From Candidatus Gastranaerophilales bacterium (GTDB lineage: Bacteria; Cyanobacteriota; Vampirovibrionia; Gastranaerophilales; Gastranaerophilaceae): a stretch of 64,000 nucleotides of DNA. Shown here piece by piece: positions 1 through 64,000 of the stretch; positions within the stretch are counted from its first letter, which is position 1, and every line of letters starts with the position of its first letter. The stretch lies in NCBI GenBank assembly GCA_944324835.1, contig CALUXV010000005.1, forward strand, positions 1-64,000. Reading direction: 5' to 3'. Made by a program: the position numbers and the translations under genes. The notes beneath the pieces were generated by a model. The model was given only the letters and a program-made list of their open reading frames with translations. It made no database searches and had not been told where the DNA came from.

Positions 1-9
1 ATAAGCTTG

Positions 10-852
10 ATGAAAAAAGTTTTAATTTTATTATTTGTTTTTATCTTAATGAGTCAGGTATCTTATTCTGCTCCACAGATACGTTTTTGTGAAAGTGTTT
101 TTCCTTACAAAAACGGAATCCTGATTTCCAACTACGGCTCTGATAATATCAAAGCCCGCTCGGATGAATATAAAGGTTATATCCTGTTTCTTAAAAACAA
201 TAAACTGCACAATTTTATTCCGCCAAACGGGATTCTTAAACAACCAACCGCAATGACTGTTTATAAAAATAACTTGTTTATATGTGATATTAATAAATTA
301 TGGATCTATAATCTGAAAAACTTACAAAATCCTCCCGCTAAAATAGATTTTTACCAGAACGATGTTACTGTAAATGATATTACAAGAGTTAATAAAGATT
401 TATATGTTACAGTCACAAATTCTAACCGTGTCTATAAAATAAATCTTAAAGATAAACCATTAACTCCGCATAAATGGATTGATATTCCATCTCCAAACGG
501 AATTACAGCATACAAAGACACATTATATATTGCATCAATTCCATCAGATTATAAAAATATTACGGATAAAAATGTTATATATATAATAAAAGACAGATTT
601 AATCCGACGATAGAAAAATTCAATACCCACGCCGCTTTATATGACGGAGCTGCGATTTCAAAGGACGGCAAAACCTTATACGTATCTGATTGGAAAACAT
701 CATCCGTATTTGCAATTGATACCAAAACAAAACAAGAATCAGTAATTTATTATGAAAAAGGTATTTCTCCGGCAGATATTACCATACATAATAATAAGCT
801 CATTATCCCTGATATGGTTAATCATAGAGTGATTATTAAAAAGATTCATTAA
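10..852 (+). CDS. Exported beta-propeller-like protein (SMP-30/NHL type)
   Basis: The first ~21 residues form a Sec signal peptide: two lysines, a long hydrophobic stretch, then a small-residue cleavage region near SYSA. The mature part shows at least five blade-like repeats of the form 'hydrophobic-x-I ... N/D-x-L-Y/F-V/I-x-D/S', for example LFICD, LYVTV, LYIAS, LYVSD and LIIPD. This is typical of SMP-30/gluconolactonase or NHL six-bladed propellers. No catalytic metal ligands could be assigned, so a binding or scaffold role in the periplasm is as likely as an enzyme. I chose the ATG at 10; a TTG directly before it is also open, and upstream signals lie outside the window. A strong hairpin follows the stop codon. 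Confidence 0.7.
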   Translation: MKKVLILLFVFILMSQVSYSAPQIRFCESVFPYKNGILISNYGSDNIKARSDEYKGYILFLKNNKLHNFIPPNGILKQPTAMTVYKNNLFICDINKLWIYNLKNLQNPPAKIDFYQNDVTVNDITRVNKDLYVTVTNSNRVYKINLKDKPLTPHKWIDIPSPNGITAYKDTLYIASIPSDYKNITDKNVIYIIKDRFNPTIEKFNTHAALYDGAAISKDGKTLYVSDWKTSSVFAIDTKTKQESVIYYEKGISPADITIHNNKLIIPDMVNHRVIIKKIH

Positions 853-864
853 AATATAAAATAA

Positions 865-896
865 ATTGCAGTTATCAATATTTTGATAACTGCAAT
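865..896. terminator. Bidirectional hairpin terminator
   Basis: A perfect 14-bp stem (865-878 pairing with 883-896) encloses a 4-base TATT loop. It lies between the stop of the plus-strand propeller gene and the stop of the minus-strand aldo/keto reductase gene, so it probably ends transcription from both sides. The stem is A/T-rich at its base, giving T-rich flanks on both strands. Confidence 0.75.
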
Positions 897-905
897 ATTG
901 TAAAA

Positions 906-1742
906 TTAATAATTAATAATATATTCCGCAAACTCAGGGCTATAATGGTCTACAAAAATACTTTCGCCGCTGTCAAGTTTTCTTATCTCTTCCATATCAT
1001 TGTTATCAAGAGTAAAATCAAAAATCTCAAAGTTTTCTTTCATTCTTGTCTTATGCGTTGATTTCGGGATAACAATAACATTTTCTTGTGTCAGAAATCT
1101 CAATGCAACCTGTGCCACAGTTTTATTATATTTTGCTGCAATAGATTTTAAGATTTCATTATCAAATATATTGTTTTCACCTCTTGCCATCGGCGACCAG
1201 GACATTAATTGGGTATTATATTTATTCAAATACTCTCTTAATTTTTTTTGTTGTTGAAATACGTGTGTTTCCATCTGGTTTATCATAGGCTGTATTTCAA
1301 CAAAATTAGAAATATCAACAAATCTGTCAGGGAAAAAATTACTTACACCGATTGCCCGTAATTTACCGGCTTTGTATGCTTCTTCCATTGCGCAGTATGT
1401 TCCGTAATAATCATTGAAAGGCTGGTGAATCAACATTAAGTCCAAATAATCTGTTTGGAGTTTTTTTAATGATTCATCAATTGATGATTTAGCTTTTTCA
1501 TCGCCGCCGTTTGTAATCCAAATTTTTGATACAAGGAAAAATTCATCCCTGTTTATGCCGGATTTTTTAACTGCATTTCCGACTCCTTCTTCGTTATAAT
1601 AAGCCTGTGCGGTATCAATCATTCTATAACCAACATCTATTGCATCAGATACGCATCTTTCGCATTCTTTCGGATCTACAAGAAAAACTCCGTATCCCAA
1701 AATAGGCATTTCTACACCATTATTTAATTTTATTGTCTGCAT
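906..1742 (-). CDS. Aldo/keto reductase (2,5-diketogluconate reductase-like)
   Basis: A 278-residue NADPH-dependent aldo/keto reductase of the short AKR5/DkgA type. The catalytic tetrad is visible: Asp and Tyr in MIDTAQAYYNEE, Lys in LVSKIW and His in MLIHQP. The family cofactor loop IPKSTHKTRMKEN is near the C terminus. Length is normal for the family. It is the last gene of a minus-strand run, TetR regulator - aldo/keto reductase - flavodoxin-like reductase - this gene, with an 11-bp gap to the gene before it. The context suggests inducible reduction of reactive carbonyls or quinones; the true substrate cannot be read from sequence. Confidence 0.88.
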   Translation of the reverse strand: MQTIKLNNGVEMPILGYGVFLVDPKECERCVSDAIDVGYRMIDTAQAYYNEEGVGNAVKKSGINRDEFFLVSKIWITNGGDEKAKSSIDESLKKLQTDYLDLMLIHQPFNDYYGTYCAMEEAYKAGKLRAIGVSNFFPDRFVDISNFVEIQPMINQMETHVFQQQKKLREYLNKYNTQLMSWSPMARGENNIFDNEILKSIAAKYNKTVAQVALRFLTQENVIVIPKSTHKTRMKENFEIFDFTLDNNDMEEIRKLDSGESIFVDHYSPEFAEYIINY

Positions 1743-1753
1743 AGTATTTCTCC

Positions 1754-2404
1754 TTATCTTTTACACATATCAATTCCCGCATCATAAGCTTTTTGTAAAT
1801 CTTTTGGAAATTGTTCTTCTTTATGTTTTAGTTTTTTCTCTTTATCAAAAGTTTCAACAACGTATTTATCATAGTCGTCAAATTGGTATGTATCATAAGC
1901 ACAAATCCTTACAGGTTTTGAAAATACTGTTTCTACCATAAACTCTGTTCTTCTATACATATCAGGATACATCTGATTTGCAAGTTCTTCAGAAATATTC
2001 ATGGTATAAATCATTGCAGTTTTAAGTTTTTTAGGTGCTATTGAGGGATAGCCTTGTTTATATTCGAAAAACGGAAACGTAAGACGTTCTATAAAACATC
2101 TCATCATGCCTGTAACATCACCGCAATATATCGGGCTTGCCAATACAAGTCCGTCTGCTTGAGAAATTTTATCTAATACAGGTATTAACTCATCGGGATA
2201 GGCACATCTGCCAAAGTTTTTACCATTTTTCAATTTGCAGGCAAAACAACTCCTGCACCCTTTAAAATTAAGATCATAAAGGTTAATAATTTCAACCTCT
2301 GCCCCTTTCGATTTTGCACCGTTTGCAAAACTTTCGCACATTTGGGCTGTGTTCCAATTTTTACGAGGTGAACCGTTTATAATATATATTTTTTTATTTG
2401 TCAT
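1754..2404 (-). CDS. NAD(P)H-dependent flavodoxin-like FMN reductase
   Basis: A 216-residue flavodoxin-fold oxidoreductase. The N terminus has beta-strand IYIINGSP followed by RKNWNTA, the FMN-phosphate loop. A GCRSCFACK segment gives a CxxC pair typical of the iron-sulfur-flavoprotein/NADPH-dependent FMN reductase group, and SPIYCGDVTGMM is the second FMN-contact loop. The frame is open further upstream to 2479, but the ATG at 2404 is preferred: it starts directly before the conserved first strand and has a GGGAG ribosome site 8 nt upstream. With this start it overlaps the end of the preceding aldo/keto reductase gene by 11 nt, which implies translational coupling. Confidence 0.85.
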   Translation of the reverse strand: MTNKKIYIINGSPRKNWNTAQMCESFANGAKSKGAEVEIINLYDLNFKGCRSCFACKLKNGKNFGRCAYPDELIPVLDKISQADGLVLASPIYCGDVTGMMRCFIERLTFPFFEYKQGYPSIAPKKLKTAMIYTMNISEELANQMYPDMYRRTEFMVETVFSKPVRICAYDTYQFDDYDKYVVETFDKEKKLKHKEEQFPKDLQKAYDAGIDMCKR

Positions 2405-3416
2405 CAATAATTTCTCCCTTGTATCCGATTGCATCAACAGTCCCGAGTTTATGTATGTCTTCATCAGTTCTGTTGCCATAGATTGTGATTTTATTTAATT
2501 CTGTTTCAATATTCTTGAATTCTTCATCTGTCAATTCAACTTCTGCAGCACCCAGATTTTCAATAACTCTTTCATCTTTTCTCATCCCCGGAATCGGTAC
2601 AACATGCGGATATTTTTTTAACATCCAGGCAAGAGAAATTTGCGCAGGTGTAATACCTTTTCTCTTAGCAACTTCATTAAGCAAATCCAACAATGGCTGA
2701 TTCTTTTCAACATTATCCGGATTAAACCTTGTAATTACCCGCCTTACATCATCTCCTTTGTATTGAGTATCTTTGTTGTATTTACCGCTTAAAAAACCGC
2801 TTGCCATAGGAGAAAACGCTACAAATCCTATATTTAATTCCTGACATAACGGTATAACGTCTTTTTCAAACATTCTTTCCATCATTGAATATTCGCTTTG
2901 GATTGCGGTTAGTGGTGTAACCGCATGAGCTTTTTTGATTTGTTCGGGAGTAGATTGAGATTGTCCCCAGGTTCTTATTTTCCCTTCTTTTATAAATTCT
3001 CCCATCCATTCCGCAACTTCTTCAACATTACTGTCCAGAGGAACTCTATGCTCATAATATATGTCAATATAGTCTGTTTGTAGTCTTTTTAAGGAATCAT
3101 TAAGAGCATTTGTAACCCCTTTTTTGCTTAATTTGCCTTCCGGAATATCTTGCCCCGGTTGAAATACCGGTACAAATTTTGTTGTTAGAATAATCTTATC
3201 CCTAAACGGTTTAACGGCTTTCCCGACGAGAGTTTCGTTAGTAAAAGGCCCGTATGCTTCTGCTGTATCAAAAAGAGTACAGCCTAAATCATAAGCTTTA
3301 TGTATAAGTCTTATTGATTCTTCTTCCGGCGGGATTGCTCCGTATCCGTGAGAAAATCCCATGCAGCCCATACCAACTGCAGAAACCTCAATATCTTTAA
3401 GTTTTCTGTATTTCAT
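2394..3416 (-). CDS. Aldo/keto reductase (long AKR11/AKR13-like type)
   Basis: A 340-residue aldo/keto reductase. Catalytic residues are visible as Asp/Tyr in LFDTAEAYGP, Lys in ILTTKFVP and His in YYEHRVP; the GFVAFSPMASGFLSG segment and IPGMRKDERVIENLGA match the NADPH-binding half of the barrel. It is distinct from the shorter reductase at the end of the same operon, so the operon carries two non-identical carbonyl reductases. It lies 25 bp downstream of the TetR-type regulator gene on the same strand and its 3' end overlaps the flavodoxin-like reductase. The set looks like a stress-inducible redox operon. Confidence 0.88.
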   Translation of the reverse strand: MKYRKLKDIEVSAVGMGCMGFSHGYGAIPPEEESIRLIHKAYDLGCTLFDTAEAYGPFTNETLVGKAVKPFRDKIILTTKFVPVFQPGQDIPEGKLSKKGVTNALNDSLKRLQTDYIDIYYEHRVPLDSNVEEVAEWMGEFIKEGKIRTWGQSQSTPEQIKKAHAVTPLTAIQSEYSMMERMFEKDVIPLCQELNIGFVAFSPMASGFLSGKYNKDTQYKGDDVRRVITRFNPDNVEKNQPLLDLLNEVAKRKGITPAQISLAWMLKKYPHVVPIPGMRKDERVIENLGAAEVELTDEEFKNIETELNKITIYGNRTDEDIHKLGTVDAIGYKGEIIDDK

Positions 3417-3441
3417 AATATTTACTCCTTAATTTTTATTA

Positions 3442-4044
3442 CTAAACCGTAAATTGCTCCAGTATTTTTTCTAACTGCACATCACAAAAACGTTCTACCC
3501 AGTCTAATGGCTCAAATGTACCGTCAGACATGCACCAGCAGGTCATCATTCCGTATAATTCACATATAATCACATGTGTCAAAAGTTCAATTGGTGTATC
3601 CGGTTTTAATTCTTTATCCATTACCGCATTTTCAAGTATGGTCTTTAGCATCTCAACATCAAAATTCCACTTTTGGCTGTCTTTATTATTCGGAACATGA
3701 TTCGGGTCAATAACATCTCTTATCCACTGACGGCAGATATTTATTCCGCAGGATTCTACACATTCCATAAAACGTTTGCAGTAATGTGTCAGTTTTTTTG
3801 TAATTTCCATTGATTCCATTAACAATAATTCATCAACAATTTCACTGAATGGAACTCTGCTTATATCAAGCACAATATCTTCTTTTCTTTTGAAATAGGT
3901 ATAAAATGTACCTTTAGCCACTCCTGCTTTTCTTGTTATGTCTTCAACGTTAATAATATCAAATCCGTTTTCTTTAATAAGTTCAAGAGCCGCTGTTATT
4001 AGTTTTCGTTTGGTGTTTTGTGCTGCAAGTTGTCTTTTATTCAT
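3442..4044 (-). CDS. TetR/AcrR family transcriptional repressor
   Basis: A 200-residue TetR-family regulator. The N-terminal helix-turn-helix is clear: a hydrophobic first helix (LITAALELIKENGF), then DITRKAGVAKGTFYTYFKRKEDI, the classic recognition region. The C-terminal ligand/dimerisation half is Cys-rich and not assignable to a ligand. It is the first gene of the minus-strand redox operon, and the intergenic region upstream holds an inverted repeat ATTGAC-5-GTCAAT that fits a TetR operator. I infer autorepression and control of the two reductases and flavoprotein. Confidence 0.88.
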   Translation of the reverse strand: MNKRQLAAQNTKRKLITAALELIKENGFDIINVEDITRKAGVAKGTFYTYFKRKEDIVLDISRVPFSEIVDELLLMESMEITKKLTHYCKRFMECVESCGINICRQWIRDVIDPNHVPNNKDSQKWNFDVEMLKTILENAVMDKELKPDTPIELLTHVIICELYGMMTCWCMSDGTFEPLDWVERFCDVQLEKILEQFTV

Positions 4045-4079
4045 ATTAAACCTTCCTTATGAATTTATATTAACATGTT

Positions 4080-4120
4080 ATTGACCTATAGTCAATGACT
4101 TTAGTATTAAAATAGTCAAT
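4080..4120. promoter_or_regulatory. Putative TetR operator in divergent intergenic region
   Basis: A perfect inverted repeat, ATTGAC (4080-4085) - 5 bp - GTCAAT (4091-4096), lies 35 bp upstream of the tetR-type gene, and a third GTCAAT half-site occurs at 4115-4120. Six-base arms with a short odd spacer are usual for TetR-family operators. The region also separates the divergent HD-domain gene, whose extended -10 (TGC-TATTAT) lies at about 4153-4161. Binding by the adjacent regulator is inference. Confidence 0.5.
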
Positions 4121-4186
4121 GAAATTTTTTAAAGTAGATTTATTCCTAAAATGTGCTATTATGGAATTATAAATAGGTAAACAATA

Positions 4187-4993
4187 ATGAAATCTGTAAA
4201 AGAACAAGTCACAGAATCAAAAATATTAGATAGATTAAAAAAATACCCTCAGTGTTTAGAGTTGACAAAGTATTTGTTTAATGACCTTGAATTGCAGGAA
4301 TTACAAGAGTATGCAAATAATGTATCTATAAAACGTTTAGGCTATAATGACCACGGACCTGTACATATGCGTCAGGTTGTAGGTAATGCAATAAAAATGT
4401 TAAAAATTCTGCAAGAGTCCGGAATACAGACATCATTGGAAAAAGAAGAAATCGGGACTTTTGAAGACAGTATGAGCGCAATTATTCTTGCCGGATTGAT
4501 GCATGATTTGGGGATGGCAATAGGACGGCAAGGGCATGAAGAAATGTCTGTAATTCTTGCACAACCATTGATTGACAGAACTTTACTTCACTTGTTCCCG
4601 CATGATTTGCATAAACGTGTAATCATAAAATCTGTTGCAACAGAGGCTATTATCGGACATATGTCATCAAGGAGAATACACTCAACAGAAGCAGGTGTTT
4701 TGTTGATTGCGGATGGCTGCGATATGACAAAAGGCAGAGCAAGAATACCTTTATCGATTAATACTACTCCTAAAGTAGGCGATATTCACAAGTATTCTGC
4801 CAATGCAATAAATAGAATCGGTATCTATCACGGAGAAAATAAGCCGATAAAGATTGACGTTGAAATGTCAGGTGATGTCGGATTCTTCCAAATAGAAGAA
4901 GTACTTTTGACAAAAATTGATTCCAGCCCTGCAAAACAATATGTCGAATTATATGCCGGTGTTTCGGGGCAAGATAGAAAACGATATCTTTAA
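4187..4993 (+). CDS. HD-domain metal-dependent phosphohydrolase
   Basis: A 268-residue protein of the HD superfamily. Likely metal ligands are His56 and His60 (DHGPVH), the His106-Asp107 doublet in LMHDLGMAIGRQGHEE, His117 and a late Asp in IADGCDM. Residues after about 180 form a beta-rich tail not typical of nucleotidases. The substrate is unknown; HD proteins hydrolyse nucleotides or cyclic dinucleotides among other things. It starts at an ATG with AGGT about 8 nt upstream and is divergent from the tetR-type gene. Its stop codon overlaps that of the convergent gene through the palindrome TTAA. Confidence 0.8.
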   Translation: MKSVKEQVTESKILDRLKKYPQCLELTKYLFNDLELQELQEYANNVSIKRLGYNDHGPVHMRQVVGNAIKMLKILQESGIQTSLEKEEIGTFEDSMSAIILAGLMHDLGMAIGRQGHEEMSVILAQPLIDRTLLHLFPHDLHKRVIIKSVATEAIIGHMSSRRIHSTEAGVLLIADGCDMTKGRARIPLSINTTPKVGDIHKYSANAINRIGIYHGENKPIKIDVEMSGDVGFFQIEEVLLTKIDSSPAKQYVELYAGVSGQDRKRYL

Positions 4994-6066
4994 TCAATAC
5001 TATATTTTGCTTTAAATTGTTTTAATCTATAATTATTTGCCTGATTATCAAATTTGTTTTGAGCTTTTTGTATTTCTTCACAAACTCTTTCATTCATATC
5101 TTTTATTTCATTATCTTTAATATTTTTAAACATTAATGTTTTATAACCTGCCGTCGCATTTGCAATAATTTCAGTTTTAGTTTTTTTGTCTATTCCATCA
5201 GCACTTCTCTGGTCAAGTAAGCCAATAAGTTCTTCTTTTGTCAAGGTGTGGTCATAATCACTGTTTCCTGCAATTTTGCCATAACGTTTATACTTTGTGA
5301 CAAGTTCATCTACATATTGTTGGGCATTTGCTGCTGCTTTTTCTGCTTTTTCATTTGAATTATAGTCTTTTCTTGGAATATAACCAATTGAAGTTTTTAA
5401 ATTTGCTTTTAAAACACTTATGTCTTTTTGATATTTTAACAGCTTAGAAAAATCCACAAACTCAAGTATTTCATCTGCAGTTATGTTGTTCCGTTTAAAT
5501 TCTGCAAGTTTTTCTTCCGGAGATTTACTCGGATTTATGACTTCATCATAGATTAATTTATCAACCATTTGTTGAATATCTTGTGTTTGTTTTATTATTT
5601 TTTCTTTTGCATCAGGATCATTTGCCAAAACAGGCCGAACATACGCAGAAGCAACTGTTAGTATTGCTTTTTGACTACTTTGGGGGAGTTGTGCCATGCC
5701 GGAAAAATCAATAAGATTCATAATTTCATTTAATTCTACCATTGAATCATCATCACCGTTTCCTTTTGCTAATTGGCTAGGGTTACAAATTATTTCATCT
5801 TGTAACTCAGGGTATTCAACTTCGACATTTGAATACTTACTTGAGTTAGGGGTTGGTTCTATAATTTCAATTACAGGTATACCAATGACAGCAAGCCCCA
5901 TCAGAGAGCCAAATAGTGCATCCCTGCATTTATGAGATTTTGGCTGATTAAATCCATAATTATTATTATTTAATTCTTCTTGAATTTCGATAGATTTATT
6001 TTGAACAACTTGTTCTTTTGTAGATTTTTTAGATGGAATAAATTTATAAAAAATTTTATTGAGCAT
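4990..6066 (-). CDS. Unknown protein with one membrane segment and helical domain
   Basis: I do not recognise this 358-residue protein. The first ~48 residues are polar and Asn/Lys-rich, followed by one likely membrane helix (about residues 50-68, ALFGSLMGLAVIGIP). The rest is charged and strongly alpha-helical, with two similar segments containing 'xFVDFSxLxxYQK' and 'xLIDFSGMAQL', possibly an internal repeat of a small helical unit. No catalytic motif is evident. The topology suggests a short cytoplasmic N terminus and a large helical domain on the other side of the membrane. It shares a 4-bp stop overlap with the convergent HD-domain gene. It is probably lineage-specific. Confidence 0.6.
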   Translation of the reverse strand: MLNKIFYKFIPSKKSTKEQVVQNKSIEIQEELNNNNYGFNQPKSHKCRDALFGSLMGLAVIGIPVIEIIEPTPNSSKYSNVEVEYPELQDEIICNPSQLAKGNGDDDSMVELNEIMNLIDFSGMAQLPQSSQKAILTVASAYVRPVLANDPDAKEKIIKQTQDIQQMVDKLIYDEVINPSKSPEEKLAEFKRNNITADEILEFVDFSKLLKYQKDISVLKANLKTSIGYIPRKDYNSNEKAEKAAANAQQYVDELVTKYKRYGKIAGNSDYDHTLTKEELIGLLDQRSADGIDKKTKTEIIANATAGYKTLMFKNIKDNEIKDMNERVCEEIQKAQNKFDNQANNYRLKQFKAKYSID

Positions 6067-6134
6067 ACCTACACAATCCTTTCACGTCATTAAAGTAAAA
6101 TGAATATTGTAAATTTACTAATGTTATAAATTTG

Positions 6135-6163
6135 TTTACATAACTTTACAAAAAGGATATAAT
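6135..6163 (+). promoter_or_regulatory. Sigma-70-type promoter giving a leaderless mRNA
   Basis: The -35 box TTTACA (6135-6140), a 17-bp spacer and a consensus -10 TATAAT (6158-6163) are present. The -10 ends 7 nt before the ATG at 6171, so the expected transcription start coincides with the start codon. There is no room for a Shine-Dalgarno site on such a transcript. Confidence 0.7.
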
Positions 6164-6170
6164 TGTAGAC

Positions 6171-6728
6171 ATGATTAACTTGATAGAAAATAGTGAAAAT
6201 CTGACAGAAATATATTCTGATATGAAAATACAGTTTCCTGTGGAAGAATTAAAACCGGTAAACTATTTTAAGGAAATGTCCGCGAATCCTAATTATAAAA
6301 TTTTTAGCGCATATAAAGATAATAAAAAAGTTGGATACTTATTTTGCTATATAGAAAAATATATTCTTATTGATTATATTGCAGTATATAAGGAATTCCA
6401 ATCTTGCGGCTATGGAAGTGAAATTCTGAAAACACTGTTCAAACAATACTATTATTTAAAAGGATGCATATTTGAAGTCGAAAAAATAAATTATCAAGAA
6501 TTAAATACTCAAAAGCGCCAAAAATTTTATAAAAAGTTAGGCTGCGAAAATACAAATATTGAATATTATTATCCCTCTTTTAATATTGCACTTCCTATGG
6601 ATTTATTTTATTATCCTTTATCTTGTTCTTTTGATAAATCTGCTGTTATTAATTTTATCAAACACTATTTTAAAGTCTTACATTTTAACGTTAATAATTT
6701 AGACAAAATTGTAGAAAAAATACATTAA
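6171..6728 (+). CDS. GNAT-family N-acetyltransferase
   Basis: A 185-residue acetyltransferase. The acetyl-CoA binding core is visible: strand beta-4 (YILIDYIAVYKEF) followed by QSCGYGSEILKTLFKQY, matching the Q/RxxGxG/A pyrophosphate loop, and later KFYKKLGCE, the usual 'FYxKxGF' motif at the end of the GNAT fold. The C-terminal ~45 residues are unusual in being Phe/His/Asn-rich and may form an extra helix. The target amine is unknown. It is a single-gene unit driven by a strong promoter placed right at the start codon. Confidence 0.8.
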   Translation: MINLIENSENLTEIYSDMKIQFPVEELKPVNYFKEMSANPNYKIFSAYKDNKKVGYLFCYIEKYILIDYIAVYKEFQSCGYGSEILKTLFKQYYYLKGCIFEVEKINYQELNTQKRQKFYKKLGCENTNIEYYYPSFNIALPMDLFYYPLSCSFDKSAVINFIKHYFKVLHFNVNNLDKIVEKIH

Positions 6729-6798
6729 ACAAACCTGTACAACATTAAATATTTTTTGTAAATTTATAATAAGAAAAATTTGAGAAAAGGATATAATT

Positions 6799-8115
6799 AT
6801 GAGTACTAACCAATTGCTGAAACCTGTTACAACTGATTATAATGACCACCTACTTATTGGAGGTTGCGATACTGTTGATTTAGCAAAAAAGTATGGTACT
6901 CCATTGTATGTTATAGATGAACAAACAATAAGAAGTGTTTGCAGAGATTATAAAGATGCCTTTTCTGGTTATAACAATGTCAAGATGATGTATGCATCAA
7001 AGGCTTTGTGTAATTCAGCAGTTGCCAAAATCGTTGATAGTGAAGGTTTTGGTTTTGATACCGTTTCTGCCGGAGAAATTTATACTCTTTATAAATCCGG
7101 TATTGATATGTCAAAAGTGTTATTTAACGGAAATAATAAAACGCCTGATGAAATTGAATTAGCAATACAATATGGTGTTGGACGTTTTTCAATTGATAAT
7201 TTCCATGAAGTAGAACTAATATCTAATATTTCTAAAAAGCATAACCGTAAGATTGAAGCACTATTGAGGATTACACCCGGAATTGAATGCCATACTCATA
7301 AATATATTCAAACCGGTCAATTAGATTCAAAATTCGGTTTTGATTTATCTCAAATAGATTCAATAATAGAACATATTTTAAAAGTTGATAAAACGATTAA
7401 TATAAGAGGATTACACGCACATATTGGTTCACAAATATTTGAACCTCAATGTTATCATGATGAAGTAGAAGTTTTAGTAAAAGAAATTGCTCGAATTGAT
7501 AAGAAGTTTAACATAAAACTTGATGAAATGAATATTGGCGGCGGACTTGGTGTCAAATATACAGATTCTGATAATCCTCCGTCAATTTCAGATGTTGCGG
7601 ATGTAATATTAGATTCATTGCATAAAAATATAGCAAAATACGGAATAGAACCTCCAGCATTATATCTTGAACCAGGACGCAGTATTATATCTACAGCCGG
7701 AGTAACTTTGTATACAGTCGGAAGTTCAAAGCAGGTTCCGAATATGACAAAATACGTTGCAATTGACGGCGGAATGGCAGATAACCCAAGACCAAGCATG
7801 TATGAAGCTGAATATTTTGCAGAAGTCGCAAATAAGATCAATGCCACTAACAAAGAAAAGGTTACAATTGCTGGTAAGTTTTGTGAATCAGGTGATATTC
7901 TGATAAAGGATATTGAATTACCGGTAATGGAAGCCGGAGATATTCTTTGTGTTTATAATACCGGTGCTTACAATTATTCAATGGCAAGCAACTATAACAG
8001 AGCGGTAAAACCTGCAATGGTACTTGTAAATAATTCTCAATCTGATATTATAGTATATAGAGAAACTTTAGAAGATTTAATTTCTCATGACAATATTCCG
8101 GATAGGTTAGTATGA
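6799..8115 (+). CDS. lysA: Diaminopimelate decarboxylase
   Basis: A 438-residue PLP enzyme that decarboxylates meso-diaminopimelate to L-lysine, the last step of lysine synthesis. The PLP lysine is in MMYASKALCN near the N terminus; HIGSQI, the glycine-rich GGGLG and EPGRSI phosphate-binding segments follow, and CESGD and YNYSMASNYN near the C terminus supply substrate contacts, as usual for LysA. Length is normal. An AAGGAT site and a TATAAT box at 6765-6770 precede it. Its stop overlaps the start of the diadenylate cyclase gene (ATGA), the lysA-cdaA coupling known in cyanobacteria. Confidence 0.95.
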   Translation: MSTNQLLKPVTTDYNDHLLIGGCDTVDLAKKYGTPLYVIDEQTIRSVCRDYKDAFSGYNNVKMMYASKALCNSAVAKIVDSEGFGFDTVSAGEIYTLYKSGIDMSKVLFNGNNKTPDEIELAIQYGVGRFSIDNFHEVELISNISKKHNRKIEALLRITPGIECHTHKYIQTGQLDSKFGFDLSQIDSIIEHILKVDKTINIRGLHAHIGSQIFEPQCYHDEVEVLVKEIARIDKKFNIKLDEMNIGGGLGVKYTDSDNPPSISDVADVILDSLHKNIAKYGIEPPALYLEPGRSIISTAGVTLYTVGSSKQVPNMTKYVAIDGGMADNPRPSMYEAEYFAEVANKINATNKEKVTIAGKFCESGDILIKDIELPVMEAGDILCVYNTGAYNYSMASNYNRAVKPAMVLVNNSQSDIIVYRETLEDLISHDNIPDRLV

Positions 8116-9029
8116 TGATAGAAAAGCTTTTATTTCCAATACAGCAAATATCAAATTTTCAGTTTTCTCTGGATTGGGTAAATATTATAGAGCTCGGGAT
8201 AATTGTTGCAATCGTACTTTGGTTTTATAAAAAATTTATTCAACATACATCCGCTGAAAAACTTGTGCGCGGACTTATGTTTCTAATTTTTGCCTGGATT
8301 CTTTCAGAATTACTGAATATTATAGGCTTAAATATTCTTGGTATGTTTTTAAAATCACTTGTGACTTTAATCGCATTAAGTTTGATTGTAATATTTCAAC
8401 CGGAATTACGTCGTTTTCTGGGATATTTAGGACAGCCGGGATATATAAGTAAAACGTTATTCGGAATGAAATTTCATCAATCATCACAAGATGAAAATAT
8501 AGATGTTATTAAAGAAATCGTAGAAGCTGTAAAATATTTAACAAAAACAAAAACCGGAGCATTAATTGTCTTTCAAAACGAATATAGTCCGACAGCATAT
8601 TCTGATGTAGGAACAAAACTTAATGCCGATGTTTCAACTGAATTGATATTAACAATTTTTCATACCAACACACCATTACATGATGGAGCTGTTGTAATAA
8701 AAAATAATAAAATTTTATCAGCCGGAGTTTTACTTCCACTGACAGAAGACCCAAAACTTAGTTGGAAATATGGAACGCGCCATAGAGCCGCAATAGGCTT
8801 ATCCGAAATAAGTGATTGTGCTTGTCTTGTTGTATCAGAAGAAACAGGGGATGTTTCTCTATGTATGGACGGTACCTTAAAAAAATATGAAGATTTAACC
8901 ACATTTAAGAGTGATTTAGAATCAATATTAGGGGTTGAAAGCGGAGAAAAAGCCATAAATAGAAATAATATTTTCAATCTAAACAATATAATGAGAAATA
9001 AAGAAGAAAAGAAATCTGAAGGAGCATAA
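8112..9029 (+). CDS. cdaA: Membrane diadenylate cyclase, CdaA type
   Basis: A 305-residue cyclase that makes c-di-AMP from two ATP. Three hydrophobic helices occupy about residues 20-95, followed by a DisA_N catalytic domain. The signature residues are present: LHDGAVVI (DGA) and RHRAA. The presence of membrane helices and the lack of a C-terminal helix-hairpin-helix region identify CdaA rather than DisA. It overlaps lysA by 4 nt. In cyanobacteria the next gene is often uppS; here it is a YitT-family gene. c-di-AMP usually governs potassium and osmotic balance and wall stress. A second ATG (8115) is also possible as the start. Confidence 0.93.
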   Translation: MMIEKLLFPIQQISNFQFSLDWVNIIELGIIVAIVLWFYKKFIQHTSAEKLVRGLMFLIFAWILSELLNIIGLNILGMFLKSLVTLIALSLIVIFQPELRRFLGYLGQPGYISKTLFGMKFHQSSQDENIDVIKEIVEAVKYLTKTKTGALIVFQNEYSPTAYSDVGTKLNADVSTELILTIFHTNTPLHDGAVVIKNNKILSAGVLLPLTEDPKLSWKYGTRHRAAIGLSEISDCACLVVSEETGDVSLCMDGTLKKYEDLTTFKSDLESILGVESGEKAINRNNIFNLNNIMRNKEEKKSEGA

Positions 9030-9034
9030 GTATT

Positions 9035-9910
9035 GTGTTTAGAAAGCCGGAAGTTAAGCATAAGTCAAAAAAAGAGTTAATTAAAGATATTTTGACTCAA
9101 GTACTCTGGTTGACTCTTGGAGCAATTATAGTTGCATTCGCACTTGAATCATTTATGTTTCCTCATAAAATTTTTGATGGCGGTGTAATTGGGGTTGCAA
9201 TGATGCTAAGTTATTTGACTCATGCGCAATTAGGTCTTTTAATATTTATCATCAATATGCCATTTCTTGTTTTAGCTTTTCATAAACTTGGGATAAGATT
9301 CGTTTTGCAAACTTTTTATGCTGTTACTATTTTATCTCTTGCAACTAATATGTTTCACTGGGAAATAGCTACTCAGGATTCTCTTTTGGCTCCGGTATTC
9401 GGTGGAATTATATTAGGAACAGGCGTCGGTTTAGTCTTAAAGAATAATGCATCATTAGACGGTACAGAGATTATGTCTATCAATCTTTCTCAAAAATTTT
9501 CTTTTATGACAGTCGGACAGTTTTTAATGGGGTTTAACCTTTTTATATATATGGTTGCAGGTGTAATGTTCGGATGGGATAAAGCAATGTATTCCATTCT
9601 GACATACTTTATTGCCTCTAGAACAATTGATGTAGTAATGGAAGGTTTCAACAGTTCTAAAGCCGTAAGAATTGTTTCTCAGAATTATAAGGAAATCGGC
9701 AAAGCTATAATGAAGGAATTTGATATAAGTGTTACATATATCAGAAGCCGCGGAGGATACTCCGGACTTGATAACGTAATTATATTTTGTGTCATTTCTC
9801 GTCTTGAGATGGCAAAATTAAAACAGTTAATAAAAGATATTGATCCTAAAGCATTTCTGGTAATAGAAAATGTACACGAAGTAGAGGGTGTAAGAGTTAA
9901 AAAGAAATAA
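9035..9910 (+). CDS. YitT-family membrane protein with DUF2179 domain
   Basis: A 291-residue protein with about five to six membrane helices (residues ~20-200) and a small C-terminal cytoplasmic DUF2179-like domain containing the family pattern 'SRGGYSGLDNVIIFCVISRLE'-style core followed by KDIDPKAFLVIENVHEV. The family is widespread and its transport function is not established. The start is a GTG with GGAG about 11 nt upstream. It follows the diadenylate cyclase gene by 5 bp and is probably in the same operon, which may place it in c-di-AMP-linked ion or envelope homeostasis, but that is only context. Confidence 0.85.
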   Translation: MFRKPEVKHKSKKELIKDILTQVLWLTLGAIIVAFALESFMFPHKIFDGGVIGVAMMLSYLTHAQLGLLIFIINMPFLVLAFHKLGIRFVLQTFYAVTILSLATNMFHWEIATQDSLLAPVFGGIILGTGVGLVLKNNASLDGTEIMSINLSQKFSFMTVGQFLMGFNLFIYMVAGVMFGWDKAMYSILTYFIASRTIDVVMEGFNSSKAVRIVSQNYKEIGKAIMKEFDISVTYIRSRGGYSGLDNVIIFCVISRLEMAKLKQLIKDIDPKAFLVIENVHEVEGVRVKKK

Positions 9911-9964
9911 TACTGGACAAGAGAGCAGAAGTATTATAAAATTATACAAAAAGGAAATATGTAA

Positions 9965-10312
9965 ATGGCAAAAAATAATGACACAATTCCAATAGAAGTA
10001 TGTATATTAACAGCAGACCACGATATTAAAGGTACTGTTCATGTTTCAAAATATACAAATACAAATAGAGAGCTTACTGACTTATTAAATGATAAAGAAA
10101 GAAGATTTTTAGCGGTTACGAATGCTGAAATTTATTCCAGAAATTCTAAACAACCGCCAAGAAGATACAATTTCTTGGAAATACATATGGATTATGTTTT
10201 GATGGTACACCCAACATCTCAGGCAGTATTTAAAGAATCAGGTAAAACCCAAGAAGACATTGCAAGATTTAGAGAATTGCGGTTAAAATTAAATCAAACA
10301 AAACCATTTTAG
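9965..10312 (+). CDS. Conserved small cytosolic protein, unknown function
   Basis: A 115-residue soluble protein with no signal peptide or membrane segment. The pattern is an N-terminal beta-rich part ('IKGTVHVSKYTNTNRELTD' core split over strands), then LLNDKERRFLAVTNAEIY and a final basic helix. This resembles small conserved proteins of the DUF6812 kind ('LLND..FLAVTDA'), an assignment I hold only loosely. It has an AAGGAAAT site before the ATG and lies between yitT and a TPR lipoprotein gene on the same strand, with 54- and 45-bp gaps. Confidence 0.6.
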   Translation: MAKNNDTIPIEVCILTADHDIKGTVHVSKYTNTNRELTDLLNDKERRFLAVTNAEIYSRNSKQPPRRYNFLEIHMDYVLMVHPTSQAVFKESGKTQEDIARFRELRLKLNQTKPF

Positions 10313-10357
10313 TTAGTTTTTGTATACATAATCGGGATAGATGATATAGGTATTTTT

Positions 10358-10960
10358 ATGAAAAAAGCAATATTAATTGTAGCAGTATTATTTATAGCAG
10401 TAATATCAACTGCATGTATTAATAATTTTGCAGTTCAAGAATTAAATAATAAGGCACAGGTTTATTTAAATAATGGCGATTATGAAGCAGCTATAGACCG
10501 ATTACAAGCCAGCCTTGATTTAGACAATACTATATATGAAACAAATTACAACTTAGGTGTTGCATATATAAAAGCAAATAAATATAAAGAGGCAATGGAT
10601 TATCTTCAAAAGGCAATAAATATTAATCCTGACAAGGCAGATTCCTATTATTCTCTTGCTGTTGCTCAAGAATCTTATGCTCACCAATTGTTAAATATGA
10701 ATATTCAAGCATCTTCAGAAAAGAATATTGATTCTGATGATGCAGATGATACAGAAGCTGATGCGCAAGATCAAGAAGATACAGCCGTTTCTATGTCCCC
10801 GACTCAGAGAAAAACAACAGCAATTGAATTATATACCGCTGCTATATCGTCTTATAAAACATACCTTGAAAAAGCAAAAGAAGCAAAAGATTCTGTAGAA
10901 ATAAACAATGAAATAAACAGCCTTGAAGAAAAAATTAAACAATTAGGATTGTGTAATTAG
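10358..10960 (+). CDS. TPR lipoprotein
   Basis: A 200-residue lipoprotein. The signal peptide ends in a lipobox with Cys20 (VISTAC), so lipidation by Lgt is expected; lgt is the very next gene, 2 bp downstream. Two to three tetratricopeptide repeats follow (YLNNGDYEAAIDRLQASLDL and YKEAMDYLQKAININP), then an acidic linker rich in Asp/Glu/Ala (about residues 125-145) and a last helical repeat. A scaffold role in assembling an envelope complex is likely, but the partner is not evident. Confidence 0.8.
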   Translation: MKKAILIVAVLFIAVISTACINNFAVQELNNKAQVYLNNGDYEAAIDRLQASLDLDNTIYETNYNLGVAYIKANKYKEAMDYLQKAININPDKADSYYSLAVAQESYAHQLLNMNIQASSEKNIDSDDADDTEADAQDQEDTAVSMSPTQRKTTAIELYTAAISSYKTYLEKAKEAKDSVEINNEINSLEEKIKQLGLCN

Positions 10961-10962
10961 TT

Positions 10963-11751
10963 ATGGTTGTATTTGCATCTCCCGGAGATATTGCATTTTC
11001 TTTGTTTGAACTGGATATTTATTATTACGGCATCTTAATGGCTGTTGCAATATGTGTAAGTGTACTTATTTCAAATTATATTGCAACAAAAATTTATCAA
11101 CTGAATAACCTAATATTTGATATCGCACCTTCAGTTATTTTATTAGGGATATCAGGAGCAAGAATATATTACTGCCTGTTAGATTATCATTATTACTTCC
11201 ATCATCCGCTTGCAATATTAGATTTCAGAGGCGGAGGTTTATCGATTCATGGTGCAATTATTGGTGGAGCATTTGCATTATGGTATGAAGCAAAACACCG
11301 TAATATATCTTTTCCAAATTTATGTGATATTTTTTCTGTATCTTTACCATTGGCACAAGCAATTGCCCGATGGGGAAATTTCTTTAATTCAGAAGCCTTT
11401 GGTTATCCTACCAATTTACCATGGAAATTGTTTATACCATCAGAACATAGACCAGACATATATATGAATTGTAATTATTTTCACCCAACATTTCTTTATG
11501 AGTCTATTTTAGACTTAATAATCTTTTTTGTGCTGTATAAATTAATATTCAATACTAAAGAATTAAAAACAGGAAGTATAACTGCAATATACTTAATTAT
11601 GTATTCAATAGCAAGAATAATTGTTGAATATTTTAGAATTGATTGTGCAACTTTTATTTTCAATATTCCACTGCCAATTATAGTATCTTTAATAATTATT
11701 ATCGGAGCTTTATTATATTTGCTTAAATCTTACAGCCGAAAACGGGTATAA
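10963..11751 (+). CDS. lgt: Prolipoprotein diacylglyceryl transferase
   Basis: A 262-residue integral membrane enzyme with about seven helices. It transfers diacylglycerol from phosphatidylglycerol to the lipobox cysteine of prolipoproteins. Family motifs are visible: FRGGGLSIHGAIIGG, including the catalytic-region His, and ARWGNFFNSEAFG, equivalent to the GRxxNFINxE signature. Length is slightly short but within range. It directly follows a lipoprotein gene, sharing its transcript. The cluster yitT - small protein - lipoprotein - lgt is all plus strand. Confidence 0.93.
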   Translation: MVVFASPGDIAFSLFELDIYYYGILMAVAICVSVLISNYIATKIYQLNNLIFDIAPSVILLGISGARIYYCLLDYHYYFHHPLAILDFRGGGLSIHGAIIGGAFALWYEAKHRNISFPNLCDIFSVSLPLAQAIARWGNFFNSEAFGYPTNLPWKLFIPSEHRPDIYMNCNYFHPTFLYESILDLIIFFVLYKLIFNTKELKTGSITAIYLIMYSIARIIVEYFRIDCATFIFNIPLPIIVSLIIIIGALLYLLKSYSRKRV

Positions 11752-11854
11752 CATTTTTGTAAATAATTATTAACAAACTAACAAAAAATTTATTTATAAT
11801 GTATTATTTAAGTAGAAAGTATTGTGTACAAACCTAAATTATGTAGGAGTGTGT

Positions 11855-12259
11855 ATGACTATTCAATTAACTAACTCAACCAACAATGTTGCATTTCAAG
11901 GTCAAGTTAAAAAGACACCGCGTGGTAATAAATATGAAACTACGCATATTGCAAGAACTACCGGTGGCGCTGTTGGATTATTATCAGGCGCTTTGGCTGC
12001 AAAAATTAGTACAAATCAATTAAAAACAATGTCTGGAAAAAGAATGTTAATCAAATCTTTAAATAATATGGGAAAAGATTTAAACTTTTTCGGACCTGTA
12101 AGACATAGAAAAATGCTTAAAACAGGATTACAATCTTTAGCCGCAGGTATTGCATTAATAGGTATGTTTGTTGGTGCTGCAATAGGAGGCACTATTGATA
12201 GCCATAATAACCTAAAACGTGCAAAAGCTGCAGACAAAGCTGCAAAAGAAAATCCTTAA
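11855..12259 (+). CDS. Small two-helix membrane protein with NVAFQG N-terminal element
   Basis: I do not recognise this 134-residue protein. It has a short N-terminal element (VAFQG followed by a basic run QVKK), a Gly/Ala-rich hydrophobic helix near residues 33-50, a basic middle (KMSGKR, VRHRK) and a second Gly/Ala-rich hydrophobic helix near residues 90-112, then a lysine/alanine-rich tail. The start at ATG 11855 is preferred over an open upstream frame because TAGGAG lies 7 nt before it. A similar architecture and N-terminal element occur in the 331-residue protein at 23875. It ends at a bidirectional terminator. Confidence 0.65.
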   Translation: MTIQLTNSTNNVAFQGQVKKTPRGNKYETTHIARTTGGAVGLLSGALAAKISTNQLKTMSGKRMLIKSLNNMGKDLNFFGPVRHRKMLKTGLQSLAAGIALIGMFVGAAIGGTIDSHNNLKRAKAADKAAKENP

Positions 12260-12278
12260 TTAATATTTAAAAGCGAGT

Positions 12279-12308
12279 AAAAAAGACCGGTTTTTACCGG
12301 TCTTTTTT
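12279..12308. terminator. Bidirectional terminator containing the ispD stop codon
   Basis: AAAAAGACCGG (12280-12290) pairs with CCGGTCTTTTT (12297-12307) around a 6-base loop. A- and T-tracts on either side make it a terminator on both strands. The minus-strand ispD stop codon (12294-12296) lies within the loop itself, so the last ispD codons are part of the hairpin. Confidence 0.85.
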
Positions 12309-12986
12309 ATTAGAAATTTTAGATTTAAAAAATTCAATATCATTAGAATACGTAATTTTTATATTATCGATATCTCCGTCTATAATATGAATTTTTTCAT
12401 TCGTATAATTCAAAACTAAACCGCAATCATCTGTTACTGAACAGTTTATATCCTTTCTCGCTTTTTGGTGAGCATCTTTTATTAAAGATAGCCTGAAACA
12501 TTGCGGTGTTTGAGCTCTTCTAACCATTTTTCTATTTGGTATTGATTCAATATTATTATCTTCATCCAAAACAAATATCGTATCTGCGGAAGGCACTGCA
12601 GCACATACCGCACTATAAGTTTTTAATGAATCAATACAGTCATTGATAATTTTTTCTGTAATCAGCGGGCGTGCAGCATCATGAATTAAAACATTGGCAT
12701 TTATTTCATCAATAGCAGTAACACCATTATACGAACTATCTTTTCTTTCTTTACCGCCTTCAACAACCTTTACTACCTTTTTATATGAATTTGTTAATTC
12801 TATAACTTTATTTTTGTATTCTTTATTAGTAACAATGATAATTTCATCTATTAACGGGTGTTCTTCAAATATATTAATAGAATATTCCAAAATAGTTTTG
12901 CCATTTATTTTTGCAAATTGTTTTGGATATTCGAGACCGCACCTGCTGCCTGTTCCGGAAGCTAATAATAATACAATATTTTTCAT
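12294..12986 (-). CDS. ispD: 2-C-methyl-D-erythritol 4-phosphate cytidylyltransferase
   Basis: A 230-residue CTP-dependent cytidylyltransferase, third step of the MEP isoprenoid pathway. Visible motifs: the glycine-rich nucleotide loop near the N terminus (LLLASGTGSRCG with YPKQF), IHDAARPL, RRAQTPQCF, and DIDNIKITYSND near the C terminus. ispF, a later step of the same pathway, is at 47.5-48.0 kb, supporting this assignment. Related TarI/LicC-type cytidylyltransferases (ribitol- or choline-phosphate) share most motifs and cannot be fully excluded, since the residue after VTDD is Cys rather than the common Ala/Glu. Length fits IspD. Confidence 0.78.
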   Translation of the reverse strand: MKNIVLLLASGTGSRCGLEYPKQFAKINGKTILEYSINIFEEHPLIDEIIIVTNKEYKNKVIELTNSYKKVVKVVEGGKERKDSSYNGVTAIDEINANVLIHDAARPLITEKIINDCIDSLKTYSAVCAAVPSADTIFVLDEDNNIESIPNRKMVRRAQTPQCFRLSLIKDAHQKARKDINCSVTDDCGLVLNYTNEKIHIIDGDIDNIKITYSNDIEFFKSKISNKKDR

Positions 12987-12998
12987 AAAAAAATTATA

Positions 12999-14168
12999 CT
13001 ATAAAATTTCAGAAGCTTTTATAAAATCATTAACAAATTTTGTTGTATCATTTTCTGTAATAGAGTCAATTTTACCGCCGGCTCTATCCGAATGTCCTCC
13101 TGCAATAATATTAGGATTCAGATTCTCTTTAACATAATTAATTAATTTTATTGCTGAATTACTTTGGGAATGGATGCTCATTCTATATTCATTATCTTTG
13201 CGATAAAAAGCCACAACAGTATCTACATTTTTCATTTTTTCTTTTTGTTTTTGAGTGAGCATTGGAACATTCTGGCTGTTTTCACTTATTCTAACACGCA
13301 AATCTTTTAGTATTTCTGAAGTCCGTGGTGTATCCATTCCAACTTTCAGCCATAATGAATCATTAGGAGATATTACAATATAGGCCATTTTACCATTAGG
13401 GGTTACTTTAGTTTCTTTAAACAGTCGTTTTCTTAAAAATTTTTCATCATTACTCAAACGAGATAATGGGTCTAGGTGCTTATAAATTTTATTTTTTTCT
13501 TTTGTGGTTAACTTACTATCTAGTTTATCAAATACTTCTAATGAATTTTTATCTTGTAAAAATTTGTCGGTTTTATAAAGAGTATATTGACCTTTATCAG
13601 ATGTAATTTTAAGTAGACCTGATTTTTTGTAATCACTTACCATCCCGCAATATAAACTTTTAATCGATTCTTTATTTAGTTTTATTTTCAACCCGTCAAA
13701 AAATCTTGTTAATATTCCGCAGCAAGATTTTGCAGTATCATCAATATAAAAACTCCCTTTTAATTTTGAAGTTGTCGGTGAATGATGATCGTATCCTATA
13801 ATATTTTTAGGATTATTCTTATAAAACAATTTTTTATATTTATCGGACAATCTTTCATCAGCATTAAAATCCAGAACTACAGATTTATCAGGAATAAAAT
13901 CTGAATCTTTTAAACCGTATTTTTGCGTATTAAAATACAATTCATTAACTTCTGATTCCGGAACACAAATTTTAACATTTTTCCCATTTGATATAAGCCA
14001 ATCTGCAAATGTTTTCGCAGAATTGATAGTATCTTCATCTGCAGATGCATGGCAATAAATATCAATATTATGTACATTTTTATTAAGAAGTTCAGTTTTT
14101 GTCCTATTAAGAATTTTTTCAGGAATAGGTCTTGCACAAAAACTAATTTGATTATTTAAATATTGCAT
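12999..14168 (-). CDS. DHH/DHHA1-family phosphoesterase with N-terminal ISFCARP element
   Basis: A 389-residue DHH-superfamily phosphoesterase, the group that includes NrnA-type nano-RNases and pAp phosphatases. The N-terminal motif is ASADEDTINSAK (in place of the usual DxDxxGS), followed by VLDFNAD and the metal-binding GYDHHSP; the DHHA1 domain near the C terminus contains AGGHSDRAGGKI. A Mn-dependent hydrolysis of short RNAs or cyclic-dinucleotide products is possible but not shown. It carries an extra N-terminal segment, NNQISFCARPIPEKI, like elements on unknown proteins elsewhere in this window. It lies 12 bp upstream of ispD. Confidence 0.85.
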   Translation of the reverse strand: MQYLNNQISFCARPIPEKILNRTKTELLNKNVHNIDIYCHASADEDTINSAKTFADWLISNGKNVKICVPESEVNELYFNTQKYGLKDSDFIPDKSVVLDFNADERLSDKYKKLFYKNNPKNIIGYDHHSPTTSKLKGSFYIDDTAKSCCGILTRFFDGLKIKLNKESIKSLYCGMVSDYKKSGLLKITSDKGQYTLYKTDKFLQDKNSLEVFDKLDSKLTTKEKNKIYKHLDPLSRLSNDEKFLRKRLFKETKVTPNGKMAYIVISPNDSLWLKVGMDTPRTSEILKDLRVRISENSQNVPMLTQKQKEKMKNVDTVVAFYRKDNEYRMSIHSQSNSAIKLINYVKENLNPNIIAGGHSDRAGGKIDSITENDTTKFVNDFIKASEIL

Positions 14169-14350
14169 ATTTAAATAACAATCAAAAAGATTTTTTTTGC
14201 CACAATCAAAAGTTAAAGAAAAAAAAATAAAAATTTATATGAAATGTTAAATTTAAACACACTTTATTGTTAAAATTCTTTACAAGATTCCAATTTTGAA
14301 CTAATATTGAATAGACGGTATTTGCCAAGAGTATAAACAAGGACAAAAAA

Positions 14351-15064
14351 ATGAAAATGTACAACAGGATTTTACTTAAAGTAAGCGGAGAAGCATTACT
14401 CGGAGAGCAAGATTTTGGTATTGATTACAAACCTGTTGAAATGATAGCCAATGAAATTGCGCAGGCTCAAAAAGAAGGAGTTCAAATCGCTGTTGTTGTC
14501 GGAGGCGGGAATATTTTTCGCGGGATGAAAAATAGTGCAAAACTAGGAATGGATAGAGCATCCGGAGATTATGTCGGAATGCTCGCAACAGTTATGAACG
14601 CAATAGCCCTACAAAGTGCATTAAAAGCTATTAACATAGATTGCAGAGTTCAATCAGCATTAGAAATTAAACAGATTGCAGAACCGTACATCAGAAATAA
14701 AGCAATCAGACATTTAGAAAAAGGGCGTGTGGTTATATTTGCCGCAGGCACCGGAAATCCATTTTTTACAACAGATACTGCAGCTGCATTAAGAGCTTCT
14801 GAAATAAACGCTGATGCGATGCTTATGGCTAAAAATGGTGTAGACGGTGTTTATGATGACGACCCTAAAATAAATCCTAATGCAAAGAAAATGGATAATA
14901 TCAAATATTCTGATATAATAAAAAATGATTTAAAGGTAATGGATGCATCAGCATGTACATTATGTGAACAAAATAATATTCCAATTGTAGTTTTCGATTT
15001 TGCAGCAAAAGGAAGCTTAATGAGAATTATAAATGGAGAAAAAATAGGAACTTTTGTTAATTAG
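14351..15064 (+). CDS. pyrH: UMP kinase
   Basis: A 237-residue bacterial uridylate kinase converting UMP to UDP; amino-acid-kinase fold, hexameric in known cases. Motifs: LLKVSGEAL at the N terminus, VVGGGNIFRG (nucleotide loop), GTGNPFFTTDTAAALRA and GVYDDDPKINPNAKK. The start ATG has AAGGACA upstream; a second in-frame ATG two codons later is possible. It is the first gene of pyrH-frr-cdsA-rnc-rpe, an extended version of the widely conserved pyrH-frr pair. The 180 bp upstream separates it from the divergent DHH gene. Confidence 0.95.
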   Translation: MKMYNRILLKVSGEALLGEQDFGIDYKPVEMIANEIAQAQKEGVQIAVVVGGGNIFRGMKNSAKLGMDRASGDYVGMLATVMNAIALQSALKAINIDCRVQSALEIKQIAEPYIRNKAIRHLEKGRVVIFAAGTGNPFFTTDTAAALRASEINADAMLMAKNGVDGVYDDDPKINPNAKKMDNIKYSDIIKNDLKVMDASACTLCEQNNIPIVVFDFAAKGSLMRIINGEKIGTFVN

Positions 15065-15091
15065 TATAGTTATTTATTGAAAGAGGTAAAC

Positions 15092-15658
15092 ATGTCAGAA
15101 GCAGTTGATGAGATATTTTTAACAGGCGAAGAAAAAATGGAGAAAGCGATTTCTCAAATGATGAAAGAATTTGGAGGTATTCGTACAGGACGTGCCAACC
15201 CTATTATTTTAGATAAAGTTCTTGTTGATTACTATGGAGCACCAACACCTTTAAGACAAATGTCTCAAGTTACGGTTAGCGAAGGTACAACCCTCATCAT
15301 CACACCTTATGACAAAACAATATTAAAAGATATTGAAAAAGCAATTATCAAAGCTGAATTAGGTATTGCACCTAACAGTGACGGTATATGTATCAGATTA
15401 AAATTCCCGCCTTTAACTGAAGAAAGAAGAAAAGAAATTGTTAAAGATGTAAAAAAAATTGGGGAAGAATCAAAAGTTGCCATCAGAAATATAAGAAGAG
15501 ATATGACTGATGGGTTGAAAAAAATTGAAAAAGATGAAAAGCTTCCAGAAGATACAGTTAAAGATTATCAAGATCAAATACAAAAATTAACAGATAAATA
15601 TACAAAACATGTTGATAATTCTGTTGCAGAAAAAGAAAAAGAGGTCTTAACAGTATAA
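15092..15658 (+). CDS. frr: Ribosome recycling factor
   Basis: A 188-residue protein that, with EF-G, splits post-termination ribosomes. The conserved segments FGGIRTGRANP near the N terminus, ITPYDKTILKDIEKAI, and KVAIRNIRRDM in the central helix are all present, and the length is standard (about 185). The ATG at 15092 is preferred over an upstream in-frame TTG since AGAGG lies 6 nt before it. Its TAA shares an A with the ATG of cdsA. Confidence 0.96.
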   Translation: MSEAVDEIFLTGEEKMEKAISQMMKEFGGIRTGRANPIILDKVLVDYYGAPTPLRQMSQVTVSEGTTLIITPYDKTILKDIEKAIIKAELGIAPNSDGICIRLKFPPLTEERRKEIVKDVKKIGEESKVAIRNIRRDMTDGLKKIEKDEKLPEDTVKDYQDQIQKLTDKYTKHVDNSVAEKEKEVLTV

Positions 15659-16545
15659 TGGATCAAAAAAATCTTACCCGATTAATTACGGGAACAATAA
15701 TGGGTTTTATAGTCTTAGGATTAATTATGTTCGGAGGACTTCCATTATTTATTTTGACACTATTAATAATTTATTTTGCGACAAAAGAATATGTACTTAT
15801 TCTTAAACACAAAGGATTTTATCCAAGCTTAAAAGTTATTCTTTTTGCCGATATGTTTTTTGCAGTTCTTGCATATTTAAATAAATTCAACCTGCTGTCT
15901 TTTGCTGTAACAGTATCATCCATTGTTGCATTTATGTGGGTATTATTTAAAGGACGGCAGCCATATATCGCAAATGTAGCGACAACAATACTAGGTTTTA
16001 TATATGGAGGTTTGTTTCCTTTATACCTTATATTTATAAGAGATATCGGAGCAGCTCCTGTTTATAATCATTTTATTAAAATGTCTGCAAATCAGGAAGG
16101 ATTGATGTATTTAGTACTTTTATTCTTCTGTGTACTATTTACGGATACAGGGTGCTATTATTTTGGAACAAAATTCGGGAAACATAAAATTGCACCTGTT
16201 ATAAGTCCCAATAAAACCATTGAAGGTGCAATTGGAGGCTCTCTATGTGCAGTTCTAGGAGCAGTTCTCATAGGCTATATTGATAATTTACCTTGGTATC
16301 ACTGTGTAATTATAGGTATGTTAATTGCAGCGTTTGCACAAATTGGAGATTTATGTGAATCTTTAATAAAAAGAGATGCCGGAGTTAAAGATTCCGGAAA
16401 TACACTACCGGGACACGGAGGCTTTTTAGATAGGACAGATAGTTATGTATTCACGCTGCCGGTTTTGTATTATTACTTCCAATATGTTGTTTATTCTACA
16501 GATACAATGAATAACATATTAACATTTTTCAAAGGTTTAATATAA
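15658..16545 (+). CDS. cdsA: Phosphatidate cytidylyltransferase (CDP-diglyceride synthase)
   Basis: A 295-residue polytopic membrane enzyme that makes CDP-diacylglycerol from phosphatidic acid and CTP. The complete C-terminal signature is visible: SLIKRDAGVKDSGN followed by LPGHGGFLDRTDS, with the Mg-binding aspartates. About eight hydrophobic segments precede it. The gene overlaps frr by one base and is followed one base later by rnc, so all are cotranscribed. Phospholipid synthesis sits beside the translation factors as in many bacteria, here without uppS between frr and cdsA. Confidence 0.95.
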   Translation: MDQKNLTRLITGTIMGFIVLGLIMFGGLPLFILTLLIIYFATKEYVLILKHKGFYPSLKVILFADMFFAVLAYLNKFNLLSFAVTVSSIVAFMWVLFKGRQPYIANVATTILGFIYGGLFPLYLIFIRDIGAAPVYNHFIKMSANQEGLMYLVLLFFCVLFTDTGCYYFGTKFGKHKIAPVISPNKTIEGAIGGSLCAVLGAVLIGYIDNLPWYHCVIIGMLIAAFAQIGDLCESLIKRDAGVKDSGNTLPGHGGFLDRTDSYVFTLPVLYYYFQYVVYSTDTMNNILTFFKGLI

Positions 16546-16546
16546 C

Positions 16547-17233
16547 ATGTGTAAAAACATTTTAGACGTAAAATGTAATAATAAAAAACTATTTGAAACA
16601 GCGATAACACATCCGTCTTATACAACAGAAAAAGAATTATCCCCTTTAAACAGTTATGAAAGGCTGGAATTTTTTGGAGATTCTGTACTAAAACTTTTTT
16701 CATCAGAAATCCTTTATAAAAAATATCCGGAATATGATGAAGGGAAACTCTCCAAAATCCGCTCATTTCTTGTATCAGATGCTACAATTTCTAAAATTGC
16801 CTTAGACATTGGTTTAGAAAGGATTATCAAACTATCAGAATCAGAAGAAAAACAAGGCGGCAGAAAAAGAGAATCTAATATCGCATGTGCTTTTGAGGCT
16901 GTATTAGGAGCATATTATCTTGATGGAAAACAAGAAGAAGTAAAAAGATTTTTGGAATATCAACTTTCAAAATATATAGAAGAAATTGATAATCATTTTG
17001 AAAGATACAATGCAAAAGCAATTTTACAAGAATATACCCAATCAAAAACAAAAGAACTACCGGAATATGAGTTAATTAATATGACAGGTCCTGCCCATGC
17101 TCCAACATTTGAAGTTCAAGTTAAGTATTGTGGTAAAATATTAGGAAAGGCAACCGGTTCTACTAAAAAAGAAGCGGAACAAAATTCAGCATACAAAGCC
17201 TGCGAAGTTCTTGGAATAATAAAGGAATCGTAA
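16547..17233 (+). CDS. rnc: Ribonuclease III
   Basis: A 228-residue double-stranded-RNA endonuclease that processes rRNA and mRNAs. The RNase III signature ERLEFFGDSVLK is present near residue 40, with acidic catalytic residues also in the FEAVLGAYYLDG segment. The C-terminal third is a dsRNA-binding domain ending in GSTKKEAEQNSAYKA. Start and stop are tightly packed: one base after cdsA, and its TAA overlaps the ATG of rpe. Confidence 0.95.
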   Translation: MCKNILDVKCNNKKLFETAITHPSYTTEKELSPLNSYERLEFFGDSVLKLFSSEILYKKYPEYDEGKLSKIRSFLVSDATISKIALDIGLERIIKLSESEEKQGGRKRESNIACAFEAVLGAYYLDGKQEEVKRFLEYQLSKYIEEIDNHFERYNAKAILQEYTQSKTKELPEYELINMTGPAHAPTFEVQVKYCGKILGKATGSTKKEAEQNSAYKACEVLGIIKES

Positions 17234-17883
17234 TGAGTAATATAATTGTGTCACCATCAATACTATCGGCAGATTTTGTTAATTTAGAAAGAGATATTAA
17301 AAGAGTTGAAGAAGCCGGAGCAGACTGGGTTCACATTGATGTAATGGATGGGCATTTTGTTCCGAATATTACAATTGGAATTCCTGTTGTTAAAGCGATT
17401 AAAAGAATTACAAAACTTCCCTTAGATGTGCATTTAATGATAGAAAATCCGGATAAATATATAGTTGCTTTCGCCAAAGCCGGAGCAGATATAATAACAG
17501 TTCATTATGAAGCTTGTAAGGATGATTTAAAAAATGTGATTGAAATGATAAAAGCTTGCAATATAAAAGCCGGTGTATCAATAAAACCTAAAACAAGCCA
17601 GGAATGGTTAACACCATATTTGAAAGATATTGATTTAGCACTTGTAATGACAGTAGAGCCGGGTTTTGGAGGGCAGGAATTTCTTCATCACTGCGCAATG
17701 AAAATTCCGAAAATTAAAGAACAAGTAGATGATAACTTTATTATTCAAGTTGACGGCGGGATAAATAATATAACCTCAAAAATCTGTACCTCACTCGGAG
17801 CAAATTCTCTTGTTGCCGGAAGTTATATCTATGGCAGCGATGATATCAAACATTCAATTAACTGTTTAAAAAATATATCATAG
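17233..17883 (+). CDS. rpe: Ribulose-phosphate 3-epimerase
   Basis: A 216-residue TIM-barrel enzyme interconverting ribulose-5-phosphate and xylulose-5-phosphate in the pentose phosphate pathway. Motifs: SPSILSADF at the N terminus, HIDVMDGHFVPN with metal-binding His/Asp, LDVHLMIENP, MTVEPGFGGQEF and VDGGIN. It is the last gene of the pyrH operon; the next gene starts 47 bp later behind its own promoter. Confidence 0.95.
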   Translation: MSNIIVSPSILSADFVNLERDIKRVEEAGADWVHIDVMDGHFVPNITIGIPVVKAIKRITKLPLDVHLMIENPDKYIVAFAKAGADIITVHYEACKDDLKNVIEMIKACNIKAGVSIKPKTSQEWLTPYLKDIDLALVMTVEPGFGGQEFLHHCAMKIPKIKEQVDDNFIIQVDGGINNITSKICTSLGANSLVAGSYIYGSDDIKHSINCLKNIS

Positions 17884-17917
17884 TATAACCGGATGATATC
17901 AATCCCAGTATCTGTGG

Positions 17918-17923
17918 TATAAT
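17918..17923 (+). promoter_or_regulatory. Extended -10 promoter for a leaderless mlaE transcript
   Basis: TGG-TATAAT forms an extended -10 element; the -10 ends 7 nt before the ATG at 17931. No good -35 is seen and no Shine-Dalgarno site lies between, so transcription should begin at or next to the start codon. Confidence 0.6.
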
Positions 17924-17930
17924 TGGGTTA

Positions 17931-18734
17931 ATGAGAGAATTTACATTAAAAAGTACAATAACATATAAAGTGTATCGTCAAATGATTCTTCAATTTGAGG
18001 ATTTTTTAACTACTATCGGCGATATTGTAATATATGCTAAAGAAGTTATTTCTCTAATCCTTAAGCGTGAAATTAACTGGAAAGAAGTTTTGGAACAATG
18101 TGCAAGATTTGGAATAAGTTCTCTTCCAATAACACTTTCTATTGTCGGTATGTCATCTGTTATTGTTGCAATGCAAGTTGCAGGTGAAATGGTAAAACAA
18201 GGTGCCGGGAATTACGTAGGTATGCTAGTTGCGCTGCTAATCGTAAGAGAAGATGGTATTATCATGTCTGGTTTTGCCATAATATCAATGATTGGCTCCT
18301 CAATAGCCTCAGAGATTGCAACAATGCGTGTAACGGAACAAGTTGATGCAATAAAAGTTTTAAAAGTTAATCCGATAAGATATTTGTTTGTCCCGAGAGT
18401 ACTCTCTGGAGTTCTAATGATGCCGCCGGTTTTAGTAGTAGCATCAGTTGTTGGAATTGTTGGCGGCGGCATTGCCTCTCATTTAGCATCAGGGCTTTCA
18501 TACAGAGCATACTTTGAATCTGTATGGCATGGACTTTTTATGAAAGATATGAATGTAGCCCTATTAAAAGCTGTCGTATTCGGATTTACTATTGCATTAA
18601 TCAGCTGCGTCTGCGGATACACCGCTAAAGGAGGAGCAAGAGGTGTAGGAGAAGCTACAACCAAAGCAGTTGTATGGGCTTTTGTTGGTATAGTATTATG
18701 GGATTTACTGTTCTCAATAATATTTTTCTTTTAA
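17931..18734 (+). CDS. mlaE: MlaE-type lipid ABC transporter permease
   Basis: A 267-residue permease of the MlaE/TGD1 family with about five membrane helices. Typical features include the Gly/Ser-rich SMIGSSIASEIATMRVTEQVDAIKVL segment in two parts (EIATMRVTEQ and DAIKVLKVNP) and VPRVLSGVLMMPPVL. Together with the following ATPase and MCE protein it forms a lipid transporter in the inner membrane that moves phospholipid between the two membranes of Gram-negative cells, or chloroplast lipid in plants. Its gene begins the operon mlaE-F-D and apparently has a leaderless start. Confidence 0.92.
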   Translation: MREFTLKSTITYKVYRQMILQFEDFLTTIGDIVIYAKEVISLILKREINWKEVLEQCARFGISSLPITLSIVGMSSVIVAMQVAGEMVKQGAGNYVGMLVALLIVREDGIIMSGFAIISMIGSSIASEIATMRVTEQVDAIKVLKVNPIRYLFVPRVLSGVLMMPPVLVVASVVGIVGGGIASHLASGLSYRAYFESVWHGLFMKDMNVALLKAVVFGFTIALISCVCGYTAKGGARGVGEATTKAVVWAFVGIVLWDLLFSIIFFF

Positions 18735-18747
18735 AATAGGTATAGAA

Positions 18748-19467
18748 ATGGGAATTGAAGTTAAAAACTTAATAAAACGTTTTGATGAAAAAACAGTAAT
18801 TGATAATATTTCTTTCAAAGTAGATTCTGGAGAAATACTTGCAATCGTTGGTTTTAGCGGTTCTGGTAAAAGCACGGTACTAAAACTTATCTGCGGGCTT
18901 TTAGAAAAAGACTCCGGAGGAATTAAAACATCCGGGGATATTGCAATGGTATTTCAGTACTCTGCATTAATTGACTCTTTAAATGTAGCAGATAATATAT
19001 CTTTTGCCCTAAGAGAAAGAAAAGATTTAAGAAAAAAATATACAGACGTTCAAATCAGAAATATTGTTAGAGAAAAACTTGCTCTAGTCGGTTTATCAGG
19101 AGTTGAAAACAAATTTCCATCAGAATTATCCGGAGGGATGCAAAAACGTGTAAGTTTTGCACGTGCAATTGTGACAGAACCGAATATAATTCTGTATGAT
19201 GAACCAACAGCAGGGCTGGATCCGGTATCATCAACATTAATTGAAAACTATATTGTGAGTTTAAAAGAAGAAACTCACGCCGCATCTATTGTTGTAACCC
19301 ACCAAATGTCTACAATTATGAGAACTGCTGATAAAATTATTATGTTGTATAATGGTAAAGTAGTATTTACAGGAACTCCGCAAGATTTAATGCGGCAAGA
19401 TACACCATATACCAAACAATTTGTAACAGCATCTTTAGAAGGTCCGATGAAGATGCTGCAAGGATAA
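18748..19467 (+). CDS. mlaF: MlaF-type ABC transporter ATPase
   Basis: A 239-residue ABC ATPase. Walker A is GFSGSGKST, the ABC signature is LSGGMQKRVSFARAI, Walker B is IILYDEPTAGLDP and the switch His is in VVTHQMS. The match to MlaF/TGD3-type ATPases rests on the strongly conserved SGGMQKRVxxARA and on its position between the MlaE permease and an MCE-domain protein. It powers lipid transfer by the complex. Confidence 0.93.
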   Translation: MGIEVKNLIKRFDEKTVIDNISFKVDSGEILAIVGFSGSGKSTVLKLICGLLEKDSGGIKTSGDIAMVFQYSALIDSLNVADNISFALRERKDLRKKYTDVQIRNIVREKLALVGLSGVENKFPSELSGGMQKRVSFARAIVTEPNIILYDEPTAGLDPVSSTLIENYIVSLKEETHAASIVVTHQMSTIMRTADKIIMLYNGKVVFTGTPQDLMRQDTPYTKQFVTASLEGPMKMLQG

Positions 19468-19486
19468 GAAGATAAAGGAATTATAT

Positions 19487-20839
19487 ATGAAATTATCATC
19501 ATCATTTAAAGTTGGAATATTATCATTGGTTGCGCTATTGATATTTTTCTGTACTGTCCTTTGGGTTAAAGGACGTGCTTTTTCATCTGCTAAAAGAATT
19601 GAGGTACAGTTTAAAGATGTCAATGGAATGCGTCCGGGTTCAGCTGTTCAAATGATGGGGATGAGAGTCGGTCAGGTTGAAGAAATCAAGCCGGTAATAA
19701 ACGGCGAATCAAGCTATGTTCTTTTAAAATTTGTTATAACAGAACCTAATATAAAAATTCCAAAAGCATCAATGCTTTCAATACAACAATCCGGACTAAT
19801 CGGTGAGCAGTTCTTGGAAATTACACCGCCAAAAGTAAAAAGTGTATATGTCCCTGTTTATTCAAGAGAAGGATTATACAACGGCTCAGAAGTAGAAATA
19901 AAACTTGATGACAAATATTACAACGTAGGTATTGTTAAAAAAAGCCAGATTATGTCAAAAAATTTGATACCGGAAAACATGCAACCATATGTCAAAACAC
20001 CTTATGCATATAAACTTGATTATATAATCAATCTACCGGGGTTAATATTACCGGAATTTATGACCGGAGAAATTGTTTCAACAAATGATGGTTCAAAGTT
20101 AAGAATAAGACCTTGGGATAATACTCCTATTCCATACCCGCACCAAACATCATTGTATACAGTGTGTGAACCTATGAGAATTACGGACTTTTTAGATTTA
20201 CAATATCAAGCAGCAGCATCTTTAACAGAAACAAGTAAGAAAATAAACGATTTACTTGATGATGCTTTGATTACAGAGTTAAAACAATCAATTTACAATG
20301 TTAAAAAATTAACTGCGCAAGCAACAACAACTCTGGCAAAAACAGAAAAACTAATTGATGAATCAAGAGGCGATTTGGAAAAAATCATGGTTCAAGTCAA
20401 CACTGTTTCAGATGAATTTTGCAAACTTTCAGGAAATATCAATAGCATAATCGGCGATCCGCAATTTAAGCCGACACTACTTGCAACGGCAAAATCTATT
20501 AATAATCTCTGCGAAGAATTAACTCCGATATTAGGAGCAGTTGATGCGCAGCGTTTTGCACAAGACTTGAATGCTACAATGACTAATATCACGGAAATTA
20601 CAACAGCTGTTAACGCAATGACAAAAGATGAGAAATTAAAAACACAATTGACTACTACACTTGATAACCTAAATAAAGCGTTGTACAACGTATCGTTAAC
20701 TCTTGAAACTGTTAATAATCCAAAAGAAGAAGCAAATATCAAATGTATAATGCAGGATGCCGCAGTAACTGTACATAACTTACGTAAATTCTCCGATAAG
20801 TTGAATAAGAGATTCTTATTGTTCAGACTGCTATTCTAG
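19487..20839 (+). CDS. mlaD: MlaD/MCE-domain lipid-binding protein
   Basis: A 450-residue protein with one N-terminal membrane anchor (about residues 8-28) and an MCE domain (about 36-115) containing VQFKDVNGMRPGSAVQMMGMRVGQV and IQQSGLIGEQFLEI motifs (read as two segments). The region beyond ~210 is long, helical and coiled-coil-like, with repeated 'L..T...I..L' spacing, as in larger MCE proteins that bridge the periplasm. MCE proteins bind lipids in the periplasm and form hexameric rings. The AAGGAAT site lies 8 nt before the ATG. It is the third gene of the mla operon. Confidence 0.92.
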   Translation: MKLSSSFKVGILSLVALLIFFCTVLWVKGRAFSSAKRIEVQFKDVNGMRPGSAVQMMGMRVGQVEEIKPVINGESSYVLLKFVITEPNIKIPKASMLSIQQSGLIGEQFLEITPPKVKSVYVPVYSREGLYNGSEVEIKLDDKYYNVGIVKKSQIMSKNLIPENMQPYVKTPYAYKLDYIINLPGLILPEFMTGEIVSTNDGSKLRIRPWDNTPIPYPHQTSLYTVCEPMRITDFLDLQYQAAASLTETSKKINDLLDDALITELKQSIYNVKKLTAQATTTLAKTEKLIDESRGDLEKIMVQVNTVSDEFCKLSGNINSIIGDPQFKPTLLATAKSINNLCEELTPILGAVDAQRFAQDLNATMTNITEITTAVNAMTKDEKLKTQLTTTLDNLNKALYNVSLTLETVNNPKEEANIKCIMQDAAVTVHNLRKFSDKLNKRFLLFRLLF

Positions 20840-20851
20840 GGAGAAATTAAT

Positions 20852-21568
20852 ATGCAAACGATTGGTTTTTGGGGATATCCTCACCCAAAATTAATTGAAG
20901 AGACCAAAAAAGAATATCCGAATGCAGAATGGATTGATTTAGATATTGATTTTGAATATCCTGATAAAAATATACTGCCGGAATCTTATTGTAAAATAAT
21001 TAAAAATGTTATAAATAATACTGTTGCTTTAAATCCAATCAAAATCCTTGCACCTATTGGAAAAGACAAATGTGACAGCGGATGGTTTGCAGCACAGCTA
21101 TTGAAAGATATGGGCTATAACGTTGTTGAAAGTATCTTTGAAGAAAAAACCTATAAAAAAGAAATCAAAATATCTACAAGCAATCTTCCTTTGTACGATA
21201 AAATAACACAAATCACGGCAAACATTGTAGAAGATAATACGGATATTTCCCCCTACACCCAATGCGAAGCGAAATTTGGATTCTGGGGAGTTCCTCCGAA
21301 TGATTTAGAAATATTAAGATTATTTCCGAATGAAACACACGTCTACGGCTGGACAAGATGCGTAGAAGCCGGAACTCCTGCAGATATTGAACTTGAAATG
21401 TATATAGATGAAGATGTGCCGACAGTATTTTATTCTCAGGCTTTTTGTTCAAAAGCACAGCTTGCAAAATATCTTGCCGACAAATACAATGGTTTATATA
21501 TAGATATTGACGATTATGCAAACAATTCTATAAGAGCCAAAATTGAAGCATTTTTGAGGTTAAGATGA
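20852..21568 (+). CDS. Unknown protein with two GFWG repeats
   Basis: I do not recognise this 238-residue protein. It contains an internal duplication: 'GFWGxPxxxLx...xxPN' at residues 5-23 and again at 143-160, so it is probably two related domains in tandem. Five cysteines (47, 74, 138, 170, 199) are present, three in the second half, but there is no clear CxxC. No signal peptide or membrane helix. Its stop codon overlaps the ATG of the HgdC-like ATPase gene (ATGA), so the two are translationally coupled and probably act together. The gene lies 12 bp downstream of mlaD, within the same run. Confidence 0.65.
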   Translation: MQTIGFWGYPHPKLIEETKKEYPNAEWIDLDIDFEYPDKNILPESYCKIIKNVINNTVALNPIKILAPIGKDKCDSGWFAAQLLKDMGYNVVESIFEEKTYKKEIKISTSNLPLYDKITQITANIVEDNTDISPYTQCEAKFGFWGVPPNDLEILRLFPNETHVYGWTRCVEAGTPADIELEMYIDEDVPTVFYSQAFCSKAQLAKYLADKYNGLYIDIDDYANNSIRAKIEAFLRLR

Positions 21569-22251
21569 TATACTTGGATGCAGGAACAACTTATTCTAAA
21601 CTAATAACTGTCGACGAAGAATTTGACAGTAATTATCTTGTAAAACAAGAATCAAATAAAAACTATTATATAATTCCGTCATCAGAAATAAACAAACGAA
21701 CAATTAATATAAAAAAAGCATGCGGACATATGGCTAATGCAGATGAGAATGAAATAATTGCGCTTGCAAACGGATGTAAGTCATATATAGATTCAGATGC
21801 AACAATACTCGACTTAGGGAGTCGTGATGCTAAATGGATAAGATTTAAGAATAATAAATTTCATGATATGGACTGGAACACCTCCTGCGCAAGTTCAACA
21901 GGTGCTACCGTTGAAATGCTCTTAAAATTCTACAATTTAAAACGAGAAGATTTAGAATTTAATGATGATAAATTTGCAGTAACATGCGGAATTTTCGGAC
22001 TTGAAAAAATTATGGATGACATTGCAAACGGCAGTGATGCAAAATCTGCTATTGCAAAATTCGTACACGGAATAGCCTATAACGCCTGGAGTTTTGCAAA
22101 GAAACCGAAAAAAATCTATCTGTCAGGCGGTTTTTGCGAAAATAAATGTTTTGTTGATTCTCTTAAAAATTACTGTTCTGTTATTACTCTCGGCAGGTTT
22201 ATACTTTGCGAAGGCCTAATAAATTCCGATAAGGAACTCCTTCATGTCTAA
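21565..22251 (+). CDS. ASKHA ATPase of the HgdC/BadFG activator type
   Basis: A 228-residue protein of the BcrA/BadF/BadG/HgdC superfamily, related to activators of 2-hydroxyacyl-CoA dehydratases. Phosphate loops DAGTTYSK and LDLGSRDAK, and the adenosine motif YLSGGFCENK, are visible. Both cysteines that would bind the intersubunit [4Fe-4S] cluster are kept: Cys108 in NTSCASSTGATVE and Cys141 in VTCGIFGLEKI. This argues for a working ATP-driven electron-transfer activator. No dehydratase subunits are nearby; the coupled partner is the GFWG-repeat protein. Related activator-like ATPases also occur fused to or near other reductases, so the target is unknown. Confidence 0.75.
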   Translation: MIYLDAGTTYSKLITVDEEFDSNYLVKQESNKNYYIIPSSEINKRTINIKKACGHMANADENEIIALANGCKSYIDSDATILDLGSRDAKWIRFKNNKFHDMDWNTSCASSTGATVEMLLKFYNLKREDLEFNDDKFAVTCGIFGLEKIMDDIANGSDAKSAIAKFVHGIAYNAWSFAKKPKKIYLSGGFCENKCFVDSLKNYCSVITLGRFILCEGLINSDKELLHV

Positions 22252-22591
22252 TAAGTTTATCGGTAAAAACGGTGAAGATATCGCCTGCGAATATTTACAA
22301 AAACTGGGGTACAAGATTATTGACAGAAACGTCCATTTTTCAAGATATTGTGAACTTGATATAATTGCTTTAGATAAATCAGGAGTACTTGCTGCAGTCG
22401 AAGTTAAAACAAGAAAAACTGATATTTGCGGGAATCCTCTGGAAGCAATAACTCAAAAAAAATATAAAAATATAAAACTTGGGCTTTATAATTACTTAAA
22501 AGAGCACCCTGAGTATAAAAAGTTTAGAATTGATGCTATTTCAATAATATTAACACCTGCATTGAGTATAAATCATATTAAAAACATCTGA
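22244..22591 (+). CDS. yraN: YraN/UPF0102-family nuclease-like protein
   Basis: A 115-residue member of the UPF0102 (YraN) family with a restriction-endonuclease-like fold. Key features are GKNGEDIACEYLQKLGYKI at the N terminus, ELDIIALDK and AVEVKTRK, i.e. the E-x-D...ExK catalytic pattern. The cellular role of the family is unsettled. The gene overlaps the end of the HgdC-like ATPase gene by 8 nt and ends the long plus-strand run that began at mlaE. Confidence 0.88.
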   Translation: MSNKFIGKNGEDIACEYLQKLGYKIIDRNVHFSRYCELDIIALDKSGVLAAVEVKTRKTDICGNPLEAITQKKYKNIKLGLYNYLKEHPEYKKFRIDAISIILTPALSINHIKNI

Positions 22592-22604
22592 TAATTATCA
22601 TACA

Positions 22605-23060
22605 CTAAGTTTCTTTATCAAGATGACTACACACATGAACAATTCCGGTATAAATAGCATGAGCAGCTAACCCGGCAACACCAATCAATGCTTTTTTACC
22701 CTTTAATCCTAATGCAAGCATAGAAGAAGCAAGAGGTATCGAGTGATCAGTCAACATATCCCAAAAGCCATGAATATATCCGGCCGTTGAATTCCAGGCT
22801 CCTCTGATTCTGTCGTCAAGCTCCCATTCGAAAAGTTTTTCTTTCATTTTAGCTGTTGACTCACTTTTATTAGTTAAATACTGAGTATTATTAAAATATC
22901 TTAGTCCTGCTTCTGCATTTTTTTCATTTTTATGTTCTTCAGCAATTAATTTTCCATGAGCATGAGAATCACGCAAAACTGTATACAAAGCTAAACCGCC
23001 TGCAGTTTTACTTAATATGCCTATCGGGGTAATATTTTTTAATATTGAAGGCATTTTCAT
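22605..23060 (-). CDS. Unknown small membrane-associated protein
   Basis: I do not recognise this 151-residue protein. It has a hydrophobic N-terminal segment (about residues 10-28), a charged middle with a Trp/Glu-rich helix (FEWELDDRIRGAW), and a Gly/Ala/Leu-rich C-terminal segment long enough for one or two membrane helices (residues ~105-140). It overlaps the preceding minus-strand gene by 4 nt, so the pair is coupled. Several His residues are spread through the sequence without an obvious motif. Confidence 0.55.
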   Translation of the reverse strand: MKMPSILKNITPIGILSKTAGGLALYTVLRDSHAHGKLIAEEHKNEKNAEAGLRYFNNTQYLTNKSESTAKMKEKLFEWELDDRIRGAWNSTAGYIHGFWDMLTDHSIPLASSMLALGLKGKKALIGVAGLAAHAIYTGIVHVCSHLDKET

Positions 23061-23722
23061 GGCTCAATTATTCCTTGACTTGTATTACTATTTGCCGGCA
23101 CATCAACCAATTTGGTTGGTGATGACATTTTTAGTAAAATATTTGCAGCAGTTGCGGCATCAGCACCATTTCTAGATTTATCATTTTGAGCAATATTTGA
23201 TAATATTTTAACAGTATTATCATTTCCTTGTGCCAATTGAGTTTCAAGAGCTGTTAATGCTGTAGCCTTTACTTTATGACAGGTTGGGTCTTGAAGCATT
23301 TTATTAATCAAAGCATTCAATGCGGCATCATTATATCTTGTTCTATCTTCATCAAGCCGTTTCAAAACTTCTTGTGCAGCAAATTTTCTCATATCTTCTG
23401 AAGGGCTGTTAAGATACTGTTCAAGATTTTTTATATATTGATCCGTTAAAACCTGTACACGTTTTTTCTTTGTATTTTGAGTCGGTTGAGGTCCCATATA
23501 AGGTGGATACATTGGATAAGGAGGGAAACCGCCCCAATTATTCACATAATAATTTCCAGGATAACATTGACCGCATTGACAACCATTATTAGGTTCCATA
23601 GTACATTGAGGAGGAGTATGTAATAATGGTGAATCAGGCGGCAATTTTGTCGGGTCAATTACATTACATGTAATATTAACACCTGAATAACTTGGATATT
23701 TATTATTGATAGAATTATCCAT
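23057..23722 (-). CDS. HEAT-like repeat protein with Cys-rich and Pro/Tyr-rich N terminus
   Basis: I do not recognise this 221-residue protein. The N-terminal ~85 residues are low in structure: a Cys cluster (GCQCGQC) followed by a Pro/Tyr/Gly-rich tract. Residues ~95-205 form alpha-helical repeats resembling HEAT/armadillo units ('MRKFAAQEVLKRL', 'VKATALTALETQL'). The combination suggests a protein-binding adaptor. No signal peptide is present. It leads a two-gene minus-strand unit with the small membrane protein at 22605. Upstream, 152 bp separate it from a divergent gene. Confidence 0.6.
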   Translation of the reverse strand: MDNSINNKYPSYSGVNITCNVIDPTKLPPDSPLLHTPPQCTMEPNNGCQCGQCYPGNYYVNNWGGFPPYPMYPPYMGPQPTQNTKKKRVQVLTDQYIKNLEQYLNSPSEDMRKFAAQEVLKRLDEDRTRYNDAALNALINKMLQDPTCHKVKATALTALETQLAQGNDNTVKILSNIAQNDKSRNGADAATAANILLKMSSPTKLVDVPANSNTSQGIIEP

Positions 23723-23874
23723 ACACTTAACCTTTCAAGTATATAAAGTCAATTTTTTCTAAAAAATTGCTAAATTGTAACTTTATGTAAAGTTTTTACT
23801 TAACAATAGCAAATTTTTCTTTCACAAGTTTTACAATAAATGTGCAGTGTTATGAAAAGGAGTGTTAGTTAGAT

Positions 23875-24870
23875 ATGAAAATGACAGTATCAGTCAATGA
23901 AAGTAGCGGAATACCTTACGTTCAATATGGAACTGACAGACAAAAAGCTAAAGCAACAAAGTTTGTAAATGCCGATAATAGAGAACTTACAAAACTTGCA
24001 TATAATATTAATGACCGTAAATACCGTGATAATAAGTTTGCTAAAAATATAGTAAGAGTTACAGCAGCGCTTCCTTTAATCGGAGCAGCCGTAGTCGCAG
24101 CAACCACTAAGGGAAAAGTATCTACAAGAACTATTGCAGGAGCAAAATCATTTATTAAAACTGCAGGAGCTATGGCAGTAGGTGTTGGAGTTATAAAAGC
24201 TAATAACAAAATTGCGGATAATAGTCCTAAAGTAAAAAGAGCAGAACGCAAACATCCTATTTTAACACTTGCCGGATTAACAGCATTCGCAACTGCTTCT
24301 GTTACAGCTTTAGCTGCAGGAGCTGCAAAAGTATCGCCTAAAGCTGCTGAAAAATTAGTTTCATTAGGTAAGAGAATTAAACTTGACAAATTCGCTCAAA
24401 AATTAGATAAAGCTCCTGAAGCTATTAGAAAAGTTGCTTCAAATATCAAACAACAAGTTTCTTTACCGAAAGGAGTTAAAGAAAACTTATCTAAAATCGC
24501 TAAAAATATTAAAGTTCCTCAAATATTAAAAGATGGTTACTCCCAAATTGCTAATGCAAAATCAACCAAGGCAGTTCTTAATACAATGAAAAAAGCAGGA
24601 AGTGCAATGCTTAGAAACCCTGTAACAACCGCTTCTGCAGTAATTGGAGCCGCAATCGTTGGACACGTTGTAAAAAAATCAGTTGAAACAGCGCAAACAA
24701 AAACTAAATTAAAAGAAGCACAATTAAAAACAGCAAATCAACTAATTGATGCATACTCAAAAGAAAATGAATCTTTAAAAATGGCAAATGCAAAAGCCGC
24801 TGATGCACTTGAAAAAAGCCAAGCAGTTGTTGCAGAAGACAAAGTAGACGAAAGTACTGACGCAGAATAA
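23875..24870 (+). CDS. Ala/Lys-rich membrane protein, unknown, lineage-type architecture
   Basis: I do not recognise this 331-residue protein. After a polar N terminus with YVQYGTDRQK, there are at least three to four Gly/Ala-rich hydrophobic segments (around residues 65-85, 95-118, 128-148 and 245-263), separated by very basic Lys-rich stretches, and a C-terminal coiled coil. The amphipathic Lys/Val/Ala repeats resemble membrane-shaping or pore-associated helices, but there is no recognisable domain. Architecture and N terminus parallel the smaller protein at 11855. A GGAG site lies 12 nt upstream; an in-frame ATG two codons later is also possible. It ends at a strong terminator. Confidence 0.6.
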   Translation: MKMTVSVNESSGIPYVQYGTDRQKAKATKFVNADNRELTKLAYNINDRKYRDNKFAKNIVRVTAALPLIGAAVVAATTKGKVSTRTIAGAKSFIKTAGAMAVGVGVIKANNKIADNSPKVKRAERKHPILTLAGLTAFATASVTALAAGAAKVSPKAAEKLVSLGKRIKLDKFAQKLDKAPEAIRKVASNIKQQVSLPKGVKENLSKIAKNIKVPQILKDGYSQIANAKSTKAVLNTMKKAGSAMLRNPVTTASAVIGAAIVGHVVKKSVETAQTKTKLKEAQLKTANQLIDAYSKENESLKMANAKAADALEKSQAVVAEDKVDESTDAE

Positions 24871-24892
24871 TAGATAAAACAAATTATGTATA

Positions 24893-24928
24893 AAAAGAAC
24901 CTTCAAATTAATTTTTGAGGGTTCTTTT
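24893..24928 (+). terminator. Intrinsic terminator before radA
   Basis: AAAGAACC (24894-24901) and the next six bases pair with 24914-24927 (one G-U pair), giving a 14-bp stem with a 6-base loop followed by TTTTGTTAT. It ends the 23875 transcript. The radA promoter begins only a few bases later, so the T-tract merges with the radA -10 region. Confidence 0.8.
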
Positions 24929-24932
24929 GTTA

Positions 24933-24938
24933 TATAAT
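24933..24938 (+). promoter_or_regulatory. -10 box for a leaderless radA transcript
   Basis: A consensus TATAAT ends 6 nt before the ATG at 24945. No Shine-Dalgarno site is present between; the only upstream sequence is the preceding terminator. No convincing -35 is seen. Confidence 0.55.
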
Positions 24939-24944
24939 GATAAT

Positions 24945-26318
24945 ATGGCAAAAGTAAAAACAAAATTTGTGTGTCAACAATGTGGTTATGAAACAGCACG
25001 TTATATGGGTAAATGTCCTGAATGCGGTAGCTGGGAATCGTTTGTAGAAGAAACCATCACACAAGAAATTTCTTCAAAAAACAATCGTACGGTTATAGAT
25101 ATTATGCCGCCGACTCAGATTAACAAGATTAAAGTAGGGGCAGAAATCAGAATCCCGACAAATATTTCTGAATTTGACAGAGTGCTAGGCGGCGGACTTG
25201 TTCAAGGTTCTCTTATTTTGATTGCAGGTGATCCCGGGATAGGTAAATCGACCCTTCTTTTGCAATCAAGCGGTGAGTTGTGCAAACAGAATAAAAAAGT
25301 TCTTTATATATCTGCAGAAGAATCAGCAAGCCAAATTAAACTAAGGGCTGATAGGCTGCAAATAACACATGACAACCTGTATATTTACCCCCAAACAAAT
25401 TTTGATTCAATTAAACATCAAATAATAAACGAAAGACCTGATGTAGTAGTCGTAGATAGTATTCAGGCAATTTATTCTTCTGATGTTCAAAGTACTGCAG
25501 GAAGCGTTTCGCAGATTAGAGAATGCTGTAACGCTCTGATGCAGCTTGCAAAACAAGAAAATATTACAATCATTGTTGTCGGGCACGTAACCAAAGAAGG
25601 CAATATTGCAGGGCCGAAAGTTCTGGAACATATGGTAGATACCGTTATTCAGTTTGAAGGTGACAAATACAAGTCCTACAGAATACTAAGAGCAGTTAAA
25701 AACAGATTTGGAAATACTTCTGAAGTCGGTATTTTTGAAATGTGTGAAAAAGGACTCAAGGAAGTTGTTAATCCCAGTGAACTCTTTTTAAAAGAATACA
25801 ATCAGTCGCAGGCAACAGGCAGTGTAATAATCGTGACAAACGAAGGTACACGTCCTATGCTTGTAGAAATTCAGGCATTAGTCGGGACAACACCATATCC
25901 GACACCAAGAAGGGTTACAAACGGAGTCGATTTAAGCCGTGTTCTGCAAATACTTGCAGTGTTAGAAAAAAGAGTCGGTTTGAATCTTTCTAAACAAGAC
26001 GTATATGTAAATGTCATAGGCGGGATTGATATTCAGGAACCGGCGGCCGATTTAGGGATTGCTCTTGCTGTTGCAACATGTGCAAGAGATGTTGTAATTG
26101 ATGCACATACGGCAATTGTAGGTGAAGTCGGATTATCAGGAGAAATCAGAGCCGTAAATAACATTGAAAAAAGAATAAAAGAAGTTCAAAAACTCGGGTT
26201 CAAAAAAATAATTATCCCTAAATCAAACAAAGTTGATGAAAAGTTTGAAGGAATACAGATAGTTAGAGTAGCTAAAATAATTGAAGCTATCAGTGCATGT
26301 ATTACTGTAAATACTTAG
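24945..26318 (+). CDS. radA: DNA repair protein RadA
   Basis: A 457-residue RecA-related helicase/branch-migration factor in recombinational repair. The N-terminal zinc finger is CQQCGYET...CPECGSW; Walker A is AGDPGIGKST; the RadA-specific KNRFG motif is present (VKNRFGNTSEVG), and the C-terminal Lon-like domain contains DLGIALAVATCARD. The frame remains open upstream, but the start at 24945 (MAKVKTKFVCQQCG) fits the family N terminus. Its 3' end overlaps the convergent glycosyltransferase gene by 17 bp. Confidence 0.96.
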   Translation: MAKVKTKFVCQQCGYETARYMGKCPECGSWESFVEETITQEISSKNNRTVIDIMPPTQINKIKVGAEIRIPTNISEFDRVLGGGLVQGSLILIAGDPGIGKSTLLLQSSGELCKQNKKVLYISAEESASQIKLRADRLQITHDNLYIYPQTNFDSIKHQIINERPDVVVVDSIQAIYSSDVQSTAGSVSQIRECCNALMQLAKQENITIIVVGHVTKEGNIAGPKVLEHMVDTVIQFEGDKYKSYRILRAVKNRFGNTSEVGIFEMCEKGLKEVVNPSELFLKEYNQSQATGSVIIVTNEGTRPMLVEIQALVGTTPYPTPRRVTNGVDLSRVLQILAVLEKRVGLNLSKQDVYVNVIGGIDIQEPAADLGIALAVATCARDVVIDAHTAIVGEVGLSGEIRAVNNIEKRIKEVQKLGFKKIIIPKSNKVDEKFEGIQIVRVAKIIEAISACITVNT

Positions 26319-27219
26319 ATTTTAGATTCTCAAATTTTTCTTCTCTTATATACGGCTTAAATTCTTCAATAAATTCCGCACGTTGATTTTCCGGAATATG
26401 CGGAAAGTGGATTAGAAATGTCAGAAAAATATAATCTTCATAATAATTCTCGTATTTATTCCAGAATCCGTTATCAATCAATATTTCTTTTAAATCTTTA
26501 AAAGAATCAAAAATATCAAAATGAGCGTTGGAAATACCGGTGGAAATTGATTCTCCGTGTACATTATAGTTGTATAGAACATCTTTTATGCATACAAAAC
26601 GTTTAAAGAACAGGTGAGTATTAACATTAAAACAGGTATCTTCCTGCATACGGCAAAGAGGGAATTTTATATGATGTTCTTTAATAACAGAGGTTTTATA
26701 AATTTTGTTCCAAATAGGCCCGGAAAACAAAGATATAATATTTGCCTTAATGTCTTCAATATACATAGGGATATCATAATAAAAAATCCTTTTCCCTATT
26801 CTTATATTCATTGCCTCAACCAGTTGAGATTGTTGATACATATTGGTTGCAGTATAAATCACCTTATAGTTGGAGTGAACGCAGTCAACATTATTTTTAG
26901 TTGCGGCATTATATAACTTTTCATACATAACAGGCTCGATTATATCATCCGCATCAACAAATCCGATAAATTCATCTGTAGCGGCATCTATACCTTTATT
27001 TCTTGCTATTCCCTGACCGCTGTTTGTCTGAGATATTACTTTTATTCTTGAATCTTTTTGTGCGTATTCCCGCAAAATTTCGGGAGAATTGTCGACAGAG
27101 CCGTCATCAACGCATATAATTTCAATATCGTTAAGTGTTTGGTTCGTAATCGAATCCAAACACGCTTTAAGAGTTTTTCCCGCATTGTATACGGGTATAA
27201 TAACTGAAACTTTCCCCAT
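26302..27219 (-). CDS. Family 2 glycosyltransferase
   Basis: A 305-residue GT-A fold glycosyltransferase. VSVIIPVYNAGKTL with ICVDDGSVDNSPEI forms the nucleotide-sugar site, and FVDADDII is the metal-binding DxD region. The C-terminal half resembles enzymes that add sugars to surface polysaccharide or lipopolysaccharide. No membrane segment. It is a single-gene minus-strand unit with a promoter placed at its start codon, not part of a polysaccharide cluster. The acceptor is unknown. Confidence 0.88.
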   Translation of the reverse strand: MGKVSVIIPVYNAGKTLKACLDSITNQTLNDIEIICVDDGSVDNSPEILREYAQKDSRIKVISQTNSGQGIARNKGIDAATDEFIGFVDADDIIEPVMYEKLYNAATKNNVDCVHSNYKVIYTATNMYQQSQLVEAMNIRIGKRIFYYDIPMYIEDIKANIISLFSGPIWNKIYKTSVIKEHHIKFPLCRMQEDTCFNVNTHLFFKRFVCIKDVLYNYNVHGESISTGISNAHFDIFDSFKDLKEILIDNGFWNKYENYYEDYIFLTFLIHFPHIPENQRAEFIEEFKPYIREEKFENLKSKYLQ

Positions 27220-27226
27220 ACAAAAC

Positions 27227-27255
27227 AGTGTATCAAATATCTAAAATTTATTCAA
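27227..27255 (-). promoter_or_regulatory. Promoter for leaderless glycosyltransferase mRNA
   Basis: Reading the minus strand, -35 TTGAAT (27255-27250), a 17-bp spacer and -10 TACACT (27232-27227) precede the ATG at 27219 by 7 nt. The -10 is weaker than others (4/6), but its placement is the same as at radA and mlaE. Confidence 0.45.
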
Positions 27256-27372
27256 ATTTTAGTGTTAATTTTACACCTTAAATAAGGCTAAATAACTCTC
27301 GGGGATTAGGTTTCACCCCTTGAAAAATTATTTTTATTTGTTATAATATACTTGTAGTTCGAGGTGTTTATT

Positions 27373-27582
27373 ATGAAAGTTATGTTTGAACCTGCAATCG
27401 GGGCGACAATGTCGTTTGGCTGCAAAAATCGTGTTGCAAAACAGGCAGGAAGTGAACTGCCGGTAAGACGTGAAGGTTATTCTAACGAAGAAATCTATAA
27501 CGCCATAATGTCCGTAAAAAATAAATTAACCAAAGTATTTGTAAGAGAACCACGCAGAGAGTCTATAAATATGGTTGGTTAA
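27373..27582 (+). CDS. Small basic protein with MSFGCKNR N-terminal element
   Basis: I do not recognise this 69-residue protein. It contains ATMSFGCKNRVAKQ near the N terminus, the same aromatic-Gly-basic pattern seen on several unknown proteins here, then a predicted helix (SNEEIYNAIMSVKNKL) and a basic tail. The ATG at 27373 has GAGGTG 7 nt upstream; a promoter TTGAAA-16-TATAAT precedes it at about 27320-27347. Its TAA overlaps the obg stop codon on the other strand via TTAA. It is short but has complete expression signals, so I think it is real. Confidence 0.6.
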   Translation: MKVMFEPAIGATMSFGCKNRVAKQAGSELPVRREGYSNEEIYNAIMSVKNKLTKVFVREPRRESINMVG

Positions 27583-28883
27583 TATCCGGCACCTTCATCC
27601 CACAAAGTATCATCATAATGGGTAAGTTCAAGATGACCGATAACAAGGGTATTCCCGTTTTTAATTCCCAATTTGTTCAATTCATCAAATACCCCCATTG
27701 ATGTCAGGATACCTTGCAGCCTTATAATTTGTTCAGGATTTCTTGCATCTGTAACACTTGCAAGACGGGAAATTTTTCCGCCTTCTACGACAAATGTATT
27801 TTTATCAAGTTTATATATTTCAAACGCACTGTCATCGTTATTATATGCGCCTTCGTCCTCTTCTACAATAACTTCTACTACAGGACGTTCAATTTCTTCT
27901 ACTTTTTGAGAAATGTATTGAAGGACTTCATCAACATTCTCTTTTGTTGCAGCAGACATTGTGAATATTTTTTCATCAGGAAGAAGTTTTTTGAATTCAT
28001 TTAATATAGATTCAATTTTTTCAGCTTCAACTGCATCAATTTTATTTAATACAACAACTTGAAATCTATGCGCTAGAGCTTCTGAGTGTTTTTTTAATTC
28101 TTCATTGATTTTTAAATATGTATCAACCGGATTATCCGCAGTTAAATCTACAATATGAACAAGAAAACGGCATCTTTCAACATGTCTTAGAAACTCGTGT
28201 CCTAACCCGACACCTTCGCTTGCACCTTCAATTAAACCAGGAATATCTGCAACAACATAGCCGTCCCCGTTAGGCTTTTTTACAACTCCAAGATTCGGAA
28301 CAAGAGTCGTAAAAGGATAATCAGCAATTTTAGGTTTTGCAGAACTTATCACGCTTATGAATGTTGATTTGCCAGCATTCGGCATACCTAAAAGCCCGAC
28401 ATCGGCAATCAGTTTTAGTTCTAAATCAACAAGCCTTTCAATTCCGGGTTCTCCCGGTTCGCAAAACTGCGGAGCACGTTTTTGCGCAGATGCAAATCTT
28501 GCATTTCCTCTGCCGCCTCTGCCGCCTTTTGCAATTAGGACAGTTTGCCCTTCTTCTGTTAAATCTGCAATCACTTTTCCTGTAGCATCATCTTTTACAA
28601 TAGTACCTAAAGGCACTTTTATATAGAGATGTTTAGCACATTTTCCGTGCATTGTTTTTATTCCGCCGTTTTGTCCGTTTTCTGCTTTAAAAACAGAACG
28701 GTATTTGAAATCCAAAAGAGTTGCAAGACCTCTGTCTGCAACAAAATAAACGTCACCGCCGTTACCGCCGTCACCGCCTGCAGGGCCGCCTTTGTCAACA
28801 TATTTTTCACGGCGCCATGCAACCATTCCGTTGCCGCCTCTGCCTGATACAAGTTTAATTTTTGTTTTGTCTATAAATTGCAT
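27579..28883 (-). CDS. obg: GTPase Obg (CgtA)
   Basis: A 434-residue Obg GTPase involved in 50S ribosome assembly and stress control. The N-terminal glycine-rich Obg fold (GGRGGNGMVAWRREK, GGDGGNGGDVYF) covers about residues 1-158; the G domain has G1 GMPNAGKST, G3 DIPGLIEGA and G4 NKID; a C-terminal OCT domain ends the protein. The gene is divergent from tsaD with overlapping promoters, and its start has AGGAT 8 nt upstream, unlike the leaderless tsaD. Confidence 0.96.
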   Translation of the reverse strand: MQFIDKTKIKLVSGRGGNGMVAWRREKYVDKGGPAGGDGGNGGDVYFVADRGLATLLDFKYRSVFKAENGQNGGIKTMHGKCAKHLYIKVPLGTIVKDDATGKVIADLTEEGQTVLIAKGGRGGRGNARFASAQKRAPQFCEPGEPGIERLVDLELKLIADVGLLGMPNAGKSTFISVISSAKPKIADYPFTTLVPNLGVVKKPNGDGYVVADIPGLIEGASEGVGLGHEFLRHVERCRFLVHIVDLTADNPVDTYLKINEELKKHSEALAHRFQVVVLNKIDAVEAEKIESILNEFKKLLPDEKIFTMSAATKENVDEVLQYISQKVEEIERPVVEVIVEEDEGAYNNDDSAFEIYKLDKNTFVVEGGKISRLASVTDARNPEQIIRLQGILTSMGVFDELNKLGIKNGNTLVIGHLELTHYDDTLWDEGAGY

Positions 28884-28884
28884 T

Positions 28885-28912
28885 TTGCTTTATCCTATGA
28901 TTGCTCTATAAT
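28885..28912 (+). promoter_or_regulatory. Promoter for leaderless tsaD mRNA
   Basis: -35 TTGCTT (28885-28890), 16-bp spacer and consensus -10 TATAAT (28907-28912). The ATG at 28919 follows after 6 nt, so the message should begin at the start codon. The -10 lies within the obg-tsaD divergent spacer of 35 bp, so the two promoters compete for the same DNA. Confidence 0.65.
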
Positions 28913-28918
28913 GGTACT

Positions 28919-29947
28919 ATGAACAAGGTTAAAAATACATTATTTAGTAACACTCCTGTAACATTAGATGAAAACAGCTATATTATGGCAATTGAAACAA
29001 GCTGTGATGAAACCGCCTGTGCTATTGTGCAAGGCGGGAGAAAAGTTATTGCAAATACAGTTGCATCACAAATTAAAACCCACGAACAGTATGGCGGTGT
29101 TATTCCTGAAATCGCAGCAAGAGAACATTTGGAAGCTATTAACGTTGTTATTGATAAAACATTTCAGGATTCAGGTTTAAAGCCTGAGGATATGTCCGCT
29201 TTTGCAGGAACTGTAGGACCGGGACTTGTAGGATGCTTACTTGTAGGGTTGAATGCAACAAAAACTCTTGCACTTGTTCACGATAAGCCGTTTATCGGGG
29301 TAAATCACTTAAATGCACACGTTAGTGCAAATTTTATTGATACGGATTTAGAGCCGCCTTTTATTGCACTACTGGTTAGCGGCGGACACACTCAATTAAT
29401 TGATGTGAAATCTTATTCAGAGTTGGAAATAATTGGCGAAACAATAGATGATGCCGTTGGAGAAACTTATGATAAAGTTGCACGTCTGATAGGTTTGCCG
29501 TATCCCGGCGGTCCAAAGCTTGATAAAATGGCTCACGAAGGGAATCCTCACGCATTTAAACTGCCTGAAGCAAAAGTCGGAGAGTTTGATTTTAGTTTCA
29601 GCGGGCTTAAAACCGCTGCATCAAGACTTGTAAAATCTTTTGACGGAAAAGAGTTACCGCTTGCAGATATATGTGCAAGTTTTCAGGAAACAGTGTCCGA
29701 AACTTTGATTAAAAAGGTTAAACACGCACTTGAAGTCAAAGGATATAAACAGGTTGTAATTGCAGGCGGTGTTGCTGCAAATTCTGAAATCAGAAGAAAA
29801 ATATTTGAACTTGAAAAAGAAGGTTACAGAGTTAATGCTCCGATTATGAAATACTGTACGGATAATGCATCAATGGTTGCATCATCTGCTTATTTCTTTG
29901 ACAACACATTTGATAATATTGATGTTGAAGTTTTTTCAAGGTGCTAA
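28919..29947 (+). CDS. tsaD: tRNA N6-adenosine threonylcarbamoyltransferase
   Basis: A 342-residue ASKHA-fold protein that, with TsaB and TsaE, transfers the threonylcarbamoyl group to A37 of ANN-decoding tRNAs. Motifs: MAIETSCDET at the N terminus, GPGLVGCLLVG, the metal-binding HLNAHVSANF, LVSGGHTQL, and GGVAANSEIR near the C terminus. The frame opens earlier, but MNKVKNTL at 28919 follows the -10 box directly. Its stop overlaps that of the convergent MntA gene. Confidence 0.95.
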   Translation: MNKVKNTLFSNTPVTLDENSYIMAIETSCDETACAIVQGGRKVIANTVASQIKTHEQYGGVIPEIAAREHLEAINVVIDKTFQDSGLKPEDMSAFAGTVGPGLVGCLLVGLNATKTLALVHDKPFIGVNHLNAHVSANFIDTDLEPPFIALLVSGGHTQLIDVKSYSELEIIGETIDDAVGETYDKVARLIGLPYPGGPKLDKMAHEGNPHAFKLPEAKVGEFDFSFSGLKTAASRLVKSFDGKELPLADICASFQETVSETLIKKVKHALEVKGYKQVVIAGGVAANSEIRRKIFELEKEGYRVNAPIMKYCTDNASMVASSAYFFDNTFDNIDVEVFSRC

Positions 29948-30243
29948 GATAGCTCAATCAGAGATGGTTGAATTTTGGTTTTAAAAGTTTCTGATATTGA
30001 GTTTAAGTCAACAATATCTATTTCGTAAGGAATTAGTGAATTTTCAAATTCATTACTAATTTTTGCAATAATATCCGCAGGAATTTCTTTCTTGTCTAAT
30101 ACTGCAATATCAATATCAGAATATTTATAATTTGTTCCCTTAACTCTGGAACCAAACATATATAGTTTTGTATTAGGGAAAAATTCTTTCAGTTTTTTAA
30201 TTATTTCAATATAAATTTTTTCTTCTATTCCAAATTTATTCAC
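29944..30243 (-). CDS. mntA: MntA-type minimal nucleotidyltransferase antitoxin
   Basis: A 99-residue minimal nucleotidyltransferase. The active-site signature is exact: GS, ten residues, then DID (GSRVKGTNYKYSDID), the GSX10DXD motif of MntA antitoxins, with a later Asp in YEIDIVDL. In characterised type VII systems MntA adds AMP to a tyrosine of the HepT toxin and silences it. Here the gene is downstream of and overlaps the HEPN-toxin gene by 4 nt, the order usual for hepT-mntA. Function is inferred from motifs and pairing. Confidence 0.85.
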   Translation of the reverse strand: MNKFGIEEKIYIEIIKKLKEFFPNTKLYMFGSRVKGTNYKYSDIDIAVLDKKEIPADIIAKISNEFENSLIPYEIDIVDLNSISETFKTKIQPSLIELS

Positions 30244-30647
30244 GATAAATTTTCACTTAATCTACCCAAGAGAAACAATGCTTCATCATAAAAATCTATT
30301 GCAGTTTCCGCAACAGATTTAGCAACATTTTCATCATAGGTATGAGAGGTCATATTTCTCTTTTGACGAAATAAATCCCAAAGCGTTAAATCAGATTTTA
30401 ATAAACTCATTTTATTGGCCTGACGAATCATTGCGTTAAACGTCATCAATTCTATATCATTCGGTGCAAATGCAGAAATTTTAAAATAGCGTTTTATCAT
30501 TTTTAAACAAAGCGAATAAGTATATTCAAAACGCTGTATTAAAGAATCTCTAAGAATTGCATCCGTCTTAGATTGTTGATATAAATCAATAACTTCTTTC
30601 AATGAAGCAACTGCATTTTTTAAAGATGTTAAGTCTAAACTTTCCAT
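30240..30647 (-). CDS. hepT: HepT-type HEPN ribonuclease toxin
   Basis: A 135-residue all-helical HEPN protein. The catalytic/target motif RNMTSHTY matches RX4HXY, in which the Tyr is the residue AMPylated by MntA in known type VII toxin-antitoxin systems. HepT toxins cleave RNA, reported for tRNA. It is followed directly by its nucleotidyltransferase partner. Upstream on the same strand lies a 56-codon frame and then an operator-like repeat and a divergent XRE regulator, so the module seems to have its own regulation. Confidence 0.85.
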   Translation of the reverse strand: MESLDLTSLKNAVASLKEVIDLYQQSKTDAILRDSLIQRFEYTYSLCLKMIKRYFKISAFAPNDIELMTFNAMIRQANKMSLLKSDLTLWDLFRQKRNMTSHTYDENVAKSVAETAIDFYDEALFLLGRLSENLS

Positions 30648-30689
30648 AAAATAATATTATCATATCAATCAGTAATCGTAAATAATAAA

Positions 30690-30860
30690 TTATTCATTGT
30701 CATGTGAGTTATTATTAAACTTTTCTTTTAGAAAGATAAGATATTTAATAGATTCAATACTTCCGACAACCCAGCACATTGATTCCAACTGGTATTCCAG
30801 ACTGTGAAGCAGTCCGTCTATTCTTTTTTCTATTTGTTTATCAAGTTCTTGTTCAAGCAA
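30690..30860 (-). CDS. Small helical protein upstream of hepT
   Basis: A 56-codon frame on the minus strand, starting with TTG at 30860 with GAGGTT 8 nt upstream and ending 42 bp before hepT. The product begins LLEQELDKQIEKRIDGLL and continues as one amphipathic helix with a CWVV core, then a charged tail. No known family. Placement between the operator and hepT suggests it is the first gene of the toxin-antitoxin transcript. Evidence is the ribosome site, the helical composition and the context; the non-ATG start lowers confidence. Confidence 0.45.
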   Translation of the reverse strand: MLEQELDKQIEKRIDGLLHSLEYQLESMCWVVGSIESIKYLIFLKEKFNNNSHDNE

Positions 30861-30887
30861 AATCTAACCTCAAAATACATAAAATTA

Positions 30888-30917
30888 TTTATACATATAA
30901 TATATTGTATGTATAAA
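30888..30917. promoter_or_regulatory. Inverted-repeat operator between XRE gene and hepT-mntA unit
   Basis: TTTATACATA (30888-30897) and its exact reverse complement TATGTATAAA (30908-30917) are separated by 10 bp, centre to centre about two helical turns. It sits between the divergent small ORF-hepT-mntA unit and the XRE regulator gene, a normal position for the XRE operator. Binding is inferred. Confidence 0.6.
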
Positions 30918-30929
30918 CATATTAACGTC

Positions 30930-30958
30930 TTGTTTTATATTTGTCAAGTCTTTATCAT
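30930..30958 (+). promoter_or_regulatory. Promoter for leaderless XRE-regulator mRNA
   Basis: -35 TTGTTT (30930-30935), 17-bp spacer, -10 TATCAT (30953-30958), then 6 nt to the ATG at 30965. No Shine-Dalgarno site precedes the gene. Confidence 0.55.
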
Positions 30959-30964
30959 TGTTTT

Positions 30965-31183
30965 ATGGATAATGAATTATCATTAAAATTGGCATATAAA
31001 GTAAAATTTGAGAGAAACAAAAAGAATATCTCTCAAGAACAGCTTGCAGAAATTACCGGCTTGGGTATTACGACTATTCGTAATTTAGAAAGAGGGGTCG
31101 GCAATATCACAGTCAAAAATCTCTGTAAAATTGCCGAAGTATTAGAACTTGATTTAGGTATTTTGACAGATTTTAAATTTTAA
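30965..31183 (+). CDS. XRE-family helix-turn-helix regulator
   Basis: A 72-residue single-domain Cro/C1-type regulator. The HTH core is ISQEQLAEITGLGITTIRNLERG followed by VKNLCKIAEVLEL (cited as two segments), matching the usual XRE pattern. I start it at ATG 30965; the upstream extension overlaps the promoter. It is divergent from the hepT-mntA unit with a 10-10-10 inverted repeat between, so it probably represses the module and perhaps itself. Its TAA overlaps the rbgA stop on the other strand. Confidence 0.85.
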   Translation: MDNELSLKLAYKVKFERNKKNISQEQLAEITGLGITTIRNLERGVGNITVKNLCKIAEVLELDLGILTDFKF

Positions 31184-32031
31184 TCCAGGCTATCGAGAAT
31201 AAATTTTCCGATTTTCCCGTCACGGAAGTCTTTTAGAATATATTGTGAGCATCTTTCCGTATCCGGTTCAGCAGAGTTTTTAAGCCAGTTTCTTTTTTGT
31301 GCAATAGCTTCAAGTGTTAACTCATCTGTTTTATAATATTCCTTAAAACTTTGTGCATATTTTTCAATACCGGATACAATCTCTAAAAGTTCTTTAGCAA
31401 TTATTTCAGATGAATATGCATTTTCTGATACGGAATTTACAAAGGCCAATTTCTTAGCTCTTGTCTGATCATCCTGTTTCATTGGAATAATTCCCGGAGT
31501 GTCCAGTAAATCAATATTCGGATTAATCCTAACCCACTGCTGCTGACGGGTCACGCCGGCTTTTGCACCGACTTTTGTTTTTGAAGAACGTGTAAGTTTG
31601 TTGATGATACTTGATTTACCGACATTAGGCAGCCCGACAACCACAACACGGGCAGGACGCCGCAGCAAACCTTTTGCCATAATAGCTTGAATACGTGGTT
31701 CACTTAGTTTTTGTACTATTTTTTCTATTTGGGATACAAATTTAAAAGATTTTGTATCAACAGAGAGGACAGGGCATCCTGTTTCTTCTTCAATATGTTT
31801 TACCCAAACTCTTAATTCTTCTCTATCAACTAAATCAGATTTATTTAACAAAAGAAGCCTTGGTTTGTCACCCAAAAGCTTCTTTATGTCATTATAACTG
31901 CTACTTATTGGCAATCGGGCATCTAAAACTTCTATCACAACATCAACGAGATTTAATTTCTCTTTGAGGGCTCTTTCAGCTTTTGCAATATGCCCAGGAT
32001 ACCAATGAATATGTAACTTATCTTTTTTCAA
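31180..32031 (-). CDS. rbgA: Ribosome biogenesis GTPase A (YlqF/RbgA)
   Basis: A 283-residue circularly permuted GTPase that acts in late 50S subunit assembly. The motif order is permuted as expected: G4 LNKSDLV comes first, then G1 [10 protein letters not shown] and G3 DTPGI. The N-terminal [14 protein letters not shown] is the family hallmark. It overlaps the end of rplS by 14 nt; the rplS-rbgA pairing makes biological sense, since both concern the large ribosomal subunit. Confidence 0.94.
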
Positions 32032-32371
32032 TTTTTTCTCTGATACGTGTAGCTTTACCTGAACGTTCTCTTAAGTAATATAATTTAGAACGTCTAACAT
32101 CACCGCGTCTTAGAACAGTAATTTTATCAATTCTTGGAGAGTGGAGTAAGAATACTCTTTCTACACCAATACCTTGGAATACTTTTCTAACTGTAATAGT
32201 TTTGTTAAGACCAGAACCGTGTTCTTTAATAACAGTTCCTTCGAAAGCCTGAATTCTTTCTTTGTTTCCTTCTACAATTCTTACGAATACCTTAACTGTA
32301 TCACCAGGATTTATAGCAGGAATATCACTTTTCTTATATTGTTCTTCTAATTCTTTAATAATAGGATTCAT
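32018..32371 (-). CDS. rplS: 50S ribosomal protein L19
   Basis: A 117-residue ribosomal protein of normal length. Conserved segments include [42 protein letters not shown] and [18 protein letters not shown] (in parts). It has an AAGGAA site 8 nt before the ATG and heads the rplS-rbgA unit on the minus strand. Confidence 0.97.
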
Positions 32372-32506
32372 TGTTGCTATTCCTTATATTTACATAATCT
32401 AGTACAAAATTAGCGAGTCCACACCGCTCTTTTCAATCGTATACAAAAGATAAAACAATTTCAAGTGGTTCTTTAAGTTTAATTAAGTAATTTATTGCTT
32501 TTGAAT

Positions 32507-33304
32507 CTAAAACCATGCGCATTTGCCACTATCACAAAGTTCTGATTCAAGTTCCGACATAAAGTTCTTTCTTGTCATATCAAATGTAATAGGTGTAATA
32601 GATATTTTGTTTTTTCTCATAGTTGCAATATCGGTATTGGCATCCTCAGGTTCTGTAATCAATTCTCCTGCCATCCAGTAGTACGTTTTACCTCTCGGAT
32701 CAACACGTTTTTCATACGTATCTGTAAACATTCTTCGTCCGAGTTCTGTTATTGCAACCCCTGCGATATCTTCTTTTTCCAATCCCGGAATATTTATGTT
32801 CAAAATAGTTTTTTCAGGAGCTTTATAACCATCAAGCTGTTTCAAAAGTTTAGCAATAAATTCTGCCGCAACTTTAAAATCTTCCGGCTCAGAATGCAAG
32901 CTTGCCAATGATGTTGCAATGCTCGGTATACCTAGCATTGCCCCTTCTATTGCACAACTAACTGTTCCAGAATACAAAATATCCGCTCCGAGGTTTGGCC
33001 CATGGTTAATTCCAGAAATAACTAAGTCCGGCTGCTCTTCTGGGGATAAAATTGCATTAACTGCAATTTTTACACAGTCACCCGGAGTTCCTGTTGTCAT
33101 CCAGCAGCGTTTTGCTCCATATAACGGGTCGACTTCTTCTACTCTAAGAGGAGTATGAAGAGTCAAAGAATGCCCTGCGGCCGAACGTTCTCTATCGGGT
33201 GCAACAACATATACATTATAATCAGGTGACAGAATTTCCATCAGGGCACGTATACCGTTTGCTAAAATTCCGTCATCATTTGATAATAATATATTTTTTT
33301 TCAT
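32507..33304 (-). CDS. surE: 5'/3'-nucleotidase SurE
   Basis: A 265-residue SurE phosphatase that removes phosphate from nucleoside monophosphates. The N-terminal metal site NILLSNDDGI, the SGINHGPNLGADILYSGTV motif and the ATSL segment are present. It follows alaS by 3 bp, so the two genes share a transcript. A 135-bp gap separates its 3' end from rplS; I see no clear terminator hairpin there. Confidence 0.95.
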   Translation of the reverse strand: MKKNILLSNDDGILANGIRALMEILSPDYNVYVVAPDRERSAAGHSLTLHTPLRVEEVDPLYGAKRCWMTTGTPGDCVKIAVNAILSPEEQPDLVISGINHGPNLGADILYSGTVSCAIEGAMLGIPSIATSLASLHSEPEDFKVAAEFIAKLLKQLDGYKAPEKTILNINIPGLEKEDIAGVAITELGRRMFTDTYEKRVDPRGKTYYWMAGELITEPEDANTDIATMRKNKISITPITFDMTRKNFMSELESELCDSGKCAWF

Positions 33305-33307
33305 GAA

Positions 33308-35908
33308 CTAACCTTTCAAATCGCTTTCAATTTTCAAAAGAACATCATCAACTTTTGAGATATCTTTAATACCGCCCTGCGCAAAGTTCGGACGTCCGCC
33401 GCCGTTTGCACCTGATGCTTTTGCTATTTCACCAACAATTTTACCGGCATTAACTCCATTTTTAACAAAAGAATCAGATACTTTGACCAGTACCATTCTT
33501 GGTGATACAAGAACAATAATACTTTCGCCAAGTTTATTTGATAAATATTCAACGCCGGCTTTGATAGAGTCATTGTCCATCTGCTCAATTTTAGAAATGA
33601 ATAACTTGCCTCCGTTTATATCTTGGGCTTTTGATAAGAATGAATTAAATTTGCTTCTTGCGTTTTCTGATTTTAAATCAACGATTTCTTTTTGAAGATT
33701 TTTGTTTTCATCCATAATCTTGTCGACACGTTCTTCAACTTCATCAAAATGCACTTTGAATTTTGTTGAAAGTTTATCAATTTCTTTAATTTTTGCATTG
33801 ACATAATCAAGCGCCGCATCTGATACAACAGCTTCAATTCTTCTTGTTCCTGCCGCAATCGCACCTTCGGAAATTAATTTAATTAGTCTTAAATCTCCTG
33901 TGTTTCCGGCATGAGTACCTGCGCAGAATTCTTTTGAAATACAAGGTTCGCCGATACTTACAACCCTTACAGTATCTCCGTATTTTTCGCCGAATAGAGC
34001 TACAGCACCTGTGAGTTTTGCCTGCTCAATATCCATAACGCCTGTATGAACATCAAGTTTTTGATGAATCCAGCCGTTTATAATATCTTCAGTTTTTTGA
34101 ACCTCATCAGAAGTCATAGCACGTGAGAATGTAAAATCGAATCTCATACGATTTTCTTCAACCTGCGAACCTGCCTGTTTAACTTCATCCCCGAGTACTT
34201 TGGTCAATGCTGCTTGCAGCAGGTGGGCGGATGTATGGTGAACTCTGATTTCTGCACGTCTTTCAGAATCTATATAAGCTTTTACCTTGTCATTTATATT
34301 GATTTCTCCGTTAATAACTTTTGAACGGTGTACATATAAGTTATTAACCTTGAATGTGGTAAGTACTTCCGCTTTCAGGTTTTCGTTTTCTATAATTCCC
34401 GAATCTCCAACCTGTCCGCCGCATTCTGCATAGAACGGAGTCTTATCTAGTACGATATCAACAAGTCCGCCTTCGCAATCAATTGTTGCAACAATTTTCG
34501 CATCATCTGTTGAATCTTGCTCATAACCTAAGAAATCGGTTGAGCCGAATTCGTTTTCAATTGCAACGTATTTTAAATCGTCCGTTAATGAAATCTTTTG
34601 AGTTGCAGCCTTTGCACGGTCTTTTTGTTCCTGCATAGCTTTTTTGAACCCCTCTTCATCAACATTTATTCCGTTTTCTGCCGCAATTTCTTTTGTAAGT
34701 TCAAACGGGAATCCAAGTGTATCGTATAGTTTAAATGCGTTTTCGCCGTCGATATCCTGCTTTTTAGAAATAAATTCTTCTAAGAGTTTGTACCCTCTAT
34801 CAAGAGTCTTGTTAAAACGTTCTTCTTCTTTTTTGATTGTATCAATAATCTTATTTCTGTTTTGTTCCAATTCAGGATAAGCTTCTTTGTAGTTATCTAC
34901 AACCACATCCACAAGTTTATGAAGGAACGGAAGTTCCATACCTAAGATTTTACCGTGTCTTAAAGCACGTCTTAAAATCATTCTCAAAACATAACTTCTG
35001 CCTTCATTTCCCGGAATAACGCCGTCTGAAATCATAAAGGATACACATCTTACATGGTCTGTAATGATTCTCAATGATATATCAGTTTTTTCAGATTTTT
35101 TGTATTCTACGCCTGACATTTTGCAGACTTCATCCAGTATTGGCCTTAAAAGGTCTGTTTCGAAAGTAGATGTCACTCCCTGACAAACCATAGCAATACG
35201 TTCGAGCCCCATACCGGTATCTACGTTTTTCTTTTCCAAAGGAGTATGGTTTCCTTCTTCATCCTGGAATAGTTCGGTAAATACCAGATTCCATATTTCA
35301 ACCCAGCGGTCACATTCGCAGGTATCAATACCGCAGTCTGGGGAACATTTGAATTGTTCGCCTAAATCGTAATGGATTTCAGAGCAAGGGCCGCAAGAAC
35401 CTGTTGCACCCGGAGGGCCCCAGAAATTATCTTTTTTACCTTTTCTTTTAATCCTGTCAGGTGAAACGCCGACATCTTTTGTCCAGATTTCAAATGCTTC
35501 GTCATCTGTTTCATATATTGTTATCCAGAGTCTATTTGGGTCTAATTTAAGATAGTTTGTTATGAAATCCCAAGCCCAGGGAATAACTTCTTTTTTGTAA
35601 TAATCGCCAAATGAAAAATTACCAAGCATTTCAAAAAAAGTATGGTGTCTTGGAGTTCTTCCCACATTTTCGATATCAGAATCTTTTCCGCCGGCTCTCG
35701 CACATTTTTGGCAGGAGGTTGCTCTTGGCGGATTATATGGCGGCTGTTTGTAGCCTAAAAATATCGGCAGGAACTGCAACATGCCGGCAGTAGTCAATAA
35801 TACTGTCGGATTATCAGGTACCAGTGAAGAACTTTCAACTATTGTATGCTGATGTTTTTCCTTGAAAAAATCAAGGTACATTTTTCTTATTTCGCTTCCT
35901 TTTAACAT
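33308..35908 (-). CDS. alaS: Alanyl-tRNA synthetase
   Basis: An 866-residue class II synthetase of full length. Catalytic-domain motifs include LLTTAGMLQFLP and RTPRHHTFFEMLGNFSFGDYYK (in parts); the Zn-binding editing domain has HHTSAHLLQAAL and CAGTHAGNTGDL; a C-terminal C-Ala domain ends with GANGGGRPNFAQGG. A -10 TATAAA and an AAAGGGA ribosome site precede the ATG, an ordinary leadered start. Confidence 0.97.
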   Translation of the reverse strand: MLKGSEIRKMYLDFFKEKHQHTIVESSSLVPDNPTVLLTTAGMLQFLPIFLGYKQPPYNPPRATSCQKCARAGGKDSDIENVGRTPRHHTFFEMLGNFSFGDYYKKEVIPWAWDFITNYLKLDPNRLWITIYETDDEAFEIWTKDVGVSPDRIKRKGKKDNFWGPPGATGSCGPCSEIHYDLGEQFKCSPDCGIDTCECDRWVEIWNLVFTELFQDEEGNHTPLEKKNVDTGMGLERIAMVCQGVTSTFETDLLRPILDEVCKMSGVEYKKSEKTDISLRIITDHVRCVSFMISDGVIPGNEGRSYVLRMILRRALRHGKILGMELPFLHKLVDVVVDNYKEAYPELEQNRNKIIDTIKKEEERFNKTLDRGYKLLEEFISKKQDIDGENAFKLYDTLGFPFELTKEIAAENGINVDEEGFKKAMQEQKDRAKAATQKISLTDDLKYVAIENEFGSTDFLGYEQDSTDDAKIVATIDCEGGLVDIVLDKTPFYAECGGQVGDSGIIENENLKAEVLTTFKVNNLYVHRSKVINGEININDKVKAYIDSERRAEIRVHHTSAHLLQAALTKVLGDEVKQAGSQVEENRMRFDFTFSRAMTSDEVQKTEDIINGWIHQKLDVHTGVMDIEQAKLTGAVALFGEKYGDTVRVVSIGEPCISKEFCAGTHAGNTGDLRLIKLISEGAIAAGTRRIEAVVSDAALDYVNAKIKEIDKLSTKFKVHFDEVEERVDKIMDENKNLQKEIVDLKSENARSKFNSFLSKAQDINGGKLFISKIEQMDNDSIKAGVEYLSNKLGESIIVLVSPRMVLVKVSDSFVKNGVNAGKIVGEIAKASGANGGGRPNFAQGGIKDISKVDDVLLKIESDLKG

Positions 35909-36080
35909 ATTTATTATTCCCTTTTCTGCTATTTATACCAAAATTTTATATTAAACATGGAGGTGAGTAAAGATAAAATAAAAAATACAATATTTAATAA
36001 TGCATATCAAAGAAACGATAAATACGCTATCGCAGCTATCGCAAATAATAACTTAATATAATTTACTTATAATCACGGAT

Positions 36081-37115
36081 TTAAAACTGCTGTAAAAATC
36101 TTTCGTCGTTATTGAAGAATAAACGTATATCATCAATAGCGTATTTTAACATTGATAAACGTTCTATCCCCATACCGAATGCAAATCCAGTATAAACTTC
36201 AGGGTCAATTCCGACACCTTTAAGAACGTTGACATCAACCATACCGCAGCCTAAAACTTCAAGCCAGCCGGTTCCGCTGCAAGTTCTGCAGCCTTTGCCC
36301 TGACACATTATACACTGAACATCAACTTCTGCAGACGGTTCGGTAAATGGGAAGAAACTGCTTCTGAATCTTGTCGGACGTGCAGCGCCAAAATAAATTC
36401 TGATAAATTCATTTAATACACCCTTCAAATCGCCGAAAGTTATACCTTTATCAACGTATAGACCTTCGATTTGATGGAAGAAATTATTCTTACGAGCATT
36501 AACAGTTTCGTTTCTGTATACTCTGCCCGGTGCAATAACTTTAATCGGCGGAGTCATATTTTCCATTGTACGAATTTGCGCATTAGAAGTTTGGCTTCTC
36601 AATACCGTATTTGGAGCCAGTTTGGTAAAGAATGTATCCTGTACGTCACGTGCAGGATGGTCCTTAGGAACATTTAACATATCAAAGTTATAATATTCTG
36701 TTTCAACTTCCGGTGCATACTCTGTTGGAACAAGAGAAAAACCTAATGATTGGAATATAGATACAATCTCATTTGTAGTAGAAGTTATTGGATGTACTTT
36801 ACCACGAGCAATATATTTACTTGGTAAAGTGATATCTATTTTTTCCTGTTTTAATTTTTCATCAAGTTCTTTTCTGTAAAAGATTTCAGATTTTTCCTTA
36901 AGAGCTGTTTCCAATTTCTCGGTAATTTCATTAGCTAAAGCTCCGACAATTTTCTTATCTTCTACAGACAAATCCTTAAGACCTTTTTTTATTGCGTTAA
37001 ACTCTCCTTTGCGGCTTAAATATTTAAGTTTAACTTCTTCCAAATCTGCACTTGATTGTGCGTTTTCGATATCTTTACTTGCCAATTCGTATATTGTATT
37101 TAATTTATCCTTCAT
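36081..37115 (-). CDS. pheS: Phenylalanyl-tRNA synthetase alpha subunit
   Basis: A 344-residue alpha subunit of the (alpha-beta)2 enzyme. It has an N-terminal coiled-coil tRNA-binding part (residues ~1-95), then the catalytic core with HPITSTTNEIVSIFQ, LRSQTSNAQIRTM, FRSSFFPFTEPSAEVDV and GFAFGMGIERLSML (each shorter than the full motif). A small Cys cluster (CIMCQGKGCRTC) is present as in many PheS proteins. pheT is not adjacent, so the two subunits are encoded separately here. It is the third gene of kdsA-hydrolase-pheS. Confidence 0.95.
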   Translation of the reverse strand: MKDKLNTIYELASKDIENAQSSADLEEVKLKYLSRKGEFNAIKKGLKDLSVEDKKIVGALANEITEKLETALKEKSEIFYRKELDEKLKQEKIDITLPSKYIARGKVHPITSTTNEIVSIFQSLGFSLVPTEYAPEVETEYYNFDMLNVPKDHPARDVQDTFFTKLAPNTVLRSQTSNAQIRTMENMTPPIKVIAPGRVYRNETVNARKNNFFHQIEGLYVDKGITFGDLKGVLNEFIRIYFGAARPTRFRSSFFPFTEPSAEVDVQCIMCQGKGCRTCSGTGWLEVLGCGMVDVNVLKGVGIDPEVYTGFAFGMGIERLSMLKYAIDDIRLFFNNDERFLQQF

Positions 37116-37133
37116 AACTTCCTCTATTTATAT

Positions 37134-37751
37134 TTATACAAATTCGTTATATTTTCTCTCATGTTCAACTGTCGTATTTGTGCCATGACCGACATACAAT
37201 ATTGTATCACCATCAAGAGTAAATATTTTGTCCTTTATCGTCTGAACCAATTGTTCATAATTTCCACCCGGCAAATCAGTACGCCCGATACTCTCTAAAA
37301 ATACGGTATCTCCGGAAAACATCATGCCGTCTACAAGATATCCGACTCCGCCTTGCGTATGTCCCGGAAGATGAATAACATCTATCTTTGTTTTTCCAAG
37401 GTAAATTTCTTCACCTTCTTCAATATATTTATCGATTTCAGGGTGTTCAAAAGGCTGCATTCCGACAGAAATCATAAATGCATCAGACTCATCAACTAAA
37501 TCTTTATCATCTTTATGCATGTAAACTTTTGGCCCGAATTCTCTTTTTACTTTCGGAACCCCTATTATATGGTCGAAGTGCCCGTGTGTTAAAAGAATAT
37601 ATTTTAATTTTGCATCATATTCTTTTAATACCGCACCTAATTCACTTATATAGTCAGTACAGTCAATAAGAGCTGCTTCTTTTGATTCTTCATCAATCAA
37701 AAGATAATTATTATTTGCAATAAAACCCTCTACAAACTGTTTGACTATCAT
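37134..37751 (-). CDS. Metallo-beta-lactamase-fold hydrolase (glyoxalase II-like)
   Basis: A 205-residue MBL-fold hydrolase. The metal-binding signature THGHFDHIIG (HxHxDH), a later His in LPGHTQGG, Asp in FSGDTVF and a final His in YVGHGTNT match the glyoxalase II/YcbL group. The substrate is probably a thioester such as S-lactoylglutathione or a low-molecular thiol analogue, but not proven; gloA lies elsewhere in the window. It overlaps kdsA by 4 nt. Confidence 0.88.
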   Translation of the reverse strand: MIVKQFVEGFIANNNYLLIDEESKEAALIDCTDYISELGAVLKEYDAKLKYILLTHGHFDHIIGVPKVKREFGPKVYMHKDDKDLVDESDAFMISVGMQPFEHPEIDKYIEEGEEIYLGKTKIDVIHLPGHTQGGVGYLVDGMMFSGDTVFLESIGRTDLPGGNYEQLVQTIKDKIFTLDGDTILYVGHGTNTTVEHERKYNEFV

Positions 37752-38563
37752 TTTCTTATAACCTCAAAAATTTCTTTGCATTTAGAAAATACTTTTTCCG
37801 CATTATCCAGTGAAAGCATGTTAGCACCGTCACATAGTGCACAATCCGGATTCGGATGAACCTCAAAAAATAATACATCTGCCCCTGCAGCCATTGCACA
37901 ATTTGCAAGAAGCGGAACGAACCTTCTATCACCGCCAGTACTATCACCGTTTGAACCTGGCATTTGTACACTATGTGTTGCATCAAATACTACAGGAAAA
38001 CCGAACTGTTTCATTATCATAATAGAGCGAAAATCAGAAACCAGATTGTTATATCCGAATGTTGTTCCTCTATCAGTTAACATTATCTTACGATTTCCGG
38101 AATCCACTACTTTTTGAGCAATTGATTTCATCTGTTCCGGAGCCAAAAACTGTCCTTTTTTAATATTAACAATTTTATTGGTTTTAGCTGCTGCAACAAG
38201 TAAATCTGTTTGCCGGCATAAAAATGCCGGAATTTGTAAAATATCCGCAACTTTGGACACCGGCTCTGCCTGTTCAGGTGTATGGATATCTGTTACAATC
38301 GGAACATTAAATTTTTCTTTTACAGCTTGCAGCATTTCAAGTCCTTTTTCCATTCCAGGACCTCTATAAGAGTTTATAGAAGAACGATTAGCCTTATCAA
38401 AAGAGGACTTGAATACATAATTTATATCAAGTTTTTGGCAGATTTCTTTTAAAGTCCTTGCTGTTTCATCAAGAATTTCTTGTGACTCAATAGCACAAGG
38501 ACCTGCCAAAATAGTTAGTTTTTTGTTATCCCCGATAAAAAAATTGTTTAATTCAATAACCAT
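37748..38563 (-). CDS. kdsA: 3-deoxy-D-manno-octulosonate 8-phosphate synthase
   Basis: A 271-residue enzyme joining phosphoenolpyruvate and arabinose-5-phosphate to give Kdo-8-phosphate for lipopolysaccharide. Motifs: LAGPCAIES at the N terminus, FKSSFDKANRSS, PIVTDIHTPEQA, and FDATHSVQMPG. The NRSS motif marks Kdo8P synthase rather than the DAHP synthases. Its presence implies an outer membrane with Kdo-containing LPS. The gene starts with a leaderless-type promoter. Confidence 0.95.
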   Translation of the reverse strand: MVIELNNFFIGDNKKLTILAGPCAIESQEILDETARTLKEICQKLDINYVFKSSFDKANRSSINSYRGPGMEKGLEMLQAVKEKFNVPIVTDIHTPEQAEPVSKVADILQIPAFLCRQTDLLVAAAKTNKIVNIKKGQFLAPEQMKSIAQKVVDSGNRKIMLTDRGTTFGYNNLVSDFRSIMIMKQFGFPVVFDATHSVQMPGSNGDSTGGDRRFVPLLANCAMAAGADVLFFEVHPNPDCALCDGANMLSLDNAEKVFSKCKEIFEVIRK

Positions 38564-38569
38564 ACAAAA

Positions 38570-38598
38570 ATTATAGAAAAAAAATAATTGTTTTACAA
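38570..38598 (-). promoter_or_regulatory. Promoter for leaderless kdsA mRNA
   Basis: On the minus strand, -35 TTGTAA (38598-38593), 17-bp spacer, consensus -10 TATAAT (38575-38570), then 6 nt to the ATG at 38563. This is the clearest example of the arrangement in the window; no ribosome site is present. Confidence 0.7.
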
Positions 38599-38643
38599 CT
38601 AATATAACAAATTGAACCAGTTATGATTACAAAATTATCAGGT

Positions 38644-39834
38644 TTAAACTTTGCTTTTGCGTAAGTGTTCAAGTTCATCCTGATATGGTGATAACTTAAC
38701 TATTTTTTCAATCACTTGCGGAAGTTTTTCAAGTGTATAATCAATTTCTTCCTCAGTCGTAAAGCGGCTTAAAGAAAATCTTATGCTGCCATGAAGGGAT
38801 GTAAACGGAACCCCCATCGCACGCAGAACATGGCTGGGCTCTAAAGAGCCTGACGTACAAGCACTGCCTGAACTTGCACAAATACCTAAATCACTTAAAT
38901 GAAGCAGAATTAATTCTCCTTCAATATATTCAAATCCGATATTAGAAGTATTTGGAACACGATTACTGATTGAAGAATTTAAACGTGAATTAAATACTCT
39001 TTTTAAAATACCTGTTTCAAGTTTATTTCTCAAACGTTTTATTTCCGTTGTTTCATAATTCAGAGCATCTTTCGCCAGTTCCGCTGCTACACCTAAGCCT
39101 ACAATATACGGTACATTTTCTGTTCCGGCTCTCATTCCTCTTTCCTGGTGACCGCCGACAATCAAAGGAGGTATAATAACATTTGATTTAACATATAATG
39201 CGCCAATACCTTTTGGAGCATGGAATTTATGTCCTGAAACACCTAATAAATCAATGTTTGTATCTTTTAAATTAAACCCGATTTTCCCTGATGCTTGAAC
39301 TGCATCAACAAAGAATTTTGTTTCAGGATTTTTAGATTTTATAATCTCACCAATTTCTTCAACAGGAAATAATACCCCTGTTTCATTATTTGCCCACATT
39401 ACAGAAACAAGAGCGGTTTCATCATCGATTTTTTCTTTTAGTTCTTCTATATCCAGTGAGCCATCTGCATGAACTCCGATATAATCAACCCTGTAACCTT
39501 GCTTTTCAAGTGTTTGATAAAGGTTTAATACACAAGGGTGTTCAACTTTTGTTGTTATAATATGTTTTTTATTTTTATTTGCTGCAAGTACTCCTTTGAT
39601 AGCAGTGTTGGCACTTTCAGAACCGCAAGAAGTAAAAATCACCTCACGTTCAGATTTTGCACCGAAGAAATCTCGCAGCTGCGCTCTTGCCTGCGCAATT
39701 GCTTTGGAAGATTTTACACTGAACTGATACATAGAAGAAGGGTTTGCGTATTCTTCTTCCAAATAAGGGAGCATCGCATCTAATACTCGTTTATCAACTT
39801 TTGTTGTTGCATTATTGTCTAAATATATAACCAT
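38644..39834 (-). CDS. nifS: Cysteine desulfurase (NifS/IscS type)
   Basis: A 396-residue PLP-dependent enzyme that takes sulfur from cysteine for Fe-S cluster building. The PLP lysine is in VSGHKFHAPKG; the catalytic cysteine is in SSGSACTSGS. It follows nifU by 1 bp, so sulfur donor and scaffold are made together. Group I (NifS/IscS) type, judging by the active-site loop. The name nifS follows the NifU partner and does not imply nitrogen fixation. Confidence 0.93.
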   Translation of the reverse strand: MVIYLDNNATTKVDKRVLDAMLPYLEEEYANPSSMYQFSVKSSKAIAQARAQLRDFFGAKSEREVIFTSCGSESANTAIKGVLAANKNKKHIITTKVEHPCVLNLYQTLEKQGYRVDYIGVHADGSLDIEELKEKIDDETALVSVMWANNETGVLFPVEEIGEIIKSKNPETKFFVDAVQASGKIGFNLKDTNIDLLGVSGHKFHAPKGIGALYVKSNVIIPPLIVGGHQERGMRAGTENVPYIVGLGVAAELAKDALNYETTEIKRLRNKLETGILKRVFNSRLNSSISNRVPNTSNIGFEYIEGELILLHLSDLGICASSGSACTSGSLEPSHVLRAMGVPFTSLHGSIRFSLSRFTTEEEIDYTLEKLPQVIEKIVKLSPYQDELEHLRKSKV

Positions 39835-39835
39835 A

Positions 39836-40654
39836 TTATACTTGTACTACCTCTATTTCCGGACTGACTTTATCTTGAAGCGTTGTTTCAACAAATGATT
39901 TAAGCGTTAAAATTGAATTTTTACAAGCTGAACATCTGCCTTGCAATTTTACATATACTTTATTATCTTCAATATCTATAAGTTCAATATCTCCGCCGTC
40001 TTTTTGAAGTTCGGGAGCAATTACGGATTCTATTACTTTGTTAATTTTAAGAACCATTTGTGCGGCAGAAAGTTTAACCTCTTTTTTAGGTGCGTGTTTT
40101 TCTAATATTTTTTTAATAGCCCCTTTACAACGCCCGCAGGCTCCGCCGGCTTTTGTGTAATTTGTAATTTCGTCAACTGTTGTTAAACCGTTAACCTCAA
40201 TAGCTTCTATTATTTGATGTTCTGTTACGTTAAAACAGGTACAAATAACTGTATCAGAAACGTCCGCTCCCCCCGGAGAAACATAATCGTCGCCGTAGTA
40301 TTTTTTGAGAGCATCTTCTAAGGCTTCATGCCCCATTACAGAACAGTGCATCTTTTCAGGCGGCAGACCGCCAAGTTCGTCTGCAATATCTTTATTTGTA
40401 ATATTTTTTACTTCATCAAGAGATTTTCCGATAATCATTTCAGTCAAAATGCTTGAACTTGCAACTGCAGAACCGCAGCCAAAAGTTTGGAACTTAGCAT
40501 CTTCTATAATTCCGTCTTTGAGTTTTATATATAATTTTAATGAATCACCGCAGGTTAAAGAACCGGCTTCTCCTATTAAATCAGCATCATCTATTTTGCC
40601 GACATTTCTCGGGTTACGGTAGTGATCCATAACTTTTTCTGAATAATCCCACAT
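39836..40654 (-). CDS. nifU: Full-length NifU Fe-S cluster scaffold
   Basis: A 272-residue three-domain NifU. Domain 1 (1-125) is IscU-like with Cys in SLTCGDSL, FGCGSAV and MHCSVMG; domain 2 (about 135-185) is a [2Fe-2S] BFD-like domain with CTCFNV and CGRCKG; domain 3 (about 198-272) is the C-terminal Nfu domain with GRCSACKNS. The full form is commoner in nitrogen fixers and anaerobes than the simple IscU. Its start has GAGGT 9 nt upstream. It leads the nifU-nifS unit. Confidence 0.95.
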   Translation of the reverse strand: MWDYSEKVMDHYRNPRNVGKIDDADLIGEAGSLTCGDSLKLYIKLKDGIIEDAKFQTFGCGSAVASSSILTEMIIGKSLDEVKNITNKDIADELGGLPPEKMHCSVMGHEALEDALKKYYGDDYVSPGGADVSDTVICTCFNVTEHQIIEAIEVNGLTTVDEITNYTKAGGACGRCKGAIKKILEKHAPKKEVKLSAAQMVLKINKVIESVIAPELQKDGGDIELIDIEDNKVYVKLQGRCSACKNSILTLKSFVETTLQDKVSPEIEVVQV

Positions 40655-40744
40655 ATCTTATACCTCGACTTCTAGTATTATTTTAACACTAACAAAAATA
40701 ATTAAATATAGACAAACCACTAATCTTTTTTATATCAAAAAATG

Positions 40745-40763
40745 GGCGGCTTTAGAAGCCGCC
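40745..40763 (-). terminator. Intrinsic terminator after aspS
   Basis: An 8-bp GC-rich stem, GGCGGCTT (40745-40752) with AAGCCGCC (40756-40763), and a 3-base loop. On the minus strand the stem is followed by CATTTTTTGA, so it terminates aspS transcription just after its stop codon at 40774. Confidence 0.85.
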
Positions 40764-40773
40764 GCATTTATAT

Positions 40774-42546
40774 TTATTTTTTTACCGTACTTTTTAGATG
40801 AAGTTCTCTCAATTGCTGTAATGTAGCTTCGCCCGGAGCATCACTCATTAAACATTTAGCACCGGAGTTTTTAGGGAAAGCAATAACATCACGAATTGAA
40901 TCTGTTCTGCATAATAGAGCAATCAATCTATCCAAACCGATTGCAAGACCGGCATGAGGCGGTGTACCGTAGCGGAATGCATTTACTAAGAATCCGAATT
41001 TTTCTTGAACAGTTGCATCATCAAGCCCTAATGCCTTGAATACTTCTTTTTGAACCTCAGGTGAGTGGATTCTAACACTACCGCCGCCTAATTCTGTTCC
41101 ATTGTAAACAATATCGTAAGCAATTGACTTAACATTTCCTAAATCACCGCTCTTTAATTTGTCCATATCCTCCAAATTAGGAGATGTGAACGGGTGGTGC
41201 ATTGCCATATATCTACCTTCTTCATCAGACCATTCAAACATAGGGAAATCAACAACCCATAACAAAGCATGGTCATCAGGATTAATCATATTCAATTTTT
41301 TACCGAAATAAAGTCTAAATCTGCCTAATACGTCAAATACAACTTTCGGTTTGTCAGCAACAAAGAATACGATATCGCCGTTTTGAGCACCTGCTCTTGT
41401 TTGAATTTCTTTGATTTGATCTTCATTTAAGAATTTCAATACCGGAGATTTTACTTCTCCTGTTTCCATATAAGTAATCCATGCAAGTCCTTTCGCACCG
41501 AATGAAATTGCAAGGTTTCTTACATCGTCCATATCTTTTCTTGAATAACCTGCAATACCTGGTATTTTAATTGCTCTAACAGTTCCGCCTGCTGCAATTA
41601 CGTCTTTAAAAGCCTGGAATGTAGATGCTTCCATAATATCTGTTACATTAAATAATTCTAAGCCGAAACGAGTATCAGGTTTATCAGAACCAAATCTGTC
41701 CATTGCTTCCTGCCAGGTTATTCTCTTTAACGGAAGCTGTACATCAACCCCTGCAGCTTTAAATGCAGATTGAACAAGACCTTCAACCATAGCAATTACA
41801 TCATCTTGATTAACAAATGACATTTCAAGGTCAACTTGAGTAAATTCAGGCTGTCTGTCTGCTCTCAAATCTTCATCTCTAAAACATTTTGCAATTTGAT
41901 AATATCTTTCAATACCGCCAACCATTAATAATTGTTTAAAGATTTGCGGAGATTGAGGAAGTGCATAGAATTTACCTTCTTGAACACGTGATGGAACTAA
42001 ATAATCTCTTGCCCCTTCCGGTGTTGTTTTATTCAAAATAGGAGTTTCTACTTCCAAGAAATCTTGTCCGTTTAAATATTCTCTCATTGCTGTAACTACT
42101 TTGTGACGCAAAGTCAAATTGTGAAGCATAAATTCACGACGTAAGTCTAAATAACGATATTTCAAACGAACATCTTCTGAAACATTTTCATCATCTAAAA
42201 CGAATGGTAATGTTTCTGCTTCTGATAAAACTTGCGCAAATGTTGGATATACTTCGACTTCACCTGTTGCAAGTTTAGGGTTATATGTTTCATCAGGTCT
42301 TTTAGTAATTTTACCTTTAACAGTAATAACCGATTCTGTTTTTAATTTCGAAAATACAGCATGAATATCAGGATTAATTTGAGGATCCGCAACCAGTTGG
42401 AAAAAACCTGAACGATCTCTCAATTCCAAAAATATAATTCCGCCTAAATCTCTTACACATGCAACCCAGCCTGATAATGTAACTTCTTCACCTATGTTTT
42501 TAGCGGTTAATTCTCCGCAATTATGTGATTTTAATACTGTTTTCAA
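40774..42546 (-). CDS. aspS: Aspartyl-tRNA synthetase (start codon TTG)
   Basis: A 590-residue bacterial-type class II synthetase with N-terminal OB-fold anticodon domain, catalytic domain (RYRYLDLRR-like KYRYLDLRREF; FLEVETPIL; RDEDLRADRQPEF) and GAD insert (around 290-410), ending with GIDR-like AIGLDRLIALL. The start codon is TTG (42546-42544) with a good GGGAGATGG site 6-8 nt before; an ATG inside that site is out of frame and meets a stop at once. Whether it charges Asn-tRNA too cannot be read from here. Confidence 0.96.
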   Translation of the reverse strand: MKTVLKSHNCGELTAKNIGEEVTLSGWVACVRDLGGIIFLELRDRSGFFQLVADPQINPDIHAVFSKLKTESVITVKGKITKRPDETYNPKLATGEVEVYPTFAQVLSEAETLPFVLDDENVSEDVRLKYRYLDLRREFMLHNLTLRHKVVTAMREYLNGQDFLEVETPILNKTTPEGARDYLVPSRVQEGKFYALPQSPQIFKQLLMVGGIERYYQIAKCFRDEDLRADRQPEFTQVDLEMSFVNQDDVIAMVEGLVQSAFKAAGVDVQLPLKRITWQEAMDRFGSDKPDTRFGLELFNVTDIMEASTFQAFKDVIAAGGTVRAIKIPGIAGYSRKDMDDVRNLAISFGAKGLAWITYMETGEVKSPVLKFLNEDQIKEIQTRAGAQNGDIVFFVADKPKVVFDVLGRFRLYFGKKLNMINPDDHALLWVVDFPMFEWSDEEGRYMAMHHPFTSPNLEDMDKLKSGDLGNVKSIAYDIVYNGTELGGGSVRIHSPEVQKEVFKALGLDDATVQEKFGFLVNAFRYGTPPHAGLAIGLDRLIALLCRTDSIRDVIAFPKNSGAKCLMSDAPGEATLQQLRELHLKSTVKK

Positions 42547-42625
42547 AATTCCATCTCCCTATTTATGTATTTTACTGCTCTAAAATACTAACAAAAACAT
42601 AATTAATTGTGAAGTTTTTTTGAAA

Positions 42626-42817
42626 AGTGACTAAGTGATTAGGTGATTGAGCGAGTGAATAGTGAGTTGTTTTTTAATACGTCATTACGAACGAAGTGAA
42701 GTAATCTTATGTTATCTTGTTGGAGAAGTATGCCCAACCGACTGCCCCTGAAGGAATGTAAGGAATGCATTATCAAACTCATCTTAATCACTTAGTCACT
42801 TAGTCACCTAATCACTT
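42626..42817. repeat. Intergenic repeat element with inverted ends
   Basis: A 15-bp perfect inverted repeat (42626-42640 with 42786-42800) is extended by a second pair of 14 bp (42633-42646 with 42804-42817), all built from the unit AAGTGATTAGG/GTGACTAAG. The interior starts with CGTCATTACGAACGAAGTGA, which resembles a widely seen intergenic repeat of the 'CGTCATTGCGAGCGAAGCGAAGCAATC' form. No coding sequence, so it may be a decayed mobile palindromic element, MITE-like. No direct repeat flanks were identified. Only one copy is in this window. Confidence 0.6.
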
Positions 42818-42868
42818 AATAAAAATGTAACAATATTGCAATAATCCGTCACATACCTCAACAAAGGA

Positions 42869-42897
42869 TTGACAAAAGACAAGTCAACATTTAACAT
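42869..42897 (+). promoter_or_regulatory. Promoter with -35 inverted repeat for the 50-residue gene
   Basis: A consensus -35 TTGACA (42869-42874), 17-bp spacer and -10 TAACAT (42892-42897). The -35 is part of an inverted repeat, TTGAC...GTCAA (42869-42873 with 42883-42887), which could be an operator. It would give a leader of about 110 nt. Confidence 0.5.
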
Positions 42898-43013
42898 GGA
42901 AGAATAGAATTAGAAAGAAAAAATAGAATTCATTTTAATCAAAACTAAGGTGTGCTAATTAAATTTATTTAATATCTATATGTGTTACTCTTCAAATATT
43001 AAAGGAGATGGAT

Positions 43014-43166
43014 ATGGCTACAGCAACAGCAGAAATAAAAAAAACTAAAAGTGGCTTTAATGATGAATTTGAAAACTACTTAAAAAAACAATGTATTAAA
43101 ACAACATTTAATGGTTCAGAACTAGAATCATTCTCATGGTACAAAAAAGTCTTAGGACTTGTTTAG
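43014..43166 (+). CDS. 50-residue protein of unknown function
   Basis: A short gene with all the expression signals: promoter 42869-42897, AAAGGAG 7 nt before the ATG, and a hairpin terminator 15 nt after the stop. The product is 50 residues, starting MATATAEIKKTKSGFNDEF, polar and charged with a C-terminal aromatic patch (FSWYKKVLGLV). No membrane segment or signal peptide. It is not similar to any family I know. The unusually complete signals for so small a product suggest high expression. Confidence 0.6.
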   Translation: MATATAEIKKTKSGFNDEFENYLKKQCIKTTFNGSELESFSWYKKVLGLV

Positions 43167-43181
43167 TACACTTAGTGCGAA

Positions 43182-43207
43182 AACAATAGAGCAATAGCTC
43201 TATTGTT
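43182..43207 (+). terminator. Hairpin after the 50-residue gene
   Basis: A perfect 11-bp stem (43182-43192 with 43197-43207) around an AATA loop. There is no long T-tract after it, so it may act as a stabilising 3' end rather than a classic terminator. Confidence 0.55.
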
Positions 43208-43276
43208 ATAACATACACGAGATAATCTATTCAGATAGTGTTAGTTTAATCATTTTATGTGTAGGAAATTAAGGGA

Positions 43277-43822
43277 TTACAGATTTAAGGTAGAATTCTT
43301 AAGAATATCTGCTGTATCTTGCGGGGATTCTGAATCCATAACAGTATCGGAAACTGCTATTTTCTTAAAATTAGCTTCATTGCTATAAATAAAAACAGGA
43401 ATATTTGTACAGGTTTCAGACTGATTTAGAATCAAAAAATCACAATCATTATTAACAATATCGTAAGAACCAATAAGAATATTATCACCCAGAATTTGTC
43501 TAGCAGAATGAGTATCTAAACTATTCAAACCTAAACTAACACCATCTGCTTCTATTAAATACGCAACATCAAGTCTGTCCTTTATAATCAATGTTGTATC
43601 AAATTCTTCACATAAGAGTTTGATTTTTTGTCCTATATTGAAAAGACGTTTGGGGTTATTTTCGGAAGAGATTTCTATAATATCCACTCCTCCGGATATT
43701 GCAGATGCAATTTTGTCTAAAAGTATATTGTCCGACTTATATTTATCAATACAAACAATCAAGTATAGGCATCTGTTGTTTATTTTTATTTGGCGGTATT
43801 TTGTTTTTAATAAATTATTCAT
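43277..43822 (-). CDS. Thiamine-phosphate synthase-like protein, shortened
   Basis: A 181-residue protein whose first ~125 residues match ThiE/TenI TIM barrels: LYLIVCIDK (strand 1), GGVDIIEIS (strand 2), LIIKDRLDVAYLIEADGVSLG (the IINDRxDxAxxxxADGVHLG motif, in two parts) and ILIGSYDI. The usual HS/V-x-T following IGxS, and the C-terminal glycine-rich phosphate loop, are missing; the tail is a divergent 60 residues. It may be a decayed ThiE or a TenI-like derivative. The frame extends upstream to a GTG at 43861, but that overlaps a TATAAT box at about 43848-43853, so the ATG at 43822 is preferred. Divergent from the ECF sigma gene. Confidence 0.6.
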   Translation of the reverse strand: MNNLLKTKYRQIKINNRCLYLIVCIDKYKSDNILLDKIASAISGGVDIIEISSENNPKRLFNIGQKIKLLCEEFDTTLIIKDRLDVAYLIEADGVSLGLNSLDTHSARQILGDNILIGSYDIVNNDCDFLILNQSETCTNIPVFIYSNEANFKKIAVSDTVMDSESPQDTADILKNSTLNL

Positions 43823-43925
43823 TATTAAAATCCAATTTTTACTACTTAAATTATACTCCACTGATTATATTACAAAGTACATTTTAAATATAAGTAAAAA
43901 TACTTATTCTGTCATTAGGTGTGAA

Positions 43926-44495
43926 ATGGCAAGAATAAACTATAAAAAACTTCCAATAAAAGATTTAATTTTGTATACAAAGAATTCAGATATGAAGGCA
44001 ACTGCTGAATTAATAAGACGTATACAAAAAGAGGTTTTTACTTTTTTCTGTCATTTATGTCCGCCTAATGATATGGTTGCAGATTTAACTCAAGAAACAT
44101 TAATAAAAATTGTCAGAAATATTAATAAGCTTCAAAATGTTAAATATTTTAAAAACTGGGCAAATAAAATTGCTATTAATGTTTTTTATGATGCATTAAG
44201 AAAGCATAAAAAAAATAGTCAAATTTTAGAGCAAGATGATAGTGAACTGAATTTTATTGAGGATACAAAAAGTATGCCGATTGAAACATGTCAATCAAGA
44301 GAATTGGAGTGTAAAATTAAAGCTTGCATTATTAATCTTCCGATTAATGCAAGGCTGGCAATAATTTTACGAGAATTAGAAGGGTTATCATACGAAGAAA
44401 TAGCAAAGTTAACCAATACAAATTTAGGAACAGTTAAGTCTAGAATATCAAGAGCAAGAGAAAAGTTACAAACAGAACTTGCAAATTATTTATAG
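43926..44495 (+). CDS. ECF-type RNA polymerase sigma factor
   Basis: A 189-residue ECF sigma-70 factor. Region 2 contains DLTQETLIKIVRNI and FKNWANKIAINVFYD; region 4 has the HTH ILRELEGLSYEEIAKLTN and TNLGTVKSRISRAREKLQ. No region 3. The ATG at 43926 has AGGTG close by (about 7 nt upstream). The zinc-finger anti-sigma gene follows 12 bp later, the typical pair in which the anti-sigma holds the factor at the membrane until a signal. The regulon is unknown; the gene is divergent from the ThiE-like gene, with overlapping promoter regions. Confidence 0.9.
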   Translation: MARINYKKLPIKDLILYTKNSDMKATAELIRRIQKEVFTFFCHLCPPNDMVADLTQETLIKIVRNINKLQNVKYFKNWANKIAINVFYDALRKHKKNSQILEQDDSELNFIEDTKSMPIETCQSRELECKIKACIINLPINARLAIILRELEGLSYEEIAKLTNTNLGTVKSRISRAREKLQTELANYL

Positions 44496-44506
44496 GGGAT
44501 ATTGTT

Positions 44507-45043
44507 TTGATAAATATAACTTGTGAACAATTTGAATCATTGATGCATTTTTATTTGAACAACGAGTTAAGTACAAATATAAAATTAGCTTTTGAAAGAC
44601 ACATTTTAGAATGCAAATCTTGCAGGGAGAAATACAATACATTTAAAAACATAATAACAGACTTAAGAGAATCATATAAGGAAATAAAACATATACAGTC
44701 AAAAACAATACATCATACTCCCAAAGAAGAATCTCTTAATAGTGCGATATCAGCATATATTGATAATGAACTAGATATTAATGAGAATATAAAAATAAAA
44801 AAAATGATAATAAGTAAACCGGATATCAGAAATAAAATAGAAAAAATTAATGCCTTACAAACGCTTTTAAAAGAATCTTTTAATAAAACACAGCCTGAAC
44901 AAGATTACTCAAAAAAAATACTAAGAAAAATTTATTCTACAAATAATAGAGAACGAAATAAGGAGATAGTTTTAGCAATCGCCAGTTTTGTTATTCTCAG
45001 CATAATTTGGATAGTAATGTTAGTATCAGCTATTTCGATTTAG
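44507..45043 (+). CDS. Zinc-finger anti-sigma factor with C-terminal membrane anchor
   Basis: A 178-residue protein starting with TTG at 44507 (AGGGGAT 7-8 nt upstream). The N-terminal anti-sigma zinc finger has HILECKSCREKY, i.e. HxxxCxxC, with an earlier Cys6 as the fourth ligand. A second segment (about residues 83-112, ISAYIDNELDI) repeats the start of the same fold without ligands. A single hydrophobic helix close to the C terminus (about 155-176) anchors it in the membrane, with almost no external domain. Inferred role: inhibition of the ECF factor encoded just before. Confidence 0.85.
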   Translation: MINITCEQFESLMHFYLNNELSTNIKLAFERHILECKSCREKYNTFKNIITDLRESYKEIKHIQSKTIHHTPKEESLNSAISAYIDNELDINENIKIKKMIISKPDIRNKIEKINALQTLLKESFNKTQPEQDYSKKILRKIYSTNNRERNKEIVLAIASFVILSIIWIVMLVSAISI

Positions 45044-45077
45044 AGTTCATTTAATTATACGAATTTAAATCATGATA

Positions 45078-46555
<1,478 letters not shown>

Positions 46556-46569
46556 TAAAGGTGTAAATT

Positions 46570-46968
46570 ATGCATTTAAAAATTATTACACACGATAAAA
46601 TCGTTTTTGATGAAGATGTCAAGGAAATCTATACCAAAGGTGTAGATGGTTCATTTGGAGTATTGAAAGGTCATATTCCAATAATCTCAGCACTTGATAT
46701 CGGAGTTACCAAAGTTGTTACAGATGATGAATGTAAATTTTTCACTACAATGGGCGGTGTATTCCAATTCAAAAACGAAGAAGCAACCATCTTGACTGAT
46801 ACAGCAGAATGCGGTTCTGATATTGATATTACAAGAGCCAAAGAAGCAAAAGAACGTGCAGAAGCTCGCCTTGCAGAAAAAGCTGCAGATATTGATGTCA
46901 AACGTGCAGAAGCTGCTCTTGCAAGAGCAAAAGCAAGACTCAAAGTTGCGATGGCTGGAAAAGAATAG
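46570..46968 (+). CDS. atpC: F1F0 ATP synthase epsilon subunit
   Basis: A 132-residue epsilon subunit with the N-terminal beta-sandwich (LKIITHDKIVFDEDVKEI, GVDGSFGVLKGHIPII) and a two-helix C-terminal domain rich in Ala/Arg/Glu (RAEARLAEKA...). It regulates rotation and inhibits hydrolysis in the known enzymes. Separated from atpD by 14 bp; a strong terminator follows. Confidence 0.95.
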   Translation: MHLKIITHDKIVFDEDVKEIYTKGVDGSFGVLKGHIPIISALDIGVTKVVTDDECKFFTTMGGVFQFKNEEATILTDTAECGSDIDITRAKEAKERAEARLAEKAADIDVKRAEAALARAKARLKVAMAGKE

Positions 46969-46992
46969 AATAACAAAACTTAATTTGTTTAT

Positions 46993-47033
46993 AAAAAACT
47001 AACCGGTAAAAAAATCAACCGGTTAGTTTTTTT
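46993..47033. terminator. Strong terminator after atpC
   Basis: AAAAAACTAACCGGT (46993-47007) pairs with ACCGGTTAGTTTTTT (47018-47032) across a 10-base A-rich loop. A- and T-tracts are on both sides, so it can end transcription of atpDC and, from the other strand, the gloA operon. Confidence 0.9.
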
Positions 47034-47100
47034 ATATTATAAATTAATAAATAAATGCTAATTTCTCATAATGTTTTACATAGAAAAAATTTCCTGTATT

Positions 47101-47484
47101 CTACCAGATTACTTTTTCTATCATTTCAATTTCGTTGCCGTCAGGATCCTGTATGAATGCGATTTTAGTACCTTTGCCGTTTAAGTCAAACGGCTCATAA
47201 AGATATTTGTATCCGAGTTTATTTATTTTTTCGGTAAATTCATCAAGTGATTTAACAGAAAAAGCAAAATGTCCGAAACAAGTTCCGTTTTCGTAGCCGT
47301 TTTCAGGGGTTTCATCGTTATATGTAAGTTCTATTTGTGCTGTATTTTCTTCATCAGTCAGAAAATACAATTCGCAATCTTCAAGTCTTTTCTTTTTATC
47401 GAGTTTCATATTCAAAACTTCTGTATAAAATTTTAAAGATGCATCGATATCTTTTACTCTTATCATTGTATGTAAAAATTTCAT
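47101..47484 (-). CDS. gloA: Glyoxalase I / VOC-family protein
   Basis: A 127-residue vicinal-oxygen-chelate protein resembling lactoylglutathione lyase. It has FLHTMIRVKDIDASLKFYTEVL at the N terminus (first metal-ligand His4), Glu in the IELTYN strand, His in CFGHFAFSV and Glu in DPDGNEIEMIE, the four usual ligands. It detoxifies methylglyoxal in the family. Last gene of the nudix-HAD-ispF-gloA operon, overlapping ispF by one base. Confidence 0.88.
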   Translation of the reverse strand: MKFLHTMIRVKDIDASLKFYTEVLNMKLDKKKRLEDCELYFLTDEENTAQIELTYNDETPENGYENGTCFGHFAFSVKSLDEFTEKINKLGYKYLYEPFDLNGKGTKIAFIQDPDGNEIEMIEKVIW

Positions 47485-47966
47485 TATTTATTCTCCTTTT
47501 CAAGTAATACTGCTGCATTTGATTCTATTGCAAGTTTTTCACCAACAGCATCAAGTTTTTCTTTGGTTTTTGCTTTGATAGATATATTTTCAATCTCCAA
47601 TTCAAGCGTTTTTGCAATAATTTCTTTCATTTTTGGAATATAAGGCATCATTTTCGGTGCCTGGGCAATAATATTGCTATCTATATTATTTATCTTATAC
47701 CCTTTATTTTTTATAAGTTCATAAACTTTTTTCAACAAAATAATACTATCTGCATCTTTGTATTTAGGATCAGTATCTGGAAACAAAGTTCCAATATCAG
47801 CTAAACCTGCAGCTCCCAAAAGAGCATCAATAATAGCGTGTACCAGTACATCCGCATCAGAATGTCCGAGTAATCCTTTTTCGTGAGTAATTTTTACCCC
47901 GCCGATTATTAAATCGCGGCCTTCAGTCAGTTTATGTATATCGTATCCGAGTCCTATTTTGAACAT
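47484..47966 (-). CDS. ispF: 2-C-methyl-D-erythritol 2,4-cyclodiphosphate synthase
   Basis: A 160-residue trimeric enzyme of the MEP isoprenoid pathway, cyclising the product of IspE. Zn ligands lie in GYDIHKL and, after the [15 protein letters not shown] signature, in [17 protein letters not shown]. It overlaps the HAD phosphatase gene by 13 nt and gloA by one. With ispD at 12.3 kb it shows that the cell uses the MEP route. Confidence 0.96.
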
Positions 47967-48757
47967 AATACAAATTTCTCCATAGCTTTTACAAAACCAT
48001 CGTTATCAACGGTATCTGTTATATAATCTGCGTATTTTTTTAATTCTTCTGTTGCATTACCCATTGCAACACTTATTCCGCCGGCTTTTAAAAGTTCAAT
48101 ATCATTATCTTGATCGCCAATTGTAAGTACTTCGTCATCTTTAAGATTCCAGTATTCTTTTAAAACTCTTATCGCACATGCCTTTGTGGCATCTGTTGTT
48201 GAAAATTCACAAAAATACGGTGTTGATTTTACTATATACAAATGCGGCATTGATTTTCTGCATTCGTTTATCCAGCCGGTAACTTTTTCTGCATCAGTAT
48301 AATCTATTGCCAGTAGTTTGTTGACATGACTCAGTTCAATATTATCAAAAGATTCTACTTTATAATCAAGATTTTGTCTTGAAGCGTATTGTTTTATTGT
48401 AGAATTATCTTTTTCAACATATAGAATATCATTTGCGTACAAATTAAGATGTATATTATTCTCTCTTGCCCATCGGATAATTTGTTTTACATCATCAACA
48501 GGAATACATGCATCATATAGAATTTCATCCGAATCCGCACTTTTTTTTATCATTCCGCCCTGATATGCAACAACCGGAGTTGTAAGATTCAATCTTTTTG
48601 CAATCTGTTTTGCGGCAGCAAACATCCTGCCTGTTACAATTACAACTTTGATACCTTTTTCTTGCATTGTTTGAATACAGTTTTTAACACCAGAAGTAAA
48701 TTCTCCGGAGTCTCCGAGTATAGTCCCATCGATATCTGTTGCTACAAGTTTAATCAT
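47954..48757 (-). CDS. HAD-superfamily Cof-type phosphatase
   Basis: A 267-residue HAD hydrolase of subclass IIB (Cof). Motif I is ATDIDGTIL, motif II Thr is in VIVTGR, Lys is in the ATKACAI region, and motif IV is [10 protein letters not shown]. The cap domain is residues ~80-185. Such enzymes dephosphorylate sugar phosphates, FMN or PLP; no substrate can be assigned. Overlaps the nudix gene by 8 nt and ispF by 13 nt. Confidence 0.9.
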
Positions 48758-49289
48758 AATTAAGATACTTTCTTGCTCTCAATATTGCACACAGTGTTTT
48801 GGCATCAGTTATTTCGTTATTGTCAATCATGTCAAAGACTTTGGCTTGAGTATATTCTTCACACTCTATAATCTCATCTTCGTCTGGATTTACTTGTTTG
48901 TAATTTAAACCTTGAGCGAGATACAAGTAAAGTTTTTCATCACAAAATCCTACTGAGGTATAAATATGTCCGAGTTTTGTCCATTTTTCTGCTATATAGC
49001 CTGTTTCTTCTTCCAATTCTCTTTTTGCTGCAAAATCCGGATCTTCTCCTTTTTCTAATTTGCCTGCCGGAAGTTCAAGCGAAACCGATTTTATCGGATA
49101 TCTATACTGGCGTACAAATAAAAAGTTCCCGTTATCTTTTACTGCAAGAATAGTTACGCCGCCAGAGTGTTCTACCACTTCTCTAACGGATTTGTGACCG
49201 TTTGAAACTTCTATATCATCACGCCTTACATCAATAACTTTGCCGTTGTATACGTATTCGGATGTTAATGTTTTCTCTTCAAAATTCAT
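48750..49289 (-). CDS. NUDIX hydrolase (ADP-ribose pyrophosphatase-like)
   Basis: A 179-residue NUDIX protein. The exact box GX5EX7REUXEEXGU is present (GKLEKGEDPDF followed by AAKRELEEETGYI). The overall layout, with an N-terminal beta domain and VRQYRYPI ahead of the box, matches ADP-ribose pyrophosphatases (NudF). It opens the minus-strand operon nudix-HAD-ispF-gloA. Its start lies 39 bp from the divergent sigF-like start. Confidence 0.9.
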   Translation of the reverse strand: MNFEEKTLTSEYVYNGKVIDVRRDDIEVSNGHKSVREVVEHSGGVTILAVKDNGNFLFVRQYRYPIKSVSLELPAGKLEKGEDPDFAAKRELEEETGYIAEKWTKLGHIYTSVGFCDEKLYLYLAQGLNYKQVNPDEDEIIECEEYTQAKVFDMIDNNEITDAKTLCAILRARKYLNYD

Positions 49290-49316
49290 ACCTCTATATT
49301 ATCATAAATTATGTGA

Positions 49317-49322
49317 TATGAT
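49317..49322 (+). promoter_or_regulatory. Extended -10 for leaderless sigF-like mRNA
   Basis: TGA-TATGAT ends 6 nt before the ATG at 49329. AAAGGT in the gap is too close to the start to act as a ribosome site. Confidence 0.5.
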
Positions 49323-49328
49323 AAAGGT

Positions 49329-50114
49329 ATGAATACCCAAACAGAAGAATCTATTTATCAAAAAATACAAGAATGGCTTGATGCATATAGAACAACAACA
49401 AAAAGAGTTCAAAAAAAAAGATTAGAAAATCTGATAGTTGTTGCAATGATGCCTATCATAAAAAAAATTGCGCATTCAATCGCACGACGTGCAGAAGACC
49501 CTGTTGAAGATTTAATTCAGGCAGGTTCTATCGGGCTTGTAAAAGCTATTGAAAAATACAACCCTGATAAGAACAAACAATTTAGAATATATGCAGGTTA
49601 CTTGATTGTAGGTGAAATGCAGCACTATATGCGTGATAAAGTTTCTATGATAAAGGTTCCGAGAGAAGTTCTGGAGCTTGCATTACGTATTAAAAATTTC
49701 TCTAAAACTCTATCAGAAAAAGAACTTGAAAAGTTAACGGATGAAAAAGTTGCGCAAGCACTTGATGTTCCGGTGCAAAAGATTAAAACAGCAATCGATG
49801 TAGACAGACGTAAAAAAATTGTATCATTGGATGAAGTAGTTAACGATTCCGAAAACAATGCTTCAATCGGAGATTTGACTCCAGCATGTGATTACAACGA
49901 ATTTGTTGAACGCTACGATATGAAAATTGAACTGGACGACGTTATTGAACGACTGCCGGATGATTTAAAGCAAATAATAAAGCTCTTTTATTACGAAGAT
50001 ATGAAACAAAAAATTATTGCAGAGAAAATGAATATGAACGAAATGATGGTATCAAGAAAACTGAAAAAAGCGTATTCTCTGATGTATAACTATATAAAAG
50101 ATTCAATGGAATAA
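49329..50114 (+). CDS. Group 3 sigma-70 factor (SigF/FliA-like)
   Basis: A 261-residue alternative sigma factor with regions 2, 3 and 4. Region 2 has DLIQAGSIGLVKAIEKYNPD and FRIYAGYLIVGEMQHYMRD; region 3 follows with VPREVLELALRIKN; region 4 HTH is DDVIERLPDDLKQIIKLFYYEDMKQKIIAEKMNM, with the second part MVSRKLKKAYSLM. The architecture fits SigB/SigF/FliA group 3 factors. The next gene, 1 bp away, is a prepilin peptidase; in cyanobacteria SigF drives type IV pilus genes, so a role in pilus expression is a reasonable guess. Confidence 0.88.
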   Translation: MNTQTEESIYQKIQEWLDAYRTTTKRVQKKRLENLIVVAMMPIIKKIAHSIARRAEDPVEDLIQAGSIGLVKAIEKYNPDKNKQFRIYAGYLIVGEMQHYMRDKVSMIKVPREVLELALRIKNFSKTLSEKELEKLTDEKVAQALDVPVQKIKTAIDVDRRKKIVSLDEVVNDSENNASIGDLTPACDYNEFVERYDMKIELDDVIERLPDDLKQIIKLFYYEDMKQKIIAEKMNMNEMMVSRKLKKAYSLMYNYIKDSME

Positions 50115-50115
50115 T

Positions 50116-51033
50116 ATGTTAACGGACTGTTTTTTATATCAAATTATTTGTATCTTTATTTTGGGACTTATAATGGGTAGTTTTTATAATGTCGTTATAT
50201 TCCGAACTCTATCCGGCGAAAGTATAATAAATCCCCCGTCAAAATGTCCGGCATGCGAAACGCCGCTTTTATGGTGGCAGAAAATTCCGGTTATTTCATA
50301 TTTATATTTGAAAGGCAAATGTTATTTTTGCAAAAAAGATATAGATATAATGTATCCGGCAGTCGAACTATTATCCGGCATGCTCTTTGTTTTTGATTTT
50401 ATCAAATTCGGATTTTCATTGAAATTTTTCTTCTCAATAGTTGTGATTTCAACTTTTTTAATCCTTGCCGGCATGGATATCCAATCAAATAAGATATCAG
50501 TAAAATATACAATATTAGCTCTTATCGCTGCTGTTTTATTTAATTACAATAACCTGACCGATTCTGCTTTAGGTGCAATTATCGGGTTTACGATTTTTTA
50601 TTTACTAAAAAAACTTTCAATAAACTTTTTTAATAAGGAGTTTTTTGGAGATGGTGATATTTATTTAATATCTGCTTTGGGTGCGTTTACCGGTATTTCT
50701 CATTTATTAATGGCTCTTCTAATAACTTTGTTATGTCAATTTATATTTTGCATGCCTGCATTTGTTAAAAATATACTTGAAACAAAAGAGTATAAAATAT
50801 TTTATTATTCGGCATGGTTTATTATATCTTATATTTTGTTCTTTTTAGCACGAATTTATGTAATAAATATCACGATATTGGGGAAAATCTTCATATTTCT
50901 TAATATAATTGTATCAATGTTTCTTATTTGTAAATATTTATTTTCTAGAATTAAGAAATCTGAAATCTCTTTAATAGAGCCACTTTCGCCTGCTATATTT
51001 TTAAGTGTATTTCTATTTTTGTTTTTATTCTAA
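50116..51033 (+). CDS. pilD: Type IV prepilin peptidase
   Basis: A 305-residue bifunctional aspartic peptidase/methyltransferase with about eight membrane helices. The cytoplasmic N-terminal zinc site has CPACETP...CYFCKK; catalytic aspartates are in GMDIQSNKI and FGDGDIYL (GxGD). It processes prepilins or pseudopilins. It starts 1 bp after the SigF-like gene, so they share a transcript. No pilin genes are nearby. Confidence 0.92.
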   Translation: MLTDCFLYQIICIFILGLIMGSFYNVVIFRTLSGESIINPPSKCPACETPLLWWQKIPVISYLYLKGKCYFCKKDIDIMYPAVELLSGMLFVFDFIKFGFSLKFFFSIVVISTFLILAGMDIQSNKISVKYTILALIAAVLFNYNNLTDSALGAIIGFTIFYLLKKLSINFFNKEFFGDGDIYLISALGAFTGISHLLMALLITLLCQFIFCMPAFVKNILETKEYKIFYYSAWFIISYILFFLARIYVINITILGKIFIFLNIIVSMFLICKYLFSRIKKSEISLIEPLSPAIFLSVFLFLFLF

Positions 51034-51052
51034 TTTAAATGATGTAAAACTA

Positions 51053-51081
51053 TTGTAATTTCTCAAAAAAATTACTATAAT
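51053..51081 (+). promoter_or_regulatory. Promoter upstream of csoR-type gene leader
   Basis: -35 TTGTAA (51053-51058), 17-bp spacer, consensus -10 TATAAT (51076-51081). A start near 51088 would give an ~80-nt leader containing the hairpin at 51119-51148. Confidence 0.6.
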
Positions 51082-51118
51082 AAACATGCTATTTATATTT
51101 CGGCTAGTGTAAAATCTT

Positions 51119-51148
51119 AACAGGAAGGTTATCCTACCTGTTTTTTTT
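51119..51148 (+). terminator. Hairpin with T8 tract in leader of metal-sensor gene; attenuator or pilD terminator
   Basis: ACAGGAAGG (51120-51128) pairs with CCTACCTGT (51133-51141) with one mismatch, around a TTAT loop, and is followed by eight T. Since it lies between a good promoter (51053-51081) and the start codon at 51170, it could be an attenuator of the metal-sensor gene. An outer GGCTA (51102-51106) can pair with TAGCC (51148-51152), giving a possible alternative fold. It could instead simply end the pilD transcript. Confidence 0.6.
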
Positions 51149-51169
51149 AGCCAATATGAGGGAGTTTAA

Positions 51170-51445
51170 ATGCATCATAATACCAAAAATCTTTCCAGAT
51201 TATTAAAAACAGCACGTGGACAGATTGATGGAATTATTAAAATGATAGAAGAAAACAGAGATTGTATCGACATAAGTTCGCAAATTTCCGCATCACAATC
51301 TATTTTAAAAAAGGTTAATATTGAAATACTGTCATCACATTTATCTCACTGCATAAAAGAATCTTTTGAACATGGCAACGAACAGGATAAACAAGCCAAA
51401 ATTGATGAATTTGTAACATTATTAAGTAAAATAATGAAGGGATAA
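51170..51445 (+). CDS. CsoR/RcnR-family metal-sensing repressor (DmeR/InrS-like)
   Basis: A 91-residue all-helical DUF156 repressor. Metal ligands at Cys32, His57 and Cys61 show the exact CsoR spacing (25 and 4); His2/His3 at the N terminus could give the fourth ligand, as in the nickel sensor InrS of Synechocystis (H-C-H-C). So the metal could be Cu(I), Ni(II) or Co(II). The convergent gene is a DmeF-type cation exporter carrying a CsoR-type operator, which favours Ni/Co control. GAGGGAG lies 6 nt before the ATG. Confidence 0.9.
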   Translation: MHHNTKNLSRLLKTARGQIDGIIKMIEENRDCIDISSQISASQSILKKVNIEILSSHLSHCIKESFEHGNEQDKQAKIDEFVTLLSKIMKG

Positions 51446-51456
51446 CGTTTCAAGAA

Positions 51457-52290
51457 TTATTCTTTTTCCAGTGTAATAGATTCACATTCCGCAATTTTAT
51501 TTATTTCCGCTTTCACATCACAAGATTTATCTATTAATTCGTATTTGCCTGCAACAGAAACTTTTTCTTCTGATGTATTCCAAACTCGGAGTTCAAGAAA
51601 TTCAACTTTGTTTTGTAAAGTATTAACAATTTTCTCTTTAACTTTTTTGTTTTCCATATCAAGAAGAATACTGCCGCAACCTTTAATCAGATTGTAAGCC
51701 CATATACAAATAACAGTACCGCCAATCAATCCGACAATAGGGTCAAGAACGTTTAAACCAAAGTATTTTCCGGCAAACAGTGCAATTATTGCAAAAACGG
51801 ATGTCATAGCATCAGCTAAGATATGCATATACGCAGATTTAAAGTTGTAATCTTCATGCTCATGATAATGGTGTTTGTGGTGGTGATGACCGCCCATAAT
51901 AAATGCACAAAGAGAATTTATTACTAAACCGATTATCGCAACAATGATTGCTTCATTAAAACTAATATTTAACGGGTGAAAAATTCTGTCAATTGATTCA
52001 AAAATAATTGCAAGCCCTGTAATACCAAGAAGTATTGAACTTGTAAAACCTGCAAGAGTATTGAATTTTCCTGTACCAAATGTGAATTTATCGGAGAATT
52101 GCAGTTTTCGAATAAGAATATAAGTAAAAAATGTGATACTTAAGGCAACTGCATGTGTTCCCATATGCCAGCCGTCAGCAAAGAGAGCCATTGAATGCGT
52201 AATATACCCGATAACAATTTCAGCTGCCATTGTTATAAGCGTCAGAATTATTACTATCAATGTTCTTTTTTCTTTGCTGGTATCTGTCAT
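51457..52290 (-). CDS. Cation diffusion facilitator, DmeF type
   Basis: A 277-residue CDF transporter with six membrane helices. Family residues are ADGWHMGTHA (the metal-site His/Asp of helix 2, with the WHM typical of DmeF) and HILADAMTSVFA in helix 5. The His-rich loop GGHHHHKHHYHEHE lies between helices 4 and 5. C-terminal ~60 residues form the cytoplasmic domain. DmeF proteins export Co(II)/Ni(II). Upstream operator and neighbouring CsoR/RcnR-type regulator support a DmeRF-like unit, arranged convergently here. Confidence 0.9.
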   Translation of the reverse strand: MTDTSKEKRTLIVIILTLITMAAEIVIGYITHSMALFADGWHMGTHAVALSITFFTYILIRKLQFSDKFTFGTGKFNTLAGFTSSILLGITGLAIIFESIDRIFHPLNISFNEAIIVAIIGLVINSLCAFIMGGHHHHKHHYHEHEDYNFKSAYMHILADAMTSVFAIIALFAGKYFGLNVLDPIVGLIGGTVICIWAYNLIKGCGSILLDMENKKVKEKIVNTLQNKVEFLELRVWNTSEEKVSVAGKYELIDKSCDVKAEINKIAECESITLEKE

Positions 52291-52311
52291 ACTTTTACCC
52301 TTAATGGAGCC

Positions 52312-52328
52312 ATACCCTACAGGGGTAT
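52312..52328. promoter_or_regulatory. CsoR/RcnR-type operator at the dmeF-like promoter
   Basis: ATACCCTACAGGGGTAT: inverted ATACCC/GGGTAT arms with a G/C tract, the form of CsoR- and RcnR-family operators. It begins 22 bp upstream of the dmeF-like ATG. On the minus strand the promoter -35 TTGACA (52362-52357) and -10 TAATAT (52340-52335), 16-bp spacer, place the start inside this box, so binding would block transcription. Confidence 0.75.
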
Positions 52329-52334
52329 AGTACC

Positions 52335-52362
52335 ATATTAAGCTTTTTTATTATTTTGTCAA
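52335..52362 (-). promoter_or_regulatory. Promoter of the dmeF-like gene
   Basis: Minus-strand -35 TTGACA (52362-52357, perfect consensus), 16-bp spacer and -10 TAATAT (52340-52335). Expected start near 52328, at the edge of the CsoR-type operator. Confidence 0.6.
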
Positions 52363-52537
52363 GTAATAATTACAAAAAGTGTATTTATGATGAATAGTTA
52401 AAAATAAACATAACGTTATAACTCATATAAATATATGATTTTTTTGCACGAATTTATTTTTTGTGTTAATATGAACATGATTTAAGAATAATAGTGATAT
52501 TTGCTGGTTTAAACAGCATAAGAACTGGGTGAGGATT

Positions 52538-53101
52538 ATGAAGGGTTCAACTTTAAGAAGATCTAATATTACACGTGAAAAAATTGCGATGCTTGAATCG
52601 CTTTCAAAATATAATAATGACTACAATAGAGGCCAAAAAACAAATGTTCCTGTAGACAAACAAGAAGAATTAGATGTTCTCTGGCAAAATTTTAAAGTTG
52701 CATCACGTCCTGAAAAATCTACAATGGCATTTTTTACAACAGGAGTGTTTGTTGGGGTTATATCAACTTTAGTTGTTGCAATTCTGATTAGTCTTGTTGT
52801 AGGTTATTCTCCATTGGATGATTTAAACTTAAATGTTTCTAATCCTATTAAAATAACTACAGCAGAAAGTCCAAAATTCACATTTATACCTGCTGATACC
52901 AAGCAAGAACCTGTTGCACCGCAAGCATTACCTCAATCTAAAGAATATACGGTTCAAGCCGGTGACTCTTTAGAAAGTATAGCAATTAGATTCTATGGCG
53001 GGTTTGATCAAAGCAAAATTAAAGCAATAGAAGAAGCTAATAAACTTGCAAATCCTAATGCTATAGGTATTGGGCAAAAGTTAATTATACCTATGAATTA
53101 A
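52538..53101 (+). CDS. Membrane-anchored LysM protein
   Basis: A 187-residue protein with a cytoplasmic basic N terminus, one membrane helix (about residues 67-92) and a C-terminal LysM domain (about 138-187: YTVQAGDSLESIAIRFY and IGQKLIIPMN). LysM binds peptidoglycan in the periplasm. The start at ATG 52538 uses GAGG 4-6 nt upstream; a GTG three codons earlier is also open. The 200 bp upstream are AT-rich, with the short palindrome TGCTG-GTTTAAA-CAGCA at about 52502-52520. No enzyme domain, so an adaptor or wall anchor. Confidence 0.8.
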   Translation: MKGSTLRRSNITREKIAMLESLSKYNNDYNRGQKTNVPVDKQEELDVLWQNFKVASRPEKSTMAFFTTGVFVGVISTLVVAILISLVVGYSPLDDLNLNVSNPIKITTAESPKFTFIPADTKQEPVAPQALPQSKEYTVQAGDSLESIAIRFYGGFDQSKIKAIEEANKLANPNAIGIGQKLIIPMN

Positions 53102-53168
53102 TGTTTGATTAAAATTATAGTTTGTCTTATAATTTTACCTAAAGAGGGATGTTTAAAGAGGGATTTTT

Positions 53169-54407
53169 ATGGAACTAGATATTATCAGACAAACTGATGC
53201 TGAAGTTGCAGATTTGATTGCTGCAGAATTAAAACGCCAGCAAACAACGATTGAACTTATTGCAAGTGAAAACTTTACTTCAAAAGCAGTTATGGCGGCA
53301 TGCGGAACAGTTTTGACCAATAAGTATGCAGAAGGGAAACCGCATAAACGTTTTTATAACGGCTGCGACAATATTGATGTAATCGAAGAACTTGCACAAA
53401 AAAGAGCATGCGAATTATTCAAAATGGATCATGCAAATGTTCAGCCGCACAGCGGTGCTCAGGCAAATATGGCAGTCTTTTTGGCATTGTTAAAACCGGG
53501 TGATACAGTACTTGGCATGGATTTATCAAACGGAGGTCATTTAAGTCATGGTTCCCCTGTAAATTTCTCAGGTATGTATTTTAATGTTAAAAGTTACGGC
53601 GTTGATGAAAACGGTGTAATTGACTATGATGATGTCGAAAAGCAAGCTAAGGAACATAAACCTAAACTAATTATTTGCGGAGCAAGCAACTATTCAAAAA
53701 TAATTGATTTCAAACGTTTTAGAGAAATTGCGGATTCTGTCGGCGCATATTTGCTTGCTGATATTGCGCATATCGCCGGGCTTGTTGCAGCTGGTGTTCA
53801 TCCTTCTCCGGCAGGCTATGCACAATTTGTTACTACGACTACCCACAAGACACTAAGAGGTCCTAGAGGCGGAATTATTATGTGTGATGAAGAATATGCC
53901 AACATGATTGATAAGGCAGTATTTCCGGGAACACAAGGCGGTCCTTTGGAACACATAATTGCTGGTAAAGCAATTGCTCTAAAAGAAGCGGCATCAGACG
54001 ATTTTAAAAAGTATGCCCAGCAGATTGTTAAAAATTCAAAGGCTCTTGCAAAAGGCTTAATTGATAACGGAATGGATATTGTCGGCGGCATGACCGAGAA
54101 CCATTTGATGACATTAGATTTAAGAAAAACCGGCAAGACCGGAAAAGATATGGCCAATGTTTTAGAGGTTGTCGGAATTACTGCAAATAAAAATACTGTT
54201 CCGAACGACCCTCAAAGTCCGTTTGTTACAAGCGGTATTCGTTTAGGCAGTGCAGCTGCTACAACCAGAGGGTTCGATGAAGATGCAATGAAAGAAGTTG
54301 CAAACATAATATCAGAAGCAATTAATAATTCTGATAACGAAGAAAAATTGAAAGAATTAAGAGAACGTTCTCTTGCATTATGCAAGAAGTTCCCTTTGTA
54401 TGAATAA
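53169..54407 (+). CDS. glyA: Serine hydroxymethyltransferase
   Basis: A 412-residue PLP enzyme interconverting serine and glycine with tetrahydrofolate. The PLP lysine is in [23 protein letters not shown] and QPHSGAQAN are present. A -10 TATAAT lies at about 53131 and an AGAGGGA site precedes the ATG, so this gene has a normal leader. folK, another folate-pathway gene, lies 3 kb downstream. Confidence 0.97.
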
Positions 54408-54436
54408 AAGAGGATAGGACAATTATTATAAATTCT

Positions 54437-55480
54437 TTGCCACAATCAAATATTATAGGTGCCATAATATCATATATATTAGGAGTATTTTTGGTTCCTT
54501 TTGTAATTGCTTTTTCTAAAAAAGAAGGGCTTGTTGATTTACCTAACGAAAGAAAGATACACAAGATTCCGGTATCCAGATTAGGCGGTGTAGCTATCTG
54601 GGCAAGTACAATGTTAACATTTTTGTTTCTTGTACTCCTCAGTTATTACCCTTACGGAAGTTTGGTTTCCGGGATATTGTTAGGCAGTTCCTTAATATTT
54701 TTATTAGGGCTTGTCGATGATGTTTATAACCTTGATGCCAAGTTTAAATTGATTGTACAGATTCTTATAACAACTGTTGTGTACCTTTTAGGGGTCAAAG
54801 TTGATATGACATCTGTTTCAACCAATTTAGGGCTGGGGCTTGATTTAGGATTTTTGTCATATCCTATAACATTATTCTGGATTGTTGGTATAAGTAATGC
54901 TGTTAATTTTATAGACGGTGTTGACGGGCTTGCAGGTTCTGTAATAACGGTTAACGCAATCACGCTTGCGATTGTTGCGCTTGCTATGCGCCCGCCAAAT
55001 TCGATAAGTGCATTGATTGCATTCATATTAGCAGGTTCAATGCTGGCATTTCTAACATTCAACTTCAATCCTGCAAAAATATTCATGGGGGATTCAGGAG
55101 CTTTGTTCTCCGGTTTTCTTCTTGCATCATTGTCCATTACCGGAGTAATGAAGGGAGCTACAATTGCAATATTACTTCCTTTTGTAATTTTAGCCGTTCC
55201 GATTTTGGATATAACATATTCAAGCTTGAGAAGAATATTCAAAGGAAAGTCACCTTTTGTTGCTGATGCGGAGCATATCCACCATAAACTTTTAAAAGCC
55301 GGTTTTTCTCAAAAACGTACGGTTGCAATTATGACTTCTGTGGCAATTATTGCAGGTGCAATTGCTTCTTTATGTGTAAGTAAAATTACAATTATACATT
55401 ACTTAATTTATATTGTAATTTTGATTGTATTAATGTTAGTATTAAGTTTGTTTGATATATTCACAAAAAATGTAAAATAA
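54437..55480 (+). CDS. Undecaprenyl-phosphate sugar-1-phosphate transferase (WecA/TagO-like)
   Basis: A 347-residue polytopic transferase with about ten membrane helices. LVDLPNERKIHKIPVSRLGG at the N terminus, GLVDDVYNL (DDxxD-type), NFIDGVDGLAGS, and HIHHKLL in the last loop are classic for the WecA/TagO subfamily. It attaches GlcNAc-1-P or a similar sugar to undecaprenyl phosphate to begin a surface glycan. The first candidate start is TTG 54437, but the AGGA site is 17 nt away; ATT 54425 or ATA 54428 in the same frame are better placed, so the true start may be up to four codons earlier. Confidence 0.9.
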   Translation: MPQSNIIGAIISYILGVFLVPFVIAFSKKEGLVDLPNERKIHKIPVSRLGGVAIWASTMLTFLFLVLLSYYPYGSLVSGILLGSSLIFLLGLVDDVYNLDAKFKLIVQILITTVVYLLGVKVDMTSVSTNLGLGLDLGFLSYPITLFWIVGISNAVNFIDGVDGLAGSVITVNAITLAIVALAMRPPNSISALIAFILAGSMLAFLTFNFNPAKIFMGDSGALFSGFLLASLSITGVMKGATIAILLPFVILAVPILDITYSSLRRIFKGKSPFVADAEHIHHKLLKAGFSQKRTVAIMTSVAIIAGAIASLCVSKITIIHYLIYIVILIVLMLVLSLFDIFTKNVK

Positions 55481-55494
55481 AAAGGTAGGGAAAG

Positions 55495-55962
55495 ATGGGA
55501 AGACAGGAAAAAATTCTTGAAGCAGCAAAAGTGGCAATTGCACAAGATGATTGTGGATCAGAGTTACCAATATCTGCAATGTTGGGCAAATCATCCGTAC
55601 CTTATTCTCATCGCCGTATTGCTGATAATTATAATATTATGAAACGTATTTACGGATTTCAAGTTGTACAGCCTAGAATATCAAATACAGAAAGAAATCT
55701 TTTATACAAATATCATTTTAATACATTAGAAAATACACCTATTGGTTTAGCGAATGTTGAACTTTCTTTATTAAAACAGTGGTCAACATCAGTAGATGAC
55801 AAGTTAAGAACAGATTCTGACGAACTACTTAGAACACGTGTTAAAGAGTTAAAATTTATTTTATCTAATAAGTATGGAGTTTCAACAAATGAGTTGTATA
55901 ACGGATATAAAGCTATAGAACTTTATTTGGATGAAATAACAAAATTTTATTCCGGTAACTAG
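55495..55962 (+). CDS. Unknown helical protein following wecA-like gene
   Basis: I do not recognise this 155-residue protein. It is soluble and mostly helical, with a Cys in DDCGSELP and aromatic/basic patches (YSHRRIADNYNIMKRIYGF). A GGTAGGG site lies 7-8 nt before its ATG, and it is 14 bp from the wecA-like gene, so it is probably cotranscribed. No catalytic motif is visible. Confidence 0.6.
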   Translation: MGRQEKILEAAKVAIAQDDCGSELPISAMLGKSSVPYSHRRIADNYNIMKRIYGFQVVQPRISNTERNLLYKYHFNTLENTPIGLANVELSLLKQWSTSVDDKLRTDSDELLRTRVKELKFILSNKYGVSTNELYNGYKAIELYLDEITKFYSGN

Positions 55963-55994
55963 CAATTTTTTTATTGTTTGCGTTTTATACCAGT

Positions 55995-56480
55995 ATGCTA
56001 AAGTTTCCCCCAATAAAACCAATACCGCTACCCAAACGTTTAATTTTACAGAATGGTGAAAATTATGTAATGTTTTCAACAGAAAATGGAAAGTTGCTTG
56101 GACGTATGATTGCCGGGGAACGTTTTTATGGAAAAATTAAAAATGAAGATTTTGAATTTTATCCAAAGAAAGAAAATTATATATCATTATATATTGTCGG
56201 TCTTTTGGCAAAAGTAAAAGGAATAGGTGTAGGGAGTGAGTTTATAAAATTTGCCAAACACCTTGCAAATAATAAACGTTGTCAAAATAGAGTTACAGTT
56301 TTTGCGATGAATAATCAAGAAGGCAGCATATTGAAAGCATCTTCGCCATTTTTTAGAAAATGCGGATTTTCATCAGCCGAAAAAGAAGGATTAGAAGATG
56401 TTGACAGAGTCATAAAAGGACTTAAGCCTAAACATGGAGACTGGTATTGTTCATTACCAATGTATTTACCGCTTAAATAA
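55995..56480 (+). CDS. Putative GNAT-like acetyltransferase
   Basis: A 161-residue protein. The middle has IGVGSEFIKFAKHL, matching the acetyl-CoA loop Q/RxxGxGS, and the later FFRKCGF matches the 'FYxKxGF' motif of GNAT enzymes, so I assign it tentatively. The N-terminal part begins LKFPPIKPIPLPKRL, Pro-rich and unlike usual GNATs. The frame also opens at a TTG seven codons earlier; ATG 55995 is preferred, though no ribosome site is obvious. It is followed by a convergent gene 12 bp on. Confidence 0.5.
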   Translation: MLKFPPIKPIPLPKRLILQNGENYVMFSTENGKLLGRMIAGERFYGKIKNEDFEFYPKKENYISLYIVGLLAKVKGIGVGSEFIKFAKHLANNKRCQNRVTVFAMNNQEGSILKASSPFFRKCGFSSAEKEGLEDVDRVIKGLKPKHGDWYCSLPMYLPLK

Positions 56481-56492
56481 TTTATACTTGCT

Positions 56493-57470
56493 TTATTCAT
56501 TAATTATCTGTTGTGCTTGTTTATATGATTTTACAATATTTTTTATTAATTTTTGGTCATAATTTTCATCGCTCACTATATTTCTGCAAGTATAACCATA
56601 TGTGCTCCAATTTGTATTGAAAGGTTCGTCACCATTTCCTATACGAATAATATCTTTTGCTATCGTTTCTTTAAAACTGTCATCAAAATTACTATATGGG
56701 GAATCTTTTTCGTATAATTTCTGCATCATAATTTTTTTATAACAGTTAAGATTTTTTCTTGCTTCGATATTATTAGGTATACTGCTATCAAGTTGAAAAA
56801 GTATACTATTTTTAGGTGAATAACCAAGAATAATCCCTATTAAATCGTGAGCTTTATTTTCTTTTAAAGGACTTTTATCGCTGATTAATACTTCATAAAT
56901 TTTATCGGTATCTGACTCTGGTTTTAAGCCCATTCTTATAATGAATAAATCTTTATTTTCTTCAATTGTTTGTTTAACCAGTTCTTTATTAAGAATAAAA
57001 GTATTATCAATCTTTACGGATTTTGATTTTAAGGGAATTTCCAGTTCTCTTTTTACAATATCATATTTGTCAGTAGGTTTTAAGAAAGTATTTTGCCCGC
57101 ATAAAACAACACTTGGTTTTCCGTCTAGCGCAAAAGTGACGAACGTATTTCTGTCTCCGTCTATGTTTTTTAAAAACTTTCCTTGTTCATCTTCTGTTAA
57201 ATTTTGGGTTAATTCAAGTTTATCAAGATGTTCATTTAATATTGTATCAACCATATTTTGATAATTAGTCTCAAATCCTGGTGCTACTTCAGTACGATGT
57301 TTTATAAATTGAACCAGATTACGTCCGTTTGAAATATTAGAAACAATATCGTTAGTTGTACCTAATCCATCATTAATCGTATCACTATAGCGGCTGATTA
57401 AATTTTCTGCCTGTCTATAGCGTGTTAAAGTATTTTGTCCGTATCTTAATAAAGGATTAATATTAACCAT
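56493..57470 (-). CDS. Unknown protein with LLRYGQ N-terminal element
   Basis: I do not recognise this 325-residue protein. The N terminus (NPLLRYGQNTLTRYRQ) follows the same aromatic-Gly-basic pattern as other unknowns here. The rest is mixed alpha/beta, soluble, with KNSILFQLDSS and VVLCGQNTF strands. It has no hydrophobic segment. GAGTG lies 5 nt before the ATG at 57470; a GTG two codons upstream is also possible. No catalytic motif is evident. Confidence 0.55.
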   Translation of the reverse strand: MVNINPLLRYGQNTLTRYRQAENLISRYSDTINDGLGTTNDIVSNISNGRNLVQFIKHRTEVAPGFETNYQNMVDTILNEHLDKLELTQNLTEDEQGKFLKNIDGDRNTFVTFALDGKPSVVLCGQNTFLKPTDKYDIVKRELEIPLKSKSVKIDNTFILNKELVKQTIEENKDLFIIRMGLKPESDTDKIYEVLISDKSPLKENKAHDLIGIILGYSPKNSILFQLDSSIPNNIEARKNLNCYKKIMMQKLYEKDSPYSNFDDSFKETIAKDIIRIGNGDEPFNTNWSTYGYTCRNIVSDENYDQKLIKNIVKSYKQAQQIINE

Positions 57471-57532
57471 AAACACTCACAATTGTTCTATATATTTATA
57501 AAAACATTTACTTCTAAAAAATTGCCTAAGTA

Positions 57533-57562
57533 TTGACAATATGAATACGAGAGTTATAAAAT
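57533..57562 (+). promoter_or_regulatory. Promoter for leaderless folK mRNA
   Basis: -35 TTGACA (57533-57538, perfect consensus). The -10 is TATAAA (57555-57560, 16-bp spacer) or TAAAAT (57557-57562, 18-bp spacer), ending 6-8 nt before the ATG at 57569. No Shine-Dalgarno site fits. Confidence 0.65.
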
Positions 57563-57568
57563 ATACCC

Positions 57569-58084
57569 ATGGCATTAGTATATTTAAGTTTAGGTTCAAA
57601 TAAAGGTGATAGAGTCGGTTTTATTCAAAAAGCCTCAAGCTTGTTAAACGGATTTGAGGGAGTAAATGTTATTCAATCATCATCCTTGTATGAAACAGAG
57701 CCTTGGGGTGTTGAATCTGATAATTGGTTTGTAAATGCTGTTGTTCAAGCTAAAACAACACTATCTCCTGAAGCACTTTTAAAACAATGCCAAAAGATAG
57801 AAACAATGCTTGGACGTGATAGAAATAAAGAGGGTCGATATGGTGATAGAAATATAGATATCGATATTCTATTCTATGATGACAAAATTATTTCTGATAT
57901 ATATGATGGACAACAGTTAATTATTCCCCACGCGCATTTTCATGAACGAGCATTTACACTTGTTCCAATGCTTGAACTTGCGCCTGATTTTACACATCCG
58001 GTTTATAAAAAAACAATATCAACCCTTCATGATGAATTAGAAAACCCTGAAATGGTATATTTATATGGAACAAGGGTTGAATAA
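57569..58084 (+). CDS. folK: 2-amino-4-hydroxy-6-hydroxymethyldihydropteridine pyrophosphokinase
   Basis: A 171-residue enzyme that pyrophosphorylates the pterin for folate synthesis. It has LSLGSNKGDR at the N terminus, SSLYETEPWG, and GDRNIDIDILFYDD, the metal-binding DxD signature. IPHAHFHERAF also fits. It overlaps the downstream flavoprotein gene by 20 nt. Folate genes folB and folP are not nearby. Confidence 0.94.
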   Translation: MALVYLSLGSNKGDRVGFIQKASSLLNGFEGVNVIQSSSLYETEPWGVESDNWFVNAVVQAKTTLSPEALLKQCQKIETMLGRDRNKEGRYGDRNIDIDILFYDDKIISDIYDGQQLIIPHAHFHERAFTLVPMLELAPDFTHPVYKKTISTLHDELENPEMVYLYGTRVE

Positions 58085-59225
58085 ACCAAATATTGGGATT
58101 ATTGGTGCAGGTCCTGCAGGATGTTGTGCTGCATATTTTTTAAAAGATGATACGAATGTTACATTAATTGATTTTTCACAGCCGTTAAGAACAATACTTC
58201 CTACCGGCGGCGGAAGATGTAATTTAGCTTACGCAGAATATGATTTTAGAGAACTTGTAAATTTTTATCCTAGAGGGGAAAAGTTTCTGTATTCCATATT
58301 TTCTAAGTTTTCAACAGCAGATACAATTTGGCTTTTTGAAAGGCTCGGTATAACTACTTATACGCAACAAGATTTAAGAATCTTTCCGGATTCAAACTCT
58401 TCTAAGGAAGTACAAGATGCATTCTTACGCCAGCTAAAACATATTCAAATCAAGCGTGAAAAAGCTTTAAGAATTGAACCTTTAAACAACAAAATAAAGG
58501 TTATAACCGATATGGATTCATACTATTTTGACAACTTAATTATAACTATAGGCGGTCATTCCGGCTATGGAATGATTGAAAGATTAGGATTAAAAATTAT
58601 TCCACCTCGTCCGTCACTGGTTGGATTAGTTACACAAGAAAATTTAAAAGCCCTTGCAGGAGTTGTTTTAAATAATGTTTCATTTAATAATTTAAACGGA
58701 GAAGTCTTATTTACCCATAAAGGAGTATCCGGCCCTTTAATATACAAAATATCATCTATCAAAGCTCGCAATAACTTTCCTTACAAATTGACATTAAATT
58801 TATACAATCAGGAAATCGACTTACAAAATTTATTAAATAATAATCCTCATAAACAGATTAATAACCTTTTGTGTGAATTTTTACCTAAAAAAATCGTGAA
58901 TTATTTATTAAAAATACTTAATGTTGATGAAGGGTTAAAATGCCATAAGATAAATGGAAATACAAGAGATAGAATTTTAGATTGTATTCATAATTTTACA
59001 ATTACAATAACGGGGGTTAATAAAGACGGGGAAGTTGTTACTGCCGGTGGTATAGATTTAAATGAAGTTAATCCTCAAACATTAGAAGCAAAAAGAATTA
59101 AAGGATTATATTTTGCAGGAGAAGTGCTCAATATAGATGGATTCTGCGGAGGATTCAATCTCCAAAATTGCTGGTCGACAGCTTATGTTGCAGCCAGCTC
59201 AATATTGGACAAAATAAATATATAA
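58065..59225 (+). CDS. HI0933/BaiN-like flavoprotein
   Basis: A 386-residue FAD protein of the HI0933 family. The FAD-binding GIIGAGPAGCCAAYFL motif is at the N terminus, TGGGRCN follows, and the C-terminal GLYFAGEVLNIDGFCGGFNLQ segment completes the family pattern. Related enzymes are proposed as steroid/bile-acid or unknown dehydrogenases, so a substrate is not assigned. The ATG at 58065 overlaps folK; no clear ribosome site, so translational coupling is likely. An in-frame TTG at 58077 is an alternative. Confidence 0.88.
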   Translation: MEQGLNKPNIGIIGAGPAGCCAAYFLKDDTNVTLIDFSQPLRTILPTGGGRCNLAYAEYDFRELVNFYPRGEKFLYSIFSKFSTADTIWLFERLGITTYTQQDLRIFPDSNSSKEVQDAFLRQLKHIQIKREKALRIEPLNNKIKVITDMDSYYFDNLIITIGGHSGYGMIERLGLKIIPPRPSLVGLVTQENLKALAGVVLNNVSFNNLNGEVLFTHKGVSGPLIYKISSIKARNNFPYKLTLNLYNQEIDLQNLLNNNPHKQINNLLCEFLPKKIVNYLLKILNVDEGLKCHKINGNTRDRILDCIHNFTITITGVNKDGEVVTAGGIDLNEVNPQTLEAKRIKGLYFAGEVLNIDGFCGGFNLQNCWSTAYVAASSILDKINI

Positions 59226-59263
59226 AAAACTATGTTTTATAAGAAAAATATGATATTATTGTT

Positions 59264-59779
59264 ATGAATTACGGCAATATACAGATGAATAAAGATATAA
59301 TACAAGAAAGAGTAAAATTAAATAAACATTATAAAGACAATGAAGACTTATTGGAATTTGTTGTTAATCGTGTAATAGAACGAACTCTTGATGTCATAGA
59401 CTCCATTAAAGATACTGAAATTATTAATAAATTTTTAGATAGAACTATATCAAAAGCTTATGTTGATATTTTAAAAGAAAATAACCGTTTTATAGGAAAA
59501 CGAATAAGTAAAACACAAAAAATCAATTATAAAACTCTTAATTTACCCATTCAAGAATTTGAAAAGAATTTTCGAATTTCTGATATGAAGCAAATTTATT
59601 TAAATCTCTTACACTCAGATGAAAATGATTCAACTAAATTTATTGAATTAATGAATTTGAGGTACAAAGAACACAAATCACTGCAAGAAATATCTTCATT
59701 AATGAATATACCGGAAGAAACCGTATCTGAGATGTTGTTTTATATGTCTGATTATGTTAATAAGGTTATAAGCGTATGA
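59264..59779 (+). CDS. Small protein with sigma region 4-like helix-turn-helix
   Basis: A 171-residue protein. The C-terminal ~45 residues form an HTH like sigma-70 region 4: 'LMNLRYKEHKSLQEISSLMN' core then IPEETVSEMLFYM, matching 'LRYxEgxSlxEIAxxLnIpexTVsxrL'. The N-terminal 100 residues are helical, charged and unassigned; no region 2 is seen, so it is not a full sigma factor. The gene overlaps the next large gene by 4 nt (ATGA), implying coupled translation and joint action. A TATTAT box lies 4 nt before the ATG, and a second ATG at 59285 is possible. Confidence 0.7.
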   Translation: MNYGNIQMNKDIIQERVKLNKHYKDNEDLLEFVVNRVIERTLDVIDSIKDTEIINKFLDRTISKAYVDILKENNRFIGKRISKTQKINYKTLNLPIQEFEKNFRISDMKQIYLNLLHSDENDSTKFIELMNLRYKEHKSLQEISSLMNIPEETVSEMLFYMSDYVNKVISV

Positions 59780-62727
59780 ATTGTCCAAAGTGTAACGTAG
59801 AATTAGAAGAAAATGTTATAAAATGCCCGGCTTGCGGAACAAGAATCGGGCGTCTTTGCCCTGCTTGCAAATCTTATAATCTTATTACCAGCAAGGTATG
59901 TTCATCTTGTGGAGAAGTTCTTTTAAAAATATGTCCGAAGTGCAATAGTATAAACTTTCCTTCCTCAAAATTATGCAGGAAATGTGGAGCAGAACTTGAA
60001 GATTCAAAAAAAATACAAGAACAATTTAAGCAGCAACAAGAACCTCTTGAATATAATGCTAACTATCATACATTAGCATCAGCACAAGAAACAATCATGG
60101 CTTCTATTAAAGCTCAAAATATTAAAGTAATTTCTGTAAACGGTGATAATGAGTTTGGCAAAAATTTTATATTCAAGAATCTAATGAGAGAAACTGCTAA
60201 TGCCGGATTCGCATGGTTAATGGGTAAATGTACTCCACATACTCAACTAACACCTCTCGGATTCATACAAAATGTATTACTTAATCTTTTTAATGTTACA
60301 AATTTTTGTTCAAATAAAAAACAATTAAAAAGAGAGTCTATAAAATTCTTTAAACAAGATTTTGATAATCTTTCAACAAAAGAAATTTATGATTTGTTAA
60401 ATATTTTATATCCGGAGAATATTGACCAATTCCAAAATATACAAAATAATAAACAAAACTCAATTCGTATTATTGTAAAATTATTTGAAACAATAATCGG
60501 CAGAATGAATACAGTCCTTGTATGTGAAAATATTGAGTACATTGATAGTTTTTCTTATGAAGTTTTAAATATCTTAATGATGAATGACTTTATAAGAGAA
60601 AAAATCACATTTTTATTGACATTTCCTAAAGAGCAATCCGGTATCAACTGTATAACGGCGCCAAGTCTTAATGATACCAATTTTGTTGATGTAACAATAA
60701 TGCAATTTACTAAAGAGCAAATTGAGCCGATATTTAATGCTTATCAACATTTAAATATGTCTGAAGATTTAAAATCTAAAATAATGCATTATGGGCAAGA
60801 TAATCCTATACTTGTTGAACAACTAATAAATATGGCCTCAGATGCAATGCATGCCGGAAAAGAAATTAAACTTTCCAGTGATTTAAAAGAGATTCTTGAA
60901 TACCGGTTAAAGCTATTAAATGAAACAGATAATCCAACATATTTAATACTTTGCGCTGTATCAATTCTTGGATATAAATTTTATCCGGTTATTTTAAATA
61001 CCATCTTCAATATGAATTTAGAACAAATTGAACGATGTATCATGAAACTGGTTAAACTTAACTTTATTGTACCGGCTGTTAATTCCGGATTTGAATTTAA
61101 AACATTAAGTATTTGGAATCACCTGATTGATTTAGTCAAAGCTGATACAGTTTCCTTCTTGCCGGTTAACCAAGCACTATATCCGCTGGTTTCAGAATAT
61201 GCTCTTTCAACAACTGCAATTTTAGGTTTTATATCTCAAAATCTTAATTTTGAAGAACAAACTTTTGCTATTTGGACAAAATGTACACAATTTGCAGCAT
61301 ATATTGGAGACACTGGGCTTTACATCATATTACAAAAACAAATATTAAGTATAATTGATAATATTAATTTGGTACAGGCGGATTTAATCAAGCGTACAAT
61401 TTACGCAGAATTAGGGAAATTATTAGAACCGGAAAACCCGCAGCTGGCAATGGAATATTTACCGAAAGCAATAACTATGCTTTCAGAAGCAGACTTTGTA
61501 GAAAAAATTGAACTTTTAGGATACCTTGCTTCATGTTCTATGAAACTAAAAAATTATCATGGAGTAATCGAATGCGTAAATAACGTTATTCCACTAATTC
61601 CGGACAATTTTCCTGTTGAAGTTGCAATGATGAAATCAAGAGAAATTAAAGCTCTTGAATTTTTAGGAAATACAGGCGCAATTGTAAATATGATTGATAA
61701 TGATATCTTACCGGTACTAGAAGGAGCATTAAATAATAAGATAATTTGTAAAACAATATCAACAGATGACATTTTTGAAACATGGATGAAAACACTTTTG
61801 AATCTTGCATATGCACTTGTTGTTCAAGGAGACACACGCTCATTTAAAGTATTAAATATGCTGCTAAATGCGTATACTACAAATCAAGTTAATAGCAACC
61901 AATTCTTAATTAAGATACAAACAACTCTGGCATTTGCCAATACTTTATCCGGAGATATCAGAACATCGATTAAAATTCTTGATGATATTTTATCAAAAGA
62001 AGAAGAAATTGAACCGTACTCCATGTCATTTATTAATCTTGTAAGTATTTTTAACAGATATTTTATGAATAAAGAAGATTTAAGTTATGACGAATTATTC
62101 CAAGCAGCACAGTATGCAGATAATATTGGCGACGACTTTACAAAAAATATTTTGAAACTCTTGTTAGGAAGGTTAATGCAAGATAGATCATCGGTCAAAG
62201 AAGCTGCTAATATATTTACCAAACAAATAGAATATTTTGCAGATAAACAAAATGCAATTGGAGTACTTTTAGGCTGGTATTTCATCTCAAAAGCTAAAAT
62301 GGTAGTTGATGGACCGGCAGAAGCTCTTGATATCGCAAGCAAAGCACTTGATATTGCAGAAAGTGCGAATATTTCTAACCATTATTTTTCATTATTACTT
62401 GATAAATTAATTGGAGAGATATACCTTGCGCTGCAAGATTATGAATCTGCAAAAATTTATATTGAAAAAGCCCTGCTTATTGCAAAAAATTTCAATATAA
62501 AATACCAACTTGCAGAATTATATATTCTATACTCAAAGTACCTGCAAGAATATGCTTTGACAGTTACGGATAAAAAGGTTGATTATGTACTTTCTGCACA
62601 ACAAATGAATCAAAAAGCAGCATTAATTTCTGACGATTTAAAATTAATGTCATTAACATCAGAAGTAGAACGGGCAGATACAGTATTAAACTCATTCTGC
62701 CAAATGAATGGTATAGTCCTTAAATAA
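59776..62727 (+). CDS. Large zinc-ribbon/STAND-like ATPase/TPR protein
   Basis: A 983-residue protein. Residues 1-70 contain three double zinc ribbons: C3/C6-C17/C20, C28/C31-C42/C45 and C53/C56-C67/C70. After a Gln-rich linker, a STAND/AAA-like domain spans ~100-430 with a Walker A-like GDNEFGKN (GxxxxGK with Asn130 where Ser/Thr is normal) and a Walker B-like LVCENIEYID. Residues ~430-983 are helical TPR-like repeats (EYLPKAITMLSEA, YESAKIYIEKALLIAK). The layout resembles AAA-TPR modules of regulators such as cyclase-linked STAND proteins, but no effector domain is attached. It is coupled to the HTH protein upstream and followed by an exported TPR protein. Confidence 0.75.
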   Translation: MNCPKCNVELEENVIKCPACGTRIGRLCPACKSYNLITSKVCSSCGEVLLKICPKCNSINFPSSKLCRKCGAELEDSKKIQEQFKQQQEPLEYNANYHTLASAQETIMASIKAQNIKVISVNGDNEFGKNFIFKNLMRETANAGFAWLMGKCTPHTQLTPLGFIQNVLLNLFNVTNFCSNKKQLKRESIKFFKQDFDNLSTKEIYDLLNILYPENIDQFQNIQNNKQNSIRIIVKLFETIIGRMNTVLVCENIEYIDSFSYEVLNILMMNDFIREKITFLLTFPKEQSGINCITAPSLNDTNFVDVTIMQFTKEQIEPIFNAYQHLNMSEDLKSKIMHYGQDNPILVEQLINMASDAMHAGKEIKLSSDLKEILEYRLKLLNETDNPTYLILCAVSILGYKFYPVILNTIFNMNLEQIERCIMKLVKLNFIVPAVNSGFEFKTLSIWNHLIDLVKADTVSFLPVNQALYPLVSEYALSTTAILGFISQNLNFEEQTFAIWTKCTQFAAYIGDTGLYIILQKQILSIIDNINLVQADLIKRTIYAELGKLLEPENPQLAMEYLPKAITMLSEADFVEKIELLGYLASCSMKLKNYHGVIECVNNVIPLIPDNFPVEVAMMKSREIKALEFLGNTGAIVNMIDNDILPVLEGALNNKIICKTISTDDIFETWMKTLLNLAYALVVQGDTRSFKVLNMLLNAYTTNQVNSNQFLIKIQTTLAFANTLSGDIRTSIKILDDILSKEEEIEPYSMSFINLVSIFNRYFMNKEDLSYDELFQAAQYADNIGDDFTKNILKLLLGRLMQDRSSVKEAANIFTKQIEYFADKQNAIGVLLGWYFISKAKMVVDGPAEALDIASKALDIAESANISNHYFSLLLDKLIGEIYLALQDYESAKIYIEKALLIAKNFNIKYQLAELYILYSKYLQEYALTVTDKKVDYVLSAQQMNQKAALISDDLKLMSLTSEVERADTVLNSFCQMNGIVLK

Positions 62728-62741
62728 TATTGAGGTTTAGC

Positions 62742-64000
62742 ATGAATAATAAACATAAATTAATACTAACAATTGTAGGTATGTTACTTGTTACCCCTGT
62801 TACATTGGCCAAAATGACAAAAGAAGCACATCATTTGTATAAAATATCAACAATGTATGAAAGCAAACAAGATTACAATAATGCTATCAAGTATATCGAA
62901 AAAGCAATTGCCGTAAACGGAGATGACTCAGTTTTGTATACAAAAGCGGCAGGATTGTATTCTACACTTGGAGATAATCAAAATGCCATTTCTTACTATA
63001 AAAAAGCTTTGCAATTAAATCCGGCCGATGGATTTATATACGTAAGCATCGGGAATATACTCCAATCTATGGGTGATTATGAAAATGCTTATAATGCCTA
63101 TAAACAAGCCGCAGAATTATGCCCTGATTATAAGTATAATTTTCTTAATCTTGCGAATGTTGAATCCTATCAAAAGAAGTACGATGATTCAATAAGTAAT
63201 TATAAAAAATTTCTTGATACTTATCCAGATAATCAACAAGCGAGAGAAAGTATGGCCAGAACATACTTAGAATCCGGGAATCTTGATTCTGCATTAAAAG
63301 AATTTGAAACCGCATATAAAGAATCTCCTAATTCATTTAAAGATTATATTAACTATGGTACAGCTTTATTTAAAAAAGAAGATTATCAAAATGCCGTAAA
63401 TATTTTAAATAAAGCATTGGAATCCGACCCGGACAGTATTAAAGTATATTCTCAACTTGCGCTTTCTTATGTTGAATTAAAAAAGAATCCTGAAGCAGAA
63501 AAAGCATTTGAAAAAACATTTGAACTTGCTCCGGAAATGAATGATTTGAGATTTGACTATGCAAATTTACTTGCAACATTAAACAAAGATGAAGAAGCAA
63601 TTGCACAATATAAAAAATATATTGCAGCATACCCGGATAATGCTAATGCCTACAAAAACATTGCCCTTGTATATAAAAGGACAAATAATATTGACATGGC
63701 TCTTTTAAATTATGAAAAAGCTTATTCAAAATCTCCTTCTGATGTTGATATACAAAAAGAATTGGCTTTTTGCTATCATCAAAAACAAGATTACAAAAAT
63801 GCTCTAAAATTTTATGATTTAGCACTTAAATCATCTCCAACAGATTATGATTTAAGATTTAATAAAGCTCAGGTACTTCACGCAGACAAATCATATATAG
63901 CAGCAATTGAAATGTATAAAACATTACTTGAAGAAAAAGAGAACGAAGATGTACAAAAAAACCTTACAGCTGCACTTATTGCACTGGGTTATGATTTGTT
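62742..64000 (+). CDS. Exported TPR protein, cut off by the window edge
   Basis: An open frame from the ATG at 62742 with no stop before the window ends (419 codons visible). TTGAGG lies 9 nt before the start. Residues 1-24 are a signal peptide (basic start, LILTIVGMLLVTPVTLA). The rest is a continuous array of tetratricopeptide repeats of about 34 residues, e.g. DYNNAIKYIEKAIAVN, DNQNAISYYKKALQLNP, and DYENAYNAYKQAAELCP, at least ten copies. It is probably periplasmic or surface-exposed, a scaffold for other proteins. It lies 14 bp after the STAND-like gene in the same transcript. Confidence 0.8.
   Translation, partial: MNNKHKLILTIVGMLLVTPVTLAKMTKEAHHLYKISTMYESKQDYNNAIKYIEKAIAVNGDDSVLYTKAAGLYSTLGDNQNAISYYKKALQLNPADGFIYVSIGNILQSMGDYENAYNAYKQAAELCPDYKYNFLNLANVESYQKKYDDSISNYKKFLDTYPDNQQARESMARTYLESGNLDSALKEFETAYKESPNSFKDYINYGTALFKKEDYQNAVNILNKALESDPDSIKVYSQLALSYVELKKNPEAEKAFEKTFELAPEMNDLRFDYANLLATLNKDEEAIAQYKKYIAAYPDNANAYKNIALVYKRTNNIDMALLNYEKAYSKSPSDVDIQKELAFCYHQKQDYKNALKFYDLALKSSPTDYDLRFNKAQVLHADKSYIAAIEMYKTLLEEKENEDVQKNLTAALIALGYDL

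Follow-up and report, generated by a model that had tools for sequence, protein, structure and literature searches.

What does an HgdC-like activator ATPase do when its coupled neighbor is a protein that matches no annotated family? We studied such a pair in a window of 64,000 nucleotides (positions 1 to 64,000 of contig CALUXV010000005.1) from a Candidatus Gastranaerophilales bacterium. An earlier note on this DNA had described the ATPase as an orphan and its neighbor as a protein with a duplicated GFWG-P domain (hereafter, the GFWG protein). We propose that the two genes encode a minimal system of two components, an "archerase" of the HgdC/DCCP-R type and its acceptor, which uses ATP to reduce a non-CoA target at low potential. 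We give this reading a probability of roughly 0.7. It builds on the gene architecture, the homology of the ATPase, the predicted fold of its partner, the conservation of cysteines, and the co-occurrence of the two genes. The features of the locus are:

19487-20839, forward strand: mlaD-like gene of an MCE operon, just upstream; a lineage-specific neighbor outside the system
20852-21568, forward strand: gene for the GFWG protein (238 amino acids), predicted to be a partner that has two lobes, carries a cluster, and adopts a BCR/HAD/DCCP-type fold
21565-21568, forward strand: ATGA, the stop of the GFWG gene and the start of the ATPase gene (4-bp overlap, translational coupling)
21565-22251, forward strand: gene for the ATPase (228 amino acids), an HgdC/DCCP-R-like activase (archerase)
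22244-22591, forward strand: UPF0102 (yraN-like) gene that overlaps the 3' end of the ATPase gene; a co-transcribed neighbor outside the system

The open reading frames confirm that the ATPase is coupled to a 238-residue protein by the 4-bp ATGA overlap, and a -4 overlap is found in most of the linked GFWG/ATPase pairs among the homologs. The mlaD-like gene ends at 20839, which is 12 bases upstream of the GFWG gene, and within the window the pair is flanked by an mlaE-mlaF-mlaD-like MCE operon and the UPF0102 gene. So the pair does lie directly behind mlaD, as had been noted, but this neighborhood is incidental and specific to the lineage. Because other lineages have the pair beside unrelated genes, we rejected an involvement of mlaD.

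By its sequence, the ATPase is a homolog of the acyl-CoA dehydratase activases that belongs to a diverged subfamily, as it falls below both curated cut-offs. It scores 54.5 bits against the activase family TIGR00241 (E = 1.2e-14; the cut-off is 125.4), and at 31.4 bits it just misses the cut-off for PF01869 (31.5). Among the sequences in PDB, the activase of 7YYL matches it best (E = 4.7e-9), followed by HgdC (1HUX, E = 2.2e-7), and its profile matches HgdC (1HUX) with E = 3.9e-16. We also compared a structure model of the ATPase (pLDDT 89.8) to PDB using Foldseek. The best match was DCCP-R (7yyl_E/F, E = 4.9e-14), and the next were HadI (4eht_A, 1.2e-12), MbdQ/MbdP, and HgdC (1hux_A, 1.1e-10). 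Both its sequence and its predicted fold (ASKHA, nearest to HgdC, HadI, and DCCP-R) mark the ATPase as HgdC-like.

Like HgdC and HadI (4EHT, of HadBC systems), to which it is homologous, the ATPase has both of the cluster cysteines. C108 is conserved in 58 of 59 homologs and C141 in 57 of 59, and the rest are gaps, which bears out the claim that both are kept. These cysteines (in the motifs NxxCxxxTG and CxxF) are present in every homolog that has residues at those positions, including the outgroup (locus L151, from another class of the phylum). The earlier note also stated that all of the nucleotide loops are kept, and this was slightly generous. The loops are present, but their sequences are altered (DAGTTYSK; DLGSRDAK instead of the canonical DIGGQDSK; SGGFCEN instead of the canonical GGVAxN), and the C-terminus lacks the Q..GAxGAA segment seen in canonical activases. 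The changes are subfamily-wide: GSRDxKW replaces GGQDxK, and SGGFCxNxC replaces GGVAxN. Compared to HgdC and HadI, the ATPase thus has GSRDxKW instead of GGQDxK, a CxxxC in the adenosine-binding loop, and a shortened C-terminus. The CxxxC (C191 and C195) is kept across the subfamily, again including L151. C191, C195, and C204 are extra cysteines, as canonical activases have no cysteines in the adenosine loop.

The GFWG protein has no match in Pfam, NCBIfam, PADLOC, or PHROGs, and it is not recognized by NF040772 or PF06050. A Pfam scan of 43 of its homologs gave no hits to HGD-D (PF06050); there were scattered weak hits of single members, which were inconsistent. A profile of the 43 proteins had no match among PDB sequences up to E = 10. 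The GFWG motif occurs twice (residues 5-8 and 143-146), and when we compared the two halves as profiles, they matched each other (E = 4.6e-5; a score of 32, versus at most 19 in 60 column shuffles). So the proposed duplication of the domain is well founded.

We built a structure model of the GFWG protein from the 43 homologs (mean pLDDT 90.9, pTM 0.86). It has two alpha/beta lobes with four strands each, and there is no helix ahead of the first strand. In a Foldseek search against PDB, the best match was to MbdN of 3-methylbenzoyl-CoA reductase (9g87_B, E = 3.1e-7), and DCCP was also matched (7yyl_A, 4.6e-6; 7yzm_A, 1.7e-5). The matches to MbdN and DCCP have a probability of 1.00 and TMq of 0.55-0.57, although a TMq of 0.57 at 8.8 Å rmsd means that the arrangement of the lobes is uncertain. 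The other matches with E ≤ 0.001, to NAD-dependent dehydrogenases and to a TkrA model, have TMq ≤ 0.21 and probability ≤ 0.63. As modeled, the GFWG protein has the BCR/HAD/DCCP fold in miniature, with two four-stranded alpha/beta lobes.

The model of the GFWG protein matches MbdN and DCCP, and the ATPase matches DCCP-R in 7YYL, so the ATPase is not an orphan, and a view of its partner as unrelated is not supported. Rather, the two halves of the pair match the two halves of the DCCP:DCCP-R complex (7YYL; see also 7YZM). Similarly, the statement that no dehydratase subunits are nearby is correct by annotation but not in substance, as the GFWG protein itself has a dehydratase-type fold. The earlier note had suggested a structure search as a check and had named a match to such a fold as the outcome that would speak against it, and this is the outcome that we obtained. 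Nevertheless, the pair does not look like an ordinary dehydratase, because the helical domain of the CoA channel and two of the six double-cubane ligands are missing.

The missing domain can be seen in the size of the protein. DCCP has 383-422 amino acids, versus 238 for the GFWG protein, which lacks the intermediate helical domain. Residues 156-227 of BzdN and 186-263 of BzdO form an intermediate three-helix domain that helps to build the CoA channel (PMC11971306). In the model of the GFWG protein, there are about 18 residues between the lobes, where the intermediate domain of BzdN has 72. Given the absence of this domain, a CoA ester is an unlikely substrate.

To ask about the ligands, we aligned ten proteins of the DCCP/HAD/BzdN type, including YjiM from E. 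coli, and compared the GFWG family to them by profile. We took the numbering of the ligands from the study of BzdNO (PMC11971306), and we mapped positions in YjiM onto BzdN via the family alignment. The [8Fe-9S] cluster of BzdN is held by C36, C73, C100, C263, C293, and C327, and the [4Fe-4S] cluster of BzdO is held by C95, C128, and C380 (PMC11971306). In the GFWG protein, C47, C74, C170, and C199 are invariant across 106 homologs, and all four are also present in the homolog from the other class (L151). A full-length profile-profile alignment of the GFWG family with DCCP (hhalign) was weak (P = 0.018) and not informative, so we rely on lobe-by-lobe comparisons with column shuffles. For the N-lobe, C47 aligns with C78 of YjiM and C74 aligns with C108 (score of 23.6, versus at most 17.2 in 100 column shuffles). 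For the C-lobe, C199 aligns with C335 of YjiM and the terminal KIEAF aligns with RVAAF; this is the expected register but it is not significant (9 of 100 shuffles reach the score).

Via the alignment with YjiM, C47 corresponds to C73 of BzdN, C74 to C100, and, with weaker support, C199 to C327. These three cysteines of BzdN are the triad of the proximal cluster, so the triad has counterparts in the GFWG protein (C47 and C74 significantly, C199 less so). By topology only (the order of strands and helices in the model), C170 may correspond to C263. The spacing C47-X26-C74 is the same as that of C73-X26-C100 in BzdN, and the cysteines lie at the starts of the helices predicted for residues 48-60, 74-86, and 200-211. 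In BzdN, the helices 74:85, 103:113, and 327-343 likewise begin at cysteines (PMC11971306).

The other two ligands are not present: the GFWG protein has no cysteine at the position of C40 in YjiM (C36 in BzdN) or at the position of C302/C304 (C293 in BzdN). The region of C36 is instead a GFWG loop, and unlike DCCP, the GFWG protein has GFWG in both of its first-strand loops. In BzdO, the space of a lost subcluster is taken by Trp46 and the substrate ring (PMC11971306). With four conserved cysteines rather than six, a full double cubane seems unlikely, and the simplest reading of the conserved residues would be one cubane with three or four cysteine ligands. By its fold and its N-lobe cysteines, the GFWG protein is a member of the superfamily, but it lacks the six ligands that define a DCCP as well as the two component-D subunits and the CoA-channel domain that define a CoA dehydratase.

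Could the pair be a diverged but otherwise ordinary enzyme, a 2-hydroxyacyl-CoA dehydratase or a benzoyl-CoA reductase that acts on a CoA thioester? It has the same fold family and the same type of ATPase partner, but we consider this highly unlikely. The GFWG protein has 238 amino acids instead of about 380, and its roughly 18 inter-lobe residues compare to a helical domain of 70-80 residues in BzdN and BzdO (PMC11971306). The 2-hydroxyacyl-CoA dehydratases combine two homologous component-D subunits with an activase, while here the GFWG protein alone pairs with the ATPase. The class I benzoyl-CoA reductases (BzdNO/BzdPQ and MbdONPQ) include the best structural match of the GFWG protein, but the pair has a single small acceptor subunit, no CoA-channel domain, and one activase gene instead of two. 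We saw no gene for a second subunit, a CoA-transferase, or a CoA-ligase beside the pair. In yjiM-yjiL from E. coli (annotated as the DCCP:DCCP-R type), one acceptor gene is next to one activase gene, as in the pair.

Also, the window's genome encodes more standard components elsewhere. Nearly all of the genomes in our set of 38 related genomes contain a second, weak match to the ATPase, and this is a different protein, a canonical activase of about 340 amino acids. In the window's genome (G000), it is a 337-residue protein with a C-terminal CxxCxxxC on contig C17 (L152:4487-5500, reverse strand; 191 bits against TIGR00241). Contig C2 encodes two unlinked HGD-D-like proteins of about 380 amino acids (L154:5659-6807, reverse strand, and L153:4031-5164, forward strand). 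In another genome (G339, L188), the counterparts of the canonical activase and of the two HGD-D-like genes form one operon. Since a separate canonical activase and two HGD-D-like proteins are present, the pair is not the decayed remnant of a standard set that was lost.

Another small relative is TudS (4-thiouridine-5'-monophosphate desulfidase), which is a cut-down member of the BCR/HAD family with a single [4Fe-5S] cluster (PMC11971306). By analogy, the GFWG protein might be a desulfidase or sulfur-transfer protein of the TudS type, with the same fold, and the ATPase might have another role. We give this idea very little credence. TudS has one domain, while the GFWG protein keeps both lobes and has an archerase partner with both cluster cysteines, with which it co-occurs. 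No match to DUF523/TudS was found in Pfam. TudS is not known to need an archerase.

If the two proteins work together, they should be found in the same genomes, and the earlier note had asked for this check. The GFWG protein is present in 26 of the 38 related genomes, and the small ATPase (E < 1e-9) is present in those 26 and in G026. So, 37 of the 38 genomes have both or neither (26/0/1/11 for both, GFWG only, ATPase only, and neither; Fisher exact P = 1e-8). At many loci, the ATPase gene does not adjoin the GFWG gene, yet 21 of the 22 such genomes that we examined carry the ATPase elsewhere (64-71% identity to the window's ATPase). In a midpoint-rooted tree of the GFWG protein, these 21 unlinked pairs fall into more than one clade. 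Across the unlinked pairs, distances between GFWG proteins correlate with distances between ATPases (Spearman 0.79; 0 of 1,000 permutations), although shared species history alone could give this result. The exceptions are G058 (L110), with the GFWG protein but no small ATPase, and G026 (78% complete), with the ATPase but no GFWG protein; both may reflect gaps in the assemblies. We conclude that the pair is a real and co-conserved variant, miniaturized, of a known machine, with which anaerobes drive electrons uphill at the expense of ATP. Its retention even when unlinked, along with the matches of its members to the halves of 7YYL, supports the view of the pair as a small ATP-driven device for low-potential electron transfer.

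In a class-wide search, the GFWG family was found in 89 of 289 genomes, all from Gastranaerophilales. A phylum-wide search added one genome, from another class, in which the two genes are adjacent (L151); 17 further genomes of that class do not contain the family. So all but one of the homologs found are from Gastranaerophilales, as judged by the class and phylum searches; other phyla were covered by a scan for close relatives, and the range may be wider. We found no homologs in plasmids, phages, or viral contigs. The patchy presence of the pair within genera marks its function as accessory.

We also looked for a third partner, and no third gene is conserved beside the pair across lineages. 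The UPF0102 (yraN-like) gene is also found beside unlinked ATPases (L114, L117, L130, L131, and L132). In L151, an iscU-like gene (4265-4636) and a cysteine-desulfurase-like gene (4650-5384) lie just downstream of the pair on the opposite (reverse) strand. In two genomes, a gene for a pyruvate formate-lyase (PFL) activating enzyme comes only a few bases after the GFWG gene (L060:8711-9448 and L079:8707-9447; PFLA for L079). In another group of genomes (L041, L044, L054, L059, L066, and L077), a short gene immediately upstream, on the reverse strand, runs divergently from the GFWG gene and encodes a TSCPD domain with conserved cysteines (TIGR03905 for L041).

Some of these observations would fit with the pair being an activator or repair system, in which the GFWG protein relays low-potential electrons to a third protein that is encoded elsewhere. 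All four irons of a cluster could be ligated by the invariant cysteines, which would be more in keeping with electron transfer than with a catalytic site that is open, and the pair is beside iscU/iscS-like genes in L151 and beside pflA in L060 and L079. Against this, no third gene is conserved across lineages. FeFe hydrogenase does not track with the pair (it is present with or without it), and PFL is rare and uncorrelated with the pair. We consider a relay to be possible but on the unlikely side. The lack of a conserved third gene, and the failure of the partners that we guessed to track with the pair, lead us to lean mildly towards the reduction of a small molecule.

How might a minimal archerase/acceptor pair work? 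Activases are homodimers with one exposed [4Fe-4S] cluster and an ATP-driven hinge (PMC11574389). The ATPase would likewise be a homodimer, with one [4Fe-4S] cluster held between C108 and C141 of each subunit, and it would receive an electron from ferredoxin or flavodoxin. Upon binding and hydrolysis of ATP, it would dock on the GFWG protein and force the electron onto the acceptor's cluster at a very low potential. By analogy with the activases and with DCCP:DCCP-R, it would drive single electrons in this way, so that the pair would work like DCCP:DCCP-R or HgdC:HgdAB. In the acceptor, the two alpha/beta lobes would form a cleft between them, where one cubane-type cluster would be held by C47 and C74 from the N-lobe and C199 from the C-lobe; C170 would likely be a fourth ligand or an auxiliary one. 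With the ligands at C36 and C293 of BzdN lost, and with GFWG in the first-strand loops, there may be a small pocket lined with aromatic residues. The substrate would probably be a small non-CoA molecule or the redox center of another protein; because the CoA-channel domain is missing, it is probably not a CoA compound, and a new target, as had been suggested, is plausible. The type of cluster, the flow of electrons, the low potential, the reductase activity, and the non-CoA target are all parts of this scheme that we infer. In a more specific form, the pair would be the smallest known archerase-driven reductase, with two lobes, a single cluster, and no CoA domain, whose GFWG-lined cleft reduces a non-CoA substrate or a protein that is new to the superfamily. 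We put this form forward tentatively, at somewhat less than even odds.

ATP-driven electron transfer at low potential is carried out by nitrogenase-like systems and by the BCR/HAD/DCCP superfamily. The diversity of the BCR/HAD/DCCP proteins has been interpreted as the loss of one sub-cluster after another, starting from a double-cubane ancestor (PMC11971306). If our reading is correct, then an acceptor of 238 residues that lacks the CoA-channel domain and two of the six ligands, and that still has an archerase, would be a further reduced state in this series. Of the known electron-accepting enzymes, the GFWG protein would retain no more than the core, so it probably acts on a different target. 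The machinery would then not be tied to CoA esters, and the pair could serve as a compact model of DCCP-like chemistry. A conserved protein family that has had no name, from gut bacteria that are related to cyanobacteria, would also gain a biochemical function that can be tested.
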